Below the pieces are notes generated by a model, which had not been told where the DNA came from, searched no databases, and saw nothing but the letters and a program-made list of their open reading frames with translations. A program made the translations under genes and the position numbers. DNA of 64,000 bases from Elusimicrobiota bacterium (GTDB lineage: Bacteria > Elusimicrobiota > Endomicrobiia > Endomicrobiales > Endomicrobiaceae), in assembly GCA_017525905.1 (NCBI GenBank), contig JAFXSD010000024.1, forward strand, positions 124,001 to 188,000, read 5' to 3'. Of the stretch, positions 1-64,000 are shown one piece after another. Within the stretch, counting starts at the first letter, position 1, and every line of letters begins with the position of its first letter.

Positions 1-232
1 TAAATTTTTCTGTAGATAGTATAACACCACCGTAAGCAAGGCAACCGCCCGTTACACCGGTGCATCCTGCAGCTACCGTAACGGGAATTTTTTTATCGGA
101 ACATTCTTTTAATAAGCTTGAAACTTCTTCTTTTGTTTCGGGAATAAAAAGTTTTTCCGCCGTTGCTCCTATCATACCGGAAGCATCTTCCAAATAATGT
201 GTAAATGTATCTTTGTCCGTTTTAATAATCAT
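1..232 (-). CDS. FAD-linked oxidase (GlcD/lactate dehydrogenase-like), N-terminal fragment
   Basis: Reading the minus strand from an ATG at 232 to the window edge gives about 77 residues and no stop. They resemble the start of the PCMH-type FAD-binding domain of glycolate/D-lactate oxidases: a segment reading IPETKEEVSSLLKECSDKKI, then VTVAAGCTGVTGGCLAYGG and VILSTEKF, which fits the family pattern of a Gly-rich, pyrophosphate-binding loop followed by GG and a [VI]LS turn. Such proteins oxidise 2-hydroxy acids with FAD. A TATAAT (minus strand, 244-239) lies only about 7 bases upstream of the ATG and no ribosome-binding site is seen, so the mRNA may be leaderless. The rest of the gene is outside the window, so the substrate cannot be judged. 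Confidence 0.7.
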   Translation of the reverse strand, partial: MIIKTDKDTFTHYLEDASGMIGATAEKLFIPETKEEVSSLLKECSDKKIPVTVAAGCTGVTGGCLAYGGVILSTEKF

Positions 233-297
233 ATTTGTATTATATCATTTTTTTTGTTGTTCTTTTCGTCGTTCTGTATTTTTTTTCTTCAATTTAA

Positions 298-303
298 TAT
301 AAT
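298..303 (+). promoter_or_regulatory. Probable -10 box of def-fmt
   Basis: A TATAAT lies 36 bases upstream of the def ATG. It leaves a short leader that carries a GAGG ribosome-binding site at 327-330. No good -35 is visible 16-18 bases upstream, so only the -10 is called. Confidence 0.35.
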
Positions 304-339
304 AAGACAAAGATTAAATTAATTTAGAGGTAGTATATA

Positions 340-849
340 ATGGCTCTATTGGAAATAGTAAAATACGGAGATCCCGTATTAAGAAAAAAAACAGAACCCA
401 TAACTGAAATTACGGATGATATAGTACAATTGGCGGAGGATATGCTTGAAACTATGTATGCTGCTCCGGGAGTAGGCCTTGCCGGTCCTCAAGTCGGAAA
501 ATCTTTACAAATTTGTGTTATAGATGTCGTTCCGGACGGCAAAAGAACACCAATAGTTTTAATAAATCCGAAAGTTTTATCCGGGGAAGATAAAGTTGAA
601 TTAGAGGAAGGTTGTTTGTCTTTTCCGAAAATTTATGAGAAAGTTAAAAGATGGAACAAAATTCAAGTGGAATATACCGATTTAAAAGGTAAAATAAACA
701 GAGTTGAAGTGGAGGGCTTTTTAGCCAAGGCTTTTCAACATGAAATAGATCATCTCAACGGGAAAGTTTTTATAGATTATTTGCCCGATTGGAAAAGAAA
801 ACTTGTTGAAAAAGAAATAAGAAGAAGAAAAAAAGGTAAAAATTGGTGA
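340..849 (+). CDS. def: Peptide deformylase
   Basis: Removes the formyl group from the N-terminal formyl-methionine of nascent proteins in the cytoplasm. All three metal-site motifs are present: GVGLAGPQVG (residues 44-53), EGCLS (90-94, the Cys ligand) and HEIDH (134-138, two His ligands and the catalytic Glu). The length of 169 residues is normal. GAGG at 327-330 precedes the ATG. The stop overlaps the start of fmt, so the enzymes that add and remove the formyl group are translationally coupled, as in many bacteria. Confidence 0.97.
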   Translation: MALLEIVKYGDPVLRKKTEPITEITDDIVQLAEDMLETMYAAPGVGLAGPQVGKSLQICVIDVVPDGKRTPIVLINPKVLSGEDKVELEEGCLSFPKIYEKVKRWNKIQVEYTDLKGKINRVEVEGFLAKAFQHEIDHLNGKVFIDYLPDWKRKLVEKEIRRRKKGKNW

Positions 850-1784
850 AAATAATATTTTTCGGAACAGCAAATATATCTAAATTCTTTTTAGAAAATA
901 TAGATAAAAAATATGAAGTGGTGTGTGTCGTTACCATGTGCGATAAACCTGTGGGCAGATCTAACAAAATAAAGCCGCCTGCAGTTAAAGATTATGCGAT
1001 AGAAAAACATATTCCATACATACAAGTTGATAAGTTTACTGACGAGATTGCACAAAAGATAAAAGATTGTAATGCCGATGTAGGAGTAGTTGTCTCTTAC
1101 GGTAAAATTATTCCGGAAAAAGTTTTTACTTTACCTAAATATGGATGTTTTAATATTCATTTTTCTTTGCTTCCGAAGTATAGGGGTGCTTCTCCCGTTC
1201 AACAGGCTTTAATAGACGGTTGCACAAAAACCGGAGTTACAGCTTTTTATATTGAAAAGGGATTAGATACCGGAAATATTTTATTGCAGAAAGAATTGGA
1301 TATAGATATTAAAGATACTTCGGAAACTTTGTTTGAAAAATTAAATGCTGTCGGTATAGAAGTAATGAATAATGCTTTATCTTTATTGGACAGCGGAAAT
1401 TGTTTGGCAAAAAAACAAGAAGGAGAACCTTCTTTTTGTTCTGTATTTACAAAAGGAGACGGGAAAATAGATTGGAATAAGTCAGCGGATGAAATTTATA
1501 ATTTATATAGAGGGCTTTATTTGTGGCCGAAAATTTTTTGTATTATAGGTGATGGCAGAATGACGGGCAAAATGTTAAAAATATTGGAATGTTCGGCTAT
1601 AAAAGACTTGTCAAATAAAAAGCCCGGTACTATACTTGAGATAAGAAAAGGATTGGGTTTTATTGTAAAATGTGGGAAAGATGCTCTTTTTATAACAAAA
1701 GTTCAACCCGAAAGTAAGGCTCAAATGCCTGCTTTTGACTTTGTAAACGGGGCACAAATTAAAGTCGGCGGTTTGTTTTTATAA
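846..1784 (+). CDS. fmt: Methionyl-tRNA formyltransferase
   Basis: Transfers a formyl group from 10-formyl-THF to Met-tRNA(fMet). The start chosen is GTG 846, which overlaps the def TGA (GTGA) and gives the usual N-terminus MKIIFFGT; an in-frame TTG one codon earlier is less likely. The product has 312 residues, normal for the family. The catalytic triad seen in the family (Asn, His, Asp) is found at N103, H105 and D141, with the formyl-THF loop SLLPKYRGASPV around residue 107. The C-terminal half matches the OB-like tRNA-binding domain. Folate supply is echoed by the 5-formyl-THF cyclo-ligase gene downstream. Confidence 0.96.
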   Translation: MKIIFFGTANISKFFLENIDKKYEVVCVVTMCDKPVGRSNKIKPPAVKDYAIEKHIPYIQVDKFTDEIAQKIKDCNADVGVVVSYGKIIPEKVFTLPKYGCFNIHFSLLPKYRGASPVQQALIDGCTKTGVTAFYIEKGLDTGNILLQKELDIDIKDTSETLFEKLNAVGIEVMNNALSLLDSGNCLAKKQEGEPSFCSVFTKGDGKIDWNKSADEIYNLYRGLYLWPKIFCIIGDGRMTGKMLKILECSAIKDLSNKKPGTILEIRKGLGFIVKCGKDALFITKVQPESKAQMPAFDFVNGAQIKVGGLFL

Positions 1785-1822
1785 AAAACCAATAATTTAT
1801 TGATAAATAAATATTTTTTTAC

Positions 1823-1851
1823 TTGACTTTATAAGCAACTTTTTATATTAT
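1823..1851 (+). promoter_or_regulatory. Promoter for the ZapB-like/ZapA pair, giving a leaderless mRNA
   Basis: TTGACT (1823-1828), a 17-base spacer and TATTAT (1846-1851). The predicted start point, about 7 bases on, coincides with the ATG at 1857. No Shine-Dalgarno sequence lies between, so translation would start at the mRNA 5' end. Confidence 0.7.
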
Positions 1852-1856
1852 AAATT

Positions 1857-2120
1857 ATGGAAAATTTTGATGAAATAAGTAAAGCTCAAAAAGCCCAATA
1901 TGAAGTAGTATATAAAAAGTTTGCTAAGGTAAAAAAAAGTTACAGTGATTTAAAAGATAAATATATTAAGTTGGAAATTGAAAATAAGTTTCTTAACAGT
2001 GAAATAAAAAATTTGAAAGACAGAAACATGAAACTGTTGAAATTTCAAGACGACAAGAATAAAATAGCTAACAAAATAAAGAAAGTTTTATCTAAAATTG
2101 AAGCAGTAAAAGGTTCTTAA
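1857..2120 (+). CDS. Small coiled-coil protein, ZapB-like
   Basis: An 87-residue, highly charged protein with almost no Gly or Pro, predicted to be one long coiled coil (heptad-like spacing of Leu/Ile through residues 20-85, e.g. KLEIENKFLNSEIKNLKDR). There is no catalytic motif. It overlaps the start of the ZapA-like gene by one base (TAATG), so the two are co-translated. Small coiled-coil proteins next to ZapA often act at the FtsZ ring (ZapB-like). That role is inferred from neighbourhood and shape only. It is preceded by its own promoter and has no leader. Confidence 0.6.
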   Translation: MENFDEISKAQKAQYEVVYKKFAKVKKSYSDLKDKYIKLEIENKFLNSEIKNLKDRNMKLLKFQDDKNKIANKIKKVLSKIEAVKGS

Positions 2121-2431
2121 TGGCAAACACTAACAGAAAGATAATGGGTTTACCGCCCATTAACATTATGGATATCATCAATAGTGAAGTAACGGAGTTT
2201 GATGTAAATAATGCCGTTGATTTGGCAAATAAAATATATAAAGAAGTTGAGACTGAGTGTTATGAAAATGATGGTTATAGAGATTCTAACGAAATAAGAG
2301 CTATAGCTATCTTGAGAATTGTGTTGGAATTGCAAACAATTAAGGGTAAACAAGAAGTATTTTTAGATACAAATTCCAGAAGGATGAACGAGTTAATAAA
2401 ATTGGTAGATTCAATGGAATCTACAATTTAA
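2120..2431 (+). CDS. zapA: Cell division protein ZapA-like
   Basis: A 103-residue acidic helical protein. The central part (DVNNAVDLANKIYKEVETEC, then a stretch of alternating Ala/Ile/Leu and a terminal helix) resembles the ZapA pattern: a short N-terminal strand and a helix, then a long dimerising helix. ZapA cross-links FtsZ filaments. The match is weak in sequence. The gene order ZapA-6S RNA-5-formyl-THF cyclo-ligase is the classical bacterial order and supports the call. It is co-translated with the upstream coiled-coil gene. An inverted repeat at 2405-2424 covers its last codons and may act as a transcriptional punctuation mark before the RNA gene. Confidence 0.55.
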   Translation: MANTNRKIMGLPPINIMDIINSEVTEFDVNNAVDLANKIYKEVETECYENDGYRDSNEIRAIAILRIVLELQTIKGKQEVFLDTNSRRMNELIKLVDSMESTI

Positions 2432-2445
2432 ATAAATATAAAAAT

Positions 2446-2606
2446 ATATACCCTGCATTGTTGGTGATTTTTAGTTAGAGTATTTATTCCGATGAAGTTC
2501 TTTAGGAGAAAATGCATGCGAGTTATGCAAATCAGCATAAACCATGTTTCTCACTTGTAAAAAAGGGCTTTAAATACCTAACGGACACGGCAAATGTGGG
2601 GGTTTT
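2446..2606 (+). ncRNA. ssrS: Probable 6S RNA
   Basis: The gap between zapA and the 5-formyl-THF cyclo-ligase gene carries no reading frame but has a strong long-range pairing. CCCTGCATTG at 2451-2460 pairs with CAAATGTGGGG at 2591-2601, enclosing about 130 bases, and a T-run (2602-2614) follows the closing stem as a terminator. Closing stem, wide middle and apical arm match the architecture of 6S RNA, the RNA mimic of open promoters that binds sigma-70 RNA polymerase, and the position is the classical one. The ends are approximate. A covariance search would decide. Confidence 0.7.
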
Positions 2607-2667
2607 TCTTTTTTGCTTAACAAAACCAAATTTTTGCTTGCAGATAAAGATTGTGAGGTAAACACTA

Positions 2668-3270
2668 ATGAAAGAAATACAGAATTCCGAAAAAAGTAAA
2701 ATAAGATACGACTATCTTAAAATCAGAGACAGATTAGAACCGACTTTAAGATATGCTTACAGTAACATAATTTTATCTAAAATAAAAAAATTAAAAGAAT
2801 ATCAAAATTCCGGAACAGTTATGTTTTATTTATCTTACGGTTCGGAAGTTATTACCGATGTAATGATAAATGAAGTTTTGTCGGATGATAAAGAAGTTGC
2901 CGTTCCCGTAATTCAAAATCCGGGTGACGGTATTATGACTGCAGTAAAAATAAATAAACTTGAAGATTGTTTTGATAAAGTTTACGGTATAAGGCAACCG
3001 GAATTTAATGAAGATGAGGTTGTTTTAAAACAGGATATAGATTTAATATTTGTTCCCGGAATAGTTTTTGATACTACAGGATATAGAGTCGGCTATGGTA
3101 AGGGATATTATGACAGATGGCTTGAAGGAACTGATATTTCAAAAAGGATAGGCCTTGCTTTTGAAGTTCAATTGGTGGATAAAATACCTAACGGAAAATA
3201 TGATTTGCCGGTAGGCAAAATAATAACAGAAAAAAGAATCATAGATGTTTCCAAAATTTATAAAAAGTAA
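2668..3270 (+). CDS. ygfA: 5-formyltetrahydrofolate cyclo-ligase
   Basis: Converts 5-formyl-THF to 5,10-methenyl-THF with ATP, recycling a folate side product. It is 200 residues long, the family norm. The hallmark GYRVGYGKGYYDRW near residues 139-151 (ATP/folate loop) is intact, and the Mg-binding region IDLIFVPGIVFD precedes it. It lies just downstream of the putative 6S RNA, as in many bacteria where the two can be co-transcribed. rny follows after 30 bases with its own ribosome-binding site. Confidence 0.93.
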   Translation: MKEIQNSEKSKIRYDYLKIRDRLEPTLRYAYSNIILSKIKKLKEYQNSGTVMFYLSYGSEVITDVMINEVLSDDKEVAVPVIQNPGDGIMTAVKINKLEDCFDKVYGIRQPEFNEDEVVLKQDIDLIFVPGIVFDTTGYRVGYGKGYYDRWLEGTDISKRIGLAFEVQLVDKIPNGKYDLPVGKIITEKRIIDVSKIYKK

Positions 3271-3300
3271 TTTTATATATAAAACAGGAGAGTTTAAGTT

Positions 3301-4854
3301 ATGGATATAGTTCTTATATCAGGGTGTATAGCAATAGGTTTAATAGTCGGATTTCTTTTAAGGTATATGTTCGCGAAATTTGATGCAAATTCCGTAGAGC
3401 AAAGAGCAGATAGCATTATAAATGAAGCTAAAGTTAAAGGTGATGCAAAAGCTAAAGAAATAATGATGTTGGCAAAAGATGCTGCCGAAAAAGAAAGAAA
3501 AGAAGCCGAAAAAGAAATTAAAGAAAAAAAATCCGAAATTCAAAATACGGAAAAGAGATTAAATCAAAGAGAAGATAATCTCGACAGAAAAATGGATTCT
3601 CTTGATAAAAAAGAAAAAGATTTACAACAAAAAGAAAAATGTATAGAAAGTAAAGAAAGAACAATAGATCAAAGAATATCCGAAGTTGAACAGATAAAAA
3701 ATGAACAAAAGACAATTTTGGAAAAACTTTCGGGACTTACAAGAGAAGAAGCAAAAGAAAGATTAGTAAAAGAAATGGTTGATGAAGCAAAAAGAGATGC
3801 CGCTATTTTAGGACAAAGAATAGAACAGGAAACAAGAGAGAACGCAAACAAAAAAGCTAAAGAAATTCTTTCTATTGCAATTCAAAAAGTTGCTGCCGAT
3901 CACACTGTTGATACAACAACATCAACCGTTCAAATTCCTAATGATGAAATAAAAGGTAGAATTATAGGAAGAGAAGGCAGAAATATTAAAGCTTTCGAAC
4001 AGGCTACAGGTGTAGACTTAATTATAGATGATACTCCGGAAGCCATTACAATTTCGGCTTTTGACGGTGTAAGAAGATTTGTTGCAAAAAAAGCATTGGA
4101 AAAATTGATAGCTGACGGCAGAATCCATCCGGGAAGAATTGAAGAAGTTGTTCAAAAGGTACAAAAAGAAGTTGAAGAAATGATAAAAGAAACCGGAGAA
4201 CAAGCCGCAATAGATTCCGGTGTTCCCGGCCTTCATCCTGAAATTATTAAGTTGCTCGGAAGACTTAAATTTAGAACTTCTTACGGTCAAAATCAATTAC
4301 AACATACACTTGAAGTTACATGGCTTGCAGGTGCATTGGCAGGTGAGTTGGGGCTTGATGTAACATTCTGTAAGAAAGCGGGTTTAATGCACGATATAGG
4401 TAAAGCTGTTGATCATGAAGTAGAAGGGACTCATCATCAAATATCGGCAGAGTTAGCTAAAAAATACGGAGAATCTCCGAAGATGGTAAATGCAATACTT
4501 GCTCATCATGAAGGTTTTGCGGAACCGCAGAGTCCGGAAGCATTTGTTATTATTGCTGCCGATGCAATTTCTGCTGCAAGACCCGGTGCAAGAAGAGAAA
4601 CCATAGAAAATTATATTAAGAGACTTGAAAAACTTGAAACGGTGGCAAAAGAATTTAAAGGTGTATCCAGTGCTTATGCAATTCAAGCAGGAAGAGAAGT
4701 AAGAATATTAGTTGAACCTGAAAATATTGATGATACTCAATCTCAAATTTTGGCACATGATATAGCTAAAAAAATAGAAAACGAAATTGAATATCCTGGA
4801 CAGATTAAAGTTACCGTTATAAGAGAAACAAGAGCTCAAGATATCGCAAAATAA
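3301..4854 (+). CDS. rny: Ribonuclease Y
   Basis: A membrane-anchored endoribonuclease that initiates mRNA decay. One N-terminal TM helix (about residues 4-24) is followed by a long charged coiled coil (about 30-190), a KH RNA-binding domain with [16 protein letters not shown] near residue 220, and an HD hydrolase domain with H335 and the metal pair H364-D365. The length of 517 matches the family. Ribosome-binding site CAGGAG. It ends in a long hairpin at 4885-4935 that probably terminates this transcript. Confidence 0.96.
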
Positions 4855-4884
4855 AAATGTTTGCTTGGCAAAATTTTTGAAGAA

Positions 4885-4935
4885 TGGAAGATTATAAAAA
4901 ATATGTAACGAATTTATTTTTTATCAAATCTTCCA
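4885..4935 (+). terminator. Long hairpin after rny
   Basis: TGGAAGATT (4885-4893) pairs with AATCTTCCA (4927-4935), and inner A-rich and T-rich arms extend the stem. It lies between rny and xseA and is the only strong hairpin there. No T-run follows directly, so its strength as a terminator is uncertain. Confidence 0.55.
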
Positions 4936-4954
4936 ATCTTCGGATGTTAAAATA

Positions 4955-6205
4955 ATGGTTGATTTATTTGATTTTCAAAACAGTAACGAACAAGAAAATA
5001 ATGATGACGGGAAACTCATTTATTCCGTTACTCAACTTAACACCGAAATAAAAACTATTCTTGAAGATTCTTATCCTTCCGTTTGGGTTTGCGGAGAAAT
5101 ATCAAGTTTTAAAACTTATTCATCGGGACATATGTTTTTTAATCTTAAAGATGAAAATTCACAGATATCTGCAGTTATGTTCTCTTTTCATAATCAAAAG
5201 TTAAAATTTGTTCCTAAGGACGGCATGCAAGTTGTTGTGTACGGAAGAATAACAACATATTTGCAAAGGGGGGCTTATCAAATTCAGGTATTATCGATGA
5301 AAGAACAGGGGCTCGGTACGCTCCAGGAAAAATTTGAAAAATTAAAAGAAAAACTTTTAAAAGAAGGATTGTTTGATGAATCACATAAAAAACAAATTCC
5401 GTATTTCGTTAATAAAATAGGTGTTGTTACATCTAAAGATGGAGCAGCATTACATGATATTCTATCCGTTTTGAATAGAAGATTTTCTACCGTAGAAGTT
5501 TTAATATATCCCGTAAGAGTTCAGGGAGAAACAGCTAAAACGGAAATTGCAAATGCGATACAATATTTAAACGAAAACCACAAAGAATTGGATGTTTTAC
5601 TTGTTGGAAGAGGCGGCGGAAGTTTAGAGGATTTGTGGGCTTTTAACGAGGAAATTGTTGCACGGGCAATTTATAATTCGGAAATACCGGTAATTTCTTG
5701 TGTCGGGCATGAAATAGATTTTACAATAGCGGATTTTGTTGCGGATTTAAGAGCTGCTACACCGTCTGTTGCAGCGGAACTTGTTGTAAAAAACAGAGCT
5801 GATATTGAAGATAAAATTCAACTTTATAAGAATTCTTTAATAACTAAAATTAAAGATATTATAAATTTATACGAAGAAAAAATAAATTATTTTAAAACTT
5901 GCAGAGCTTTATCTAAACCGTATTTAATATATGAAGATAAAATTCAATATATGGATGATTTAAGAGATAAATTAGAACTTTATATGCAAAATATCATTGA
6001 AAATAAAAATCATAATTTACAATTAAAAATACAGAAGTTAGATTTGTTGTCTCCTCTTAAAATTTTAAAAAGAGGATATTCCGCTTGTTTTAGTGAAACC
6101 GGAAATATTATCAAATCAAAAAAACAGGTTAAAATCGATGATATAATAAACATAAAATTAACCGATGGTAATGTAATAACAAAAGTTATAGAGGATATAA
6201 AATGA
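4955..6205 (+). CDS. xseA: Exodeoxyribonuclease VII large subunit
   Basis: Catalytic and DNA-binding subunit of ExoVII, which degrades single-stranded DNA from both ends. An N-terminal OB fold (about residues 20-115, with VWVCGEISSFKTYSSGHMFF) is followed by the catalytic domain with VVTSKDGAALHDIL and GRGGGSLEDLWAFNEE, then a long helical region and a C-terminal beta segment (LKRGYSACF). At 416 residues it is slightly shorter than typical. It overlaps xseB by four bases, so large and small subunits are co-translated. Confidence 0.95.
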   Translation: MVDLFDFQNSNEQENNDDGKLIYSVTQLNTEIKTILEDSYPSVWVCGEISSFKTYSSGHMFFNLKDENSQISAVMFSFHNQKLKFVPKDGMQVVVYGRITTYLQRGAYQIQVLSMKEQGLGTLQEKFEKLKEKLLKEGLFDESHKKQIPYFVNKIGVVTSKDGAALHDILSVLNRRFSTVEVLIYPVRVQGETAKTEIANAIQYLNENHKELDVLLVGRGGGSLEDLWAFNEEIVARAIYNSEIPVISCVGHEIDFTIADFVADLRAATPSVAAELVVKNRADIEDKIQLYKNSLITKIKDIINLYEEKINYFKTCRALSKPYLIYEDKIQYMDDLRDKLELYMQNIIENKNHNLQLKIQKLDLLSPLKILKRGYSACFSETGNIIKSKKQVKIDDIINIKLTDGNVITKVIEDIK

Positions 6206-6444
6206 AAAAACGTACTTTTGAAGATTCTTTAAAAAGATTGGAAAAAATAATTGATGAAATGGAAAATTCACAACTTGATATAGATAAAGCTATGAAACTT
6301 TTTGAAGAAGGTATTTCCTTGGTAAAAGAATGTTCTTCAAAGCTTAATGAAACGAAGAAAAGAATAGAGATTCTTGTGGAAAAAAATGGTAAAATAGAAA
6401 AAGAAAATTTTACGGAGATAAATGGAAATAATGAAAAAGAGTAA
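6202..6444 (+). CDS. xseB: Exodeoxyribonuclease VII small subunit
   Basis: An 80-residue helical protein with the family signature TFEDSLKRLEKIIDEMEN followed by LDIDKAMKLFEEGISLVKEC. Several copies wrap the coiled-coil arm of XseA. It overlaps the xseA stop (ATGA) and its end overlaps the start of ispA, forming the common xseA-xseB-ispA-dxs operon. Confidence 0.95.
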   Translation: MKKRTFEDSLKRLEKIIDEMENSQLDIDKAMKLFEEGISLVKECSSKLNETKKRIEILVEKNGKIEKENFTEINGNNEKE

Positions 6445-7333
6445 AGAGTTTGATTTAAAATCTTATTTAAAAAAACAGGGACAATTTGTAAATAAGTTGT
6501 TAAAGAAATATTTGCCTAAGGATAAGTCCATAATATCTCAGGCAATGAGATATTCAGTGTTGGCAGGCGGAAAACGATTAAGACCTGTTTTGGTTATGCT
6601 TGGTGCGGAAAGTTTCGGGCTTGATACAAAAAAAATAGAACCTGCAATTTGTGCTGTTGAATTTTTGCACACATATTCTTTAATTCACGATGATTTACCG
6701 GCAATGGATAATGACGATTTAAGGAGAGGAAAACCTACAAATCATAAAAAATTCGGTGAAGCTGCGGCAATTCTTGCAGGAGATGCATTACTTACAGAAA
6801 CATTTAATTTAATAGCGAAATCTAAAGTTCCTGCGGAAAGAATAATCAAAGCAATAACAATGTTTGCCGATTACTCCGGTTATAAAGGAATGATTGGTGG
6901 GCAAGCGGAAGATACTATAGAAGCGGGTAAATGGAATAAACAAAATATTTCTTTTTGTAAGAAAAAATTAGAATACATTCATATACATAAAACATCGGAC
7001 TTGATAAAGGCAAGTTTGCTTTTGGGTGCAATTCTTGCCGGAGCTAAAGATAAATTTTTAAAAGCTATTGAAAAGTACGGTCACAATATTGGTATAGCTT
7101 TTCAAATAGCTGATGATATTTTAGATGTTTATGCGGATAAAAAATTATTGGGCAAAAATGGAAGTGATGCCGACAATGATAAACTTACATATTTAAGATT
7201 GTACGGAAAAGAACAATCTGAAAAAAATGCAAAAAAGTTGATAGAGGAAGCAAAAAAGTCAATTTCACAATTTAAAGTTAACAGGGAAATATTTGAAAGC
7301 TTAGCCGATTATATGATAACAAGACAATTCTAA
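6422..7333 (+). CDS. ispA: Farnesyl/geranylgeranyl diphosphate synthase
   Basis: Short-chain prenyl transferase that condenses IPP with allylic diphosphates in the cytoplasm. The first Asp-rich motif HDDLPAMDNDDLRRGKP is at residues 89-105 and the second, FQIADDILDVYAD, near residue 230; QAEDTIEAG and LHTYSLIHDD also fit. The start is ambiguous: ATG 6422 lies 4 bases after GGAG, while ATG 6431 has a longer spacing; both overlap xseB. dxs, which feeds the same isoprenoid pathway, is next. Confidence 0.93.
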   Translation: MEIMKKSKEFDLKSYLKKQGQFVNKLLKKYLPKDKSIISQAMRYSVLAGGKRLRPVLVMLGAESFGLDTKKIEPAICAVEFLHTYSLIHDDLPAMDNDDLRRGKPTNHKKFGEAAAILAGDALLTETFNLIAKSKVPAERIIKAITMFADYSGYKGMIGGQAEDTIEAGKWNKQNISFCKKKLEYIHIHKTSDLIKASLLLGAILAGAKDKFLKAIEKYGHNIGIAFQIADDILDVYADKKLLGKNGSDADNDKLTYLRLYGKEQSEKNAKKLIEEAKKSISQFKVNREIFESLADYMITRQF

Positions 7334-7409
7334 ACAGATTTGTTTTAGAATTTTAGTTGAATAAGGTTTAATGTGTTTTTCATCTGTTCAACTTTTCGAT
7401 TGATAAACT

Positions 7410-7428
7410 AAAAATGCATTGCATTTTT
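7410..7428. repeat. Short A/T-armed hairpin upstream of dxs
   Basis: AAAAATGC, a 3-base loop and GCATTTTT, directly before the dxs ribosome-binding site. One of at least five similar intergenic hairpins in the window (see findings); it may terminate transcription weakly or protect RNA ends. Confidence 0.5.
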
Positions 7429-7440
7429 TACGAGGAAAAG

Positions 7441-9285
7441 ATGTCAATATTAGACAATATAACAAAACCTGACGATATAAAAATAATAAAGAAAGATTTG
7501 TTGCCTGAGCTTGCGCAAGAGATAAGGCAAAAAATAATAGAAACGACATCAAAAACAGGCGGGCATCTGGCATCAAGTTTAGGTGCCGTGGATCTTACAA
7601 TAGCCCTTCATTATGTTTTTGATGTTGAAAAAGATAAATTTATTTGGGATGTAGGTCATCAGGCTTATGCACATAAAATACTTACCGATAGAAAAAACAC
7701 CTTTGATACATTAAGACAATATCAAGGTATAAGCGGGTTTCCAAAAATATCCGAATCAAAGTACGATTCGTTCGGATCCGGTCATGCATCCACATCTATT
7801 TCCGCAGGGCTAGGTTTTGCCGTTGCAAGAGATATTCAAAAAGAAAATTATAAAGTTGTATCAATAATAGGAGATGGGTCAATGACGGGCGGGCTTGCAT
7901 TCGAAGGATTGCAAAATGCAGGAACTCTTGCAAAGAATATGCTTGTTATTTTAAACGACAATCAAATGTTTATATCGCAAAGAGTAGGCGTTCTGTCCGG
8001 ATATCTCGCGAATATTTTAACTGCATCCGGTGTTAAAAAAATAGAAGATAGTATTTTGAAAATAGCTTCCAAATTGAAATTTTTAAGTTTTAATTCAATA
8101 AAAAGATTAGTTAAGAGATTTAAAACATTTTTATTTCCGGGACTTATGTTTGAAGAAATGGGATTTACCTATGTCGGCCCGATCGATGGTCATAACATAA
8201 ACCAACTTATAGAAATATTAACAAAAGTTAAAAATTTCACAGGTCCGGTGTTGTTACATGTTGTAACTAAAAAAGGTAAAGGATATAAACCGGCAGAAAA
8301 AAATCCTACAAAATTTCATGGAATAGGACCTTTTGATATCGAAACGGGGAAAACAATTTCTTTGAAAAAAGTTACATATACGGAAGTTTTTTCAAAAGCT
8401 ATTGTAAAACTTGCAAAGGCGGATGAAAAAATAGTTGCAATTACGGCAGCTATGCCGGATGGAACAGGGCTAAAAGATTTTTCAAAAAAATATCCGGAAA
8501 GATTTTTTGATGTCGGCATAGATGAAGCTCATGCGGTAACATTTGCGGCTGCTCTTGCCGCAGGCGGATTAAAACCGATAGTTGCCATATATTCAACATT
8601 TATGCAAAGAGCATTGGATAGTATTATTCATGATGTTGCATTACAGAACCTTCCTGTTATTATGATGTTGGATAGAGCGGGTATTGTTGGTGAAGACGGA
8701 GCAACACATCACGGAGCATTCGATTTAGCATATTTAAAATATATACCGAATTTAACAATAATGGCTCCGGCAAACGAAACCGAGCTTCAGGATATGCTTA
8801 ATACGGCATTAACATTAAAAGGCCCTTCTGTGATAAGATATCCGAGAGGCAGCGGATCCAGACTTGCATCTTTTCAGAGAGATTTTGAAGTTTTGGAAAC
8901 AGGAAAAGCTAAATTGGAAAAAGAAGGTAAAGATGCATGTATAGTTTGTTTGGGAAATGTTTTGCAAGTTTGTTTGGACGCGGCAAAAGAGCTTGAATCT
9001 GAAGGCGTTTCCGTATCAGTGTTGAATGTTAGATTTTTAAAGCCCTTTGATGAAACGGCCGTTAAAGATATTTTAAAATATACGAATAAAATAGTTACTG
9101 TTGAGGAAGGTTCTCTTATCGGCGGAATGGGAGAAACTGTAAAATCTGTTTTGTCGGGAAAAGATGTAAAAGTTTGTTCCATAGGTTTACCGGATGAATT
9201 TGTAGAACACGGTAAACAAAATTTGATTAGAGAAAAATGCGGCATTTCCGTAGAAAATATAAAAAAAGCAATTTATAATTTATAA
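7441..9285 (+). CDS. dxs: 1-deoxy-D-xylulose-5-phosphate synthase
   Basis: Thiamine-diphosphate enzyme that joins pyruvate and glyceraldehyde 3-phosphate, the first step of the MEP isoprenoid pathway. The start ATG 7441 has GAGGAAAA just upstream; an in-frame ATG at 7414 falls inside a hairpin and is rejected. This gives 614 residues, the usual size. Visible motifs are KTGGHLASSLG, the active-site region WDVGHQAYAHKILT, GHASTSISAGLG, the ThDP/Mg motif GDGSMTGG with the NDN-type end, and the transketolase pyrimidine domain DRAGIVGEDGATHHG. It follows ispA, so two isoprenoid enzymes share an operon. Confidence 0.97.
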   Translation: MSILDNITKPDDIKIIKKDLLPELAQEIRQKIIETTSKTGGHLASSLGAVDLTIALHYVFDVEKDKFIWDVGHQAYAHKILTDRKNTFDTLRQYQGISGFPKISESKYDSFGSGHASTSISAGLGFAVARDIQKENYKVVSIIGDGSMTGGLAFEGLQNAGTLAKNMLVILNDNQMFISQRVGVLSGYLANILTASGVKKIEDSILKIASKLKFLSFNSIKRLVKRFKTFLFPGLMFEEMGFTYVGPIDGHNINQLIEILTKVKNFTGPVLLHVVTKKGKGYKPAEKNPTKFHGIGPFDIETGKTISLKKVTYTEVFSKAIVKLAKADEKIVAITAAMPDGTGLKDFSKKYPERFFDVGIDEAHAVTFAAALAAGGLKPIVAIYSTFMQRALDSIIHDVALQNLPVIMMLDRAGIVGEDGATHHGAFDLAYLKYIPNLTIMAPANETELQDMLNTALTLKGPSVIRYPRGSGSRLASFQRDFEVLETGKAKLEKEGKDACIVCLGNVLQVCLDAAKELESEGVSVSVLNVRFLKPFDETAVKDILKYTNKIVTVEEGSLIGGMGETVKSVLSGKDVKVCSIGLPDEFVEHGKQNLIREKCGISVENIKKAIYNL

Positions 9286-9325
9286 TTTATAATTTACACT
9301 TTATAATGTCCGTAGGATTTTTTAT

Positions 9326-10051
9326 ATGAAGACTCGTTTGGATATTTTGATTTTTGAAAAAGGATTGGCTGAAACCCGTTCAAAGGCTCAGGCTCTTGTT
9401 ATGGCCGGTTCGGTTTTGGTTAACGGTAAAAAAATAACAAAAGCCGGAACTCAAGTTAGTACCGAAGATATTATTGAAATAGAAAAACAGAACCCGTATG
9501 TTTCAAGAGGCGGTCTAAAATTAGAGTCTGTTTTAAACTTGTTTGAATTAGATTTTAATGATAAAATCTGTATTGATATAGGTGCATCTACCGGCGGTTT
9601 TACCGATTGTATGCTTCAACACGGAGCAAAGAAAGTGTATGCCGTAGATGTCGGGACTGCTCAGCTTCATTATAAACTGAGAAATGATGCAAGGGTAGTT
9701 AATATTGAAAATGTAAATTTCAGATATTTTGATAAATCTTTACTAAAAGATGATATTGATATAATAACGATAGATGTGTCTTTTATTTCATTGGATAAAA
9801 TATTGCCGTTGGCAAGTGAAATAATAAAAAATACCGGATTTATTGTTGCGATGATAAAACCGCAGTTTGAACTTGAACCTAACGAAATAAAAAAAGGTGT
9901 AGTAAAAGATGAAAAATTAAGGCAAAAAGCTATTGATAAAATTAAAAATTTTGCTTTAAATTTGGGTTTGGAAATTATAAAAGAGCAGGATTCGGGAATA
10001 AAAGGACCTAAAGGAAATTTAGAACATTTTATATTGTTAAAAAAATATTAA
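9326..10051 (+). CDS. tlyA: TlyA-family rRNA 2'-O-methyltransferase
   Basis: An N-terminal S4 RNA-binding domain (about residues 3-62, RLDILIFEKGLAETRSKAQA) is joined to an FtsJ-like SAM-binding domain with IDIGASTGGFTDCMLQHGAK and DIITIDVSFISL. In other bacteria TlyA methylates 16S C1409 and/or 23S C1920 and is sometimes annotated as hemolysin A. The length of 241 is slightly short. It sits downstream of dxs, a common order (xseAB-ispA-dxs-tlyA). Confidence 0.92.
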   Translation: MKTRLDILIFEKGLAETRSKAQALVMAGSVLVNGKKITKAGTQVSTEDIIEIEKQNPYVSRGGLKLESVLNLFELDFNDKICIDIGASTGGFTDCMLQHGAKKVYAVDVGTAQLHYKLRNDARVVNIENVNFRYFDKSLLKDDIDIITIDVSFISLDKILPLASEIIKNTGFIVAMIKPQFELEPNEIKKGVVKDEKLRQKAIDKIKNFALNLGLEIIKEQDSGIKGPKGNLEHFILLKKY

Positions 10052-10070
10052 GTATATAGAGGAAAATTCA

Positions 10071-12509
10071 ATGCAAGAGTACAATGTTAGTGAAGTTGAA
10101 AAAAAATGGCATAAAGTTTGGGCAGATAAAAAAGTTTTTAAAGCACAAAAAGATTTGTCAAAAGAAAAATATTATATTTTGGTAATGTTGCCTTACCCTT
10201 CAGGGAATCTTCATATGGGTCATGTAAGAAATTATAGTATAGGTGATGTTTTTGCAAGATATAACAGAATGATAGGGAAAAATGTTATTCAACCTATGGG
10301 TTGGGATGCATTCGGACTTCCTGCGGAAAATGCCGCCATAAAACACAATATAGCTCCGGAAAAATGGACAAAACAAAATATTGCAAGAATGAGAGAACAA
10401 TTGAAAATGCTCGGTATATCTTATGATTGGGACAGAGAACTTGCAACCTGTGATGTGGAATACTACAAGTGGAACCAATGGATATTTTTGGAAATGTACA
10501 AGAGAGGTCTTGTATTTAGAAAAAAGTCCAATGTAAACTGGTGTCCGTCTTGTAAAACTGTTTTGGCAAACGAGCAGGTAAGTGAAGGACAATGTTGGAG
10601 ATGTCATAGTAATGTAGAACAAAAAGAATTGGAACAGTGGTTTATAAAAATTACTCAATATGCGGACGAGTTGTTGGAAGGACATAAATTATTATCCGGT
10701 TGGCCCGAACAAGTATTGTCAATGCAGAAAAACTGGATAGGAAAATCTCATGGCGCACAAATGAAGTTTGATATTGCAGGCTCCGACAAAAAATTAGAAA
10801 TATTTACAACAAGGCCTGATACTATTTTCGGTGTAACTTTCATGGTTGTTTCACCGGAACATCCAATGTTAAAAGAATTTAAATCTCAAATTAAAAATTG
10901 GGCAGAAGTAGAAAAATATATCAATGCAAGTTCTCTAAAATCCAATATCGAAAGATCGTCATCTAAAGAAAAAACAGGTGTTAAACTCGACGGAGTTTCT
11001 ATAGTTAATCCTGCAACCGGCAAAAATGTACCGCTGTTTGTTGCGGATTATGTTTTAATGGGTTACGGAACGGGAGCAATTATGGCTGTTCCAGCTCACG
11101 ATCAAAGAGATTGGGAATTTGCAAAGAAATATAATGTGGAAATTATTCCCGTAATAACAAACAAAGACGAAGATATATCAAAATCCGCTTATGAAGGTGA
11201 AGGCGTGATGGTAAATTCCGGACAGTTTAACGGAATTTCTTCACAAGACGCAAGAGTAAAAATGCCTTTATGGGTGGAAGAACAAGGTTGGGGAAAAAGA
11301 ACAACGAATTACAAATTAAGAGAATGGTTGATATCAAGACAGAGGTGTTGGGGAACACCTATACCTATGGTTCATTGTGATAAATGCGGTATAGTTCCTG
11401 TAGAAGAAAAAGACCTGCCTGTAATTTTACCTACCGATGTAAAATTTACAAATGACGGGAAATCCCCGTTACAGTCGGATGAAAAATTTGTAAATACCAC
11501 TTGTCCTAAATGCGGTGGTCCTGCAAGAAGAGAAACCGATACCATGGATACATTCGTAGATTCATCCTGGTACTTTATAAGATATACGGATGCTCATAAC
11601 GATAAAGTATGCTTTGATAAAGAAGAGGCAAATTATTGGATGCCTGTTGACCAGTATGTCGGCGGAATAGAACATGCATGTATGCATCTTATATATTCAA
11701 GATTTTGGCACAAGGTTTTAAGAGATATGGGACTTATAAAAAGTGATGAACCGTTCTTGAATCTTCTGACGCAAGGTATGGTTACACTTGGCGGGAGTGC
11801 AATGTCCAAATCAAAAGGAAATATTGTAAGCCCCGATGAAATAGTTTCAAAATACGGTGCGGATACGGCAAGACTATTTATACTTTTTGCAGCTCCTCCG
11901 GAAAAACAACTTGATTGGTCCAGTGACGGAGTTGAAGGTTGTTGGAGATTTATTAACAGAGTTTGGCGTTTACAAGAACTTGTAAATACAAAAGCTTCTG
12001 TCCCTGCAACAGAGAAAGCCAAACAAGATTTGTTGAGAGCAATGCACGTTTGTATAAAAAAAGTCGGTGAAGATATATCGGTAAAACATCAGTTTAATAC
12101 CGCAATATCCGCTGTAATGGAACTTGTTAATACAATGTACACATATAAACATCACTCAAACGATGACGGATTATCAAAACAGGTTTATGAAACAATAGTG
12201 TTGCTCCTTTCTCCTTTTACTCCGCATTTATGTGAAGAAATTTGGAACATTTTAGGTCACAATGATTGTGTATCTGTTGCACAATGGCCAAAATATGACG
12301 AAAAATATATTAAACAGGATACAATAGAAATTCCGGTTCAAGTAAACGGGAAATTGAAAGGTAAAGTAAATATTGATGTTTCCGCAGATGAACAGACTAT
12401 TAAAAATATTGTGTTGTCTGACGAGAAATTAAAAGCAATATTTGAAGGTAAAAATATTGTAAAGTTTATATATGTAAAAAATAAAATTATAAATTTGGTT
12501 GTTAAATAA
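10071..12509 (+). CDS. leuS: Leucyl-tRNA synthetase
   Basis: Charges tRNA(Leu). A class I synthetase of 812 residues with the HIGH-type motif PYPSGNLHMGH near residue 42, two Cys pairs of zinc-finger type (CPSC/CWRC and CDKC/CPKC), a CP1 editing domain including GYGTGAIMAVPAHDQRD, the leucine-specific YVGGIEHACMHLIYSRFW and the KMSKS-type loop SAMSKSKGN. GAGGAAAA precedes the ATG. lptE follows after 29 bases, as in proteobacteria. Confidence 0.97.
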   Translation: MQEYNVSEVEKKWHKVWADKKVFKAQKDLSKEKYYILVMLPYPSGNLHMGHVRNYSIGDVFARYNRMIGKNVIQPMGWDAFGLPAENAAIKHNIAPEKWTKQNIARMREQLKMLGISYDWDRELATCDVEYYKWNQWIFLEMYKRGLVFRKKSNVNWCPSCKTVLANEQVSEGQCWRCHSNVEQKELEQWFIKITQYADELLEGHKLLSGWPEQVLSMQKNWIGKSHGAQMKFDIAGSDKKLEIFTTRPDTIFGVTFMVVSPEHPMLKEFKSQIKNWAEVEKYINASSLKSNIERSSSKEKTGVKLDGVSIVNPATGKNVPLFVADYVLMGYGTGAIMAVPAHDQRDWEFAKKYNVEIIPVITNKDEDISKSAYEGEGVMVNSGQFNGISSQDARVKMPLWVEEQGWGKRTTNYKLREWLISRQRCWGTPIPMVHCDKCGIVPVEEKDLPVILPTDVKFTNDGKSPLQSDEKFVNTTCPKCGGPARRETDTMDTFVDSSWYFIRYTDAHNDKVCFDKEEANYWMPVDQYVGGIEHACMHLIYSRFWHKVLRDMGLIKSDEPFLNLLTQGMVTLGGSAMSKSKGNIVSPDEIVSKYGADTARLFILFAAPPEKQLDWSSDGVEGCWRFINRVWRLQELVNTKASVPATEKAKQDLLRAMHVCIKKVGEDISVKHQFNTAISAVMELVNTMYTYKHHSNDDGLSKQVYETIVLLLSPFTPHLCEEIWNILGHNDCVSVAQWPKYDEKYIKQDTIEIPVQVNGKLKGKVNIDVSADEQTIKNIVLSDEKLKAIFEGKNIVKFIYVKNKIINLVVK

Positions 12510-12528
12510 AAATCGTAAATCGATTTTT
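12508..12528. repeat. Short A/T-armed hairpin between leuS and lptE
   Basis: AAAAATCG, loop TAAAT, CGATTTTT, ending just before the AAGGAG of lptE. Same design as the hairpins at 7410, 20879, 23255 and 62323. Confidence 0.5.
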
Positions 12529-12538
12529 AAGGAGTTTT

Positions 12539-13093
12539 ATGAAAAAATTATATTTGTTTGTTGTTTCATTATTTGCTTTGTTATGTGCTTGTGCGGCACC
12601 TTATGATCCTGCACCTCAGTTGTTACCTTCTTATGTTAAAAATGTTTATGTAAGGCCTGTTGTAAACAATACAAATCAGTATGGTTTGGAAGATAAATTT
12701 ACAAAAGCGATAATAGATGAATTTATGAGAGACGGCAGGTTATCCGTGGTAACAACGGAAGAAGAAGCAGACGGTGTAGTTGTTTGTGAAATAAAAAGGT
12801 ATGTTTTACAACCTTTAACTTACGATGCAAATATGGTAACGGAACAATATAAATTATGGGTTCTTATTAATGCTTTTTTTATTGATAAACATGAAAATGT
12901 TACATTATGGGTTGAACCTAATATGGAAGGAATACAAATATATTCAGACAGTGTAAAAGTGGGTTTCGGCGGGATGACGGAAGAAGAGGCAAGGGAGTAT
13001 ATTTGGGAAAAATTATCCAGGGATATAGTTAAAAGAACGGTTAGGGGTTTCGGAAGTGCAAGTGGAATCTCGGAAAGAAAAGTTCAGGATTAA
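12539..13093 (+). CDS. lptE: LPS-assembly lipoprotein LptE-like
   Basis: A 184-residue lipoprotein with a signal peptide ending in a lipobox-like LCAC (residues 15-18, lipidated Cys expected at 18). The mature part has the LptE pattern: PSYVKNVYVRPVVNNTNQYGLEDKFT, a helix, a strand with RLSVVTTEEEADGVVVCEI, and a later amphipathic helix. In Gram-negative bacteria LptE plugs the LptD barrel that inserts LPS in the outer membrane. Its place right after leuS is the conserved one. No lptD is in the window. Confidence 0.8.
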   Translation: MKKLYLFVVSLFALLCACAAPYDPAPQLLPSYVKNVYVRPVVNNTNQYGLEDKFTKAIIDEFMRDGRLSVVTTEEEADGVVVCEIKRYVLQPLTYDANMVTEQYKLWVLINAFFIDKHENVTLWVEPNMEGIQIYSDSVKVGFGGMTEEEAREYIWEKLSRDIVKRTVRGFGSASGISERKVQD

Positions 13094-13122
13094 TTGATAA
13101 AAACATTGTAATAATATAGAAT
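13094..13122 (+). promoter_or_regulatory. Promoter of coaD, near-leaderless
   Basis: TTGATA (13094-13099), 17 bases, TAGAAT (13117-13122). The expected start point is at or one base before the ATG at 13130, and no ribosome-binding site is present. Confidence 0.55.
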
Positions 13123-13129
13123 ATAAATT

Positions 13130-13627
13130 ATGAAAAATAAAAAAATAATAGCTGTTTATCCGGGAAGTTTTGACCCTCCGACAAACGGACATATCGATAT
13201 TATTGGAAGGGCTGCAAAAATTTTTCCGGAAGTAATTGTTGCCATTACACACAATTATAATAAAAGTCATATGTTTTCATTGGATGAAAGACTTTCGATG
13301 ATGAGAGAGTCTGTCAGTAAAATAAAAAATGTAAAAGTTTCTTCTTTTACGGGATTATTGGTGGATTATCTTAACGAAATAGATAGTTTTTGTATAGTGA
13401 GGGGCTTAAGGGCTTTATCGGATTTTGAATATGAATTCCAGATGGCTTTAATGAACAGGAAACTAAAGAAAGATGTTGAAACAATATTTTTAATGCCTGA
13501 TCAGGAATATACTTTTTTATCTTCAAGTATGGTTAAAGAAATTGCATCTTTAGGAGGAGATTTTAAAAATTTTGTTCCTGGAGTTGTTTATAAAAAAATA
13601 AAAAAAAAGAACAGCTCAAATATATAA
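13130..13627 (+). CDS. coaD: Phosphopantetheine adenylyltransferase
   Basis: Makes dephospho-CoA from 4'-phosphopantetheine and ATP, the fourth step of CoA synthesis. The nucleotidyltransferase motif YPGSFDPPTNGHIDII is near residue 8, with RGLRALSDFEYEFQMALMNR in the middle and the C-terminal SSSMVKEIA loop. The 165 residues are normal for the hexameric enzyme. It appears to have its own promoter with no leader, although it follows lptE by only 36 bases. Confidence 0.96.
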   Translation: MKNKKIIAVYPGSFDPPTNGHIDIIGRAAKIFPEVIVAITHNYNKSHMFSLDERLSMMRESVSKIKNVKVSSFTGLLVDYLNEIDSFCIVRGLRALSDFEYEFQMALMNRKLKKDVETIFLMPDQEYTFLSSSMVKEIASLGGDFKNFVPGVVYKKIKKKNSSNI

Positions 13628-13635
13628 ATTAGTGA

Positions 13636-13672
13636 GTTTGTCTCAAGCAGACATAAACTTCGGTGTGCAAGC
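13636..13672 (+). other. Intergenic hairpin with a shared TAAACTTCGGTG motif
   Basis: GTTTGTCT (13636-13643) pairs imperfectly with AGACATAAAC (13649-13658), followed by CTTCGGTGTGCAAGCC. The string TAAACTTCGGTG followed closely by TGTGC recurs in the hairpin after dnaK at 58254-58273. No T-run follows, so it is not a clear terminator; function unknown. Confidence 0.35.
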
Positions 13673-13742
13673 CATGAATTAATCTTTGATAGATAATAAT
13701 ATTTTACATATGGGAAGAAAATAATTTTTTGGGGTGTTTTTG

Positions 13743-14171
13743 ATGTCAGATAAAAAGAAATTTAATATTATTGAAATAATAATTGCAGTGGCAATTATTG
13801 TGTTGATTACATTCGTTGTGTATCCTAAATTTCTTGATATAATCCGTAAATCGAATGAATCTGCAAGCAGAGCAAATCTTTTAGCATTAAGAACGGCAAT
13901 AGCAGTTTATTACGGAGAAAATGAAGGGCATTTTCCGGATGAAAATATTGTTGAACAGTTGCTTAGTGAAGACGGTAAATATATAAAATATATACCGGAA
14001 TTATATTGCCCGCCTTATCATAATCCTACCACAGAAATAACAACTCGCCCAACGGGAGATTCGGGTAAATGGGCCTATCAAGTTGAAGATAGCCAAGACA
14101 GACAAGCAGGCGAACTTTGGATAGATTGTAATCAGAAAGATTCTAAAGGTGTTGTTTGGAATACATATTAA
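13743..14171 (+). CDS. Type IV pilin-like / pseudopilin
   Basis: A 142-residue protein with a very short charged leader (MSDKKK) and then FNIIEIIIAVAIIVLITF, the hydrophobic N-terminal helix of type IV pilins and type II secretion pseudopilins with the conserved Glu at +5. The globular part includes YYGENEGHFPDE and a C-terminal WAYQVEDSQD as in major-pseudopilin-like proteins. The residue before the expected cleavage point is Lys, not the near-universal Gly (see findings). The start ATG 13743 has GGGGTG upstream; an in-frame GTG at 13734 lies inside that site. A prepilin peptidase gene follows after 10 bases. Confidence 0.85.
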   Translation: MSDKKKFNIIEIIIAVAIIVLITFVVYPKFLDIIRKSNESASRANLLALRTAIAVYYGENEGHFPDENIVEQLLSEDGKYIKYIPELYCPPYHNPTTEITTRPTGDSGKWAYQVEDSQDRQAGELWIDCNQKDSKGVVWNTY

Positions 14172-14181
14172 GGATTTTTTG

Positions 14182-14994
14182 ATGTTTGAAAGAATACTTG
14201 TGTTCTTGTTCGGTTTGATAATGGGCAGTTTTGCAAATGTATGTATATATAGAATGCCGAAAAATTTATCGATATTTAAGCCGAATTTCCGTTGCATGAA
14301 TTGTAATAGTTTTATCAAGTGGTACGATAATATTCCCATCATAAGTTATATATTGCTTAAAGGTAAATGCAGGAGTTGCGGTTCAAAAATAGCATTTATT
14401 TATCCTGCAATGGAATTGATTTGCGGATTGTTGTTTTTATCAATGTTTTATTTGTTCGGTTTTTCATTTGCATTAATTCCGTTTTGTTTATTATTATTTT
14501 CTTTATTGGTTATAACTGCAATAGATTTTAAATTTCAAATAATTCCGGATGAAATTTCTTTTATGTTGATGGTAGTTGGAAGTATATCTTGTTTTTGTAA
14601 TCCGGTTCTTGGAAATACAACAGGGCAAAGAATATTGAATTCCTTTTTAGGTTTTTTTGCCGGAGGCGGTTCTTTGTTTCTTGTTGCGGTTATAGGTAAA
14701 TTGATTTTTAAAAAAGATGTAATGGGTGGCGGAGACATAAAGTTGATGGCAGGAGTAGGCTCTTTTATAGGATGTGGAAAAGTATTATTTGCTATTTTTA
14801 TTGCTTCACTGTTAGGCAGCATAGTAGGTATGTCTCTAATAATATTCAAAAAAATTATTAAAAAGCAGGAAATAGCTTTTGGACCTTATTTGGCATTGGG
14901 AACATATTTAACATTGTTTTTGCCGGCTCCTCATATTGTTATAAATTGGATTATGACAATTGAGGAAAAAATTTTAGTAAAACTTATTAATTGA
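14182..14994 (+). CDS. pilD: Prepilin peptidase / N-methyltransferase
   Basis: An inner-membrane aspartyl protease that cuts type IV prepilin leaders and methylates the new N-terminus. The N-terminal half has GSFANVCIYRMP and two CxxC pairs (CMNC, CRSC) of the zinc-bound cytosolic methylase domain. The protease Asp residues lie in ITAIDFKFQIIPDE and GGGDIKLMAGVGSFIG. About eight TM helices; 270 residues from the ATG at 14182, which has AAGGA upstream. It likely serves the pseudopilin upstream and perhaps the Flp/TadE proteins at 45 kb, since no separate Tad peptidase is in the window. Confidence 0.93.
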   Translation: MFERILVFLFGLIMGSFANVCIYRMPKNLSIFKPNFRCMNCNSFIKWYDNIPIISYILLKGKCRSCGSKIAFIYPAMELICGLLFLSMFYLFGFSFALIPFCLLLFSLLVITAIDFKFQIIPDEISFMLMVVGSISCFCNPVLGNTTGQRILNSFLGFFAGGGSLFLVAVIGKLIFKKDVMGGGDIKLMAGVGSFIGCGKVLFAIFIASLLGSIVGMSLIIFKKIIKKQEIAFGPYLALGTYLTLFLPAPHIVINWIMTIEEKILVKLIN

Positions 14995-15012
14995 AATTCA
15001 GGTATAAATATT

Positions 15013-16605
15013 ATGTTATATGCAAGTAAAAATAATTCGGTTATAATAGCATTTATCATATCTGTTTTAATGGTAATTGCTATTCTGTCAAAATTTTCAT
15101 TTGTCTTTCCGATACAAAGTGCAATTTTTTTGTTGTCGTTGCTGTTGTTTGTATATTTGGCAAATACAAATAAATTTAAAATTAATTCATATATCGTTAC
15201 ATCATTGTTGTTTTTTGTAATGTGTTGCTTGTCTTATATAGGAGCTGATTTTAAAGTAAATGTCAGAGATTATCTTGTTGTTTTAGGTTCTGCATTGTTA
15301 TCAGGTTTTTCCTTTTCCTTTTTATCTTTGGAGTGGAAGAAAAAAGTATTATTTATCCCTCTGTTCATTTCTTTGTGGCTATCAATGATATTGTTTACAA
15401 GATTTGTTACAAATCCGCAAGGTTTTTTCTATGTAGATAATTTTTATGAAACAATGGCATTGAATATAAATGTTATTGCCGGATTTCTTGTGTTGGTTTA
15501 TCCGTTGTTTTTTATTTTTATTAAAGAACAAAAAAACACAAAAGTTTTTGTTGCAATGATGCTTTTTGTTTTACTTGCAATATTTCTTACAAAATGCAGA
15601 ATTGTAATTTTGTTGTCTTCAATTTCAACTTTGATGTTTTTATTTGAGTATAGAAAAAATAAAATTGTTAAAATTCTGTTAATATTGTTTACATTATTGC
15701 TGATATCGGGAATATGTTATATTTCTTTTTTAAAATTTTCATACAACAGTGTAAACGACAGAATTATATGGTGGAAAACAGCATTTTTAATTTTTAAAGA
15801 AAATATATTGTTCGGTTGCGGTTTCGGTAACTATATGGTTTTGTTTAAAACTTTCAGACCGGAACTTGTATTAAATACAATATTTGCACATAATATATTT
15901 ATGCAGTTGTTGGCGGAAGTAGGTATGCTCGGGACATTAAGTTTTTTTGCATTGATATTTTCTTTTTATAATAAAATTTTTAAAAAAATAGCAGAACAAA
16001 AAGATGTTTATTTCTATTGTTATATAGCGATAAGCATAACCTCTTTTCTTTTAGTAAATTTATTTGATTACGGTTTCTTTGTTCCGGCAAACATGTTAAT
16101 ATTCTTCATAATTTTTTCATCTGCTTTTGATACTGTAGGTGAAAAAAGAAAGTTACAAAAAATGAGTGTAATTGTTTCTTTGGTATTATATCTTTTGATT
16201 TTTGTGTTTCTTGCAAAACCGGTTATAGCAAATAATTATTATAAAAAAGGAATTGATTTGTATGTCGCGGGACATTACAAAATAGCTATAGAAGAATTTG
16301 ATAAAGCAATAAAATTCGATAAAAATAATCCGGAATATTATGCACAGGTCTCGAGAGCATATTTTGCTCTTTATGATAAGAACAGAGATGAATCCGGAGA
16401 AAAATATGCTGATAAATCTATAGAATATTTAAGTAAAGCTATAAGTTTAAATAATTATGAATCACAATTGAAAGCATCGTTAGCTGCTGTTTATTGGAAT
16501 TGTGATAAACAAGAAGAAGCTTTGAAAACTATACAAGAAGCCATAAAATATGATAAATTTAATCCTTATTACGAAGAATATTATTATAAAATAAAAAATT
16601 TTTAG
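15013..16605 (+). CDS. O-antigen ligase-like membrane protein with C-terminal TPRs
   Basis: 530 residues: about 11-12 TM helices, then a soluble C-terminus. The large periplasmic loop carries the Wzy_C pattern (RIIWWKTAFLIFKENILFGC, then AHNIFMQLLAEVGMLGTLSF). The last 120 residues are TPR-like repeats (YKIAIEEFDKAIKFDKNNPE and YLSKAISLNNY). Families of this shape ligate or polymerise surface glycans, or glycosylate pilins (PilO/PglL type). The position after a pilin and prepilin peptidase leaves pilin glycosylation open. The exact acceptor cannot be read from the sequence. Confidence 0.75.
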   Translation: MLYASKNNSVIIAFIISVLMVIAILSKFSFVFPIQSAIFLLSLLLFVYLANTNKFKINSYIVTSLLFFVMCCLSYIGADFKVNVRDYLVVLGSALLSGFSFSFLSLEWKKKVLFIPLFISLWLSMILFTRFVTNPQGFFYVDNFYETMALNINVIAGFLVLVYPLFFIFIKEQKNTKVFVAMMLFVLLAIFLTKCRIVILLSSISTLMFLFEYRKNKIVKILLILFTLLLISGICYISFLKFSYNSVNDRIIWWKTAFLIFKENILFGCGFGNYMVLFKTFRPELVLNTIFAHNIFMQLLAEVGMLGTLSFFALIFSFYNKIFKKIAEQKDVYFYCYIAISITSFLLVNLFDYGFFVPANMLIFFIIFSSAFDTVGEKRKLQKMSVIVSLVLYLLIFVFLAKPVIANNYYKKGIDLYVAGHYKIAIEEFDKAIKFDKNNPEYYAQVSRAYFALYDKNRDESGEKYADKSIEYLSKAISLNNYESQLKASLAAVYWNCDKQEEALKTIQEAIKYDKFNPYYEEYYYKIKNF

Positions 16606-16610
16606 TTTGT

Positions 16611-17642
16611 TTGTTGTTGGGGGAAATTATAAAAAAACATATTTTTAAAATTATCTTAGGTTGTTTAATAAGTTTATTGTTGATATATTTATGCATAAGA
16701 AATATAGACTTTAAACAATCTGTTTCTTTACTTAAAAATGCGGACATATCTTTAATAATAACAGGTGTTATTATATATATCTCTTCCTATCTTGTAAGAG
16801 GTTTCAGGTGGGATTATATTCTTGCTCCTTTAAAAAAGATGAAAGTTTTTCAAAGTTTTTATTATTTGGTTTTCGGTTTTTTTATGAACAATATTTTGCC
16901 GTTAAGATTAGGTGAATTTGTAAGAGCCATCGTTGCCGGTAAAAAACTGGGAATATCAAAGAGCGGTGTTTTTGCAACTATTGTTGTTGAAAGATTAATG
17001 GATGTCGTGATTTTTATATTATCATTTTTCTTAATAGCAATGTTTATTCCCAATATTCCGAATTGGTTACAAAAATCTTTTATATTGTGTACCATAGTTT
17101 TCGGTTTAATGTTTATAGCTTTATTTTTTATGTCAAAAAAAGAAGAGAACTTTTTAAAAATTTTATATAAGTTTCATTTACCTTTAAAACTTACCGAATT
17201 TATCAAATCGATTTTCTTGAAATTTGCAAGCGGCTTGAAATTCTTTCAAAACAGAAAGTTGTTTATTGTTGTTTTTTTAACATCAATAATTATATGGGTA
17301 ATAGAATCATATGCTTATAAAACTTTATTTTTAGCATTTGGTTTAAAAGTAACAGCGGTACAATGTTTATTTGTTATTGTTACAACCGGTGTTGCAACAA
17401 TGATTCCGACTGCACCGGGTTTTATCGGGGCAATAGAAAGTGTAGGAATGATTACGTTGGGACTTTTCGGAATTGAAGAAACAACAGCTTTTACGGCTAT
17501 GGCAGCAACACATTTTATAGAGATGATGTCAGTATATCTTTTAGGTATAATAGGAATGATAAAAGAAAAAATTTCTTTTTCTGATTTGTTTGATTTTGCA
17601 TTAAAACAACATCAAGATACGGAAGAAATAAATGGAAAATAA
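16611..17642 (+). CDS. LPG-synthase-like (UPF0104/AglD) membrane protein
   Basis: About 343 residues, eight or so TM helices, with the family signatures YLVRGFRWDYIL, NNILPLRLGEFVRA, FATIVVERLMDV and MIPTAPGFIGAIE of the flippase-like part of lysylphosphatidylglycerol synthases. Family members flip or move lipids and lipid-linked sugars. The start is unclear: the frame opens with three TTG codons directly after the previous stop and has no ATG. A strong GGGGGA (16619-16624) lies after those TTGs, next to an in-frame ATT/ATA. The end overlaps the next glycosyltransferase gene, suggesting joint function. Confidence 0.8.
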   Translation: MLLGEIIKKHIFKIILGCLISLLLIYLCIRNIDFKQSVSLLKNADISLIITGVIIYISSYLVRGFRWDYILAPLKKMKVFQSFYYLVFGFFMNNILPLRLGEFVRAIVAGKKLGISKSGVFATIVVERLMDVVIFILSFFLIAMFIPNIPNWLQKSFILCTIVFGLMFIALFFMSKKEENFLKILYKFHLPLKLTEFIKSIFLKFASGLKFFQNRKLFIVVFLTSIIIWVIESYAYKTLFLAFGLKVTAVQCLFVIVTTGVATMIPTAPGFIGAIESVGMITLGLFGIEETTAFTAMAATHFIEMMSVYLLGIIGMIKEKISFSDLFDFALKQHQDTEEINGK

Positions 17643-18390
17643 AAAAAGTAAAATTGTTGTAGTTATGCCGGCCTATAATGCCGCACAAACTTTGCAAAAA
17701 ACAATTAATTCTATCCCTAAAAATTCCTATGACGAAATTTTATTGGTTGATGATAATTCAAAAGACGATACAGTCAAAATAGCAAAGGAGTTAGGCCTAA
17801 AAGTTATAAAGCATAATAAAAACCTGGGATATGGCGCGAATCAAAAAACTTGTTATAAAGCTGCACTTGAAATGGGTGCAGATATTATTGTTATGGTTCA
17901 TCCCGATTATCAGTATGATCCTCGTCTTGTTCCTTTTCTAGTTGGATTAATCGAACAAGATATTTGTGATGTTATGTTTGCAAACAGGATAAGAACAAGA
18001 GAAGAAGCTTTAAAAGGTGGAATGCCTTGGTATAAATATTTTTTTAACAGATGTTTGACGATTATTGAAAATGTTGTTTTGGGCTTAAACTTGGGAGAAT
18101 ACCATACAGGATATAGGGCTTATTCAAGGAAAGTTTTGGAATCGATAAACTTTAAAGCAAATTCAGATGATTTTGTTTTTGATCAACACATTGTTGTTCA
18201 AATTGCATTGGCAGGTTTTAGGATAGGAGATATTCCTGTTCCAACAAAATATTTTCCAGAGGCATCTTCAATAAATTTCAAAAGAAGTGTAAAATATGGT
18301 TTCGGGATATTATGGATATTAGTAAAATATATACTACATAAATGGAAAATAGTAAAATATAAACAATTTGAAATAAAAAAGGAGAAGTAA
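17632..18390 (+). CDS. GT2 glycosyltransferase, dolichyl/polyprenyl-phosphate sugar synthase-like
   Basis: 252 residues with a GT-A fold: [17 protein letters not shown], the nucleotide-binding Asp pair in [27 protein letters not shown], the metal site [10 protein letters not shown], and the acceptor region with [13 protein letters not shown]. This is the DPM1/polyprenyl-phosphate glycosyltransferase pattern; there is no C-terminal TM pair. It overlaps the upstream LPG-synthase-like gene by 11 bases, so it probably loads a sugar on a lipid that this membrane protein handles. Confidence 0.82.
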
Positions 18391-18391
18391 A

Positions 18392-19450
18392 ATGGCTTAC
18401 AAAATTACTTTAGTTAGAGGTGACGGAACAGGTCCGGAACTTACGGAAGTTACGGCAAAAGTTATAGAAGCAACCGGTGTAAAAATAGATTGGGAAATTA
18501 TGGAAGCCGGAGTGGATATTATGGAAAAGGAAGGAACTCCTTTACCGGATAAAACATTGCAATCTATAGCAAAAAATAAAATAGCATTAAAAGGTCCTAT
18601 AACAACTCCTATCGGGACAGGTTTCCGTTCCGTAAATGTTGCTATAAGAAAAGAACTTGATCTTTTTACATGTTTAAGACCTTGCAAAAGTTATGTAGGT
18701 GTTAAATCAAGATTTTCGGATATAGATTTGGTTGTGGTAAGAGAAAATACTGAAGACTTGTATGCAGGTGTAGAATTTGCGGAAAGAACGGATGAGGCAA
18801 ATAAAATTATTGAACTTTCCAAAGGTAAAATAAGACCGGAATCTTCAATATCAATAAAGTCTTTTTCCGAATTCGGATGCGAAAGAATAGTAAGATTTGC
18901 ATTTGATTATGCAGTAAAAAATAACAGAAAAAAAGTTACCGCTGTTGCTAAGGCAAATATAATGAAATGTACCGACGGTATGTTTTACAGAGTAGCAAGA
19001 GAAGTTGCAAAAGATTATGAAGGTAAAATCGAATACGAAGAAAGATTAATAGATAACATGTGTATGCAACTTGTACAAAAACCCGAACTTTACGATGTAA
19101 TTGTTCTTCCTAATTTGTACGGAGATATATTGTCTGATTTATGTGCAGGCTTAGTCGGCGGTCTCGGTGTTGCTCCGGGAGCAAATTTAGGTAAAGATTG
19201 TGCAGTGTTTGAAGCGGTTCACGGTTCTGCTCCTAAATATAAAGGTTTGAATAAAGTTAATCCTATGGCACTTATATTGTCCGGAAAAATGATGTTGGAT
19301 TATTTAGGTGAATTTGATGCTGCAAAAAGATTGGATAAAGCGGTAGCCGAAGTAGTAGCGGAGAAAAAGTTTGTTACTTACGATTTGGGTGGAACGGCAG
19401 GTACAAAAGAAATGGGACAAGCTATAATTGATAGAATAAAAAATTCATAA
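18392..19450 (+). CDS. icd: NAD-dependent isocitrate dehydrogenase
   Basis: Oxidative decarboxylation of isocitrate to 2-oxoglutarate. The 352 residues follow the NAD-IDH (IDH3-like) rather than the isopropylmalate pattern: [20 protein letters not shown] (substrate Ser/Asn/Arg), [15 protein letters not shown], the catalytic Lys in [13 protein letters not shown], metal Asp residues in [16 protein letters not shown], and [10 protein letters not shown]. It starts one base after the previous stop with GGAGAAG upstream, so it is cotranscribed with a glycosyltransferase, an unrelated partner. A perfect terminator follows. Confidence 0.88.
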
Positions 19451-19472
19451 AGGCAGTATAAGTATATAATTG

Positions 19473-19506
19473 AAAACGGAGAGATTTTAAAAATCTCTCC
19501 GTTTTT
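19473..19506 (+). terminator. Intrinsic terminator after icd
   Basis: CGGAGAGATTT (19477-19487) pairs with AAATCTCTCCG (19491-19501) around a 3-base loop, extended by A/T pairs and followed by a T-run. Confidence 0.92.
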
Positions 19507-19511
19507 GTGTT

Positions 19512-19550
19512 TTGTATAAAATTTTTAATTTTGTATAATACGAATATTCG
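19512..19550 (+). promoter_or_regulatory. ackA promoter with palindrome at the start point
   Basis: TTGTAT (19512-19517), 16 bases, TATAAT (19534-19539), then the perfect palindrome CGAATATTCG at 19541-19550 where transcription would begin. The leader is about 85 bases. The palindrome could be an operator. Confidence 0.65.
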
Positions 19551-19631
19551 TTTTATTATTTGTGGTTGTCGTGAATTATAAAACATAAAATATAAATTTG
19601 TCATATTGTATTAAGTTAAGAGGGGAAGAAA

Positions 19632-20843
19632 ATGAAAGTTTTAGTCGTAAATTGTGGTTCATCGTCAGTAAAATATTCTTTGTTCGATATGGAAAAAGAG
19701 CAAAAAATTGCTTGGGGACTTGTAGAATGTATCGGTCTTGAAGAAGCTTTTTATAAAAGGCAAACAATAACAGTTCCGCAGGTAAAAACTGCTTGTAAAG
19801 TCGCAAACCATTTTGAAGCGGTTCAAATAATAATAAAAGATTTGTTGGATGAAAAAACAGGCAGCATAAAAGATATAAAAGAAATTGCCGTTGTAGGTCA
19901 CAGAGTAGTTCATGGAGGATACAAATTTTCGAAACCTGTATTGGTAAATGAACAAGTAAAAAAAGATTTAAAAGAATGTTATTCAATTGCTCCATTACAT
20001 ACACCTCACCATTATGCCGGTATAGAAGCTGTTGAAAAAATGTTGCCGGGAATACCGTCGGTTTTGGTTTTTGATACCGCATTTCATCAAACAATGCCGG
20101 ATTATGCATACAGATATGCAATACCTTCCGAATATTATGAACAAGATCATGTAAGAAGATACGGTATGCACGGAACATCACACAAATACGTAACACAAAA
20201 AGCTGCAGCAATGTTAAACATTCCGGTAGATAAAGTAAACCTTATTACATGCCATTTGGGGAACGGGAGTTCTATTACGGCAATTAAAAACGGTAAAGTT
20301 ATAGATACTTCTATGGGATTTACACCTTTAGCGGGTCTTGTTATGGGAACAAGATGCGGAGATATAGATCCTGCGGTTATCGTTCATATATTATCGAAAT
20401 ATCCGAAAATGACATCCGATGAATTAAATAATTTATTAAATAAGCAAAGCGGAGTTGCAGCTGTTTCCGGTATTGCAGGCGGAGATATGAGAGAAGTTGA
20501 AGATGCAATGATAGCAGGAGATAAAAAAGCAGAACTTGCATTCAATATGTTATGTTACAGCGGTAAAAAATATTTATGTGCATATTACGGAATATTGAAC
20601 GGAATTGACGGTATAGTATTTACTGCAGGTATAGGTGAAAATTCTCCGTTAACAAGAGAAAAAATGTGCGAAGGTTTAGATAATTTGGGAATAAAAATAG
20701 ATAAAGCATTAAATGAACCGAGAAGCAGTAAAGAAAGGTTTATTTCCGCAAGTGATTCTAAAATAAAAGTTATGGTTATACCCACAAACGAAGAATTAAT
20801 GATAGCAAGAGAATCAGTTGAAGTATTGAATGAAAATAAGTAG
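19632..20843 (+). CDS. ackA: Acetate kinase
   Basis: Acetyl-phosphate + ADP to acetate + ATP, the ATP-yielding end step of acetate fermentation. An ASKHA-fold protein of 403 residues with [30 protein letters not shown] (catalytic Asp), [35 protein letters not shown] and the C-terminal TAGIGENS. It is monocistronic between a promoter with a long leader and two tandem hairpins; pta is not adjacent. GAGGGGAAG precedes the ATG. Confidence 0.97.
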
Positions 20844-20859
20844 AATATAATAAAAATGT

Positions 20860-20899
20860 GATGCACGTTTCATGCATCAAAAATTGCTTTGCAATTTTT
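20860..20899 (+). terminator. Two tandem hairpins after ackA
   Basis: GATGCA/TGCATC (20860-20878) is followed at once by AAAAATTGC-TTT-GCAATTTTT (20879-20899) ending in a T-run. It separates ackA from the tRNA gene. Confidence 0.7.
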
Positions 20900-20900
20900 T

Positions 20901-20973
<73 letters not shown>

Positions 20974-20992
20974 TTTTTTTTGGAGAATAAAG

Positions 20993-22234
20993 GTGTTGAA
21001 ATATATTAAAAATAATTTGTTTATAGAAAATGTTGCAGTGTCTAAATTGGTAAAAAAGTTTGGCACTCCGCTTTATGCTTATTCTCAAAAAGAATTGGAA
21101 TCGAATTTTAATTCATACAAAGAAGCATTTAAATCTGTAGGTAGTATAATTTGTTATGCAATGAAAGCAAATTCCAATCATAATATATTGAAACATTTGG
21201 CAAAGCTTGGTGCCGGAGCAGATATCGTTTCCGGAGGAGAACTTTACAGAGCATTAAAAGCTGGAATAAAACCGCAAAAAATAGTTTATTCCGGTGTAGG
21301 CAAAACTTCAAAAGAAATAGAGTTTGCGTTAAGAAGTAATATTTTAATGTTTAATGTTGAGTCTCTTGAAGAATTGGACAAAATAAATGCCATAGCCGGA
21401 AAATTAAAAACGAAAGCAAGAATTTCTTTCAGGGTTAATCCTAACGTTGATGTGCATACTCATAAATATATAACTACAGGTAAAGAAGGAAACAAGTTTG
21501 GTATAAAATATGAAGATGCTTTTGATATTTATATAAAAGCTTCTAAGATGAAAAATATAGAAGTTGTTGGTGTTGATAGTCATATAGGTTCACAAATTTT
21601 GGATGTTGCTCCGTTTAAAGTAGCTGCAGAAAAAATGTCGAAGTTAATAGATAAATTGGAAACTAACGGAATAAATATAAAATATATTGATATCGGCGGC
21701 GGTCTTGGAATAAAATATAAACCTGCGGATAAACCGCAAACACCTGCAGATTTAAGAAAAATGATTATGCCGGTATACTCTAAATATAAAAATAAAACAA
21801 TAATTGTTGAACCGGGAAGAGCAATTGTGGGTGATACGGGAATATTAATAGGTGAAGTTTTGTACAGAAAGACATCAGGTACAAAAAATTTCGTAGTCAC
21901 AAATGTGGCTATGAATGATTTAATAAGACCTGCATTATATGAATCTTATCATAATATTATTCCTGTAAAAAAATCTTTCAAAAAACAACAGATTGTAGAT
22001 GTTGTAGGTCCTATATGTGAATCAGGAGATTTTATTGCGAAGGACAGAAAGCTTCCTGTATTTGAACAAGGTGATTTTGTTGCAGTAGAATGTGCAGGTG
22101 CTTATGGCAGAGCTATGTCTTCTCAATATAATTCAAGACCGAGAGGCGCTGAAGTTTTAGTTAACGGTTCTAAAGTAAAAGTAATAAGAAAAGCGGAAAC
22201 AATAGAAGATTTGATGTCTAAAGAAATAAAATAA
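20993..22234 (+). CDS. lysA: Diaminopimelate decarboxylase
   Basis: PLP enzyme converting meso-diaminopimelate to lysine. 413 residues: the PLP lysine in CYAMKANSNH, HIGSQILD, the glycine loop DIGGGLGIKY, EPGRAIVGDTG and the catalytic CESGDF near the C-terminus. It starts at GTG 20993 with GGAGAATAAAG upstream, giving the N-terminus MLKYIKNN. It is followed by dapA and dapB, so this is a lysine/peptidoglycan precursor cluster. A hairpin after it suggests separate transcription of dapA. Confidence 0.95.
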   Translation: MLKYIKNNLFIENVAVSKLVKKFGTPLYAYSQKELESNFNSYKEAFKSVGSIICYAMKANSNHNILKHLAKLGAGADIVSGGELYRALKAGIKPQKIVYSGVGKTSKEIEFALRSNILMFNVESLEELDKINAIAGKLKTKARISFRVNPNVDVHTHKYITTGKEGNKFGIKYEDAFDIYIKASKMKNIEVVGVDSHIGSQILDVAPFKVAAEKMSKLIDKLETNGINIKYIDIGGGLGIKYKPADKPQTPADLRKMIMPVYSKYKNKTIIVEPGRAIVGDTGILIGEVLYRKTSGTKNFVVTNVAMNDLIRPALYESYHNIIPVKKSFKKQQIVDVVGPICESGDFIAKDRKLPVFEQGDFVAVECAGAYGRAMSSQYNSRPRGAEVLVNGSKVKVIRKAETIEDLMSKEIK

Positions 22235-22249
22235 AAATTTTTTATAATC

Positions 22250-22264
22250 CCGTACTTGATACGG
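22250..22264 (+). terminator. Hairpin after lysA
   Basis: CCGTA-CTTGA-TACGG, flanked by AAATTTTTTATAATC and AAATTTTTG so that the A/T tracts extend the stem on either side. Confidence 0.5.
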
Positions 22265-22319
22265 AAATTTTTGTAGTTAATTATAAATTGTAAATATAAA
22301 TTGTAGCAGAGGGGTTTTT

Positions 22320-23192
22320 ATGTTTTCAGGCAGTTTTACGGCAATTGTCACACCATTAAAAAATAATAAGGTAGATTTCGATGCATACAAAAAAATAATT
22401 GATATGCAAATAGAAGCGGGAATTACGGGAATTGTTCCATGCGGTTCTACCGGAGAATCTGCAACTTTGTCACACGAAGAACATGATGAAGTTATAAAAA
22501 AAGCTGTAGAATTTTCTAACGGAAAATTGAAAGTTATAGCGGGTACAGGTTCAAACTCTACGGCGGAAGCAATAAGATTATCAAAACATGCACAAGAAGT
22601 AGGTTGTGACGGTGTTTTACTTGTTGCGCCTTATTATAATAAGCCTACACAAAAAGGTTTGTACCTTCACTATAAAGAAGTTGCAAATGCAATAAATATT
22701 CCGGTTGTTTTATATAATATTCAAGGAAGATCAGCAGTAAATATAGAACCTAAAACTATAGCACAACTTGCAAAAGATTGTAAAAATATTGTTGCAGTAA
22801 AAGAAGCATCCGGCTCTCTTGATCAAATGTCTCAAATAAGATTGCTTGCTCCGGAAATGGATTTGATTTCAGGAGATGATGCTTTAACCGTTCCTATAAT
22901 GGCTATCGGTGGAACAGGAGTTATTTCGGTATTATCCAACATCTGTCCTAAAGTTGTTGCGGATTTAGTTAATGCAATGTTGAAAAAAGATTTAGATAAA
23001 GCAAATGAAATTGCATTTAAATGGTTACCGTTAGTAAAAGCAATGTTTATAGAAACAAATCCTATTCCCGTAAAAGCAGCATTGGCTATGATGGGAATTT
23101 GTTCCGATGAAATGAGACTTCCTATGTGTTCGTTATCGGATGAGCATAAAGAAAGTTTAAGAAAAACATTAAAAAGTTTTAACTTAATATAA
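22320..23192 (+). CDS. dapA: 4-hydroxy-tetrahydrodipicolinate synthase
   Basis: Class I aldolase joining pyruvate and aspartate semialdehyde. 290 residues with GSTGESATLSHEEH, the catalytic Tyr in APYYNKPTQKGLY and the Schiff-base Lys in IVAVKEASGSLDQ. A GAGGGG site precedes the ATG. It is the second gene of the lysA-dapA-dapB set, each separated by hairpins. Confidence 0.96.
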   Translation: MFSGSFTAIVTPLKNNKVDFDAYKKIIDMQIEAGITGIVPCGSTGESATLSHEEHDEVIKKAVEFSNGKLKVIAGTGSNSTAEAIRLSKHAQEVGCDGVLLVAPYYNKPTQKGLYLHYKEVANAINIPVVLYNIQGRSAVNIEPKTIAQLAKDCKNIVAVKEASGSLDQMSQIRLLAPEMDLISGDDALTVPIMAIGGTGVISVLSNICPKVVADLVNAMLKKDLDKANEIAFKWLPLVKAMFIETNPIPVKAALAMMGICSDEMRLPMCSLSDEHKESLRKTLKSFNLI

Positions 23193-23199
23193 GAGATAT

Positions 23200-23277
23200 A
23201 GACGGATAGAAAAAAAGTTCTTTCTTCGCAGTTTCTTCTGTCCGTCTGTACATCAAAATTTTGCGTAACAAAATTTT
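23200..23277 (+). terminator. Two hairpins between dapA and dapB
   Basis: AGACGGA (23200-23206) pairs with TCCGTCT (23241-23247), with inner AGAAA/TTTCT pairs. Then AAAATTTTG-CGTAA-CAAAATTTT (23255-23277) ends right before the AAGGAG of dapB, so part of the second hairpin could also mask that ribosome-binding site. Confidence 0.55.
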
Positions 23278-23289
23278 AAGGAGTTTATT

Positions 23290-24066
23290 GTGTCGAACAT
23301 AATAGTTTGTGGTGCATGCGGTAGAATGGGTAGTGCAATAATAAATATGGCAAAACAAGATAAAGATTTTAATATAGTTGCGGGAACAGAAATAGATTCA
23401 AGCCCTGCAATAGGTAACAAAAATCCACTGATAGTAAAATCAAACGAAATAGAATCTGTAGTAAATGCAGGAGACATAATAATAGATTTTACCATTGCAT
23501 CAAACACAATGAAGAATGTGGAAATTGCTCTTAAAAAAAATGCAAAGCTCGTTATAGGAACAACAGGTTTAACCGATGAAAATAAAGAATTTTTAAAAAA
23601 AGCCGGAGAAAAAATATCAATAGTTTTTGCTCCGAATATGTCAACGGGAATCAATCTGTTACTTGACACAGTTGAAAATATAGCAAAGAAAATTCCAAAC
23701 TATGATGTTGAAATAGTTGAAATTCATCATAACAAGAAAAAAGATTCTCCTTCGGGAACTGCAATAAGACTTGCTGAAGCTGTTGCTGCGGGGCATAACA
23801 AAAGTTTAAAAGAAGTTGGTATTTATGGAAGACACGGAACCCAAACCTTGAGAACTCCGGGAGAGATCGGAATTCATGCTGTCAGATGCGGAGATGTTTG
23901 CGGAGATCATACAGTATATTTTGCAGGTGAAGGCGAAGTGATAGAAGTATCTCATAAAGCAACATCGAGAGCATGTCTTGTGGCCGGCGCATTAAAAGCT
24001 GCAAAATGGCTTGCTGACAAACCGGCAGGCCTTTACGATATGAGAGATGTTTTAGATTTGAAATAA
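23290..24066 (+). CDS. dapB: 4-hydroxy-tetrahydrodipicolinate reductase
   Basis: NAD(P)H reduction step of the diaminopimelate pathway. 258 residues starting at GTG 23290 after AAGGAG. Rossmann motif VCGACGRMGS at the N-terminus, IDFTIASN, GTTGLTDE, then the signature EIHHNKKKDSPSGTA with the catalytic His pair and Lys. Confidence 0.96.
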   Translation: MSNIIVCGACGRMGSAIINMAKQDKDFNIVAGTEIDSSPAIGNKNPLIVKSNEIESVVNAGDIIIDFTIASNTMKNVEIALKKNAKLVIGTTGLTDENKEFLKKAGEKISIVFAPNMSTGINLLLDTVENIAKKIPNYDVEIVEIHHNKKKDSPSGTAIRLAEAVAAGHNKSLKEVGIYGRHGTQTLRTPGEIGIHAVRCGDVCGDHTVYFAGEGEVIEVSHKATSRACLVAGALKAAKWLADKPAGLYDMRDVLDLK

Positions 24067-24104
24067 AATTAAATTTTTGAAAAAAGTTTTCACTCGTTAA
24101 TTTA

Positions 24105-24133
24105 TTGTAAAGATGTTTTATTTTTTATAGAAT
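24105..24133 (+). promoter_or_regulatory. Promoter of nadC, very short leader
   Basis: TTGTAA (24105-24110), 17 bases, TAGAAT (24128-24133). The ATG at 24143 lies about 3 bases beyond the expected start point, with no ribosome-binding site. Confidence 0.55.
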
Positions 24134-24142
24134 AAAAAAGCT

Positions 24143-25000
24143 ATGAATATTATAAAAGATATTGATGAAATAGTAACTTTGGCACTTAAAGAAGATTGTG
24201 CATATAACGATGTTACCTCTAAAAGTTTAAATTTAGACGGTAAAAATGCATCGGCTGTTTTAATTTCAAAAGGTGACGGAATATTGTGTGGTGTTGATGC
24301 ATTTAAGCATGTTCTTCTAAGACTTAGTAAAAATTTTAAATTTAAAGTTTTTAAAAAAGATGCCCAGACAGTAAAAAAGGGCGATGTTATATTAACCGTT
24401 AAAGGTCCTGCAGCACCATTGCTTGCAGGAGAAAGAACAGCCTTAAATTTTATTCAAAAACTTTCCGGTATAGCAACAACAACAAATAAATTCGTTAAAA
24501 TTGTTAAAGGTTCCAAAGCCGGAATTTTCGATACAAGAAAAACCCTTCCCGGTTTTAGAAATGTTTCAAAGTATGCTGTCAGATGCGGCGGCGGGAAAAA
24601 CCATAGAATGAATTTATCTGATATGGTATTGATAAAGGATAATCATTTAGCTTTAATAGACGATTTAACGTTGAAAGTTAAAGAAATAAGAAAAAGATAT
24701 AAAAAACTAAAAGTTCTTATAGAATGTGAACATGAACAACATGTAAGAAATGCAATTGCTGCAAAAGCAGATATTATAATGCTTGATAACATGAAACAAA
24801 AAGATTTGATAAAAATGGTTAAACTTATAAGATCAAGTTCAACATCTACATATAAACCTTTAATAGAAATTTCAGGCGGAGTTAATTTTAAAACAATAAA
24901 AAATTATGCTAAGCTTGGAATAGAAAGAATATCGATCGGAATGATAACACATTCCGCACCGTCTTTAGACATATCCTTGGAAGTTGATGTTCATAAATAG
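24143..25000 (+). CDS. nadC: Nicotinate-nucleotide pyrophosphorylase (carboxylating)
   Basis: Turns quinolinate and PRPP into nicotinate mononucleotide for NAD synthesis. 285 residues with the signatures GERTALNFIQKLSGIAT, FDTRKTLPGFR, the active-site stretch RCGGGKNHRMNLSDMVLIKD and the Glu/Asp sites IECEHEQ and IIMLDNM. rsmE starts 14 bases later. Confidence 0.95.
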   Translation: MNIIKDIDEIVTLALKEDCAYNDVTSKSLNLDGKNASAVLISKGDGILCGVDAFKHVLLRLSKNFKFKVFKKDAQTVKKGDVILTVKGPAAPLLAGERTALNFIQKLSGIATTTNKFVKIVKGSKAGIFDTRKTLPGFRNVSKYAVRCGGGKNHRMNLSDMVLIKDNHLALIDDLTLKVKEIRKRYKKLKVLIECEHEQHVRNAIAAKADIIMLDNMKQKDLIKMVKLIRSSSTSTYKPLIEISGGVNFKTIKNYAKLGIERISIGMITHSAPSLDISLEVDVHK

Positions 25001-25014
25001 TAACGGATATAATC

Positions 25015-25740
25015 ATGCCACATTTTTATGTTAATCCAAAAGATATAAAAGATGAAAGTTTTATTATAGAAAACGAACAATTTCATTATTTGTCTAATGT
25101 CCGAAGGTTTTCCGTCGGAGATGAAATAGACATATTTGACGGTTTAGGGAACTCGTATAAAGCGAGGATAGATATTATAGACAGAAAAAGTATGAAAGGT
25201 AAAATCCTTTCTTCAAAAACTTTTGTTTTGCCGAAAAAGAATATTTCCATATATACGGCAATTCCTAAAGGTGAAAGGTTTGATTGGCTTATAGAAAAAG
25301 CGGGTGAAATAGGTGTTACTAAAATAGTTCCCGTAATATATGTAAGAAGTGTTATAAAAGAGTTGTCCGATGCCAAATGCGACAGATATAAAAAAATATC
25401 AATAGGTGCAAGTTCTCAAAGTTGGCGAGCCGATGTTATGCCTGTATATAAGCCCGTAAAATTTAACGAAGTTGTGGAAAAAGCGGCTTCTCAAAGAAGC
25501 ACACTAAATATTTTACCTTGGGAAAGTGAAGAGAAGAAAAATATTTTGGATTTGCTTAAAGAAAACAAAGAAATAAAGAATATAAATATTTTTATAGGTC
25601 CGGAAGGCGGCTTTGATAAAACCGAAATAGATATTGCATTACAAAACGGTTTTAATACTGTAACATTAGGGAAAAATATTTTAAGAGTTGAAACTGCTGC
25701 AATAGTTTCCGCAAGCATAGTAACAACAATTTGTAACTGA
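25015..25740 (+). CDS. rsmE: 16S rRNA m3U1498 methyltransferase
   Basis: SPOUT-fold methyltransferase of 241 residues. The N-terminal PUA-like part includes HYLSNVRRFSVGDEI; the C-terminal knot has IFIGPEGGFDKTEI and LGKNILRVETAAI, the SAM-binding trefoil typical of RsmE. It is followed within 16 bases by another RNA-modification gene, mtaB. Confidence 0.93.
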   Translation: MPHFYVNPKDIKDESFIIENEQFHYLSNVRRFSVGDEIDIFDGLGNSYKARIDIIDRKSMKGKILSSKTFVLPKKNISIYTAIPKGERFDWLIEKAGEIGVTKIVPVIYVRSVIKELSDAKCDRYKKISIGASSQSWRADVMPVYKPVKFNEVVEKAASQRSTLNILPWESEEKKNILDLLKENKEIKNINIFIGPEGGFDKTEIDIALQNGFNTVTLGKNILRVETAAIVSASIVTTICN

Positions 25741-25756
25741 TATAAAAAGCAAAGCT

Positions 25757-26905
25757 ATGAAAAAGTTATTTATATATACTTTCGGTTGTAAAATAAATCA
25801 ATATGAGAGTCAAATAATAAAAGAAAAATATTGTTCGAATTCATATATTTATACAGGAGACTTCGAACAAGCGGATGTCATTATTGTAAACTCCTGTTCA
25901 GTTACCGCTCATGCAGATAAACAATGTGAACAAATAATAAATAAATTTCATAAAAAAAACGAAAAATCGAAAATTATATTAACAGGTTGTTTTGCAAAGG
26001 TTTCAAAAGAAAAAATATTACAAAAATTTCCTTTTGTTGAAATCGTAATGAAAGAAGAAATGTTGAAAGACAATGAACAAAGAATAAAAACTTTTGATAA
26101 TCATTCAAGAGCTTTTGTAAAAATTCAGGATGGTTGCAACAGTTTTTGTTCTTATTGTATAGTTCCTTATGCAAGAAACATAATGTGGTCCAAACCTGTA
26201 GATAAAATAATAGAAGAAATAGATAATTTAACCGATATCGGCTATAGTGAAATAGTTCTTACGGGAATACATATAGGCAAATATGATAAAGGAATTTCAT
26301 ATTTACTAAATCAAATATACAAAAATATAAATAAAAATTTCAGAATAAGATTGTCTTCAATAGAAATGAATGAAATAACCGATGAACTTATACGTATAAT
26401 GAAAGCGGAACAAGAAAGATTTTGTCATCATTTACATATTCCTTTACAATCTGCTTCGGACACCGTTTTAAAGGATATGAACAGAAAATATTTGTCTAAA
26501 GATTTTTTAGATAAATTAAATTTACTGAAACAAAATTTCAAAGATATTTCAATAACAACCGATGTTATTTGCGGATTTCCAACAGAAACAGATAAAGATT
26601 TTAATATAACATACAATTTTTTAAAAGATAATGAATTTGCAAGATTACATGTCTTTCCTTTTTCACCCAGACAAGGAACAAAAGCTTACGAATTAAAACA
26701 AGTTTATAAAAACGGGCAATCTAAAATAAGAACGGATAAATTGTTACAATTGAGTAAAGAGTTGGAACAAAGATATTTTAACAGGTTTGTAAATACTAAA
26801 AGAAAAGCAGTTTCGTTAAGGGGAAAAAAAGCTTTAACCGATAACTACTTAACAATAGAAAATGTTGAAAAGCAAAACGGTATATTTGAAGTAGAAGTAA
26901 AATAA
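25757..26905 (+). CDS. mtaB: tRNA t6A37 methylthiotransferase MtaB-like
   Basis: Radical-SAM enzyme that adds a methylthio group to t6A at position 37 of ANN-decoding tRNAs. N-terminal UPF0004 domain with three Cys (TFGCKIN, NSCSVTAHAD, TGCFAK), radical-SAM CxxxCxxC in DGCNSFCSYC near residue 130, and a short C-terminal TRAM-like segment (KRKAVSLRGKKALTDNY). At 382 residues it is shorter than the roughly 430-450 of well-studied MtaB proteins, mostly in the linker and TRAM. Confidence 0.85.
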   Translation: MKKLFIYTFGCKINQYESQIIKEKYCSNSYIYTGDFEQADVIIVNSCSVTAHADKQCEQIINKFHKKNEKSKIILTGCFAKVSKEKILQKFPFVEIVMKEEMLKDNEQRIKTFDNHSRAFVKIQDGCNSFCSYCIVPYARNIMWSKPVDKIIEEIDNLTDIGYSEIVLTGIHIGKYDKGISYLLNQIYKNINKNFRIRLSSIEMNEITDELIRIMKAEQERFCHHLHIPLQSASDTVLKDMNRKYLSKDFLDKLNLLKQNFKDISITTDVICGFPTETDKDFNITYNFLKDNEFARLHVFPFSPRQGTKAYELKQVYKNGQSKIRTDKLLQLSKELEQRYFNRFVNTKRKAVSLRGKKALTDNYLTIENVEKQNGIFEVEVK

Positions 26906-26962
26906 TTTGATACTTTTCAAATCTTTAACTTTTCAATAAAAAAGTTTTTACAACTTTTCGGT

Positions 26963-26991
26963 TTGACAATAAAATTATATTTTTATAACAT
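26963..26991 (+). promoter_or_regulatory. Promoter of gap-pgk
   Basis: A consensus TTGACA (26963-26968) is followed after 17 bases by TAACAT (26986-26991; an overlapping TATAAC sits 15 bases from the -35). The roughly 60-base leader ends in a strong GGAGG. Confidence 0.55.
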
Positions 26992-27059
26992 TTCTTTTGT
27001 ATCTATAAAGAAGAAAATAAGCAAAACTTATTTTAATAATTAATTTGGAGGCAAGTAAA

Positions 27060-28133
27060 ATGGCAGTTAAAGTTGCAATTAACGGATTTGGAAGAATCGG
27101 AAGATTGGCATTCAGACAAATGTTTGGTGCAAAAGGTTATGAAGTAGTTGCTATAAACGATTTGACAAGTCCTAAGATGTTGGCTCACTTATTGAAGTAT
27201 GATTCAGCACAAGGCGGATATTGCGGTAAATTCGGTGAAGAAGCAAAACACACAGTATCTTATAAAGAAGCTGTATTGGCTGAAGACGGAAAAACAGTTA
27301 AAGAATTCGGTTCAATAACTGTTGACGGAAAAGAAATTACAATCTATGCAATTCCTAAAGCAAATGAATTACCTTGGGGAAAATTAGGCGTTGATGTTGT
27401 TTTGGAATGTACAGGTTTCTATACATCAAAAGCAAAAGCACAAGCTCACATTGATGCAGGTGCTAAAAAAGTTGTTATTTCTGCTCCTGCAGGAAACGAC
27501 TTACCTACAATCGTTTACAATGTAAACCACAAAATATTGAAAAAAGAAGACAAAATCATATCAGCAGCTTCTTGTACAACAAACTGCTTGGCACCTATGA
27601 CAAAAGCTTTGAATGATTATGCTCCTATTCAATCCGGAATCATGACAACAGTTCATGCTTATACCGGAGACCAAATGATTCTTGATGGTCCGCAAAGAAA
27701 AGGTGATGTTCAAAGAGCAAGAGGCGGAGCAATCAACATTGTTCCTAATTCAACAGGTGCTGCAAAAGCTATCGGTTTGGTTATTCCTGAATTGAACGGA
27801 AAATTAATCGGTGCTGCACAAAGAGTTCCTACAGCAACAGGTTCAACAACAATTCTTCATGCGGTTGTTAAAGGAAAAGATGTTACAGTTGAAGGAATTA
27901 ATGCAGCTATGAAAGCTCAAGCAAACGAATCATTCGGATATACAGAAGAAAAATTAGTTTCTTCCGACATTATCGGTATGAAATTCGGTTCATTATTTGA
28001 TGCTAACCAAACAATGGTTGCAAAAATTGATGACGATACATATCAAGTTCAAGTTGTTTCTTGGTACGATAACGAAAACAGCTATACAAGCCAAATGGTT
28101 AGAACAATTAAGTTTTTTGCAGAATTGAACTAA
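27060..28133 (+). CDS. gap: Glyceraldehyde-3-phosphate dehydrogenase, type I
   Basis: Glycolytic oxidation and phosphorylation of G3P with NAD. The start is ATG 27060 after TTTGGAGGCAAG; the in-frame TTG at 27045 falls in that ribosome-binding site. 357 residues, longer than the usual 330-340 because of an insertion around [17 protein letters not shown] in the NAD domain. [12 protein letters not shown], the catalytic Cys in [10 protein letters not shown] and the His in [10 protein letters not shown] are intact. Codon use is richer in strong codons than in the neighbours, as expected for a highly expressed gene. Confidence 0.97.
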
Positions 28134-28171
28134 TAAAATTTGGTTTAGCTTAAATAGTCTTAATTTATATT

Positions 28172-28206
28172 GGGTTCAGTCTGATTATATTTAATTGGCT
28201 GAACCC
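28172..28206 (+). terminator. Hairpin between gap and pgk
   Basis: GGGTTCAG (28172-28179) pairs with CTGAACCC (28199-28206), followed by GATTTTC. It is likely a partial terminator or processing site that sets the gap:pgk ratio. Confidence 0.55.
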
Positions 28207-28229
28207 GATTTTCATAAGAGGAGAATACA

Positions 28230-29477
28230 ATGTTAAACAAAAAAACTGTAGACGATTTAAAAGACATTGCCGGAAAAAAAGTTTTGGTAAGATGTGATTT
28301 TAATGTTCCTTTAAAACAAGGCGTTATTCAAAACTACAAGAGAATAGATGCCGCTCTTCCTACAATAAAGAAATTGTTGGAACAAAAAGCAAAAGTTATT
28401 CTTTGTTCTCACATGGGAAAACCTAAAGGTGAACCGTTACCTGAACTTTCTCTTGCTCCTGTAGCGGTTGCATTAAGTGAAAGATTAGGTGTAACCGTAA
28501 AATTTGCTGATGATCCTAAAGTTACAAGCGATTCAACAAAACAAATGGCAAAAGATTTGAAAGAAGGGGAAGTTTTACTTCTTCAAAATACAAGATATAG
28601 AAAAGAAGAAACAAAATTGGAAAAAGATGAAACTGCTATAAAGTTTGCAGAAGAATTGGCAGCACTTTGCGACAACGAAATATTTGTTAACGATGCATTT
28701 GGAACAGCTCACAGAGCACATTGTTCAAACGTAGGTGTTACAAAATTCGTTAAAGAATCTGCGGCAGGATACTTGGTAGAAAAAGAAATTAAGTTTTTGG
28801 GTGATGCATTGAATGCTCCCGTAAAACCTTTCTTGGCTATCCTCGGCGGTGCAAAAGTTTCCGATAAAATAAATGTTATTGAAAATCTTTTAGGTAAAGT
28901 AGATGCTATTATAATCGGTGGAGCAATGGCATATACTTTCTTGAAAGCACAAGGATATAAAACAGGAAAATCTTTAGTTGAAGAAGATAAACTTGATTTA
29001 GCAAAAAGTTTATTGAAAAAAGCTCAAGATAAAGGTGTAAAATTCTTGTTGCCTATAGATCATGTTATAGCAACAGCAGTAGATTTTGAAAAGAAAGAAG
29101 TTCCTGCCGGTGCAACAGTAAAAAATACCGACGGACTTGATATTGAAGACGGATTTATGGGTGTAGATGCAGGACCTAAATCAATAGAAAAATTCAGCGA
29201 GATAGTAAAATCCGCAAAAACAATAGTTTGGAACGGACCGCTGGGAATATTCGAAGTTCCTGAATTTTCTAAAGGAACAGTTGAAATTGCAAAATTAGTT
29301 GCAACTGCAACAGATAACGGTGCAATATCAGTTGTTGGCGGTGGAGATTCTGTATCTGCAGTTAAAAAAGCAGGAGTAGATAAAAGAATTTCTCATGTGT
29401 CTACCGGCGGTGGAGCATCTTTGGAATTCTTGGAAGGAAAAGATTTGCCGGGTATAGCAGCATTGCCAACAAAATAA
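28230..29477 (+). CDS. pgk: Phosphoglycerate kinase
   Basis: ATP-forming step of glycolysis from 1,3-bisphosphoglycerate. 415 residues with VLVRCDFNVPLKQG, the SHMGKPKG loop, NDAFGTAHRAH, the hinge ILGGAKVSDKI and the nucleotide site GGGDSVSAVKK. GAGGAG lies 9 bases before the ATG. It is second in a gap-pgk-secG order that lacks the tpiA often found there. Confidence 0.97.
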   Translation: MLNKKTVDDLKDIAGKKVLVRCDFNVPLKQGVIQNYKRIDAALPTIKKLLEQKAKVILCSHMGKPKGEPLPELSLAPVAVALSERLGVTVKFADDPKVTSDSTKQMAKDLKEGEVLLLQNTRYRKEETKLEKDETAIKFAEELAALCDNEIFVNDAFGTAHRAHCSNVGVTKFVKESAAGYLVEKEIKFLGDALNAPVKPFLAILGGAKVSDKINVIENLLGKVDAIIIGGAMAYTFLKAQGYKTGKSLVEEDKLDLAKSLLKKAQDKGVKFLLPIDHVIATAVDFEKKEVPAGATVKNTDGLDIEDGFMGVDAGPKSIEKFSEIVKSAKTIVWNGPLGIFEVPEFSKGTVEIAKLVATATDNGAISVVGGGDSVSAVKKAGVDKRISHVSTGGGASLEFLEGKDLPGIAALPTK

Positions 29478-29494
29478 AAATTTTGTACAATTTG

Positions 29495-29523
29495 TCCTGC
29501 ACAATAATAAAAATTGTGCAGGA
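29495..29523 (+). terminator. Inverted repeat after pgk
   Basis: TCCTGCACAAT (29495-29505) pairs with ATTGTGCAGGA (29513-29523), an 11-bp perfect stem. The downstream tract is A-rich (T-rich only on the minus strand), so as a + strand terminator it is atypical. Confidence 0.5.
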
Positions 29524-29536
29524 TAAAAAAAAGTAC

Positions 29537-29565
29537 TTGCAAAAAATAAAATTTTTTGATAAAAT
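29537..29565 (+). promoter_or_regulatory. Promoter of secG, near-leaderless
   Basis: TTGCAA (29537-29542), 17 bases, TAAAAT (29560-29565). The ATG at 29575 is about 3 bases past the predicted start point; no ribosome-binding site. Confidence 0.6.
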
Positions 29566-29574
29566 AAAACAATT

Positions 29575-29880
29575 ATGATACTTTATTACATTGTAGTAAC
29601 ATTACATTTTATAGTTTGTGCAGCATTGATCATTATAGTTCTTCTCCAAGCAGGAAAGAGCGGCGGAATGGCCGGTATTTTCGGCGGCGGAGGATCTGAT
29701 CAAATATTTAGTGCTCCCAGCGGAATGGCATTTATAAAAAAAGTGACTGTAGCTTGTGCCGTAGTTTTTATGGTAACATCGCTTACATTAACTTTGATGA
29801 CTTCAAGGTTGAGCATGAAATCGGTTATAGATCAGGTTTCAAATATACCTATAGCTGCTACTCAGCAGCCTAATGAGTAA
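29575..29880 (+). CDS. secG: Preprotein translocase subunit SecG
   Basis: A 101-residue inner-membrane protein with two TM helices separated by the family loop LLQAGKSGGMAGIFGGGGSDQ and the following FIKKVT. It assists SecYE. Position downstream of pgk is conserved. The C-terminus is a short polar tail. SecD/F and YajC of the same pathway are at 37-41 kb. Confidence 0.93.
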   Translation: MILYYIVVTLHFIVCAALIIIVLLQAGKSGGMAGIFGGGGSDQIFSAPSGMAFIKKVTVACAVVFMVTSLTLTLMTSRLSMKSVIDQVSNIPIAATQQPNE

Positions 29881-29894
29881 TAGTTAGGGGAATT

Positions 29895-29976
29895 GCTGGG
29901 GTGGCGGAACTGGCATACGCGCACGCTTGAGGTGCGTGTCCTTAACCGGGTACGGGTTCAATTCCCGTCCCCAGCA
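29895..29976 (+). tRNA. tRNA-Leu (GAG)
   Basis: A class II tRNA with a long variable arm: acceptor GCTGGGG/CCCCAGC, anticodon stem CACGC/GCGTG with loop TTGAGGT (anticodon GAG), T arm ACGGGTTCAATTCCCGT. The 3' CCA is not encoded. Confidence 0.96.
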
Positions 29977-29991
29977 TATTAAAGGAAAAAT

Positions 29992-30063
29992 GCGGGCATA
30001 GCTCAGTGGTAGAGCGTCTCGTTGCCAACGAGAATGTCGTGGGTTCAAGTCCCATTGCCCGCT
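29992..30063 (+). tRNA. tRNA-Gly (GCC)
   Basis: Acceptor GCGGGCA/TGCCCGC, anticodon stem TCTCG/CGAGA with loop TTGCCAA (anticodon GCC), T arm GTGGGTTCAAGTCCCAT. It lies 15 bases after tRNA-Leu and shares its terminator. The 3' CCA is not encoded. Confidence 0.96.
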
Positions 30064-30080
30064 CTTGAATATAAAATCAA

Positions 30081-30109
30081 AATTCAGTCGCAAGACTGAA
30101 TTTTTTTTT
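30081..30109 (+). terminator. Intrinsic terminator after the tRNA pair
   Basis: AATTCAGTC-GCAA-GACTGAATT with a GNRA-like loop and a run of nine T. Confidence 0.95.
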
Positions 30110-30143
30110 GTCTAAAAAAATAATAATATCTCTTTTATTTTTG

Positions 30144-30149
30144 TATAAT
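30144..30149 (+). promoter_or_regulatory. -10 box of the heptosyltransferase cluster
   Basis: TATAAT 29 bases before the first GT9 gene, following the tRNA terminator. The leader carries AGGA before the ATG. No clear -35. Confidence 0.4.
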
Positions 30150-30177
30150 ATAGCCAATATTTATTTTAGGAATTGCT

Positions 30178-31269
30178 ATGATAAAATATAAAAATGTTTT
30201 AGTTAGAGCAAATACAGGTGGAATAGGAGATTTTATTTGGTCAACATCGGCAATATCTCTTATAAAGCAATTCGATAAAAAAGTGAATATAACATTAATT
30301 ACATCCGATATTTTCATTCCTCTTATAGATAAACAATTAGATATAAAAAATATTTTGCCTTGCAGCAGAAAGTATAATTATTCAAGAAACAAATTTATAA
30401 AGATATTATATAGACTATATTGGTGTATAAAAAATTATTTTAAGATAAAGAAAGAAAATTATGATTTAATGATATTTTTGGATCATTGTCATATAACATC
30501 TTTTTTTGCAAAGAATATTTATAAAATAAAAAATATTGCAGGACCGGCAATACTTCCTTTCGGATATAATATTGGAAATAACAGCTCAAAATTTTACACG
30601 CAAATTTTAAATTTACCTTTAGATTTTGACAGACTGCATTGTATGATGGCATACCAAATAATGGTAAGAACATTGTTTCCTACATGTAATTTGTCTTTGC
30701 CTGTTTTACCGAATACAGATTATTTAAAAGAAAGAATAGCACAAAAATTTTTCCGGGATGTGAAAAAATATAAAGTTGCATTATGTATCTATGGCTCACA
30801 TGAATGTAAAAATTGGAAAATTGAAAAGTTTAAAAGCTTGATAGAGAAATTAAATAACATATACAATTTAACTTTTTTTATTTTAGGATATAGTAAAGAA
30901 GAGTATGAAAATGCAAAATATATACAGAATAATTTAAAAGATGTTGATATTAGGAATTTGGTAAATAAAACAAACTTATTAGAACTAAAGGAATTATTGA
31001 ATAATGTAGATTTGTTAATTTCTGTAGATACGGGTACTATGCACATAGCAGCCACAACCGGTACAAAAATAATATCATTGCATGGCTTTTCTTTGCCGGA
31101 GCATACTATGCCTGTATCTTCAGAAGCTAAAAATATTTGCACTTACGAAAAATGTTCACCATGTGTTACAGAAGTATATAGATATAAAAGAAAATGTACT
31201 GACATAAAATGTATGAATAACATAACACCTGATATGGTAATTGAAAAAGTAAAAGAGTTTTTTAAATGA
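30178..31269 (+). CDS. GT9 glycosyltransferase (heptosyltransferase-like), copy 1
   Basis: 363 residues of the ADP-heptose:LPS heptosyltransferase family (GT-B fold). Conserved points: N-terminal GGIGDFIWSTSAISLIKQF; NMDL-type acidic motif VDLLISVDTGTMHIAA (nucleotide-sugar site D[ST]G..H.A); and a C-terminal Cys cluster CTYEKCSPC...C...CM with NITPDMV. It probably adds a heptose or related sugar to the LPS core. First of four tandem paralogues; it overlaps the next by four bases. Confidence 0.85.
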   Translation: MIKYKNVLVRANTGGIGDFIWSTSAISLIKQFDKKVNITLITSDIFIPLIDKQLDIKNILPCSRKYNYSRNKFIKILYRLYWCIKNYFKIKKENYDLMIFLDHCHITSFFAKNIYKIKNIAGPAILPFGYNIGNNSSKFYTQILNLPLDFDRLHCMMAYQIMVRTLFPTCNLSLPVLPNTDYLKERIAQKFFRDVKKYKVALCIYGSHECKNWKIEKFKSLIEKLNNIYNLTFFILGYSKEEYENAKYIQNNLKDVDIRNLVNKTNLLELKELLNNVDLLISVDTGTMHIAATTGTKIISLHGFSLPEHTMPVSSEAKNICTYEKCSPCVTEVYRYKRKCTDIKCMNNITPDMVIEKVKEFFK

Positions 31270-32372
31270 AAGAAAATACGTTGAAAGATGTTATTGTTTT
31301 TTCTTTTTTAGGCTTGGGGGATTTTGTTTGGTCAACGTCTGCAATATCTCTTATAAAACAATATGATAAGAATATAAAAGTAACATTGATTACATTTGAT
31401 TCTTTTTTTTATTTAATAAGTCCTGAATTAGGAATAGATAACAGTATTTTAATAAACAACAAATTATTTAATTATAAATATAAATTTGTAAGGTATATTT
31501 ATAAATTTATTTGGCTTATAAAGAATTTTTTTAAACTTTATAAAAGAGAAACAATAATATTTCTTGATGTTTCAAAAGCATTAGGTTATGCATCAAATTA
31601 TATTTATAAAATAAAAAATATAATAGGCCCTAACAATTTGAATTATGGATATAATATAAAAAATATCAGTTCGAAGTTTTATACAAAAACTATAAATTTA
31701 CCATTTGATAGAGACATGTTGCATTGTATGACCGCATATCAAATGATGATAAGGGAACTTTTTCCAACACAAAATTTATCTCTACCGAAAATAAAAGATA
31801 CGAACTATTTAAAAGAAAAAATAGAAAAAAAATTTTTGCAAAATGCAAAAAAATATAAAATTGCATTATGTTTATGCGGTAATGGGAGAAATAGATTTTG
31901 GAGTGTGGATAAATTTGTAGAATTAATAAATCAAATAGAATATATAAAAAAAGAAGTTTCTTTTTTTGTCATAGGGGAAGGAGTAAAACAGCTCGAAGCC
32001 GTTAAACAATTAATCACAAAATCTAAAAGTAAGAATATAATAAACATAATAAATCAAACAAGCCTGTTAGAGGTAATAGAATTATTAAAGGATATGGATT
32101 TGATAATTTCAGTAGATACAGGGATAATTCATTTGGCGAGTATATACAATAAAAATATGATATGTTTATACGGACAAAGTTTACCTGAAAGAAGCGGAAC
32201 TGTCAATTCGAAAGCTATATGTTTGTGTACTTATGAAAAATGTTCTCCGTGTAATGACGGTAAAATAGTAAAAGATAAAATTTGTAACTATCCGAAATGT
32301 CTTCAAAATATAACTGTTGAAGTTGTTTTTGATAAAGTAAAAGAGATTTTAAATGAAAGAAAAAAAATTTAA
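31266..32372 (+). CDS. GT9 glycosyltransferase (heptosyltransferase-like), copy 2
   Basis: 368 residues, clearly paralogous to copy 1 along its length (LGLGDFVWSTSAISLIKQYD at the N-terminus, DMDLIISVDTGIIHLAS, and CTYEKCSPC...C...C near the end). Start and stop overlap its neighbours (ATGA with copy 1; about 20 bases with copy 3), so translation is coupled. The diverged acceptor-facing N-terminal half suggests a different acceptor from copy 1. Confidence 0.83.
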   Translation: MKENTLKDVIVFSFLGLGDFVWSTSAISLIKQYDKNIKVTLITFDSFFYLISPELGIDNSILINNKLFNYKYKFVRYIYKFIWLIKNFFKLYKRETIIFLDVSKALGYASNYIYKIKNIIGPNNLNYGYNIKNISSKFYTKTINLPFDRDMLHCMTAYQMMIRELFPTQNLSLPKIKDTNYLKEKIEKKFLQNAKKYKIALCLCGNGRNRFWSVDKFVELINQIEYIKKEVSFFVIGEGVKQLEAVKQLITKSKSKNIINIINQTSLLEVIELLKDMDLIISVDTGIIHLASIYNKNMICLYGQSLPERSGTVNSKAICLCTYEKCSPCNDGKIVKDKICNYPKCLQNITVEVVFDKVKEILNERKKI

Positions 32373-33381
32373 AAATGTTGTAGTTTTTACTAGTGGCGGT
32401 ATAGGCGATTTTGTTATGGCAACTTCTGCAATATCATTAATTAAAAATTATGATAAAAATGTAAAAGTTACATTAATAGTTTGTAAAGGTTATGAAAGTT
32501 TGATTAGTAAGAAATTACAAGTCGATGAAATTATTACATTAAATCGAAAATATCATGTTGTGGAAACACCTTTGTTTCTTAGATTAATATATAAAGTTTT
32601 ATGGATTATTAAAAATTGGCGAAAGCTATACGGGAAGGATATTTGTTTAATGTTGGAATATTCGTCTTTTTTTATAAAAGTCGCAAAATGTTTTTTAAGT
32701 ATCAGAACTGTAATAGATGAAGTAAGTATGAATAAAGAATATAACCATTTAACTATGAAATATCAGATGTTAGTAAGAATAGTTTTCCCGACACAAAATT
32801 TATCGATACCAATGTTACCTGACACAGATAATATAAAACAAAAAATAAATTCGAAATTTCTTCAAAGTACAAAAAAATATAAAATTGCATTATGTACAAG
32901 AACATCCATTGAAATAAGAAATTGGGATATAAATTATTTCAATGAATTGATAAAAAAAATAAATAAAACTTATGATGTAACTTTTTACATTGTGGGAAAT
33001 AGTAAAGAAGAAATAGAAAACGGAGAATATCTTATAAGAGAAAATAAAAATGCAGATATAAGAAATTTGTGTGGTAAAACATCTTTCTTAGAGGTAAAAG
33101 AATTATTGATGAATATGGACTTGTTGGTATCTGTTGATACGAGCATCGTTCATTTCGCAGCAATTGGTAATATACCTACAATATCTATGTATGGTTTTTC
33201 ATTGCCGTCAGTATTTGGTCCGATAAATCATAATTCTATATGTTTATTTACGGGAGAAGATTGTTCACCGTGTATAGCTAAATATTTTTTAAATAAGATG
33301 AAATGCAAATATCCAAAGTGTATGTATAATATAACACCTAATATGGTATTCAAAGAAGTACGACAAATATTGGATGCTTAG
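32353..33381 (+). CDS. GT9 glycosyltransferase (heptosyltransferase-like), copy 3
   Basis: 342 residues, the shortest copy; it lacks part of the N-terminal domain middle (about 20 residues) relative to copies 1 and 2. The donor motif reads SVDTSIVHFAA, with Ser in place of the usual Gly after DT, which may alter or reduce activity. The C-terminal Cys set is CSPC...C...CM, with FTGED in place of TYEK. It overlaps copies 2 and 4. Confidence 0.8.
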   Translation: MKEKKFKNVVVFTSGGIGDFVMATSAISLIKNYDKNVKVTLIVCKGYESLISKKLQVDEIITLNRKYHVVETPLFLRLIYKVLWIIKNWRKLYGKDICLMLEYSSFFIKVAKCFLSIRTVIDEVSMNKEYNHLTMKYQMLVRIVFPTQNLSIPMLPDTDNIKQKINSKFLQSTKKYKIALCTRTSIEIRNWDINYFNELIKKINKTYDVTFYIVGNSKEEIENGEYLIRENKNADIRNLCGKTSFLEVKELLMNMDLLVSVDTSIVHFAAIGNIPTISMYGFSLPSVFGPINHNSICLFTGEDCSPCIAKYFLNKMKCKYPKCMYNITPNMVFKEVRQILDA

Positions 33382-34474
33382 TATAATTATGAAAAATAAA
33401 AAAGAAAAAGTGATAATTTTTATAAGTTCTGCGTTGGGTGATTTTATTTGGTTCACATCGGTAATTCCTTTAATTAAAAGTTTTAATAAAAATTTTGAGA
33501 TTACTTTAATTACATATGATTCATATAAAAGCCTTATTGATAAAAATTTAGATATTAATTTAATATTTGCAAAAAAAAATTGTTTTTTTCATAGATATAA
33601 GTTTATAAGATATATTTATAAATTTATATTTATGATTGATTTTTTTAAAACATTTAAATTATATAAATCCGAATATTTAATTTTTCTGTCACCTCCCATG
33701 AAATTTTCTTTAAGTATTTTTCATAAAATCTATAAAATTCATAATATATTTGTGGTTAAGGAATTAATTGCCGGTTTAAAAATAAGGGATAAGGATATTA
33801 AAGACTATGTTAAGATAATAGATTTAGGGAATATAAACAACTTGCATATAATGATGAGATATCAAAAGGCAATCCGTTCAATTTTCCTAAATTATAATTT
33901 ATCAATACCTATACTGCCGGATACAAGTTTTTTATCAAGTAAAATAAAATTATTAATAACAAATACTAAAAACTATAAGATAGCATTTTGTACACGAGGT
34001 TCTGCAGATTGGAAGTTCTTGAATATAGATTTTTTGAAAGAAGTGATATCGCAAATAGATGATATTTATGATACAACTTTTTTTGTTATAGGTTCCGGTA
34101 ATTCTAAATTTGATGACACAGATAAATTAAAAAAACTTTTACCAAATAAGGATATTAGGAGTGTATATAACAAAACATCTTTGTTGGAATTGACTGAATT
34201 CATGAAAAATATGGATTTATTAATATCGATAGATACCGGAGTTGTTCATATAGCAGCGGCTGTCAATACTCCTGTTATATCATTATGTGGCCCGACATTA
34301 CCCATACATTCCGCGCCTGTTTATCATAAAGGTGTATCTTTGTATTCCAGGAGATCCTGTTCTCCTTGTGATATTCAAAGTAATACGAATAACAAGATAT
34401 GCAAAGATATGAAATGTTTGAAAGATATTTCATCTGATATGCTTGTTGAAGAAGTAAAAAAAATATTAAAGTAA
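33374..34474 (+). CDS. GT9 glycosyltransferase (heptosyltransferase-like), copy 4
   Basis: About 361-366 residues (ATG 33374 or 33389; the second gives MKNKKEKVIIF, matching the other copies). N-terminal SALGDFIWFTSVIPLIKSF, donor motif MDLLISIDTGVVHIAAA, Cys pattern RSCSPC...C...CL. It is the most diverged copy in the N-terminal half. It ends the tandem array; the next gene has its own promoter. Confidence 0.8.
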   Translation: MLSIIMKNKKEKVIIFISSALGDFIWFTSVIPLIKSFNKNFEITLITYDSYKSLIDKNLDINLIFAKKNCFFHRYKFIRYIYKFIFMIDFFKTFKLYKSEYLIFLSPPMKFSLSIFHKIYKIHNIFVVKELIAGLKIRDKDIKDYVKIIDLGNINNLHIMMRYQKAIRSIFLNYNLSIPILPDTSFLSSKIKLLITNTKNYKIAFCTRGSADWKFLNIDFLKEVISQIDDIYDTTFFVIGSGNSKFDDTDKLKKLLPNKDIRSVYNKTSLLELTEFMKNMDLLISIDTGVVHIAAAVNTPVISLCGPTLPIHSAPVYHKGVSLYSRRSCSPCDIQSNTNNKICKDMKCLKDISSDMLVEEVKKILK

Positions 34475-34490
34475 TTTTTTACTTTCCAAT

Positions 34491-34519
34491 TTGCTTTTTC
34501 ATAATTTCAAAGATAGAAT
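34491..34519 (+). promoter_or_regulatory. Promoter of the FkbM-type gene, leaderless
   Basis: TTGCTT (34491-34496), 17 bases, TAGAAT (34514-34519). The expected start point falls on the ATG at 34526. No ribosome-binding site. Confidence 0.6.
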
Positions 34520-34525
34520 ATAAAA

Positions 34526-35545
34526 ATGAGTAACATTTTTGCTGGCAATTTATTTTTACTGTTAAAACAACAATCAATCTTTTCTTTTGAAGATATAAAA
34601 TCTTTTCAAATTAAAATAACGGATGAATTTTTAAAAGAAAAGTGTATAAACTATTTTAATTGGTTCAAAAATAATTATAATTGTTTGGAATATTTTTATA
34701 ATTTGTTGGAAGATGAAAAAGAAAAACAATTATATTTGAAAATGATAGTTTCAAAACTTTTGGGTTTTGTGTATGTAACAGAACAAGAAAAAGAAAAATA
34801 TATTCATTCTCGCGATGTTTTCGATAATTTACTTATAGACAATTCAATAAAACAATTACAATCCGTTACAAGAAAATTGAAATTTTATGATTTATCAAAA
34901 CTCGGCTTTAGTATAAAATTATATGGCGCAAGAGCATTGCTTGATAAACTTATAATTCATAAACAATATAGTCATCAAAATTGTAAAATAGAAAAAAATG
35001 ATTTTGTTATTGATGCCGGGGGATGTTGGGGAGATACTTCATTACTGTTTTCTTCAATAGTTGGTAATAACGGCAAAGTTTTTGCGTTCGAATTTTTTGA
35101 AGATAACTTAAATGTATTGAAAGAAAATTTTTCTTATAATAAACAGCTTGCCGAAAATATTGTTTTAACGGAACAACCTTTATACGATAAAACAGATGAA
35201 ATTTTATATTTGAATCATGCCTGTGCCGACATTACAACATTAACCGAAACAAAAAACAATCAAAAACAGTATAAAACCATATCGATAGACGATTTTGTAG
35301 AAAAAAACAAAATAGAAAAGTTGGATTTCATTAAAATGGATATAGAAGGTTGTGAATTAAAGGCATTATACGGTGCATTAAACACATTAAAAAAATATAA
35401 ACCGAAACTGGCAATAGCTGCATATCATAAATATGAAGATTATTACGAAATACCGAAATTTTTAAACGAACTAAATTTAGGATATAAATTTTATTTTGCT
35501 AACTATACTTTAGGTTTTACCGATACTGTTATTTATGCAAAATAA
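34526..35545 (+). CDS. FkbM-family SAM methyltransferase
   Basis: 339 residues. The C-terminal two thirds is a Rossmann methyltransferase: VIDAGGCWGDTSLLFSS (SAM loop), KVFAFEFFEDNLNVLKENF, then the FkbM hallmark LDFIKMDIEGCELKALYGA and KLAIAAYHKYEDYYEIP. FkbM enzymes O-methylate sugars of surface glycans, among others. The N-terminal 130 residues are helical and unassigned. Its place directly after four LPS glycosyltransferases fits capping or modification of the same glycan. Confidence 0.83.
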   Translation: MSNIFAGNLFLLLKQQSIFSFEDIKSFQIKITDEFLKEKCINYFNWFKNNYNCLEYFYNLLEDEKEKQLYLKMIVSKLLGFVYVTEQEKEKYIHSRDVFDNLLIDNSIKQLQSVTRKLKFYDLSKLGFSIKLYGARALLDKLIIHKQYSHQNCKIEKNDFVIDAGGCWGDTSLLFSSIVGNNGKVFAFEFFEDNLNVLKENFSYNKQLAENIVLTEQPLYDKTDEILYLNHACADITTLTETKNNQKQYKTISIDDFVEKNKIEKLDFIKMDIEGCELKALYGALNTLKKYKPKLAIAAYHKYEDYYEIPKFLNELNLGYKFYFANYTLGFTDTVIYAK

Positions 35546-35551
35546 ATTTGC

Positions 35552-35557
35552 TATAAT
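35552..35557 (+). promoter_or_regulatory. -10 box of the HD-domain/tgt operon, leaderless
   Basis: TATAAT ends 6 bases before the ATG at 35564, so the mRNA would start on the AUG. The -35 region (around 35529) is poor. Confidence 0.45.
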
Positions 35558-35563
35558 ATAAAA

Positions 35564-37368
<1,805 letters not shown>

Positions 37369-37416
37369 CTCAATTTTTGAGAAAATATTAGCTTAGTAAG
37401 ATATACGGAGTGTTTT

Positions 37417-37803
37417 ATGATCAGAAAGTTTTTGGTTTCAGTGTTTGTTTGTTTGTTAAATAATGTTGTATTTGCTGACGGTGCAGCGGCATCTGCAGCA
37501 TCTCAATCCGGAAGTCCGTTCGGCGGTTTAATTCCGTTATTAATAATAATTGTATTTTTCTATTTGTTTTTAATAAGGCCGCAACAAAAACAAAGAAAAG
37601 AACTAGAAAGACAAATAAATGCCATAAAAAAAGATGATACCATACTTACTTCAGGCGGAATATACGCAAGAGTTATTGCAGTAAAAGAACAAGATGTTGA
37701 AGCTGAAATATCTCATGGCGTTAGAGTTAAAATTTCAAAATCTGCCATAGTAAGTGTTATAGATAATAATAAAACTATTACACCGGAAATAGTAAAAAAA
37801 TAA
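37417..37803 (+). CDS. yajC: YajC, SecDF-associated membrane protein
   Basis: 128 residues with an N-terminal hydrophobic segment (1-20, signal-like, ending FADG), an Ala/Ser-rich link, one strong TM helix (LIPLLIIIVFFYLFLIRPQQ) and the cytosolic domain signature KEL...KKDDTILTSGGIYARV. YajC binds SecDF. The extra N-terminal segment is longer than in E. coli YajC. ACGGAG precedes the ATG. Confidence 0.93.
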   Translation: MIRKFLVSVFVCLLNNVVFADGAAASAASQSGSPFGGLIPLLIIIVFFYLFLIRPQQKQRKELERQINAIKKDDTILTSGGIYARVIAVKEQDVEAEISHGVRVKISKSAIVSVIDNNKTITPEIVKK

Positions 37804-38490
37804 ATGAACACAACCGAACTTAAATTTTCAAACATAATGCTTGAAGATGTTAAGGCTAATGAAACCGTAAACAGTTTTATTCAAGCTGCTAACGATTATT
37901 TAGGAGCTATCGGTTATACGGAACACGGATACAGACATGTAAGTTTGGTCTCTTCCGTTGCGGAAAATATTTTGGTTTCGCTGGATTATCCTAAAAGATT
38001 GCAGGAACTTGCCGCAATTGCAGGATATGTTCATGATATAGGTAATGTTATTAACAGGCAGGATCACGGGCAATCAGCTGCACTTATATCCATGAGTATA
38101 CTAAGGTATATGGGCTTTACTCCGGATGAAGTTTCTTTGATAGTTTCGGCTGTAGGAAATCATGAGGAAGAAATTGGTGATCCGGTAAATCCGGTAGCGG
38201 CGGCACTTATAATTGCTGATAAATCCGATGTTCATAAAACGAGAGTGAGAAACAAACATATACTTGCTGCCGATATTCATGACAGAGTGAATTTTGCCGT
38301 TGACAGGTCTTTTTTAGAAGTAAATAAAGAGAAAAAGATAATATCTTTAAACTTAAATATTGATACAAAAATTGCTCAAGTAATAGAGTATTTTGAAATA
38401 TTTATGTCCAGAATGAATATGTGCAGAAGAGCAGCAAAATTTTTAGATTGTAAGTTTGAATTAATAATAAATGAGAGGAAATTACTTTAA
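37804..38490 (+). CDS. HD-domain phosphohydrolase, copy 2
   Basis: 228 residues, a paralogue of the gene at 35564 over its full length: YTEHGYRHVSLVSSVAENIL, IAGYVHDIGNVINR, AVGNHEEE and IIADKSDVHKTRVRNKH. All HD metal ligands are present. It starts directly after the yajC stop and overlaps secD by one base, so it is translated between two Sec components. No substrate can be inferred. Confidence 0.78.
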   Translation: MNTTELKFSNIMLEDVKANETVNSFIQAANDYLGAIGYTEHGYRHVSLVSSVAENILVSLDYPKRLQELAAIAGYVHDIGNVINRQDHGQSAALISMSILRYMGFTPDEVSLIVSAVGNHEEEIGDPVNPVAAALIIADKSDVHKTRVRNKHILAADIHDRVNFAVDRSFLEVNKEKKIISLNLNIDTKIAQVIEYFEIFMSRMNMCRRAAKFLDCKFELIINERKLL

Positions 38491-39914
38491 TGAACAAACT
38501 TGGTTTCAGAGCAGTAGTTACAGCGTTGTTAATCATTCTTTCAGGGTATTTTTTATTTCCTACCTTTGAATGGTCAAGAATGAGTGACGATGAAAAAGCA
38601 CAAGCAGAAAAAGCAAAAGATCCGATTATCGGAAAAACTTTGAATTTAGGTCTTGATTTGAGAGGCGGAACACACTTGTTATTGGAAGTTGATGCCTCAA
38701 AATTAGACGAAACGGTTAGCGTTAAAGATGCCGTAGATAGAGCAGTAGAAGTTATAAGAAACAGAATTGACCAATTCGGTGTAGCAGAACCTTTAATTGC
38801 AAAACAAGGTGACAGATGGATAGTTGTTCAGCTCCCCGGAATAAAAGATCCTGCAAGAGCAAAAGAACTTATAGGAAAAACAGCTTTGTTGGAGTTTTGT
38901 TTAGTTAGCACGGATAATGAAGCTTTAAACAAAATTACGGATAAAATGAGAGAAAAAGATTTATCTAAAGCTGAAGAAGCAATAAATGATGAAGAAATAA
39001 AAGCCTTAATTCCGGAAGGTTATTTTATAGCAGATAGTAAAGAAGACAGCAGAGTTTATTTGTTGAAAGAAGCATCTCTTACCGGTGCATATTTGGTTAA
39101 CGCAAAAGTTGAACTTGCTACCGGTGGTTTTGGTTATCCTCATGTATCATTAGAGTTTAACAAAGACGGTGGAAAAATATTTGCTGATGTTACAGGAGCA
39201 AATATAGATAGAAACTTAGCTATTGTTCTTGACGGTATAGTTCAGTCTGCTCCTGTTATAAGATCAAGAATACCGGACGGAAGAGCAATAATTGAAGGTA
39301 ACTTTAATTCCGATGATGCAAAATTGTTGGCAACAGTTTTAAGAGCCGGTGCTTTGCCAGCTCCGGTTAAAATAATAGAGGAAAGAACCGTTGGACCAAG
39401 CCTCGGTGACGATTCCATTAAGAAAGGTTTTATGTCTGCTGTTATAGGCGTAGGTATTGTTCTTTTATTTATGCTTATATATTACGGATTTTCAGGCTTT
39501 ATTGCCGACATTGCATTATGCTTGAACTTCTTTATACTTATGGGAATTATGTCTTATTTTCAATTTACATTAACATTGCCCGGTATCGCAGGTATTGCTT
39601 TGACGCTTGCCATGGCGGTTGATGCAAATGTTCTTATATTGGAAAGAATAAGAGAAGAATTGAATATAGGTAAGACGGCAAGAGTCGCGGTTGATGCCGG
39701 TTACGATAAAGCTTTTGTTACGATTTTCGATTCCAATGTAACTACACTTATAGCTGCAGTATTTTTGTTCCAGTTCGGAACAGGACCTATAAAGGGTTTT
39801 GCCGTTACATTGACAATAGGTTTGTGCATCAGTATGTTCACTGCTATTGTTGTTACAAAATTGATATATGATTTCTTATTTAAAGAAAACTTTATAAGTA
39901 AAATAAAATTATAA
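38490..39914 (+). CDS. secD: Protein translocase subunit SecD
   Basis: 474 residues, six TM helices and the large periplasmic domain between TM1 and TM2. Signatures: LGLDLRGGTHLLLEVD, VIRNRIDQFGVAEP, GAYLVNAKVE and, in the TM region, LTLAMAVDANVLILERIREE. It uses the proton gradient to pull exported proteins through SecYEG. GAGAGGA precedes the ATG. Confidence 0.96.
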   Translation: MNKLGFRAVVTALLIILSGYFLFPTFEWSRMSDDEKAQAEKAKDPIIGKTLNLGLDLRGGTHLLLEVDASKLDETVSVKDAVDRAVEVIRNRIDQFGVAEPLIAKQGDRWIVVQLPGIKDPARAKELIGKTALLEFCLVSTDNEALNKITDKMREKDLSKAEEAINDEEIKALIPEGYFIADSKEDSRVYLLKEASLTGAYLVNAKVELATGGFGYPHVSLEFNKDGGKIFADVTGANIDRNLAIVLDGIVQSAPVIRSRIPDGRAIIEGNFNSDDAKLLATVLRAGALPAPVKIIEERTVGPSLGDDSIKKGFMSAVIGVGIVLLFMLIYYGFSGFIADIALCLNFFILMGIMSYFQFTLTLPGIAGIALTLAMAVDANVLILERIREELNIGKTARVAVDAGYDKAFVTIFDSNVTTLIAAVFLFQFGTGPIKGFAVTLTIGLCISMFTAIVVTKLIYDFLFKENFISKIKL

Positions 39915-39930
39915 TATTGGAGGCAAGACC

Positions 39931-40848
39931 GTGCAATTTTTTAAAACACCTAAGATAGATTTTATAGGTAAAAGATATGTAGCATTTACTATATCAATAA
40001 TATTAATACTTGTAGGTATTTTTGCTGTAGCCGTAAAAGGACCTAATTATGGTATAGATTTTAGCGGCGGTATTTTGATGCAATTTTCATTTGATAAAGA
40101 AATTCAAATGGATGTTATAAGACAAGGCTTATCCGAACAGCAAGGATTAGATTTTGAGTTGCAGTCAACGGGTAAGAACGGAATAATAATAAGAGTTAAG
40201 AAAACAGAACAATCTCAAGATGAAATGGCAGCAAATATTTTGTCCGTATTGCAAACTAAATATGCAGATTCTCAAATAGTAACCGACAGAGTTGAATATG
40301 TAGGACCTGCGGTAGGTAAACATTTAACAAAACAAGCAATGTATGCTTTCAGTTTTGTGTTTATAGGTATAATTATTTATGTCGCTTTTAGATTTAAATC
40401 AGCATTATGGGGAGTTGTTGGTGTTCTTGCTTTGATTCACGATGCTTTTATAACATTTGGTTTAATGGTATTGATGAATAAACAAATAGATTTGACTTTG
40501 GTTGCCGCACTTTTAACCATTGTCGGTTATTCCATTAACAACACAATTGTTTTGTTCGACAGAATAAGAGAAAATTTAAGACTTATAGCAAAAGAAACTT
40601 TTGCAAGTACTATAAACATAAGTATCAACGGTGTTCTTGGAAGAAGTGTTATTACATCTTTGACGGTTGCATTTGTTTCTTTAATAATTTTGTTCTTGGG
40701 TGGAGAAGTTATAAGTGATTTCGGTTTGGCTTTGTTTTTGGGAAATATAATAGGATTTTTCTCCAGTGTGTTTGTATGTGCACCTTTAACTTATGAATGG
40801 GAAAAGAGAAAAAGAGACAGATTTAAAAAGAATATGGGGAAGAAATAA
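39931..40848 (+). CDS. secF: Protein translocase subunit SecF
   Basis: 305 residues, partner of SecD, with PNYGIDFSGGILMQFSF, VGPAVGKHL, and the TM motif IVGYSINNTIVLFDRIRENL. It starts at GTG 39931, eleven bases after a GGAGG. The transcript probably ends at the 19-bp hairpin at 40977. Confidence 0.96.
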   Translation: MQFFKTPKIDFIGKRYVAFTISIILILVGIFAVAVKGPNYGIDFSGGILMQFSFDKEIQMDVIRQGLSEQQGLDFELQSTGKNGIIIRVKKTEQSQDEMAANILSVLQTKYADSQIVTDRVEYVGPAVGKHLTKQAMYAFSFVFIGIIIYVAFRFKSALWGVVGVLALIHDAFITFGLMVLMNKQIDLTLVAALLTIVGYSINNTIVLFDRIRENLRLIAKETFASTINISINGVLGRSVITSLTVAFVSLIILFLGGEVISDFGLALFLGNIIGFFSSVFVCAPLTYEWEKRKRDRFKKNMGKK

Positions 40849-40976
40849 AATACAGTATGTAGTTAATGGCGGAGGTGAAACCGTCAAAATTAGAGAGAGA
40901 ATTGGTGAAAATGTGAGGACGACAAATATCAGTGATAACAGATATAAAAAAGTTATAAAAAAATAGTGAAAAAATA
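40849..40976 (+). other. Unexplained structured leader/intergenic RNA candidate
   Basis: This stretch has no convincing gene. It is more GC- and purine-rich at its start than other gaps and holds a hairpin TGGCGG/CCGTCA (40867-40886) and a small TATCA/TGATA pairing, then an A-rich tract leading into a strong terminator. The layout (structured segment, terminator, gene about 24 bases later) is like a transcriptional attenuator or riboswitch. I do not recognise a known class; no cobalamin, SAM, glycine or c-di-GMP core is visible. A 16-codon frame opens at 40866. Confidence 0.35.
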
Positions 40977-41043
40977 TTAGCTGAGGAGTTTTAGGTTAAA
41001 GATATAACAATATAACACCGAAAATTTCTCAGCTAAATTTTTT
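40977..41043 (+). terminator. Strong intrinsic terminator/attenuator before the MetH-activation-like gene
   Basis: A 19-base arm starting TTAGCTGAG at 40977-40995 pairs almost throughout with the arm ending CTCAGCTAA at 41018-41036, followed by ATTTTTTT. It may end secDF transcription, attenuate the next gene, or both. Confidence 0.88.
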
Positions 41044-41066
41044 AAAATTTTGTTTGTAAATTTATT

Positions 41067-41642
41067 ATGAGAAAAATAAAAAATTTTAAAATAAATATAA
41101 GAAACAGAGAAATATCAAGAATTATAAGAAAACTTCTTAATATGGAAGAATTGCCGATAGAAGTTGAAGAGGCTGTTCAAAAGTCTTGTTTTGTCTGTGA
41201 AAAAATTATAAAGCCGGCAGTAGTTTATGATACATTTTCAAAAGAAGCAATGACATTTCCTATTGAAGTTGAAGCTCCGGAAAAGTGGATTGCGATAAGT
41301 CCGTATATTTTAACTATAGGTACAGTCTTACAAGATCAGTATAATAAAGATAAAGAACTTTTTGGGGAATACGGAGTTCAGATTGTGTCGGCAATTTCTG
41401 CAGATGCATTGGAGCAATCCAAAAATTTCGTTCAAAAACTTTTAGCTTCGGAAGCAAGTGATGAAAATTGTGAATTATCAAGAAGTATAGAATTGCCTAA
41501 ACAATATAATCCTGAAATAATAAATTTTCTTCCAGCAGACAGAATAAATTTATCTTTGTCGGATGACGGAGATTTTATTCCGGCAAATTCTACGGCAGGA
41601 TTATATTATTGGATTCCTTTAAAAAAACGAAACAGAAGATAG
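41067..41642 (+). CDS. Orphan protein like the B12-dependent methionine synthase activation domain
   Basis: 191 residues. The N-terminus (KINIRNREISRIIRKLLNME, then KPAVVYDTFSKE) and later parts (YILTIGTVLQDQYNKDKELF, SADALEQS, FLPADRINLSLSDDGDFIPA followed by STAGLY) follow the order of MetH activation-domain-like proteins, which bind SAM to help re-methylate cob(II)alamin. In such stand-alone proteins the domain is separated from the rest of MetH. The match is by pattern only. The gene sits between a strong terminator and an ABC exporter gene, with no other methionine gene nearby. Confidence 0.6.
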   Translation: MRKIKNFKINIRNREISRIIRKLLNMEELPIEVEEAVQKSCFVCEKIIKPAVVYDTFSKEAMTFPIEVEAPEKWIAISPYILTIGTVLQDQYNKDKELFGEYGVQIVSAISADALEQSKNFVQKLLASEASDENCELSRSIELPKQYNPEIINFLPADRINLSLSDDGDFIPANSTAGLYYWIPLKKRNRR

Positions 41643-41647
41643 AAAAT

Positions 41648-43384
41648 ATGAAAACAATAATTGATGTTTTAAGAAAAATAAAAACTATTTATAATAAAAG
41701 GCAACGATTAAAATTCTCTTTTTTGTTTGTGCTTATTGTTATTTCGGGTTTCTTGGAACTTATAGGTATTTCTTTAGTTTTACCTTTCATAAATATCGTT
41801 ATTAATCCGGAAATAATACTGACAAACAAATATTTAAATTTTATTTATAACTTTTTACATGTAACAAACACTACGAATTTTTTAATTTTTTTAACATTTG
41901 TTTTAATAGCAACATATATATTTAAAAATTCATATATGTTGGTTGTTTATTATTTTCAATATAAAATATTATACAATGCTCAAAAAGATGTATCTTTGCA
42001 GTTAATAAAGTTTTATGTAAATCAACCGTATTCTTATCATTTGAATATAAACACATCTGAAATGGTTAGAATTGTAACTCGAGATACAATAGCTTGTTCC
42101 GAGTTTTTATCTAATGCTTTTTCAATGTTAACCGAATTTATTGTTTTGTTGTTTATTATAAGTTTTCTTTTTTATATTAATAAAATTGTTACAGTAGTTT
42201 TGGTTATTTTATTTATTTTTTTATTCATAACCATATTTAAAAAACTAAAACCGCAATTAAAAATATTTGCTAAAAATAATCAGAAGTATCATGCCGGAAT
42301 GATAAAATGGATACAACAATCGTTGGGTGCAATAAAAGATATAAAAATTTTACAGAAAGAAAGTTTTTTTGTTGATAAATATTATGATAGTTCCGTAAGA
42401 TATACTTCCGCGCAAAAACATTTTCGTTTTTTGGAACAAATTCCAAGATTATTAATAGAAGTTTTTGTTGTTTCAGTGATACTTCTCGTTATAGCTTACT
42501 TATTGTATAAAGGGATAGACGCATCCACAATATTAATTCAAATGGCTGTTTTTGCAATGGCAGCTTTTAGACTTATGCCTTCGATGAACAGAATGCAGGT
42601 TACGTTAAATACTTTAATATTCTTGATGCCTTCTATAAATGTCGTTTGCAGAGACTTAAAAAATACAAGAGTTCCGCAGTATTTACCGCAAGATGAAAAT
42701 AAAGAGCTACATGTCGAAAAAGATATTTGTATTAATAATATCGCTTATAAATATCCGAACACGGATAAATATATTTTTAAAAATGTTTCTTTTAATATAA
42801 AAAGAGGTAAATCCATAGGGTTTGTCGGCCCTACGGGAGCGGGAAAAACAACGATAGTTGATGTTATTTTAGGATTGTTGGATCCTACGGAAGGTTCAAT
42901 AACGGTAGATAATGTGAATATTCATAAAAATAAAAACAGTTGGTTTTCTAAGATAGGATATGTTCCGCAATTTATATATTTAACTGATGATACAATACGA
43001 AATAATATTTTGTTTTATGATGATAAAAATGTTGATGAAGAGAAGTTGAAATTGGTTATAGAACAGGCGCAATTAAAAGAATTTATAGAGTCTATACCTA
43101 AAGGGTTGGATACTGTTGTAGGTGAAAGAGGTATAAGATTGTCCGGCGGACAAAGACAAAGAATAGGTATTGCCAGAGCATTATACAAAATTCCGGAAAT
43201 TTTAGTTTTGGATGAGGCAACATCTGCTTTAGATAACGAAACAGAAAAAGCGGTTATGCAAGCAATAGAAAATTTATATGGAAAGATTACAATGCTTGTT
43301 ATTGCACACAGACTTACAACCATAGAAAAATGTGATGAAATTTACGAAATAAGAAATTCACGTTTGTCTAAAGTGAAAGGTTAA
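41648..43384 (+). CDS. ABC exporter, TMD-NBD half-transporter (lipid/oligosaccharide type)
   Basis: 578 residues from ATG 41648; a longer frame starting inside the previous gene is ignored. Six TM helices (about 20-300), then a nucleotide-binding domain with GPTGAGKTTIVDVILGLLDP (Walker A), a Q-loop in YVPQFIYLTDD, signature LSGGQRQRIGIARAL, Walker B ILVLDEATSALD and the H-loop IAHRLTTI. It resembles MsbA/PglK-type flippases for lipid A or lipid-linked glycans and starts five bases after the previous gene's stop. Confidence 0.88.
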   Translation: MKTIIDVLRKIKTIYNKRQRLKFSFLFVLIVISGFLELIGISLVLPFINIVINPEIILTNKYLNFIYNFLHVTNTTNFLIFLTFVLIATYIFKNSYMLVVYYFQYKILYNAQKDVSLQLIKFYVNQPYSYHLNINTSEMVRIVTRDTIACSEFLSNAFSMLTEFIVLLFIISFLFYINKIVTVVLVILFIFLFITIFKKLKPQLKIFAKNNQKYHAGMIKWIQQSLGAIKDIKILQKESFFVDKYYDSSVRYTSAQKHFRFLEQIPRLLIEVFVVSVILLVIAYLLYKGIDASTILIQMAVFAMAAFRLMPSMNRMQVTLNTLIFLMPSINVVCRDLKNTRVPQYLPQDENKELHVEKDICINNIAYKYPNTDKYIFKNVSFNIKRGKSIGFVGPTGAGKTTIVDVILGLLDPTEGSITVDNVNIHKNKNSWFSKIGYVPQFIYLTDDTIRNNILFYDDKNVDEEKLKLVIEQAQLKEFIESIPKGLDTVVGERGIRLSGGQRQRIGIARALYKIPEILVLDEATSALDNETEKAVMQAIENLYGKITMLVIAHRLTTIEKCDEIYEIRNSRLSKVKG

Positions 43385-43390
43385 AAATAA

Positions 43391-43420
43391 TTGAACAGAT
43401 GTTTTATAATATGATATAAT
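43391..43420 (+). promoter_or_regulatory. Promoter of tRNA-Glu (and serS)
   Basis: TTGAAC (43391-43396), 18 bases, TATAAT (43415-43420), about 13 bases before the tRNA 5' end. Confidence 0.6.
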
Positions 43421-43433
43421 TTCGAATAAAACT

Positions 43434-43507
43434 GCTGCCATCGTCTAGCGGTTTAGGACATCGCCCTCTCAAGGCGGGGATCACGAGTTCGAATCTCGTT
43501 GGCAGCG
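43434..43507 (+). tRNA. tRNA-Glu (CTC)
   Basis: Acceptor GCTGCCA/TGGCAGC, anticodon stem TCGCC/GGCGG with loop CTCTCAA (anticodon CTC), T arm ACGAGTTCGAATCTCGT. The 3' CCA is not encoded. It is directly followed by serS, 23 bases away, with no terminator between, so the tRNA may be processed out of a serS mRNA leader. Confidence 0.95.
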
Positions 43508-43530
43508 GTTAATTTATTGTAGAGGGAAAT

Positions 43531-44808
43531 ATGTTAGATATTAAATTGTTCAGAGAGAATATTGATGTAGTGAAAGAAGGTCTAAAAAAAAGAAATCAAG
43601 AAATTAATTTAGATCAATTGATGGATTGGGATAATACCAGAAGAGCAATAATTACGGAAATTGATCAGTTAAGATTAAAAAGAAATACAGATTCTGAAAC
43701 CGTGGGAAAATTAAAAAGAGAAAAAAAAGAACCGGCAAAAGAATTGGTGGAAGAGTTGGAACAACTGAGAACAAGAATACAGGAAAAAGAAAAATTCTTG
43801 TTAAATGTAGAAACTCAAATAGAAGATTTTTTAATGAGAATACCGAATATTCCCGATGAGACAACTCCCGTCGGTAAAAGCGATAAAGATAATGTTGTTG
43901 TAAGAATTGTCGGTGAACCTCCGAAATTTTCTTTTAAACCTAAACATCATTGGGAAATAGGTGAAAAGTTGGGGATACTTGATTTCGAAAGAGCTTCAAA
44001 AATTTCCGGTTCAAGATTTTCTTTGTTGAAAAATGAAGGTTGTGCTTTAGAAAGAGCAATAATTTCTTTTTTCTTGGATACACATAAACAAAACGGTTAT
44101 CAGGAAATAATGACACCATATTTGGTAAACAAAGCATCCATGAAAGGAACAGGACAACTCCCTAAATTCGAAGAAGATTTGTTTAGATGCCCGGACGATG
44201 AATTATATTTAATACCTACCGCGGAAGTTTCGGTTACAAATTTACATAGAGATGAAGTTTTAGATGAAAAACAACTTCCTATAAAATATGCTTCATATTC
44301 CGCATGTTTCAGAAGAGAAGCCGGCTCTTACGGAAAAGATACAAAAGGGTTAATAAGAAATCATCAATTTAATAAAGTTGAATTGGTAAAATTTGTAAAA
44401 CCGGAAGATTCCGCAAAAGAATTGGAGCTTTTAACAAACGATGCAGAAAAAGTTTTACAATTGTTGGGTATTCCTTACAGAGTTATGGCTTTATGCAGTG
44501 GAGATATTGGTTTTTCGTCGACAAAAACTTACGATTTGGAAGCTTGGATGAGCGGTGAAAATATGTACAGAGAAATTTCTTCCTGTTCGAATTTTAAAGA
44601 TTTTCAAGCAAGAAGAATGAATTGCAAATATAAATCTGCCACAAGTAAAAAAAGAGAATTTGTTCACACATTAAACGGTTCAGGTGTTGCCGTAGGCAGA
44701 ACTTTTGCTACAATTCTTGAAAACTATCAACAGGAAGACGGTTCTGTTGTAATCCCTGAAGTTTTAAGAAAATATACCGGTTTTGATATTATAAAACCTA
44801 AAAAATAA
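43531..44808 (+). CDS. serS: Seryl-tRNA synthetase
   Basis: A class II synthetase of 425 residues. The N-terminal coiled-coil arm (about 30-110) binds the tRNA-Ser variable arm. Motif 2 is seen in [20 protein letters not shown], with [11 protein letters not shown] following; motif 3 in [25 protein letters not shown] precedes the ATG. The pilus operon starts three bases after its stop. Confidence 0.97.
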
Positions 44809-44811
44809 CTT

Positions 44812-45312
44812 ATGCTAAAAAACAATAAAGGGCAGGCATTTGCGGAAGCAATTTTTATATTCCCGATAATAATTGTTTTAATTTTTTCCGTTATTTGGTT
44901 TGCAAGAGTTCTTTTAACATGGCAACAATTAATTTCAGCAACAAGATATGGAACAGATATGATAACAAACACTAATTTATCTTCTGCCGACATAAAGAAA
45001 GATATTGAAAATTATTTAACAAACAAAATGATAGAAGGCAGAAGATTGGATATAGATAAAATAAAAGAAATAAATGTTGATATTAAAGATTATGAATCAC
45101 CAAATTATAATCTTACCGACTTATCAAAAATATCAAATTTTGTTCAAGGATTGTTTATTCCATCGGCTGAACTTTCTACAGTATCAATAGTATATTCGTA
45201 TGAATTACCTAAAATAATGAATTTTGTTGGTATGGATGAATTTATAATAAAAACAAAGCTTTCTGTTTTGGCAGGTAGCGGTTGTAAAAATAATATTCAT
45301 AAAAGAAAATAA
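44812..45312 (+). CDS. TadE-like pilus protein
   Basis: 166 residues with the leader MLKNNKG and then QAFAEAIFIFPIIIVLIFSVIW, the TadE/TadF pattern (Gly before the cut, Glu at +5, one TM helix). The rest is an extracytoplasmic domain. TadE-type minor pilins are processed like Flp and are needed for pilus assembly. It starts three bases after serS and shares the NNKGQ leader with the Flp gene that follows. Confidence 0.82.
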   Translation: MLKNNKGQAFAEAIFIFPIIIVLIFSVIWFARVLLTWQQLISATRYGTDMITNTNLSSADIKKDIENYLTNKMIEGRRLDIDKIKEINVDIKDYESPNYNLTDLSKISNFVQGLFIPSAELSTVSIVYSYELPKIMNFVGMDEFIIKTKLSVLAGSGCKNNIHKRK

Positions 45313-45329
45313 TGTGTAATGGAGGAATA

Positions 45330-45491
45330 ATGTTAAGAAATAATAAAGGGCAGGGAATGGTAGAGTATATTCTTATAATAGTTTTGATTGTTATTGTTGT
45401 TATTGCAGGTGTAAAAATGTTCGGAGGTAAAGTAAATTCTTTATTTCAAGATTCTACCGCAAAAATTTCCACGGAAGCTAATGTAAAATAG
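45330..45491 (+). CDS. Flp-type pilin
   Basis: A 53-residue pilin. Leader MLRNNKG, cleavage expected after Gly7, then QGMVEYILIIVLIVIVVIAG with Glu at +5 (and Tyr at +6, the Flp signature), followed by a short polar tail with VKMFGGKVNSLFQDS. A strong GGAGG lies at 45321-45325, which suits an abundant pilus subunit. The stop is followed two bases later by the CpaB gene. Confidence 0.9.
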   Translation: MLRNNKGQGMVEYILIIVLIVIVVIAGVKMFGGKVNSLFQDSTAKISTEANVK

Positions 45492-45493
45492 TT

Positions 45494-46327
45494 ATGAAAA
45501 AAAACATTTTATTTGTTGCTGTATTGGCTTTTCTTTCTGCTGTTTTTGCAACATTGTATTTGTATGATATCGGACAGCAAAACAAAAGTATGTCTGAAAC
45601 AGTTACAGTTATTGTTGCAAATCAACAAATAGAACAAGGCAAACTTATAACAAGTTCTATGGTAAAAGAAAAAGCAGTTCCCAAACAATATGTGCAACCT
45701 AAATTTATATCCGATACAAAAAATCTTTATGTTGACGGTAATCCTGTTTATATGGCCATCGTTACTCTTGAAGAAGGGGAACAAATTACATCTTCGAAAA
45801 TCTCATCTTTAACATCCGGTTTTGGCTTGGCAAATACGATACCTACAAATAAAAAGGCAATAACTCTTCTTTTTAATAATCAAGAGGTAAACGGTATTAT
45901 ATCTTCCGGAAGCAAAGTAGATTTAATATCAATAGTAGAATATGAAAATAAAAATCAAAGATATGAAGAAGCTTCTTGTGTGGTGGCACAAAATCTTTTG
46001 GTTTTGGCTGTAGGTAACGATGTTATAGGTTCTGCCAAAAATACAAAAGAAGATGTTGCAGTTACTGTATCAATTCCCGTAACTTTGTCAGTTTCTTTGG
46101 AAGAAGCTCAGAAAATAATTTTGGCTGAAGAAAAAGGAATATTAAAAATAGTTTTAAGACCTACATCCGATGATACAATTCAAAAAAGTAAAATAATAAA
46201 AATAAATGATATTTACGAATCTGCTGTTGCAAATACCAAAACACAATCCACGAGACAATCTTCCTTGGAAATGCAAAAAAGGCAAAAAGAATTAAATGAA
46301 ATTATAAGTAAATATTCTCAAAAATAA
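45494..46327 (+). CDS. cpaB: CpaB/RcpC-like Flp pilus assembly protein
   Basis: 277 residues. An N-terminal TM helix (4-24) is followed by a SAF-type domain (VTVIVANQQIEQGKLITSSM and the following VPKQY), then the RcpC/CpaB domain (AITLLFNNQEVNGIISSGSKV, VALTVS-like strand) and a charged C-terminus. CpaB sits in the periplasm between the inner-membrane motor and the outer-membrane secretin. One-base overlap with the next gene (TAATG). Confidence 0.87.
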   Translation: MKKNILFVAVLAFLSAVFATLYLYDIGQQNKSMSETVTVIVANQQIEQGKLITSSMVKEKAVPKQYVQPKFISDTKNLYVDGNPVYMAIVTLEEGEQITSSKISSLTSGFGLANTIPTNKKAITLLFNNQEVNGIISSGSKVDLISIVEYENKNQRYEEASCVVAQNLLVLAVGNDVIGSAKNTKEDVAVTVSIPVTLSVSLEEAQKIILAEEKGILKIVLRPTSDDTIQKSKIIKINDIYESAVANTKTQSTRQSSLEMQKRQKELNEIISKYSQK

Positions 46328-48213
46328 TGAAAAAATCAAAAGTAATATCAATTTTACAAACCGGAAATTCAACATTTACAAACTCTTTGGTAAGAGGCCT
46401 TGTCACACAAAATACTTATAATAATAAAAAAAGCATTGTTGTAGATTTAAGGCTTAACAGTTATTTAGTTTGGCATTATTACGGGAAAAAAGAAATAAAA
46501 TATTTTGAAGATATTTTGAACATAGTTTTAAATGGTAATTCTTCAATGTTGAAATCTTATTTGGATGATAAAAATGCCATTGTTTCCGTTAAAGATATAA
46601 CAAAATTATCACTTGATAATTTTAATACAATAATGAAGTCTCTATCTGAAATTTATGACGATATATTCGTTATTGTTGATCAAAATAAAACTTTATATAA
46701 ATTTATTTCTGTATCGGATATATTGTTATGTGTATTGGAAAAAGAACCTGTTTGTTTGGCAAATTACCAACAAATATATTCCGATATAATAAGCACTGCA
46801 AATAATATTACGATTATTCCAATAATATTTAGAACGGATATAAATTTTAATATAGATGAAACAGAAAATAAATTTATTCCAAAAGATTCTGTTTTTATAA
46901 ATTTCGATTCATCAACAGAAAAAGAAATTGCAGATAAAAATTTTATGTTTAACGACAACAATAATACTTTTGTCGAGAAAATAAAAAATATTGCAAATGA
47001 AATTTATGATCAAACTTCTAATTTTTCAGATAGTTCCATAACAATAAATTCAAACAAGTATCTTGTTCTGAAAGAGAAATTACACAAAGATTTAGTTGAA
47101 AAAATGAAAGAATATTCTTATGAACAAGATAAAAAAATACTGACATCTGTCATTAAAGTAAAAGTAGGGGAACTTCTTTCAATATATGAGATAAAGTTAA
47201 AAAATGATGTATATGCAAAACTTTGTAAAGAATTAACGGATGATATTGTTGGACTTGGAATACTTGAAGATTTATTGGCAGATGAATCTGTTACCGAGAT
47301 AATGGTGAATGGTTGTAACAATATTTATGTTGAAAAAAACGGGAAAATAGAAGAAACTGAAATAAAATTTTCAGATATTGAAAAATTAAAAATCGTTATA
47401 AACAGAATTGTTGCCCCAATAGGCAGACATGTTGACGAATCATCTCCAATAGTTGACGCAAGACTAAAAGATGGTTCAAGAGTAAATGTTGTTATTTCAC
47501 CTATATCATTATGCGGTCCGATACTTACAATAAGAAAATTTGCTAAAAATAAATTGTCCGGGCAGGAACTTATAAATTATGGCTCATTAAACTTGGAAAT
47601 GTTGGAATTTTTGAGATTCGCTGTTTTAAACAAAAAAAATATTTTAATTTCTGGCGGAACAGGTTCCGGTAAAACGACATTGCTGAATGTCCTTTCTTCT
47701 TTTATAGATTCAAGAGAAAGAATTATTACTATTGAAGATTCTGCGGAATTACAACTTCAACAAGAACATGTTATAAAACTTGAATCAAGACCTAAATCGT
47801 TGGAAGGTACATCAGAAATTACAATCAGACAACTCGTTATAAATTCTTTAAGAATGAGGCCGGACAGAATTATTGTAGGTGAATGTAGAGCAGGTGAAAC
47901 TTTAGATATGTTGCAAGCCATGAATACCGGACATAGCGGTTCTATGACAACCGTACATTCAAATTCGTGTACTGATGCAATTTCGAGATTGGTTGTAATG
48001 TCTTTGATGGCAGGTTTCGACTTGCCGGAACAGTCTATAATTTCAATGATTGTATCGGCAATAGATATTATTGTTCAAATTAAAAGATGTTCGGATGGTT
48101 CAAGAAAAATATCCGAAATTTCTTATCTTGAGAAAGATGAGAAAAAAAGTTATAAATTAGTTCCGATTTTTATTTATAATGAGCAAAATAATATTTTTAT
48201 AAAAAATATATGA
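46327..48213 (+). CDS. cpaF: CpaF/TadA pilus ATPase with a degenerate CpaE/TadZ-like N-terminus
   Basis: 628 residues, about 200 more than usual for CpaF. The C-terminal 380 are a type II/IV secretion ATPase: LLADESVTEIMVNG, RIVAPIGRHVDESSPIVDAR, Walker A GGTGSGKTT at about 443-451, ITIEDSAELQL (Asp box), RMRPDRIIVGECR (Walker B) and TGHSGSMTTVHSNS (His box). The first 240 look like a ParA/CpaE fold without a P-loop: KVISILQTGNSTFTNSLVRG, SIVVDLRLNS and DDIFVIVDQNK. This suggests a fused, non-catalytic TadZ-type localisation domain. It powers Flp pilus assembly. Confidence 0.9.
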   Translation: MKKSKVISILQTGNSTFTNSLVRGLVTQNTYNNKKSIVVDLRLNSYLVWHYYGKKEIKYFEDILNIVLNGNSSMLKSYLDDKNAIVSVKDITKLSLDNFNTIMKSLSEIYDDIFVIVDQNKTLYKFISVSDILLCVLEKEPVCLANYQQIYSDIISTANNITIIPIIFRTDINFNIDETENKFIPKDSVFINFDSSTEKEIADKNFMFNDNNNTFVEKIKNIANEIYDQTSNFSDSSITINSNKYLVLKEKLHKDLVEKMKEYSYEQDKKILTSVIKVKVGELLSIYEIKLKNDVYAKLCKELTDDIVGLGILEDLLADESVTEIMVNGCNNIYVEKNGKIEETEIKFSDIEKLKIVINRIVAPIGRHVDESSPIVDARLKDGSRVNVVISPISLCGPILTIRKFAKNKLSGQELINYGSLNLEMLEFLRFAVLNKKNILISGGTGSGKTTLLNVLSSFIDSRERIITIEDSAELQLQQEHVIKLESRPKSLEGTSEITIRQLVINSLRMRPDRIIVGECRAGETLDMLQAMNTGHSGSMTTVHSNSCTDAISRLVVMSLMAGFDLPEQSIISMIVSAIDIIVQIKRCSDGSRKISEISYLEKDEKKSYKLVPIFIYNEQNNIFIKNI

Positions 48214-49016
48214 TAACAAACATTATTTGTCTTTTACTTTTCTTAATAACATTTTTTTTGTTTGTTTTTTGTTTTATAAAACTATTTAAAAATAAAAAAT
48301 TTGTAATTGCCACCACAAAAAATAATCATACTCAAAACAAAAAAATGAAAATTTTATTAGTTATACTTGCATTTATTTTAATATCATTTTTGTTGAATAT
48401 AATATATGCATTTATATTAACGATATTTTTTGTATATGTTATATGGCTTTTTTCTGAAAACAAGAAACAAAAAAATAAAAAAGAAACCGATAAACAAATA
48501 TTGGAAGTAATAAGATTGTTCAAAAATTCTGTCTCTTCCGGAGAAAATATAGTTCAGGCAATAGATACTGTGTCTCAGCAGATAAAAGAACCATTATCTT
48601 CGGAATTTAAAAAAATATTAGAAAAAATTAAGTTGGGTATAAGTTTGGATGAAGCACTGGAGGATTCAGTAAAAACAATTAATAACGAACAGTATAAATT
48701 TTTTATGGACACTTTAAGAATTTCTCATTCTACCGGTATCAAGATATCCGATATACTTTCAAAAATAGAAGAATCGGTTACTCAAAAACTTTATTTGTCA
48801 AATAAAGTTGATGTTTTAACTTCTCAAGTAAGGTTTTCAGGTATAGTTATAAGTATAGTTCCTTTTTTTATATTGATTTTAATTTATTTTGTCGAACCGG
48901 AAATTGTATCGATATTATTTTCTTCAATTTTAGGTAACGTTGTTTTACTTGTTTGTGTAATTATGATTATTTCCGGCTCGTTTATAATGAAAAAAATTGC
49001 GGATATAAAATTATGA
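48210..49016 (+). CDS. tadB: TadB-like pilus platform protein
   Basis: 268 residues with two N-terminal TM helices, a cytosolic T2SSF domain (about 95-215; EVIRLFKNSVSSGENIVQAI, LGISLDEALE, DTLRISHSTGIKISDIL) and two C-terminal TM helices. This is the TadB half of the inner-membrane platform that works with CpaF. It overlaps the CpaF stop and the TadC start by four bases each. Confidence 0.88.
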   Translation: MITNIICLLLFLITFFLFVFCFIKLFKNKKFVIATTKNNHTQNKKMKILLVILAFILISFLLNIIYAFILTIFFVYVIWLFSENKKQKNKKETDKQILEVIRLFKNSVSSGENIVQAIDTVSQQIKEPLSSEFKKILEKIKLGISLDEALEDSVKTINNEQYKFFMDTLRISHSTGIKISDILSKIEESVTQKLYLSNKVDVLTSQVRFSGIVISIVPFFILILIYFVEPEIVSILFSSILGNVVLLVCVIMIISGSFIMKKIADIKL

Positions 49017-49897
49017 TATATTTAATATTAACATTTACATTTTTATTTGCCTTTATTTTTATATTTTTGGTTGTTGTGTTAAATTTCGTATCGGAATTTT
49101 TTGCAAAACAAAATTTTTATGGAATTACCGACAAGCATAAAAATATATTTCTTGTATATTTAATAAAATTTTCCGAAATTTTTACGCCTATAATAAAAAA
49201 TATTGAATTCAAGATATTTGTTGATTATCTTAATAAAGTCGATCAAATGTTAAAAACTTTTAATTTTAATTCCGTAAAAATAAATTCGTATAACTTTGTT
49301 TTTATACAAATAATATCAATGATTATAGGTTCTTGCATATCTTTATTTATTTTCGGTTTTGATTTTTTATTTATGATTTGTTTTGGACTTCTTTTTTTAA
49401 TATTGCCGTACTTAAAAATATACGAGCAATATAATAAAAAAATAAATGAAATAGTAAAACAAATTCCGGATGTTGCAAATTTGCTCGCAATACTTGTTTA
49501 TTCCGGAATAGATTTTAATAATTCCGTAAACAAAATAACAGTGTTATTGGACGGAACATTAATAAACGAGTTAAAAGATGTACTGAAGAAAATAGTTTTG
49601 GGAATAGATACAAAAGTAGCATTTAAAGAAATGGCTGAAAGGTATAATATAGTTCAGTTGGATAGTTTTGTTAAAACAATAACCATGTCTTTGGATATAG
49701 GCACGGGGCTTACTGAAGGTTTAACAAAAATAGCTAAGCAAATATCGGATGATAATGTTGCAATTGCTGAAAAAAAAGCACATGAAGCACCGGTAAAAAT
49801 GTTATTACCTATGACGATTTTGATATTGCCGACAATCTTTATTTTGCTGTTTGCTCCGTTTGTGATATCTTTTTTTAAGTCAGGTTCACTGTTTTAA
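49013..49897 (+). CDS. tadC: TadC-like pilus platform protein
   Basis: 294 residues from the ATG that overlaps the tadB stop (ATGA); an upstream in-frame ATG at 48953 lies well inside tadB and is rejected. N-terminal TM helix, a TM pair near 105-150, a T2SSF domain (QIPDVANLLAILVYSGIDFN, LGIDTKVAFKEMAERYN, MSLDIGTGLTEGL) and a C-terminal TM. Partner of TadB. Confidence 0.88.
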   Translation: MIYLILTFTFLFAFIFIFLVVVLNFVSEFFAKQNFYGITDKHKNIFLVYLIKFSEIFTPIIKNIEFKIFVDYLNKVDQMLKTFNFNSVKINSYNFVFIQIISMIIGSCISLFIFGFDFLFMICFGLLFLILPYLKIYEQYNKKINEIVKQIPDVANLLAILVYSGIDFNNSVNKITVLLDGTLINELKDVLKKIVLGIDTKVAFKEMAERYNIVQLDSFVKTITMSLDIGTGLTEGLTKIAKQISDDNVAIAEKKAHEAPVKMLLPMTILILPTIFILLFAPFVISFFKSGSLF

Positions 49898-49949
49898 TGT
49901 TTTTTAAAAAAATATATAATTAGGAAAATACTATTTTCGGGGAAAGACA

Positions 49950-51134
49950 ATGAAAATTGTTGTTGTAGGAAGTGGGTATGTAGGTTTATCTATTTCCGCA
50001 TTACTTGCGCAAAATAATGAAGTTGTGGCGGTTGATATAATTAAAGATAAAGTAGAGAAAATAAATAAAAGGATATCTCCTATTATCGATGAAGGAATTG
50101 AAGAACTTTTTAAAAATAAAAATTTAAATTTGGTTGCTACAACAGATGCAAAGAAGGCATACGAAAAAGCCGATTTTGTTGTTATAGCAACACCTACTAA
50201 CTATGATGAAAAAAAGAAATTTTTTGATACTTCTTCAGTAGAATCGGTAATAAAACAAGTAATTGAAATAAACCCTAAAGCTTATATAGTCATAAAATCT
50301 ACAATGCCCATCGGATTTACAAAGAAACTAAAAGAACAATTTTCTACAGAAAATATTTTGTTTAGTCCTGAATTTTTAAGAGAAAGCAAAGCTCTTTACG
50401 ATAATTTGTATCCTACCAGAATAATATTAGGTGCTTCGTTAAATTCTAAAGAATCTGTCGAAAAAGCAAACGAATTTGCAAGTTTGTTGGTTCATGGAGC
50501 AAAAAAAGAAAATATTGAAATTCAAATAATGGAAACGGATGAAGCGGAAGCTGTAAAATTGTTTTCAAATACATACTTAGCATTAAGAGTTTCTTTTTTT
50601 AATGAACTTGATAATTTTGCATCAGTTTACGGATTAAATGCCGGAAGAATTATTAAAGGGATTTGTGCGGATCCGAGGATAGGGAATTATTATAACAATC
50701 CGTCTTTTGGATATGGCGGTTATTGCTTACCAAAAGATACAAAGCAATTACTCAGAAATTATAAAAATATTCCACAAAATTTAATTTCCGCGATAATCGA
50801 TTCAAATAAAACAAGGCAAGATTTTATTGCGGAACAAATTCTTTCCCGTAGACCGAAAACCGTAGGTGTTTATCGCTTAATAATTAAAAAGAATTCTGAC
50901 AACTTTAGGCAAAGTGCAATTCAAGGAATTATAAGAAGATTAAAAACAAAAAATGTTGAAGTTGTAATATATGAACCTATATTAAAAGATAAAATGTTCT
51001 TGGATAGTGTCGTTATAAAGAACATAAATACTTTTAAAAAAGTGTCAGATATTATAGTAGCAAACAGATATGATAAAGTTTTGGAAAATGTAAAACAAAA
51101 AGTTTATACTCGTGATGTTTTTTTGAGAGATTGA
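49950..51134 (+). CDS. ugd: UDP-glucose/GDP-mannose dehydrogenase family protein (UDP-glucose 6-dehydrogenase-like)
   Basis: 394 residues: Rossmann motif VVVGSGYVGLSISALLAQNN, VIATPTNYDEKKKFFDTSSV, KSTMPIGFTKKL, FSPEFLRESKALYDNLYPTR, and the catalytic Cys in FGYGGYCLPKDTKQL. The C-terminal UDP-binding domain has RLIIKKNSDNFRQSAIQGII. It oxidises a UDP-sugar to its uronic acid for surface polysaccharide. It is oddly placed between Tad and PilM genes. A TATAAT at 49915-49920 could give it its own promoter. Confidence 0.9.
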   Translation: MKIVVVGSGYVGLSISALLAQNNEVVAVDIIKDKVEKINKRISPIIDEGIEELFKNKNLNLVATTDAKKAYEKADFVVIATPTNYDEKKKFFDTSSVESVIKQVIEINPKAYIVIKSTMPIGFTKKLKEQFSTENILFSPEFLRESKALYDNLYPTRIILGASLNSKESVEKANEFASLLVHGAKKENIEIQIMETDEAEAVKLFSNTYLALRVSFFNELDNFASVYGLNAGRIIKGICADPRIGNYYNNPSFGYGGYCLPKDTKQLLRNYKNIPQNLISAIIDSNKTRQDFIAEQILSRRPKTVGVYRLIIKKNSDNFRQSAIQGIIRRLKTKNVEVVIYEPILKDKMFLDSVVIKNINTFKKVSDIIVANRYDKVLENVKQKVYTRDVFLRD

Positions 51135-51208
51135 AAATTTTTATGACACAAAACAGTTAAAAATTTTGGGTTACCATAAGTTATATAAATTAAAAGCCGG
51201 AGGATATC

Positions 51209-52216
51209 TTGATAGGCATCGACTTAGGCAGTAAATTTATAAAAATATGTAAAATTGTAAATTCAGGGAACAAGAAAAAAGAACATTCCGTTATTTCTGC
51301 CGCCTTAGATATATCAAATGTTCCGGAAAAAGAAAAAGCAAATAAACTTTTATCTGTATTAAATAAATTATCCTGTTTGGACGAATCCGTTTATTTGGCT
51401 GTTGGCGGCAAAGATATAATCAACAGAAATATATCCTTAAAAAGAAATAAAGATATAAAATTAGAAGAACAGATCGCAAATGAAGCTGCCGGTACCATCT
51501 CGGAAGATTTGAGAAAGATGTACACTTCTTTTGTCGTATTAAAAAACGATTCTGAAAAAGATTACAATGTTATTTTTTCCGCAGCTCCAATTGATAAAAT
51601 TAATAAAAAATTTGTTTTTATAAATTCAATTAAAACGATGTCGGTTGCGGGGGTTACTTCGGAAGATTTTGCTTTGACAAATGCTTTTAATGAGTTCGGT
51701 CCAAAATACAAAAATACTGAAAATATTGTTTTAATAAATATAGGTCATAAAGTATCGAATATTGTAGTTTTAAAAAATACTGATTTGGTTTTTGTTAATG
51801 ATGCTGACTTCGGCGGGCAGAATATAACGAAAGATATTGCGACTTTTTTTTCTGTTCCTGAAAAGTTATCGGAAGAAATAAAGAGAAGAGAAGATTTAAG
51901 ACAAGCAATCAATTTTAACATGAAAAATATTTTAAAAAAGAATGTTATTGTTTTGGCGGAAAATATCTTTAAAACGATAGAACATTGTAAAACGAAACAA
52001 TTGGTTGATTCAATAGACAGAATTGTTCTTACCGGCGGGGGAGCTTTAACTGATGGTATAGATAATTTTATTCAAGATACATTGGGAATACCTACTGAAA
52101 AATGGAACCCGTTGAGTAATAATGAGTTTGTCGGATATGTTGATAAAGATAAGGGCTTTTATTTGCCGATTGCACTTGGTTTGGCGCTTGAAAAGGAGAA
52201 AAAAGCAAATGTATAA
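51209..52216 (+). CDS. pilM: PilM-like pilus assembly protein
   Basis: 335 residues with the actin-like ATPase fold of PilM: IGIDLGSKFIKICKIV (phosphate 1), NIVLINIGHKVSNIVVLKN (phosphate 2), ADFGGQNITKDIATFF and IVLTGGGALTDGIDNFI (adenosine motif). It starts at TTG 51209 with CGGAGG at optimal spacing. PilM binds the cytoplasmic tail of PilN, the next gene, which overlaps by eight bases. Confidence 0.87.
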   Translation: MIGIDLGSKFIKICKIVNSGNKKKEHSVISAALDISNVPEKEKANKLLSVLNKLSCLDESVYLAVGGKDIINRNISLKRNKDIKLEEQIANEAAGTISEDLRKMYTSFVVLKNDSEKDYNVIFSAAPIDKINKKFVFINSIKTMSVAGVTSEDFALTNAFNEFGPKYKNTENIVLINIGHKVSNIVVLKNTDLVFVNDADFGGQNITKDIATFFSVPEKLSEEIKRREDLRQAINFNMKNILKKNVIVLAENIFKTIEHCKTKQLVDSIDRIVLTGGGALTDGIDNFIQDTLGIPTEKWNPLSNNEFVGYVDKDKGFYLPIALGLALEKEKKANV

Positions 52217-52787
52217 CTTTAATTATGTTGAAGAAGTTATTACAAAAGAAAAAAATAAAAGCATTTTTTTAAGGCTCATAAAAATATTAAATTTAATTGT
52301 TCATATCGGAATAATTGTTATTATCTTGCTTGCTGTATCAAAATCTTCGGAAATTGATAACTGTAACAAAAAGATAGATGAAATAAAAAATAATATTGAG
52401 AAAAAAAGAACAATAAATCGAATTCCGGAAACAGAAAAAGAATGGGAGAGCAGGTATTATAAATTATTGGCAGCAAAAGAACAATTAGAAAATAGGACAT
52501 ATTACAGTTCGGTATTAAAAGACCTTGGATCCTTTTTACCCGAAGGAGATTCTATTATTAATCTTTCAATAGAGGGAAATAGTGCAAAGATTGATTTACA
52601 TGTAAGTGGAGAAGAAATAAAAAGTTTAGAGAACTATTCCGATCAAGCTTCTGTTTTAAACTCTTATTTTGAAAAAAGTGAGTATATAAATAATAAGTTT
52701 GTAATAGAAACGACTGAAAAATACGAGATAAACAACAAAGAAGTAAATGCAGTAAAATTAAAAGTGGATTTAAAAAATAAACAATAA
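52209..52787 (+). CDS. pilN: PilN-like protein
   Basis: 192 residues from ATG 52209 (GGAG at 52195-52198). The N-terminus MYNFNYVEE resembles the PilM-binding NLLP-type tail, followed by a TM helix (about 27-47), a coiled coil and a small alpha/beta periplasmic domain (LKDLGSFLPEGDSIINLSIE). The call rests on layout and position between PilM and PilO. Confidence 0.75.
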   Translation: MYNFNYVEEVITKEKNKSIFLRLIKILNLIVHIGIIVIILLAVSKSSEIDNCNKKIDEIKNNIEKKRTINRIPETEKEWESRYYKLLAAKEQLENRTYYSSVLKDLGSFLPEGDSIINLSIEGNSAKIDLHVSGEEIKSLENYSDQASVLNSYFEKSEYINNKFVIETTEKYEINNKEVNAVKLKVDLKNKQ

Positions 52788-52805
52788 AAAAGGAAAATAT
52801 AATTT

Positions 52806-53729
52806 ATGAGACAAAGCAAAAGATTGTTAAAATTTATATTGATTTTTGTATTTTCCGTTTTCGTTGCCTGTTTGGTATACGCTTTCATTTATTCAAAATA
52901 CAGTAAAGAATATAATGAAAAGGAAAAAATATATGAAAAATTTTATGATATAAACATTCAATTGGATGACTTTAACAGTATGCAGATAAAAATGGATGAG
53001 TTGAATGTTTCTTTGAGTGAAATCTATTATGCTTATGAAGATACATTTTATCCTAACGAACAAAATGTGAATTCATATAAAACTAAAATTTTAAATTTAT
53101 TAAAGGAAACAGAGATTCCGATTAATGATGAAGATTCTGTAATTCAAGAAACTAAAAATAATACGGTTGAAATAACTTTAAAACTGAAAACCTCTTATCA
53201 AAAAATTTGTAAATTTTTGTTTGAATTGGAAAGATATTCCGAAGTTTTATCGTTGAAAATGAATTATGAGGGTAATATTGAAATAAAAGTAATGCCGATA
53301 TTATTTTCTCCCGAAATAAATGATAATTTTAGCAAAGGCAGCACAGTTGATTTCATAAAAGATGATGTTCGTAAAGCCGGATATTTTAAAGAAATATCAG
53401 ATAAAATGGATAAGGAAAAAGATGTGGATTATATACAGGAATGGATGGATTTTGAGCCAATACCGCCTTCTCCCTTTTATTATTATGTTTCAAAAGAAAT
53501 AGTAAAAGAAAACAGCAGTGTGCCGACTACTGCACAACCTAAAGTTACAAAACCTAAAATAGGTATAGACGGTATAATGTACGATAAACAAAACCCTATG
53601 GTTATAATAGGAGGTAAATTTTATTACATAGGTGATGTGTATAAAAATTCTAAAATTGTTCAAATAAACAAGGATAATATAAAAGTTAAACATCAAGGGA
53701 CATTATTTACAATAAAGATAGGGAAATAA
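52806..53729 (+). CDS. PilO-like protein with PilP-like C-terminal domain
   Basis: 307 residues. N-terminal TM helix (10-30), coiled coil (about 35-80), a ferredoxin-like PilO domain (TYSYQKI-type region KTSYQKICKFLFELERYSE), a linker rich in Pro/Thr, then a final 60-residue beta domain: GIDGIMYDKQNPMVIIGGKF, then YIGDVYKNSKIVQINKDNIK. That last part fits the PilP/GspC HR domain, which contacts the secretin. So PilO and PilP functions may be fused here. No secretin gene is in the window. Confidence 0.72.
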   Translation: MRQSKRLLKFILIFVFSVFVACLVYAFIYSKYSKEYNEKEKIYEKFYDINIQLDDFNSMQIKMDELNVSLSEIYYAYEDTFYPNEQNVNSYKTKILNLLKETEIPINDEDSVIQETKNNTVEITLKLKTSYQKICKFLFELERYSEVLSLKMNYEGNIEIKVMPILFSPEINDNFSKGSTVDFIKDDVRKAGYFKEISDKMDKEKDVDYIQEWMDFEPIPPSPFYYYVSKEIVKENSSVPTTAQPKVTKPKIGIDGIMYDKQNPMVIIGGKFYYIGDVYKNSKIVQINKDNIKVKHQGTLFTIKIGK

Positions 53730-53765
53730 AAAGTTTTTTAACAGTAGATTTTATGAGGTATCAAT

Positions 53766-54344
53766 ATGGAAAATGAAAATAACAATAATAATGAATTTCC
53801 AAAAATATTGATTGTTGAAGACAATGAAGCCGAAAGGAATTCTTTAAAAGTTGCATTGGAAGCGGAATCCTTTATTGTCGAATCTGTTGAAAATGCTTCT
53901 GATGTTGAAAAACTTGTTAATCTTTCCGAATTTGATGTGGCCTTAGTTGATTATGAATTGTCGGACGGCTTAAATTTGATAGAAAAAATGAAGTTACCCG
54001 CTCCGGAACTGATGTTTTTGGTTATTAATGCCAATAATTCGGTAAATTCTTCTATTGAAATTTTTAGAGCGGGCGCTTATAATTTTATGACAAAACCGTT
54101 GGATATACCGGCATTGGTAAAAACCATAAATGTTATGATAAAAGAAAGAAATGTTGCTGTTTCAAGCAAGGTAAAATTTGTTGAATTGCAATCAAAAGCG
54201 GGAATAAATTACAAATATAATGATGAGCGTATTTCTATAATAACAACGCCTAATCCGGACATGTTAATAAATGATAAAGCTAAAGTAAATATAATAAAAA
54301 TTTTTAAAAGAATTTTTGAAACTGTTAAAAATTTTTATTGGTAA
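53766..54344 (+). CDS. Receiver-domain response regulator without output domain
   Basis: 192 residues. A receiver domain covers 13-125: acidic pair E18/D19, phospho-acceptor D62 in ALVDYELSDG, and K110 in FMTKPLD. The usual Thr/Ser switch residue is Asn (N88 in LVINANNS), so signalling may be altered. The last 60 residues match no DNA-binding domain I know. It is the last gene of the pilus run, so it probably controls pili through protein contacts; a histidine kinase is not nearby. Confidence 0.82.
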   Translation: MENENNNNNEFPKILIVEDNEAERNSLKVALEAESFIVESVENASDVEKLVNLSEFDVALVDYELSDGLNLIEKMKLPAPELMFLVINANNSVNSSIEIFRAGAYNFMTKPLDIPALVKTINVMIKERNVAVSSKVKFVELQSKAGINYKYNDERISIITTPNPDMLINDKAKVNIIKIFKRIFETVKNFYW

Positions 54345-54386
54345 ACATAACTTAGTTAAAATTTATATACTACCTCTTAAATCTTT

Positions 54387-54430
54387 AAAATATCTGTGAA
54401 AACGGATTATGTTTTGCAGATATTTTTTCA
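54387..54430 (+). terminator. Terminator of the pilus operon
   Basis: AAAATATCTG (54387-54396) pairs with CAGATATTTT (54417-54426), ending in a T-run, just before the hrcA promoter. Confidence 0.8.
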
Positions 54431-54458
54431 TTAAACAACTTTCCGAAATAATAAAGAC

Positions 54459-54487
54459 TTGACAAACTTTAAACACTGTGTTATAAT
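54459..54487 (+). promoter_or_regulatory. Consensus sigma-70-type promoter of hrcA-grpE-dnaK
   Basis: TTGACA (54459-54464), exactly 17 bases, TATAAT (54482-54487). The most perfect promoter in the window; the CIRCE operator begins on its last base. Confidence 0.95.
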
Positions 54488-54513
54488 TAGCACTTGTAAG
54501 ATTTAAGTGCTAA
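54487..54513 (+). promoter_or_regulatory. CIRCE operator (HrcA binding site)
   Basis: TTAGCACTT (54487-54495), a 9-base spacer, AAGTGCTAA (54505-54513): a symmetrical variant of the CIRCE consensus with one change per arm. It covers the transcription start, so HrcA would block the promoter when folded. A further consensus half-site GAGTGCTAA lies at 54522-54530. Confidence 0.95.
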
Positions 54514-54550
54514 TATTGTTAGAGTGCTAAAATACCATAAGGTGATTTTG

Positions 54551-54613
54551 ATGGATAATTATAGCGGGTTGGAAGAAATAACAACAAGTTTCTATATATC
54601 AAATTATCCATAG
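54551..54613 (+). other. Leader peptide frame or hairpin in the hrcA 5' UTR
   Basis: A 20-codon frame (MDNYSGLEEITTSFYISNYP) starts 8 bases after AAGGTG and ends 18 bases before hrcA. The same segment is bounded by a perfect 10-bp inverted repeat, ATGGATAATT (54551-54560) and AATTATCCAT (54602-54611), so it could instead be an RNA hairpin that hides the first AUG. I cannot tell which. Confidence 0.4.
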
Positions 54614-54631
54614 GAATTTTTAGAGGTTTTT

Positions 54632-55684
54632 ATGAGACAGATAGCAGAAAATATTTTAAAAGAAAGAAAAGCCAGAGTTTTATATGCCGTTATTCACGAG
54701 TATATAAAAACAGGTAAACCTGTCGGTTCAAGTGTGTTGGAACAAAAATATAAATTTAATTTGTCTCCGGCAACATTAAGAAATTTAATGGCGGAACTTG
54801 AAAAAGATGGTTTTTTAACTCATCCTCATACATCTGCCGGAAGAATTCCTACGGATGCAGGTTATAAAGCTTATGTTAATTCTTTGGTTGAGTTACAAAG
54901 ATTGGCGGTTGAAGAAGAAGAAAGAATTAAACAAGAGTACGAAAAAAAGACAAAAGAAATAGAAAGTCTTTTATCACAAACTTCTAAAATATTGTCAGGA
55001 CTTTCAAATTATACGGGTTTTATTACAGCACCTAAAGCTAAAGTTAACGAGATAAGAAATATAGAACTTATGCAGGTGTCAAAAAGTCAGGTTATGGTTA
55101 TACTTTTAACTAAGACGGGTATAGTTAAGCATAAGATGATAAATTTAAGTGTAGACAGTGAAGAGTTATACGAATTGAAAAAATTCTTAAATAATAAGTT
55201 GAGAGGTTTAACTGTAGAAGAAGCATCAAAAAGATTAATAGTAGAAGTAGAAAAGTATCAAGATAAACAAAACGATATGTTACAACTTGCAGAGCAAATA
55301 TGTAATGTTATAGATAGTATCCAGGAAGATATTTATGTTGACGGAACTTCAAATGTTTTATCTGTTCCGGATTTTACAGACTTTGAATCGGCAAGAAGCT
55401 TAATGAAACTAAATGAAGATAAAGACAGACTTATAGAAATTATAGGTAGAGATTTGGATGAAGCAACGGTAAATGTAAAAATAGGCGGACAGGATTTAAG
55501 TGAATTAAAGAATTTAAGTGTAGTAAAAACATCTTATTCGTATGGAGATAAAATAGTTGGCGTTTTGGGGATAATAGGACCGAAAAGAATGGATTACGAT
55601 AAGATGATGGCATTGGTAAATTCTGTTTCAAATATAGTTAACGGTTTCTTATTAAAAATGGGAGATGAACAAGATGAAGAATAA
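54632..55684 (+). CDS. hrcA: Heat-inducible transcription repressor HrcA
   Basis: 350 residues: N-terminal winged helix (RKARVLYAVIHEYIKTGKPV, LSPATLRNLMAELEKDGFLT, HTSAGRIPTDAGYKAY), then the GAF-like dimer and insertion domains, ending in YGDKIVGVLGIIGPKRMDYD. It represses its own operon through the CIRCE site at 54487 and needs GroEL in other bacteria. TAGAGG precedes the ATG. Its end overlaps grpE. Confidence 0.97.
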   Translation: MRQIAENILKERKARVLYAVIHEYIKTGKPVGSSVLEQKYKFNLSPATLRNLMAELEKDGFLTHPHTSAGRIPTDAGYKAYVNSLVELQRLAVEEEERIKQEYEKKTKEIESLLSQTSKILSGLSNYTGFITAPKAKVNEIRNIELMQVSKSQVMVILLTKTGIVKHKMINLSVDSEELYELKKFLNNKLRGLTVEEASKRLIVEVEKYQDKQNDMLQLAEQICNVIDSIQEDIYVDGTSNVLSVPDFTDFESARSLMKLNEDKDRLIEIIGRDLDEATVNVKIGGQDLSELKNLSVVKTSYSYGDKIVGVLGIIGPKRMDYDKMMALVNSVSNIVNGFLLKMGDEQDEE

Positions 55685-56297
55685 AGAAAAAGAAGAACAA
55701 AAAATAGAAGAGAAAGCAGAGAAAATTGCTGAAGAAAAAATTGAAAAAGCAGAAGAAAAAGTTGAAGATATAGCAAGAGAAGTAAAATTGTCCGAACTTG
55801 ATATTTTGAAACAGTCTTTGGAAGAAAAACAGAAACAGGCGGATGAATATAAAGCGGAATATTTAAGAAGTGTTGCCGAATACCAAACTTTGAGAAACAG
55901 AATCGAAAAAGAAAAAGCCGAATATATAAATTTCGGTAAAGCAAAAATTTTGGAAAGACAAATCGGTATATACGATGTTTTCGAACAAGCAATGATCAGC
56001 GTTAGAGCGGGACAAGATTTAAAAAGTATTAAAGTCGGTCTTGAAATGATATATAACGAATTTAGCAAAATGTTGAAAGAAGAAGGAGTGGAAAAAATAG
56101 ATTGCTTGAACAAAAAATTTGATCATAATGTATGCGAAGCATTGGATCAGGTAGAAACGGACGAAGTTGAAGAAGGAACAGTTCTTGCTGTTTATCAAAA
56201 CGGATATAAGTTAAACGGAAAACTTATGAGACCTGCAAGGGTCAAAGTTGCTAAGAAAAAGGCAGAAGAAGAAAAAGAGTCTTCGGAAGAAAAATAA
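55674..56297 (+). CDS. grpE: Nucleotide exchange factor GrpE
   Basis: 207 residues from ATG 55674, which lies 9 bases after GGAG and inside the hrcA end; ATG 55665 abuts that site and is less likely. A long charged coiled coil (1-100), four-helix part and beta wing with KKFDHNVCEALDQVETDE and VLAVYQNGYKLNGKLMRPA. It releases ADP from DnaK and acts as a thermosensor in other bacteria. Confidence 0.96.
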   Translation: MKNKEKEEQKIEEKAEKIAEEKIEKAEEKVEDIAREVKLSELDILKQSLEEKQKQADEYKAEYLRSVAEYQTLRNRIEKEKAEYINFGKAKILERQIGIYDVFEQAMISVRAGQDLKSIKVGLEMIYNEFSKMLKEEGVEKIDCLNKKFDHNVCEALDQVETDEVEEGTVLAVYQNGYKLNGKLMRPARVKVAKKKAEEEKESSEEK

Positions 56298-56331
56298 AAA
56301 GTAAAAAATATAAATTTAGGAGGACAAGAAA

Positions 56332-58200
56332 ATGTCTAAGATTATTGGAATTGATTTAGGTACATCGAACTCGGCAGCGGCAGTTATGGAGGGAGGAAAA
56401 GTAACACTTATACCTTCCGCAGAAGGAACAACTTTGGGAGGAAAAGCGTTCCCTTCTTATGTAGCATTTACAAAAGACGGTCAATTGTTGGTTGGTGAAC
56501 CTGCAAGAAGACAGGCAGTAACAAATCCTGAAGGAACAGTTTCCGCATTTAAAAGAAGAATGGGAGAAGATTATAAATACAAAATTAACGGTAAAGAATT
56601 TACTCCTCAACAACTTTCAGGTTTTATTTTACAGAAAATAAAAAAAGACGCGGAAGCATATTTGGGAACAACAGTAGATAAGGCAGTTATTACGGTTCCG
56701 GCATACTTTAACGATCACCAAAGACAAGCAACGAAAGATGCAGGTGCAATTGCAGGTTTGGAAGTTGTAAGACTTGTTAACGAACCTACGGCAGCATCAC
56801 TTGCTTATGGTATAGATAAAGTCGGTAAAGAACAAAAAATATTGGTATTCGATCTCGGCGGCGGAACTTTGGATTGTACAATAATGGAAATGGGATCCGA
56901 GGGAACATTTGAAGTATTGTCTACATCCGGAGATACAAAACTCGGCGGTACCGATATGGATAAAGCTGTTATCGATTATATTGCCGAAACATTTAAAAAA
57001 GAAAACGGTATAGATTTAAGAAACGATAAAATGGCTGTTCAAAGATTGCAGGAAGCTGCAGAAAAAGCAAAAATCGAACTTTCTAACATTCTTGAAACGG
57101 ATATTAATTTACCGTTTATTACAGCAGATGCTACAGGTCCGAAACATTTGGCAATGAAACTTACAAGAGCAACACTTGAAAACTTGGTAGATCCTATAGT
57201 TCAAAGATGTAAAGCATCTATCGACCAGGCAATAAGTGATGCAAAACTTACAAGCGCGGATTTAACAAAAGTTATTCTCGTCGGCGGTCCTACAAGAATG
57301 CCTATAGTTCAAAAATTTGTTGAAAACTATGTAGGTAAGATTGTTGAAAGAGGAATCGACCCGATGGAATGTGTTTCCAACGGTGCAGCAGTTCAAGCAG
57401 CAGTTTTGACCGGAGATGTAAAAGATATTCTTTTACTTGATGTTACACCTTTAACATTAGGTCTTGAAACTTTAGGAAATGTTAGAACACCTATCATTGA
57501 TAGAAATACAACAATTCCTGTAAAGAAATCTCAAGTATTTTCTACTGCACAAGATAATCAGCCCGGAGTAGAAATACATATTTTGCAAGGTGAAAGACCT
57601 ATGGCAAAAGATAATGTTTCGTTGGGAAGATTTACACTTGACGGAATACCACCTGCTCCAAGAGGAGTTCCTCAAATTGAAGTTACATTTGATATCGATG
57701 CAAGCGGTATTTTACATGTATCTGCAAAAGATTTGGGAACGGGTAAAGAGCAATCTATCAAGATTACATCTTCAACAAAACTTTCTAAAGAAGATATAGA
57801 CAAATATGTTAAAGAAGCAGAACAATATGCTGCAGATGATAAAAAGAAAAAAGAAGAAATCGAAGCTAAAAATGAAGCGGATAATTTAGTTTATGCAACA
57901 GAAAAGAGTTTGAAAGAGCATGGTGACAAGATTTCTCAAGACGAAAGATTAAAAATTGAACAAGCTATCAACGATACAAAAGAAGCTATTAAAACGAATG
58001 ATATAACTAAAATTAAAGAAGCTAAAGATAAACTCTCGGATGCTTCACATAAATTAGCGGAAGAAGTTTATAAAGCAGCACAACAACAGCAACAGGCTAA
58101 TGCACAAGGTGCTCAAACAAATGCAGGACAAGCACAACAGGAAGCACCGAAAAACGACGACAATGTAGTTGATGCTGAAGTTGTTGACGATAAAAAATAA
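56332..58200 (+). CDS. dnaK: Chaperone DnaK (Hsp70)
   Basis: 622 residues. ATPase domain with [51 protein letters not shown] and LVGGPTRMP; substrate domain with [16 protein letters not shown]; a C-terminal lid ending in a Gln/Ala-rich tail and [12 protein letters not shown]. Preceded by a strong AGGAGG. The unusual point is what follows: dnaJ is separated from it by a 4.3-kb accessory island. Confidence 0.98.
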
Positions 58201-58298
58201 CTAATCTTTTGAATTTATGCTTCGTTACACCGCACCTCATTTACTTTTCAATGTAAACTTCGGTGCGGTGTGCCTAGCCTAAAGTTCAAAATCTTTAG
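58201..58298. repeat. Long imperfect inverted repeat after dnaK
   Basis: Three nested stems. The outer arms are 58201-58220 and 58279-58298 (imperfect), the middle is a perfect 10-bp ACACCGCACC (58227-58236)/GGTGCGGTGT (58262-58271), the inner TTTAC/GTAAA (58240-58257). No T-run follows. It may terminate dnaK transcription, or be a MITE/REP-like remnant at the island edge. Confidence 0.7.
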
Positions 58299-58333
58299 TT
58301 ATTTGAAAATATGTAAGATTTTTGAAAAAATAG

Positions 58334-58366
58334 AACTATCAACAGGCAAAATGCCTGTTGGTAGTT
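58334..58366 (+). terminator. Perfect hairpin between dnaK and the island
   Basis: AACTATCAACAGGCA pairs over 15 bp (one U-G) with TGCCTGTTGGTAGTT around the loop AAA. It is followed by TTCGC rather than a long T-run, so termination is likely but not certain. Confidence 0.6.
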
Positions 58367-58455
58367 TCGCAAGTTTAAAAGAATAAGATTTTTAAAGGGT
58401 ATTAAAAAGTATTTTTTAATGATTTTATTTGAAAAATTTAATACGAGGTATACCT

Positions 58456-59373
58456 GTGGCTATATTTGATTTATATTCTAAAAGAGTAAAACAATATAAC
58501 AAAGAAGAAAATGATATTGAAATACCACAAAAATTAAAAACACAGATAATACTTATTTTTGATGAAACTATTAATAATAGATTTCAGAAATATGGTATTT
58601 TTAAAAATGATAAACAAAAAGACTTATATTCTCAAATACATCATATCTTGAAAAAGGAATATGGTGTGTTTAATCTTGGTTCCCAATTTGAAACAGATGA
58701 ACAACAGGTAAAGAAATTTTTATTAAAAGAAAAAATTTCTCTTGAAAATAGTCTTGATATTATAGAACTTTTTTTGAGAGTAATAGATACATGTTATATA
58801 AATGAATATGATGATAAAGAAAAAGAAAAAGCAAAAGAAGCCATTAATGAAATAAATGAAAGATTTAAAGAAAATGGAATAGGATATTTTTATACTAATG
58901 GGGAAATAATAAGAGTCGATTCTACTTATATTCATAATGAAGTCACAAAACCGGCACTAAATTTGTTATCTAATAAAAAATTTGCTGGTGCAAATGACGA
59001 GTATTTAAAGGCACATGAATGTTATAAAAAAGGTGACAATAAAGGATGTATAATAAATTGTTGTAAAGCTTTTGAAAGTGTAATAAAAATAATATGTAAA
59101 CATAAAAAATGGATTTTTGATGATACTAAAGATGCTGCAAAGAAACTGATAAAAATTTTATTAGATAATGATTTTATTCCACAATATTATCAAGAACAAT
59201 TAAGTTCATTGAATAACTTATTTGAAAGTGGAGTTCCTACTATACGGAATAAAATAAGTGGTCATGGACAAGGTGATACTATAAAAACAGTTGATGATCA
59301 TATAGCGAGACTTGCTTTGAATTTAACAAGTGCAAATATGATATTTTTAATTGAACAAAGTGGAATAAAATAA
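58456..59373 (+). CDS. Abortive-infection HEPN protein, STM4504/CBY_0614 type (AbiJ-NTD4 + Abi_C)
   Basis: 305 residues starting at GTG 58456 (GAGG at 58445-58448), which gives the family N-terminus AIFDLYSKRVKQ; the frame also runs back to TTG 58429. The N-terminal half (IEIPQKLKTQIILIFDE, then IHHILKKEYG) matches the AbiJ-NTD4-like region. The C-terminal half has IRVDSTYIHNEVTKPALNLL, FAGANDEYLKAHECY, KAFESVIKIIC and ends in GVPTIRNKISGHGQGD, with R264 and H270 forming the R-x(4-6)-H motif of HEPN RNases. Members of this family are linked to phage defence and toxin-like RNA cleavage. First gene of a three-gene island. Confidence 0.85.
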   Translation: MAIFDLYSKRVKQYNKEENDIEIPQKLKTQIILIFDETINNRFQKYGIFKNDKQKDLYSQIHHILKKEYGVFNLGSQFETDEQQVKKFLLKEKISLENSLDIIELFLRVIDTCYINEYDDKEKEKAKEAINEINERFKENGIGYFYTNGEIIRVDSTYIHNEVTKPALNLLSNKKFAGANDEYLKAHECYKKGDNKGCIINCCKAFESVIKIICKHKKWIFDDTKDAAKKLIKILLDNDFIPQYYQEQLSSLNNLFESGVPTIRNKISGHGQGDTIKTVDDHIARLALNLTSANMIFLIEQSGIK

Positions 59374-59408
59374 AAAGTATTTGTTTTTTTGTTTTTATGG
59401 AGTATTAG

Positions 59409-60419
59409 ATGTTTAATAAGGAAATAGAAGAAATATTAAAGTTAACGGATGAAGATCTTTTTCACGAAAAAGATTATGCTAAAGTTTCTTTAATAGAAAA
59501 AAAAGCAGATGTTGAATATTTAAAAAAGATATTAACTGAAATATCAGAGTTAAATGATATCAAAACTACAGGATACCAAACTATTGCTAGTAGAATAGAT
59601 GAAGTATTTAGAAAGATACAAAATATGTTTGATATCATGAAGAGATACAATGGTACAAATAAAAATAATATTGTATCTCAAGTTAATAGTCTTATAAGCG
59701 AAATACAGAGTAAGTATATAGATGTTTTAGCTTTGATATCATATGAAAAAAGTAAAAAGATAGATACTAAAATTAAGTTAATTCAATTAGAAAATTTACA
59801 AACAATATCGGATGTGGAAGATAAAATTGATTCAAAACTTGAAGAAATAGAAAAGATAAAAAAACAAATTTCAAAATATGAACTAGATGCAAAGAAAAGT
59901 TTAGAAAGTATACAAGATATTGCTAATAAGGTAGGCGTAAGCAAATACTCTACTATTTTTAATAAACAAGCTGATGTCTATAATAAAGCTGCAAGTAAAT
60001 GGTTTTATGGCACAATTATCCTTTTGATGGTTATTATAGTATGTTCTTTTTCTTTATTATTTGGTTGGTTTAATCCTCCAAATGATGCAAGTTGGGGAAT
60101 TATCGTTCAGTTTACAACAGCGAAACTAATAATTTTTTCAGCACTATGTATTGCTATTTCTTGGACAATAAAAACATATAAAGCTAATAAACATAATGAG
60201 GTTTTAAATAAACATAGACAAAATGCACTTGATATTTTTGAAGCTTTTGTTAATGGTACGAGTGATGAACAAACAAAAAATGCTGTATTATTACAAGCGG
60301 TTCAATCTATTTTTGCTCAACAAAATACAGGTTATAACGATAATGAAACTGAAACAGGAAATGCACAAACAAAAATTTTAGAGTTTGTTAGTAGTTCAAT
60401 AAAAAATAGTAAACAATAA
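59409..60419 (+). CDS. Coiled-coil protein with two TM helices, unknown family
   Basis: 336 residues. Residues 1-190 are charged helices and coiled coil (EDKIDSKLEEIEKIKKQISK). Two TM helices follow, GTIILLMVIIVCSFSLLFGW near 200-220 and LIIFSALCIAISWTI near 240, with the short loop FNPPNDASWG between them. The soluble C-terminus has a helix with NKHRQNALDIFEAFVNGTSD. Both long ends would face the same side. I do not recognise the family. It lies 35 bases after the HEPN gene and 14 before the FRG gene, with GGAG before the ATG, so the three form one operon. Confidence 0.8.
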   Translation: MFNKEIEEILKLTDEDLFHEKDYAKVSLIEKKADVEYLKKILTEISELNDIKTTGYQTIASRIDEVFRKIQNMFDIMKRYNGTNKNNIVSQVNSLISEIQSKYIDVLALISYEKSKKIDTKIKLIQLENLQTISDVEDKIDSKLEEIEKIKKQISKYELDAKKSLESIQDIANKVGVSKYSTIFNKQADVYNKAASKWFYGTIILLMVIIVCSFSLLFGWFNPPNDASWGIIVQFTTAKLIIFSALCIAISWTIKTYKANKHNEVLNKHRQNALDIFEAFVNGTSDEQTKNAVLLQAVQSIFAQQNTGYNDNETETGNAQTKILEFVSSSIKNSKQ

Positions 60420-60433
60420 GTGAGATTTATTCA

Positions 60434-62074
60434 ATGAAAAAAAAGAAACAAGATAATGAAATAATAACAATAAATACTATAAAAGATTTTATAAAACAAG
60501 TTCAAAAAATAAAATCTTTGTTAATTGATTATAGATTGTTAAAAATTTTTATGAGAATAATTAAGTGTTTATATAAACATTTGAATATAGATGAAAAATT
60601 GGATTCTATTAATTTAAAAAAAATTGAAAAATTTTATACTTCATTAAAAAATATTAATAGAAAAGATTTTAGGAAATCAATAAAAAGTATTGATAATAAA
60701 TTAAAAGATTATGAAATAGAAAGTTTATATCAATGTTTTATTAAAAAAAATGAAGTAAATGTTTTGGATGTTTTTATTAGTAATATTTGGCAATTTTTAA
60801 CTTCTAAAGCTATAATTCCGTATGAAATAATAGAAATATTAAAAAAATCAAAAAGAAACATTCTAGATGAATTAAAAAACAGAAGAACATATTTAGAAAA
60901 ACTTGAATATTTAAAAGGACTTGAATATTTTAATAACAAAGAATTAAGTTGGCTCAATGTACAAATTACCTTTACAGAAATAATAATAGAATTATATGAA
61001 TATTTAAATAATATAGAAATATATGAAAATTTTAATAAGATAAGGGAAAAGATTAATGATTTAAAGAAAAAAAATAATTTAAAAGAAATAAAGTATTTTA
61101 TGGACAATATTGGTGAAATTTATAATCAGTTAAAAAATGAATATAAATTTGAAATAGTATTTAGAGCTCCAAGTAAAAAATTAAGTAATATAGAAGACGA
61201 AAAGCCAAGTTTATTTAAAAATGAAGATTTAATTGCAAATGAAAGAGTAATTTACAAGGATTTTCTTGCATATAATCCAAATGAATTTGAAAATATGACA
61301 ACTTTTGATATCCTTACTAAAATGAGACATTATGAAGTACCGAATCGGTTATTAGATGTTACATATGATTTATTGTTAGCCTTATTTTTTGCCTGTGGAG
61401 AAGATAATAAAGGATCAAAAACAGTTTTCTTATATACTGTTAAAGAAAAAAATATTAAATATTATGATTCTGATACTATTACTATATTATCTATATTATC
61501 AAAATTAAAATATAAATATAAAAAAAATCTTAAATTGATAGTTGATAATTTAAAAAATAAAAATAACTCACTATATTCCTTTGATGATTATGCAGATTTA
61601 ATTCATAAACTTAGTATAGATAAATCATTAAATATACGCATAAATATATCAAAATATATTTATAAAGTTAACAAAAAAAGGAATGCAAATATAAATAAAA
61701 CATCTAAAGTGTTTAGTAAAGAGGAAATTTTTAATTTTTTTGTTTCTGTTTGTGTTCATGAACTAGATTGGCAACTCAAAAAAGAAATACCTAGTTGGAA
61801 TAGTGATGTTCTAAATTTGGATACTTTTACACAATGTTATTTAGTAAAACCAAAGATGAATAATCCAAGAATTATAGCTCAAAGTGGTGCATTTTTTATT
61901 TATCCCTTTGAAGACACTGATATAGAAACAGCTCTGGTAAAAAAAGAACCTTATAAAATATATAAAATTAATTCAAGAAAAATAAAAGAAGAATTAAATT
62001 TATTGAATATAAAAGAGACAAAATATATACCTGATGATTTAACAGTTTATGCAAAAGAAATAAAAGAAAGATAA
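60434..62074 (+). CDS. FRG-domain protein
   Basis: 546 residues, extremely A-rich coding. The N-terminal 235 residues are lysine-rich helices without a known domain. An FRG domain spans about 240-500: VFRAPS (F243-R244-A245; Gly of the FRG triad replaced by Ala), PSLFKNEDLIANERVIYKDF, KMRHYEVPNRLLDVTYDLLL (297-316), and later NPRIIAQSGAFFIYPFED and YKIYKINSRKIKEEL. FRG proteins occur in phage-defence loci; their biochemical activity is not settled as far as I know. Last gene of the island operon. Confidence 0.85.
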   Translation: MKKKKQDNEIITINTIKDFIKQVQKIKSLLIDYRLLKIFMRIIKCLYKHLNIDEKLDSINLKKIEKFYTSLKNINRKDFRKSIKSIDNKLKDYEIESLYQCFIKKNEVNVLDVFISNIWQFLTSKAIIPYEIIEILKKSKRNILDELKNRRTYLEKLEYLKGLEYFNNKELSWLNVQITFTEIIIELYEYLNNIEIYENFNKIREKINDLKKKNNLKEIKYFMDNIGEIYNQLKNEYKFEIVFRAPSKKLSNIEDEKPSLFKNEDLIANERVIYKDFLAYNPNEFENMTTFDILTKMRHYEVPNRLLDVTYDLLLALFFACGEDNKGSKTVFLYTVKEKNIKYYDSDTITILSILSKLKYKYKKNLKLIVDNLKNKNNSLYSFDDYADLIHKLSIDKSLNIRINISKYIYKVNKKRNANINKTSKVFSKEEIFNFFVSVCVHELDWQLKKEIPSWNSDVLNLDTFTQCYLVKPKMNNPRIIAQSGAFFIYPFEDTDIETALVKKEPYKIYKINSRKIKEELNLLNIKETKYIPDDLTVYAKEIKER

Positions 62075-62081
62075 GGTTAAA

Positions 62082-62141
62082 ATGAAAGAAGATAACAGAG
62101 GAAATTTGTTTTACGATTTAGATGAAAACAAAAAACCTTAG
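62082..62141 (+). other. 19-codon frame, possible gene remnant
   Basis: MKEDNRGNLFYDLDENKKP followed by TAG. It starts seven bases after the FRG stop with AAGG upstream, and its stop lies inside the hairpin at 62136-62177. It could be a short peptide, a truncated N-terminus of a lost gene, or chance. Confidence 0.3.
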
Positions 62142-62177
62142 GGAGTAAACATCGGTACAAGTGATGTGTCCCTAAGG
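62136..62177 (+). terminator. Two-stem hairpin after the FRG gene
   Basis: CCTTAGGGA (62136-62144) pairs perfectly with TCCCTAAGG (62169-62177), and the inner ACATC pairs with GATGT. A CACGAGTAATATAATATAAAAA tail resembles the tail of the repeat at 62251. No T-run. Confidence 0.55.
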
Positions 62178-62250
62178 CACGAGTAATATAATATAAAAAC
62201 GATAAGATGTCAATAGTTCCTAAATTAAAAAAGTTGTTATAAAAATTAAA

Positions 62251-62308
62251 TACAATATAGTCGTTGTTAGCTTACAAAGACTTTTAAGTTTTTAGTTTAG
62301 AACGAGCA
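62251..62308 (+). repeat. Structured repeat copy 1
   Basis: A 58-base unit starting TACAATATAGTCGTT and ending AACGAGCA. The TCGTT and AACGA ends are complementary, so the unit folds as a hairpin. The second copy at 62386 matches at about 80% by eye. Confidence 0.75.
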
Positions 62309-62322
62309 GTATAAAATATAAA

Positions 62323-62366
62323 AAAATTGCGAAGCAATTTTACATTAGTCTTGGCTTTACAAGACT
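62323..62366. repeat. Two hairpins between the structured repeats
   Basis: AAAATTGC-GAA-GCAATTTT (62323-62341), then AGTCTTG-GCTTTA-CAAGACT (62347-62366). With 62136, 62251 and 62386 this makes five hairpins in about 310 bases. Confidence 0.65.
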
Positions 62367-62385
62367 TTGAAATTAAAATATAAAA

Positions 62386-62442
62386 TACAATATAGTCGTT
62401 TTTGGCTATCAAAAACTTTTATATTTTTAGCTGAAACGAGCA
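62386..62442 (+). repeat. Structured repeat copy 2
   Basis: A 57-base unit with the same ends as copy 1. Its stem is longer: TCGTTTTTGGCTA pairs with TAGCTGAAACGA. The rest of the gap up to dnaJ (62443-62557) has no gene and no further strong pairing that I can see; dnaJ has GGAGCAAGGAA before its ATG. Confidence 0.75.
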
Positions 62443-62557
62443 ATTTACTGACTGCGGTGTACAAAGGGAAAAACGAAGTGGCTGGTACATAAAGGAAGTA
62501 AATGCGAAGTTGTAAGCAAAAAAATAAAAGTTGTTTAGCTAAAATAGGAGCAAGGAA

Positions 62558-63691
62558 ATGAAAAAAGATTTTTACGAAGTGCTTGGTGTTCAAAAAGGAG
62601 CATCGGCCGACGAAATAAAAAAAGCATATAGACATTTGGCAATAAAATATCATCCCGACAGAAACCCGGGAAACAAAGAGGCCGAAGAAAAGTTTAAAGA
62701 GATAAACGAAGCTTACGATGTTTTATCCAATCCGCAAAAAAAACAACAATACGATGCTTTCGGACATGAAGGTATGAACGGTATGGGCGGAGCAGGTGCA
62801 GGCGGTTTCGGTAATATGGGAGATATGGGTGATATATTCGGCGATATATTCGGTGATATTTTCGGCGGTGGTAGAGCAGGCAGATCGTCCGGAGGCGGAG
62901 CTCAAAGACAATATGTAAAAGGTGCGGATTTAAGATACGATTTGGATATATCAATGCTTGATGCCATGATGGGTAAAGAAGTTTCTTTGGATGTTACTAA
63001 AAGAGATACTTGCCAAACTTGCGGAGGAACGGGAGCAAAAGCAGGAACAAGTCCGAAAACATGTCCTCAATGTAAAGGCAGAGGCCAGGTTAGAGTAAGT
63101 CAAGGTTTTTTCTCTTTCAGTCAAACTTGTCCGAAATGTCATGGAGAAGGTCAAATTATAGATAATCCTTGTCCGACATGCAGAGGAACAGGAACTGTTA
63201 GAACAAACAAAACAATAAAAGTAAAGATTCCTCAAGGTGTAAATGACGGTAGTACGTTAAGAGTTTCCGGTGCAGGTGATGCAGGACCGAAAGGAGCACA
63301 GCCGGGAGATTTATATGTTGTTATACATTTGAAAAAACAGCCCGGTTTTGTAAGAGAAGGTGATGATTTACATACCGAAATAAGACTTACGTTTGCGCAA
63401 GCTGCATTAGGTTTGGAATATGATGTTCCTGTATTGGACGGTAAAGTTAAAGTTAAAATCGGTTCCGGAACTCAGCCGGGAACAATATTAAGAGTTAGAG
63501 AGCAAGGTTTCCCAAAACTCGGCAGAAGGGGAGTAAGAGGAGATTTGTATGTTAAGGTTAATATAAATGTTCCGAAAAGTTTAAATTCCGAACAGAAAAA
63601 AGCTTTGTTTGAGTTTGCAAAAACTATGGGTGAAGTTCCGAAAGATGCTGTTCAAAAAAATGACAGTTTCTTTAAAAAGTTTTTCAGTTAA
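62558..63691 (+). CDS. dnaJ: Chaperone DnaJ (Hsp40)
   Basis: 377 residues. J domain (1-70) with HPD in [17 protein letters not shown], a Gly/Phe-rich region with repeated [14 protein letters not shown], four zinc repeats [24 protein letters not shown] and CPTCRGTG, and the C-terminal substrate domain ([20 protein letters not shown]). It stimulates DnaK. It is the normal follower of dnaK but here lies beyond the accessory island, so it may need its own promoter in the 62.2-62.5 kb gap. Confidence 0.97.
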
Positions 63692-63751
63692 TAGTATTTT
63701 GTTATACAAAATGGTAAAATAATTAAAATCTTATTAATTAAGAGAAAAGAA

Positions 63752-64000
63752 ATGAAAAAAATATTAAGTTTAGCAATTGCATTTTTATTTTGTTTTGAAA
63801 GTTTATCTTACGCGAACTACAGCGGATACAAAGCATATTTGAAAGGATTACTTGCATTAAAAAAGGGAAATCCTGAAGTTGCTATTTCCGAATACGAAAG
63901 AACTTTATCTTATGATCCGGATGCCACGACAGTTTACAAAGATTTGGCACTTGTTTATTTACAACAAGGGGATATCCCGAAAGCATTGGAAAGTGCTAAA
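63752..64000 (+). CDS. Exported TPR protein, N-terminal part
   Basis: 83 residues up to the window edge. A signal peptide (MKKILSLAIAFLFCFESLSYA) is followed by tetratricopeptide-like repeats (LKKGNPEVAISEYERTLSYD and VYLQQGDIPKALESAK). Periplasmic or outer-membrane TPR protein of unknown role; no lipobox Cys at the predicted cut. AGAGAAAAG lies before the ATG. Confidence 0.75.
   Translation, partial: MKKILSLAIAFLFCFESLSYANYSGYKAYLKGLLALKKGNPEVAISEYERTLSYDPDATTVYKDLALVYLQQGDIPKALESAK

Follow-up and report, generated by a model that had tools for sequence, protein, structure and literature searches.

The Tad motor builds a sticky surface fibre, and the host considered here is a gut bacterium. 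An operon in the window (the whole stretch of 64,000 nucleotides analysed, from a member of the Endomicrobiaceae, class Endomicrobiia, in the phylum Elusimicrobiota) bears on how CpaE/TadZ affects this motor: the motor ATPase CpaF encoded there begins with an additional domain. A first-pass annotation, made from the sequence, had read this gene as CpaF fused to a degenerate CpaE/TadZ-like domain. The locus raises the question of what the domain is, where else it occurs and what it may do for the motor.

The tad operon and the layout of the fused protein

The operon runs in the order tadE, cpaB, the 628-aa ORF, tadB and tadC. The start of the fused cpaF overlaps the stop of cpaB by one base (TAATG), and its end overlaps the start of tadB by four. 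The features are as follows.

44812..45312, + strand: TadE-like minor pilin gene (PF07811, E 2.7e-8, over cut-off)
45494..46327, + strand: cpaB/rcpC, periplasmic Tad protein (TIGR03177, E 7e-35, over cut-off)
46327-48213, + strand: fused CpaF/TadA ORF, 628 aa, ATG start
46327..47013, + strand: predicted ParA/MinD-fold domain of putative CpaE/TadZ lineage, residues 1-229 (AlphaFold2, fold searches, profile comparison)
46357..46386, + strand: QTGNSTFTNS, residues 11-20, in the deviant Walker A position (alignment with P-loop-keeping relatives)
46444..46446, + strand: Asp40, Walker A'/switch I position (same kind of alignment)
47014..47052, + strand: linker, residues 230-242, fast-evolving and of low confidence (pLDDT, dN vs dS)
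47053..47247, + strand: CpaF three-helix bundle (NTD1), residues 243-307 (helices 243-263, 269-286 and 293-307 in the model)
47248..48213, + strand: CpaF N-terminal and C-terminal ATPase domains (PF00437, E 1.2e-61; CpaF structures, E 1e-99)
47653-47676, + strand: intact ordinary Walker A, GGTGSGKT, residues 443-450
48210..49016, + strand: tadB platform protein (PF00482, E 4.1e-16)
49013..49897, + strand: tadC platform protein (PF00482, E 3.2e-9), with an internal ATG taken as its start; as listed, the ORF begins further upstream, at 48953, with TTG

The source assembly comprises 2.03 Mb in 127 contigs (97.8% complete, 7.4% contamination). A secretin gene (PF00263) lies on another contig (C64), beside genes that by eye are likely of the tadE/tadG type.

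The 628-aa ORF is the Tad-pilus motor ATPase CpaF/TadA with an additional N-terminal domain. Pfam T2SSE (PF00437) spans residues 310-593, and the CpaF structures (PDB 8rkd/9e24) match residues 270-602, the match beginning only at about residue 270. The best NCBIfam match is TIGR03819, with 304.4 bits against a curated cut-off of 373.15; four fused relatives that were scanned likewise fall under the cut-off (319.9-341.5). The extra domain had been placed at 46327-47100. It does precede the CpaF core, but that interval also takes in the linker and the start of the three-helix bundle, at residue 243.

The full-length model gives a ParA-like part, a linker and then the bundle at 243-307, although its pTM of 0.48 makes the placement of the domains untrustworthy; pLDDT falls below 50 at residues 230-243 in the N-domain model and at 229-236 in the full-length model. 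The Pfam families listed for the 628-aa protein include no FHA domain, a ParA fold being predicted instead, and an N-terminal receiver-like (REC) domain is absent, the first ParA-fold strand beginning at residue 5 in the AlphaFold2 model. A three-helix bundle has been described for CpaF, and in Caulobacter CpaF it is preceded by a disordered N-terminus of 79 residues (PMC11300603, PMC12019362). The ParA-like domain of the window's CpaF takes the place of that disordered N-terminus.

Fold and lineage of the N-terminal domain

Alone, residues 1-245 match nothing convincing in Pfam (best 0.74, an RNA helicase model), nothing in NCBIfam, and among PDB sequences a ribosomal protein at best (1.3); a PDB sequence search with the Endomicrobiaceae profile A1 returned no chain at E up to 10. 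What supports the assignment is the predicted fold, together with the profiles of relatives. An AlphaFold2 model of residues 1-243, built with seven relatives (L034-L040, 19-57% identical), reached pLDDT 79 and pTM 0.82. It has strands at residues 5-10, 36-43 and 112-117, and the three segments singled out in the first-pass annotation, QTGNSTFTNS, VVDLRLNS (38-45) and IFVIVDQN (113-120), lie where they had been put. Foldseek found 114 PDB matches at E <=0.001, headed by ParA, FlhG and MinD structures. The top match is 3ea0 of the ParA family (E 2e-6, TM 0.71), and 3fkq from E. rectale, which we take to be the structure of TadZ determined by Xu et al. (2012), stands at rank 31 (TM 0.64). VIA aligned 217 residues of the model to MinD 3r9j (Z 19.7, 3.1 A) and 222 residues to 3ea0 (Z 19.2); 3fkq is missing among the 50 VIA rows listed. 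Residues 1-229 are predicted to form a ParA/MinD (SIMIBI) fold, in agreement with what had been claimed.

Could an unrelated Rossmann-like domain resemble this fold by chance? The lack of any significant match from the window's sequence alone, or from profile A1 in the PDB, would suit such a reading. It was already disfavoured and we consider it very improbable, given a fold match to 3ea0 that runs the full length of the domain and a graded series of relatives leading to a P-loop.

Comparison of family profiles places the N-domain in the CpaE/TadZ lineage, as the annotation had it, rather than with Soj. In hhalign, the 44 Endomicrobiaceae N-domains (window included) matched 34 separate CpaE-type proteins at 95.4% (E 1.9e-8), 13 N-domains from other families of the class at 98.6% (E 9.8e-16) and 12 fused proteins of other phyla at 90.5% (E 1.4e-6), against 20% for 15 Soj proteins (E 0.0011) and at most 0.24% for the REC, CpaF-core and reversed controls. 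CpaE is also a better match than Soj for the class N-domains (CpaE 2e-42, Soj 3.2e-15) and for the fused N-domains of other phyla (6.6e-47 and 1.8e-19). Bit scores were higher with the CpaE than with the Soj profile for 39/44 Endomicrobiaceae, 13/13 other class and 12/12 other fused N-domains. The 34 separate CpaE are ORFs of >200 aa, <=4 kb from cpaF and with a [KR]GGxGx[ST] motif, picked by script, and their identities come from these criteria and not from annotation. The labels Soj, ParB, Wzc-like, Mrp, CooC-like, FHA, TadG-like and pilC-like were assigned by eye, without a family accession.

Single-sequence searches with hidden Markov models give a weaker signal than the profile comparisons. 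The window's domain alone scored E 520 against the separate-CpaE model (2.9 bits; Soj profile -0.5), which counts against the assignment, and E 0.02 against the model of its class relatives; with values so poor, the case needs family profiles. At E <1e-3 the Endomicrobiaceae model recovered 12/13 class N-domains, 10/34 separate CpaE, 2/12 fused proteins of other phyla and 0/3 controls. Its best match among separate CpaE (3.3e-8; median 0.55; Soj control 3.9) was at locus L059, where a P-loop-bearing CpaE is encoded directly upstream of a short CpaF. The class model recovered 40/44 Endomicrobiaceae N-domains (the window's not among them), 32/34 CpaE, 12/12 fused proteins and 1/3 controls at the same threshold, with the Soj control at 1.1e-12 and the best CpaE at 5.4e-49, and the full-length CpaE model recovered only 3/44 Endomicrobiaceae N-domains. 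The N-domain tree, which has long branches and is poorly resolved, shows Soj next to some of the actinobacterial CpaE, and this too counts against the assignment.

The operon had been said to lack a separate tadZ. No separate CpaE/TadZ gene lies in or near the tad locus, and searches of the genome with AAA_31 and the N-domain profile found none elsewhere. By eye, one of the three AAA_31 matches is a Soj with ParB next to it, another is a Wzc-like tyrosine kinase and the third is an Mrp; N-domain profile A2 at E <=1e-10 found two places, the fusion and Soj. A separate CpaE elsewhere in the class was considered as well and rejected within the loci read: 20 chosen ParA-type loci of class relatives held no REC-bearing CpaE beside tad genes. 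A QKGGVGKTTT Soj-type frame was present at 14 of them and a ParB-like ORF at 10/20; L213 and L218 resemble tyrosine kinases, and L214-L217 encode other proteins, ParA or CooC-like.

Distribution of the fusion, loss of the P-loop and selection

The proposed survey of CpaF in relatives indicates that the fusion is old, common in Elusimicrobiota and present in other phyla. A search with P0001 gave a CpaF match (E <=1e-60) in 60/95 class genomes and 38/46 good ones, the match being missing in many small genomes of one Endomicrobiaceae genus (g3). Of 294 Elusimicrobiota genomes searched with the fused protein of G011, 234 matched at E <=1e-60, a tally that counts any CpaF; more than half of the matches listed run through a single open frame over query residues 2-732, with starts at 2-4. 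A set of 80 CpaF loci contained 7 Endomicrobiaceae fusions, and the other 73 contained 12 ParA fusions and 4 FHA fusions, called by reading N-termini; 11 long frames upstream of actinobacterial-type cpaF were left out because they have no ATG or a first ATG near the core. The ParA fusions at other loci rule out that this genome alone has the fusion.

Fusions that carry a P-loop signature occur in Bdellovibrionota and WOR-3, and at two loci in Bacillota. The start codon is unsettled in several Bdellovibrio-type loci, since the first ATG lies after the P-loop. The CpaF-core tree was built from 82 cores, out of 171 that were usable among 174 pooled. In it, 26 CpaF that by their length were taken to have no N-domain group with the two Bacillota fusions (support 88), and this group is separate from the remaining ParA-fused forms and from the FHA forms. 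The Bacillota fusions may thus have a separate origin.

The absence of the P-loop, also claimed from the sequence, was confirmed in the window by alignment with relatives that keep it. In the combined alignment the deviant Walker A (KGGxGK/T-type) is lost in all 44 Endomicrobiaceae N-domains, the window's included, and in 12/13 from other families, or 56/57 of those examined in the class, the exception being G011 (L143), which keeps KGGCGQT. Three genomes are not represented in these 44 + 13: G041 (L163), whose frame is broken upstream, G007 (L014), cut by a contig end, and G012, in which only a short CpaF was found. The signature is kept in 12/12 fused proteins of other phyla that were read, as KGGVGK[ST] or, in two WOR-3 proteins, KGGVG[AS]T. 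It is kept too in 19/19 fused proteins of Elusimicrobiota outside the class (KGGVGQT, K[DE]GVGKT or QAGVGKT), which are the out-of-class part of the 29 best-scoring fused proteins read from the phylum search (29/30 loci; L196 yielded no ORF by the pattern used). Separate CpaE are uninformative on this point, as they were selected by that motif. By these comparisons only the loss of the P-loop appears special to the class; the fusion itself does not.

The P-loop-degenerate forms make up one side of a branch in the core tree (support 74). The N-domain tree groups the Endomicrobiaceae with 6/13 other class members (support 99) and places L145-L149 and L136, also without a P-loop, elsewhere; given its poor resolution and this scatter, two or more losses of the P-loop are possible.

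Despite the loss, Asp40 at the Walker A' place is kept in 44/44 Endomicrobiaceae N-domains, and Trp49, which is lineage-specific, is likewise fixed in 44/44. Their conservation, and the presence of Soj in the genome, would be expected if the domain still bound nucleotide, or Soj as a partner ParA, non-canonically via Asp40 and Trp49. We think this unlikely, as no glycine-rich loop or lysine remains at the window's P-loop place and no link between Soj and the pilus was found.

Selection was compared across seven genus members; dS is near saturation in several pairs, so that only the closer ones are trustworthy. For the pair G009-G010, dN/dS is 0.065/0.66 (about 0.10) in the ParA domain, 0.031/0.55 (0.06) in the CpaF core and 0.307/0.57 (0.54) in the linker; between the window and G001 it is 0.260/1.13 in the ParA domain. 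In several pairs the linker's dN is close to or above dS, and amino-acid changes accumulate in the ParA domain at about two- to fivefold the rate seen in the core. These ratios indicate that the N-domain is under purifying selection, which argues that it is not debris. A vestige of an old fusion, kept since its loss would need an in-frame cut, might be expected to show both the class-wide loss of the P-loop and the faster rate. Such a vestige is nevertheless improbable: dN/dS in the domain is well under 1 while the adjoining linker drifts, the fold is still predicted with a pTM of 0.82, and Asp40 and Trp49 are kept throughout.

Proposed role and known systems

The reading that we favour, and hold to be probable, is a Tad motor ATPase with a permanently attached, CpaE/TadZ-derived ParA/MinD-fold domain which, without P-loop or REC, serves as a fixed positioning or scaffold module. 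Each CpaF hexamer would carry six N-domains on flexible linkers before the three-helix bundles, and these six would stand in for the separate CpaE found as a ring around Caulobacter CpaF. The hexamer itself would take over the ring-building attributed elsewhere to REC domains. As there is no P-loop, an ATP-driven dimerisation cycle is not expected, and the domain would act as a fixed scaffold, anchoring or positioning the motor beside the inner-membrane platform independently of nucleotide. In the Caulobacter in situ model the CpaF hexamer is ringed by six CpaE dimers, which contact the base of the hexamer when it is piliated and are probably linked to one another through REC domains; the position of CpaE in this model comes from predicted structures fitted into the density, and AlphaFold3 predicts a CpaE-CpaF contact (PMC13170226). 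With twelve CpaE per motor and REC domains in use, that ring differs from the fusion, which would have six and no REC, and this counts against our reading. We put forward only tentatively, as something rather short of probable, the wider proposal of a fourth CpaF architecture in which the CpaE ring is covalently part of the motor, six per hexamer, and in which positioning in Endomicrobiia needs the CpaE fold and neither the ATP switch nor REC.

The main rival makes the N-domain a regulator of the motor, tuning the cycle of extension and retraction and not localising it, on the models of the disordered Caulobacter CpaF N-terminus and of archaellar FlaH on FlaI. The domain sits where that N-terminus stands, just before the three-helix bundle, and truncating the Caulobacter N-terminus lowers extension and retraction (PMC12019362). 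CpaE/TadZ proteins are, however, described as positioning proteins in three sources (PMC6668835, PMC11300603, PMC13170226), and we regard a regulator as a serious but somewhat doubtful alternative.

The fusion bears on the Tad motor at large. Widespread in one phylum and present in three further groups, it provides independent evidence, from nature, for CpaE and CpaF working in contact. It sets the two in a one-to-one ratio, and it opens their physical connection, as positioner and motor, to direct testing; as a natural experiment, in which the domain is kept while P-loop and REC are absent, it would show which parts of CpaE are dispensable.

The CpaE-CpaF fusion architecture is new relative to the published three-class CpaF scheme. 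In that work 292 CpaF orthologues fall into three classes by their N-terminal extra (none, IDR, or IDR+FHA), none with a ParA-type domain (PMC12019362), and its main text never mentions MinD, Elusimicrobi, Bdellovibrio or fused. The window's CpaF has in common with classes I-III, as described there, the three-helix bundle, the NTD, the ATPase core and an operon with cpaB, tadB and tadC; it differs in its N-terminal extra, a predicted ParA/MinD-fold domain of CpaE type in place of an IDR or FHA domain. Many Tad systems are recorded in Elusimicrobia (PMC6668835), and no TadZ is named in the tad operon given for B. bacteriovorus (PMC5430801). No report of a CpaE-CpaF fusion was found in the literature on Tad, including that on Elusimicrobia and Bdellovibrio, most subscription journals lying outside the search.

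With separate CpaE/TadZ the N-domain would share the ParA/MinD fold, a lineage at the level of profiles and the same machine; it differs in being fused to CpaF, in having no REC and, in the class except G011, no deviant Walker A. CpaE/TadZ proteins are further characterised by a C-terminal amphipathic membrane helix; at its C-terminal end the N-domain passes into the linker and the three-helix bundle. The fused CpaE-CpaF proteins of Bdellovibrionota, WOR-3, Bacillota and other Elusimicrobiota have the same order of ParA domain, linker, three-helix bundle and CpaF, and those read outside the class retain the P-loop signature that the window's protein is without. In the archaellum, FlaH and FlaI offer a further parallel, a second ATPase-fold protein acting directly on the motor of a type-IV filament, as proposed here, although FlaH is a separate protein of the RecA/KaiC type and not of the ParA fold.

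Short CpaF copies in relatives of the class

Four relatives within the Endomicrobiia (G091, G093, G087 and G012) carry a short CpaF, in frames of 352-418 aa, that has neither the N-domain nor the three-helix bundle:

L141:4509-5567, short CpaF of G091
L148:13888-15111, short CpaF of G093
L154:3990-5063, short CpaF of G087
L144:2753-4009 (-), short CpaF of G012

These copies are divergent in the tree of 82 CpaF cores, and a putative short secretin adjoins the short CpaF in three of the four loci (L141, L148 and L144). The Tad loci of G091 and G093 appear to hold two motors, because the fused and the short CpaF share one contig stretch in each; in G087 they lie on different contigs. The C-terminus of the G012 frame continues into a pilin-like hydrophobic segment, and a TGA falls within the region matched there in the CpaF genome search, possibly through a frameshift or overlapping genes.

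Drift and an insert in fused proteins

The fused protein of G011 (P0002, locus L143) has a proline/arginine-rich insert, TPPSPTRGEACPERSRRNKGEG, at residues ~95-118, which resembles a translated palindromic repeat. Among loci of other Elusimicrobiota (L185-L200), a group of the fusions has the motif K[DE]GVGKTS, in which the P-loop lysine is kept, together with an altered switch I (e.g., LPLDPMC). This group shows a second type of drift in the same N-domain.

pilM-type genes in the window

The window also holds pilM and two further genes that are assigned by placement:

49950-53729, pilM (PF11104) and two genes in pilN/pilO-like positions

These genes persist in a genome in which no pilB, pilT or pilC-type gene was found at the T2SSE and T2SSF profile cut-offs, which were passed there by CpaF only and by TadB/TadC only, respectively. 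In the relative locus L034, a dehydrogenase-like gene is followed by pilB-like and pilC-like ORFs, whereas in the window pilM directly follows the dehydrogenase-like gene.
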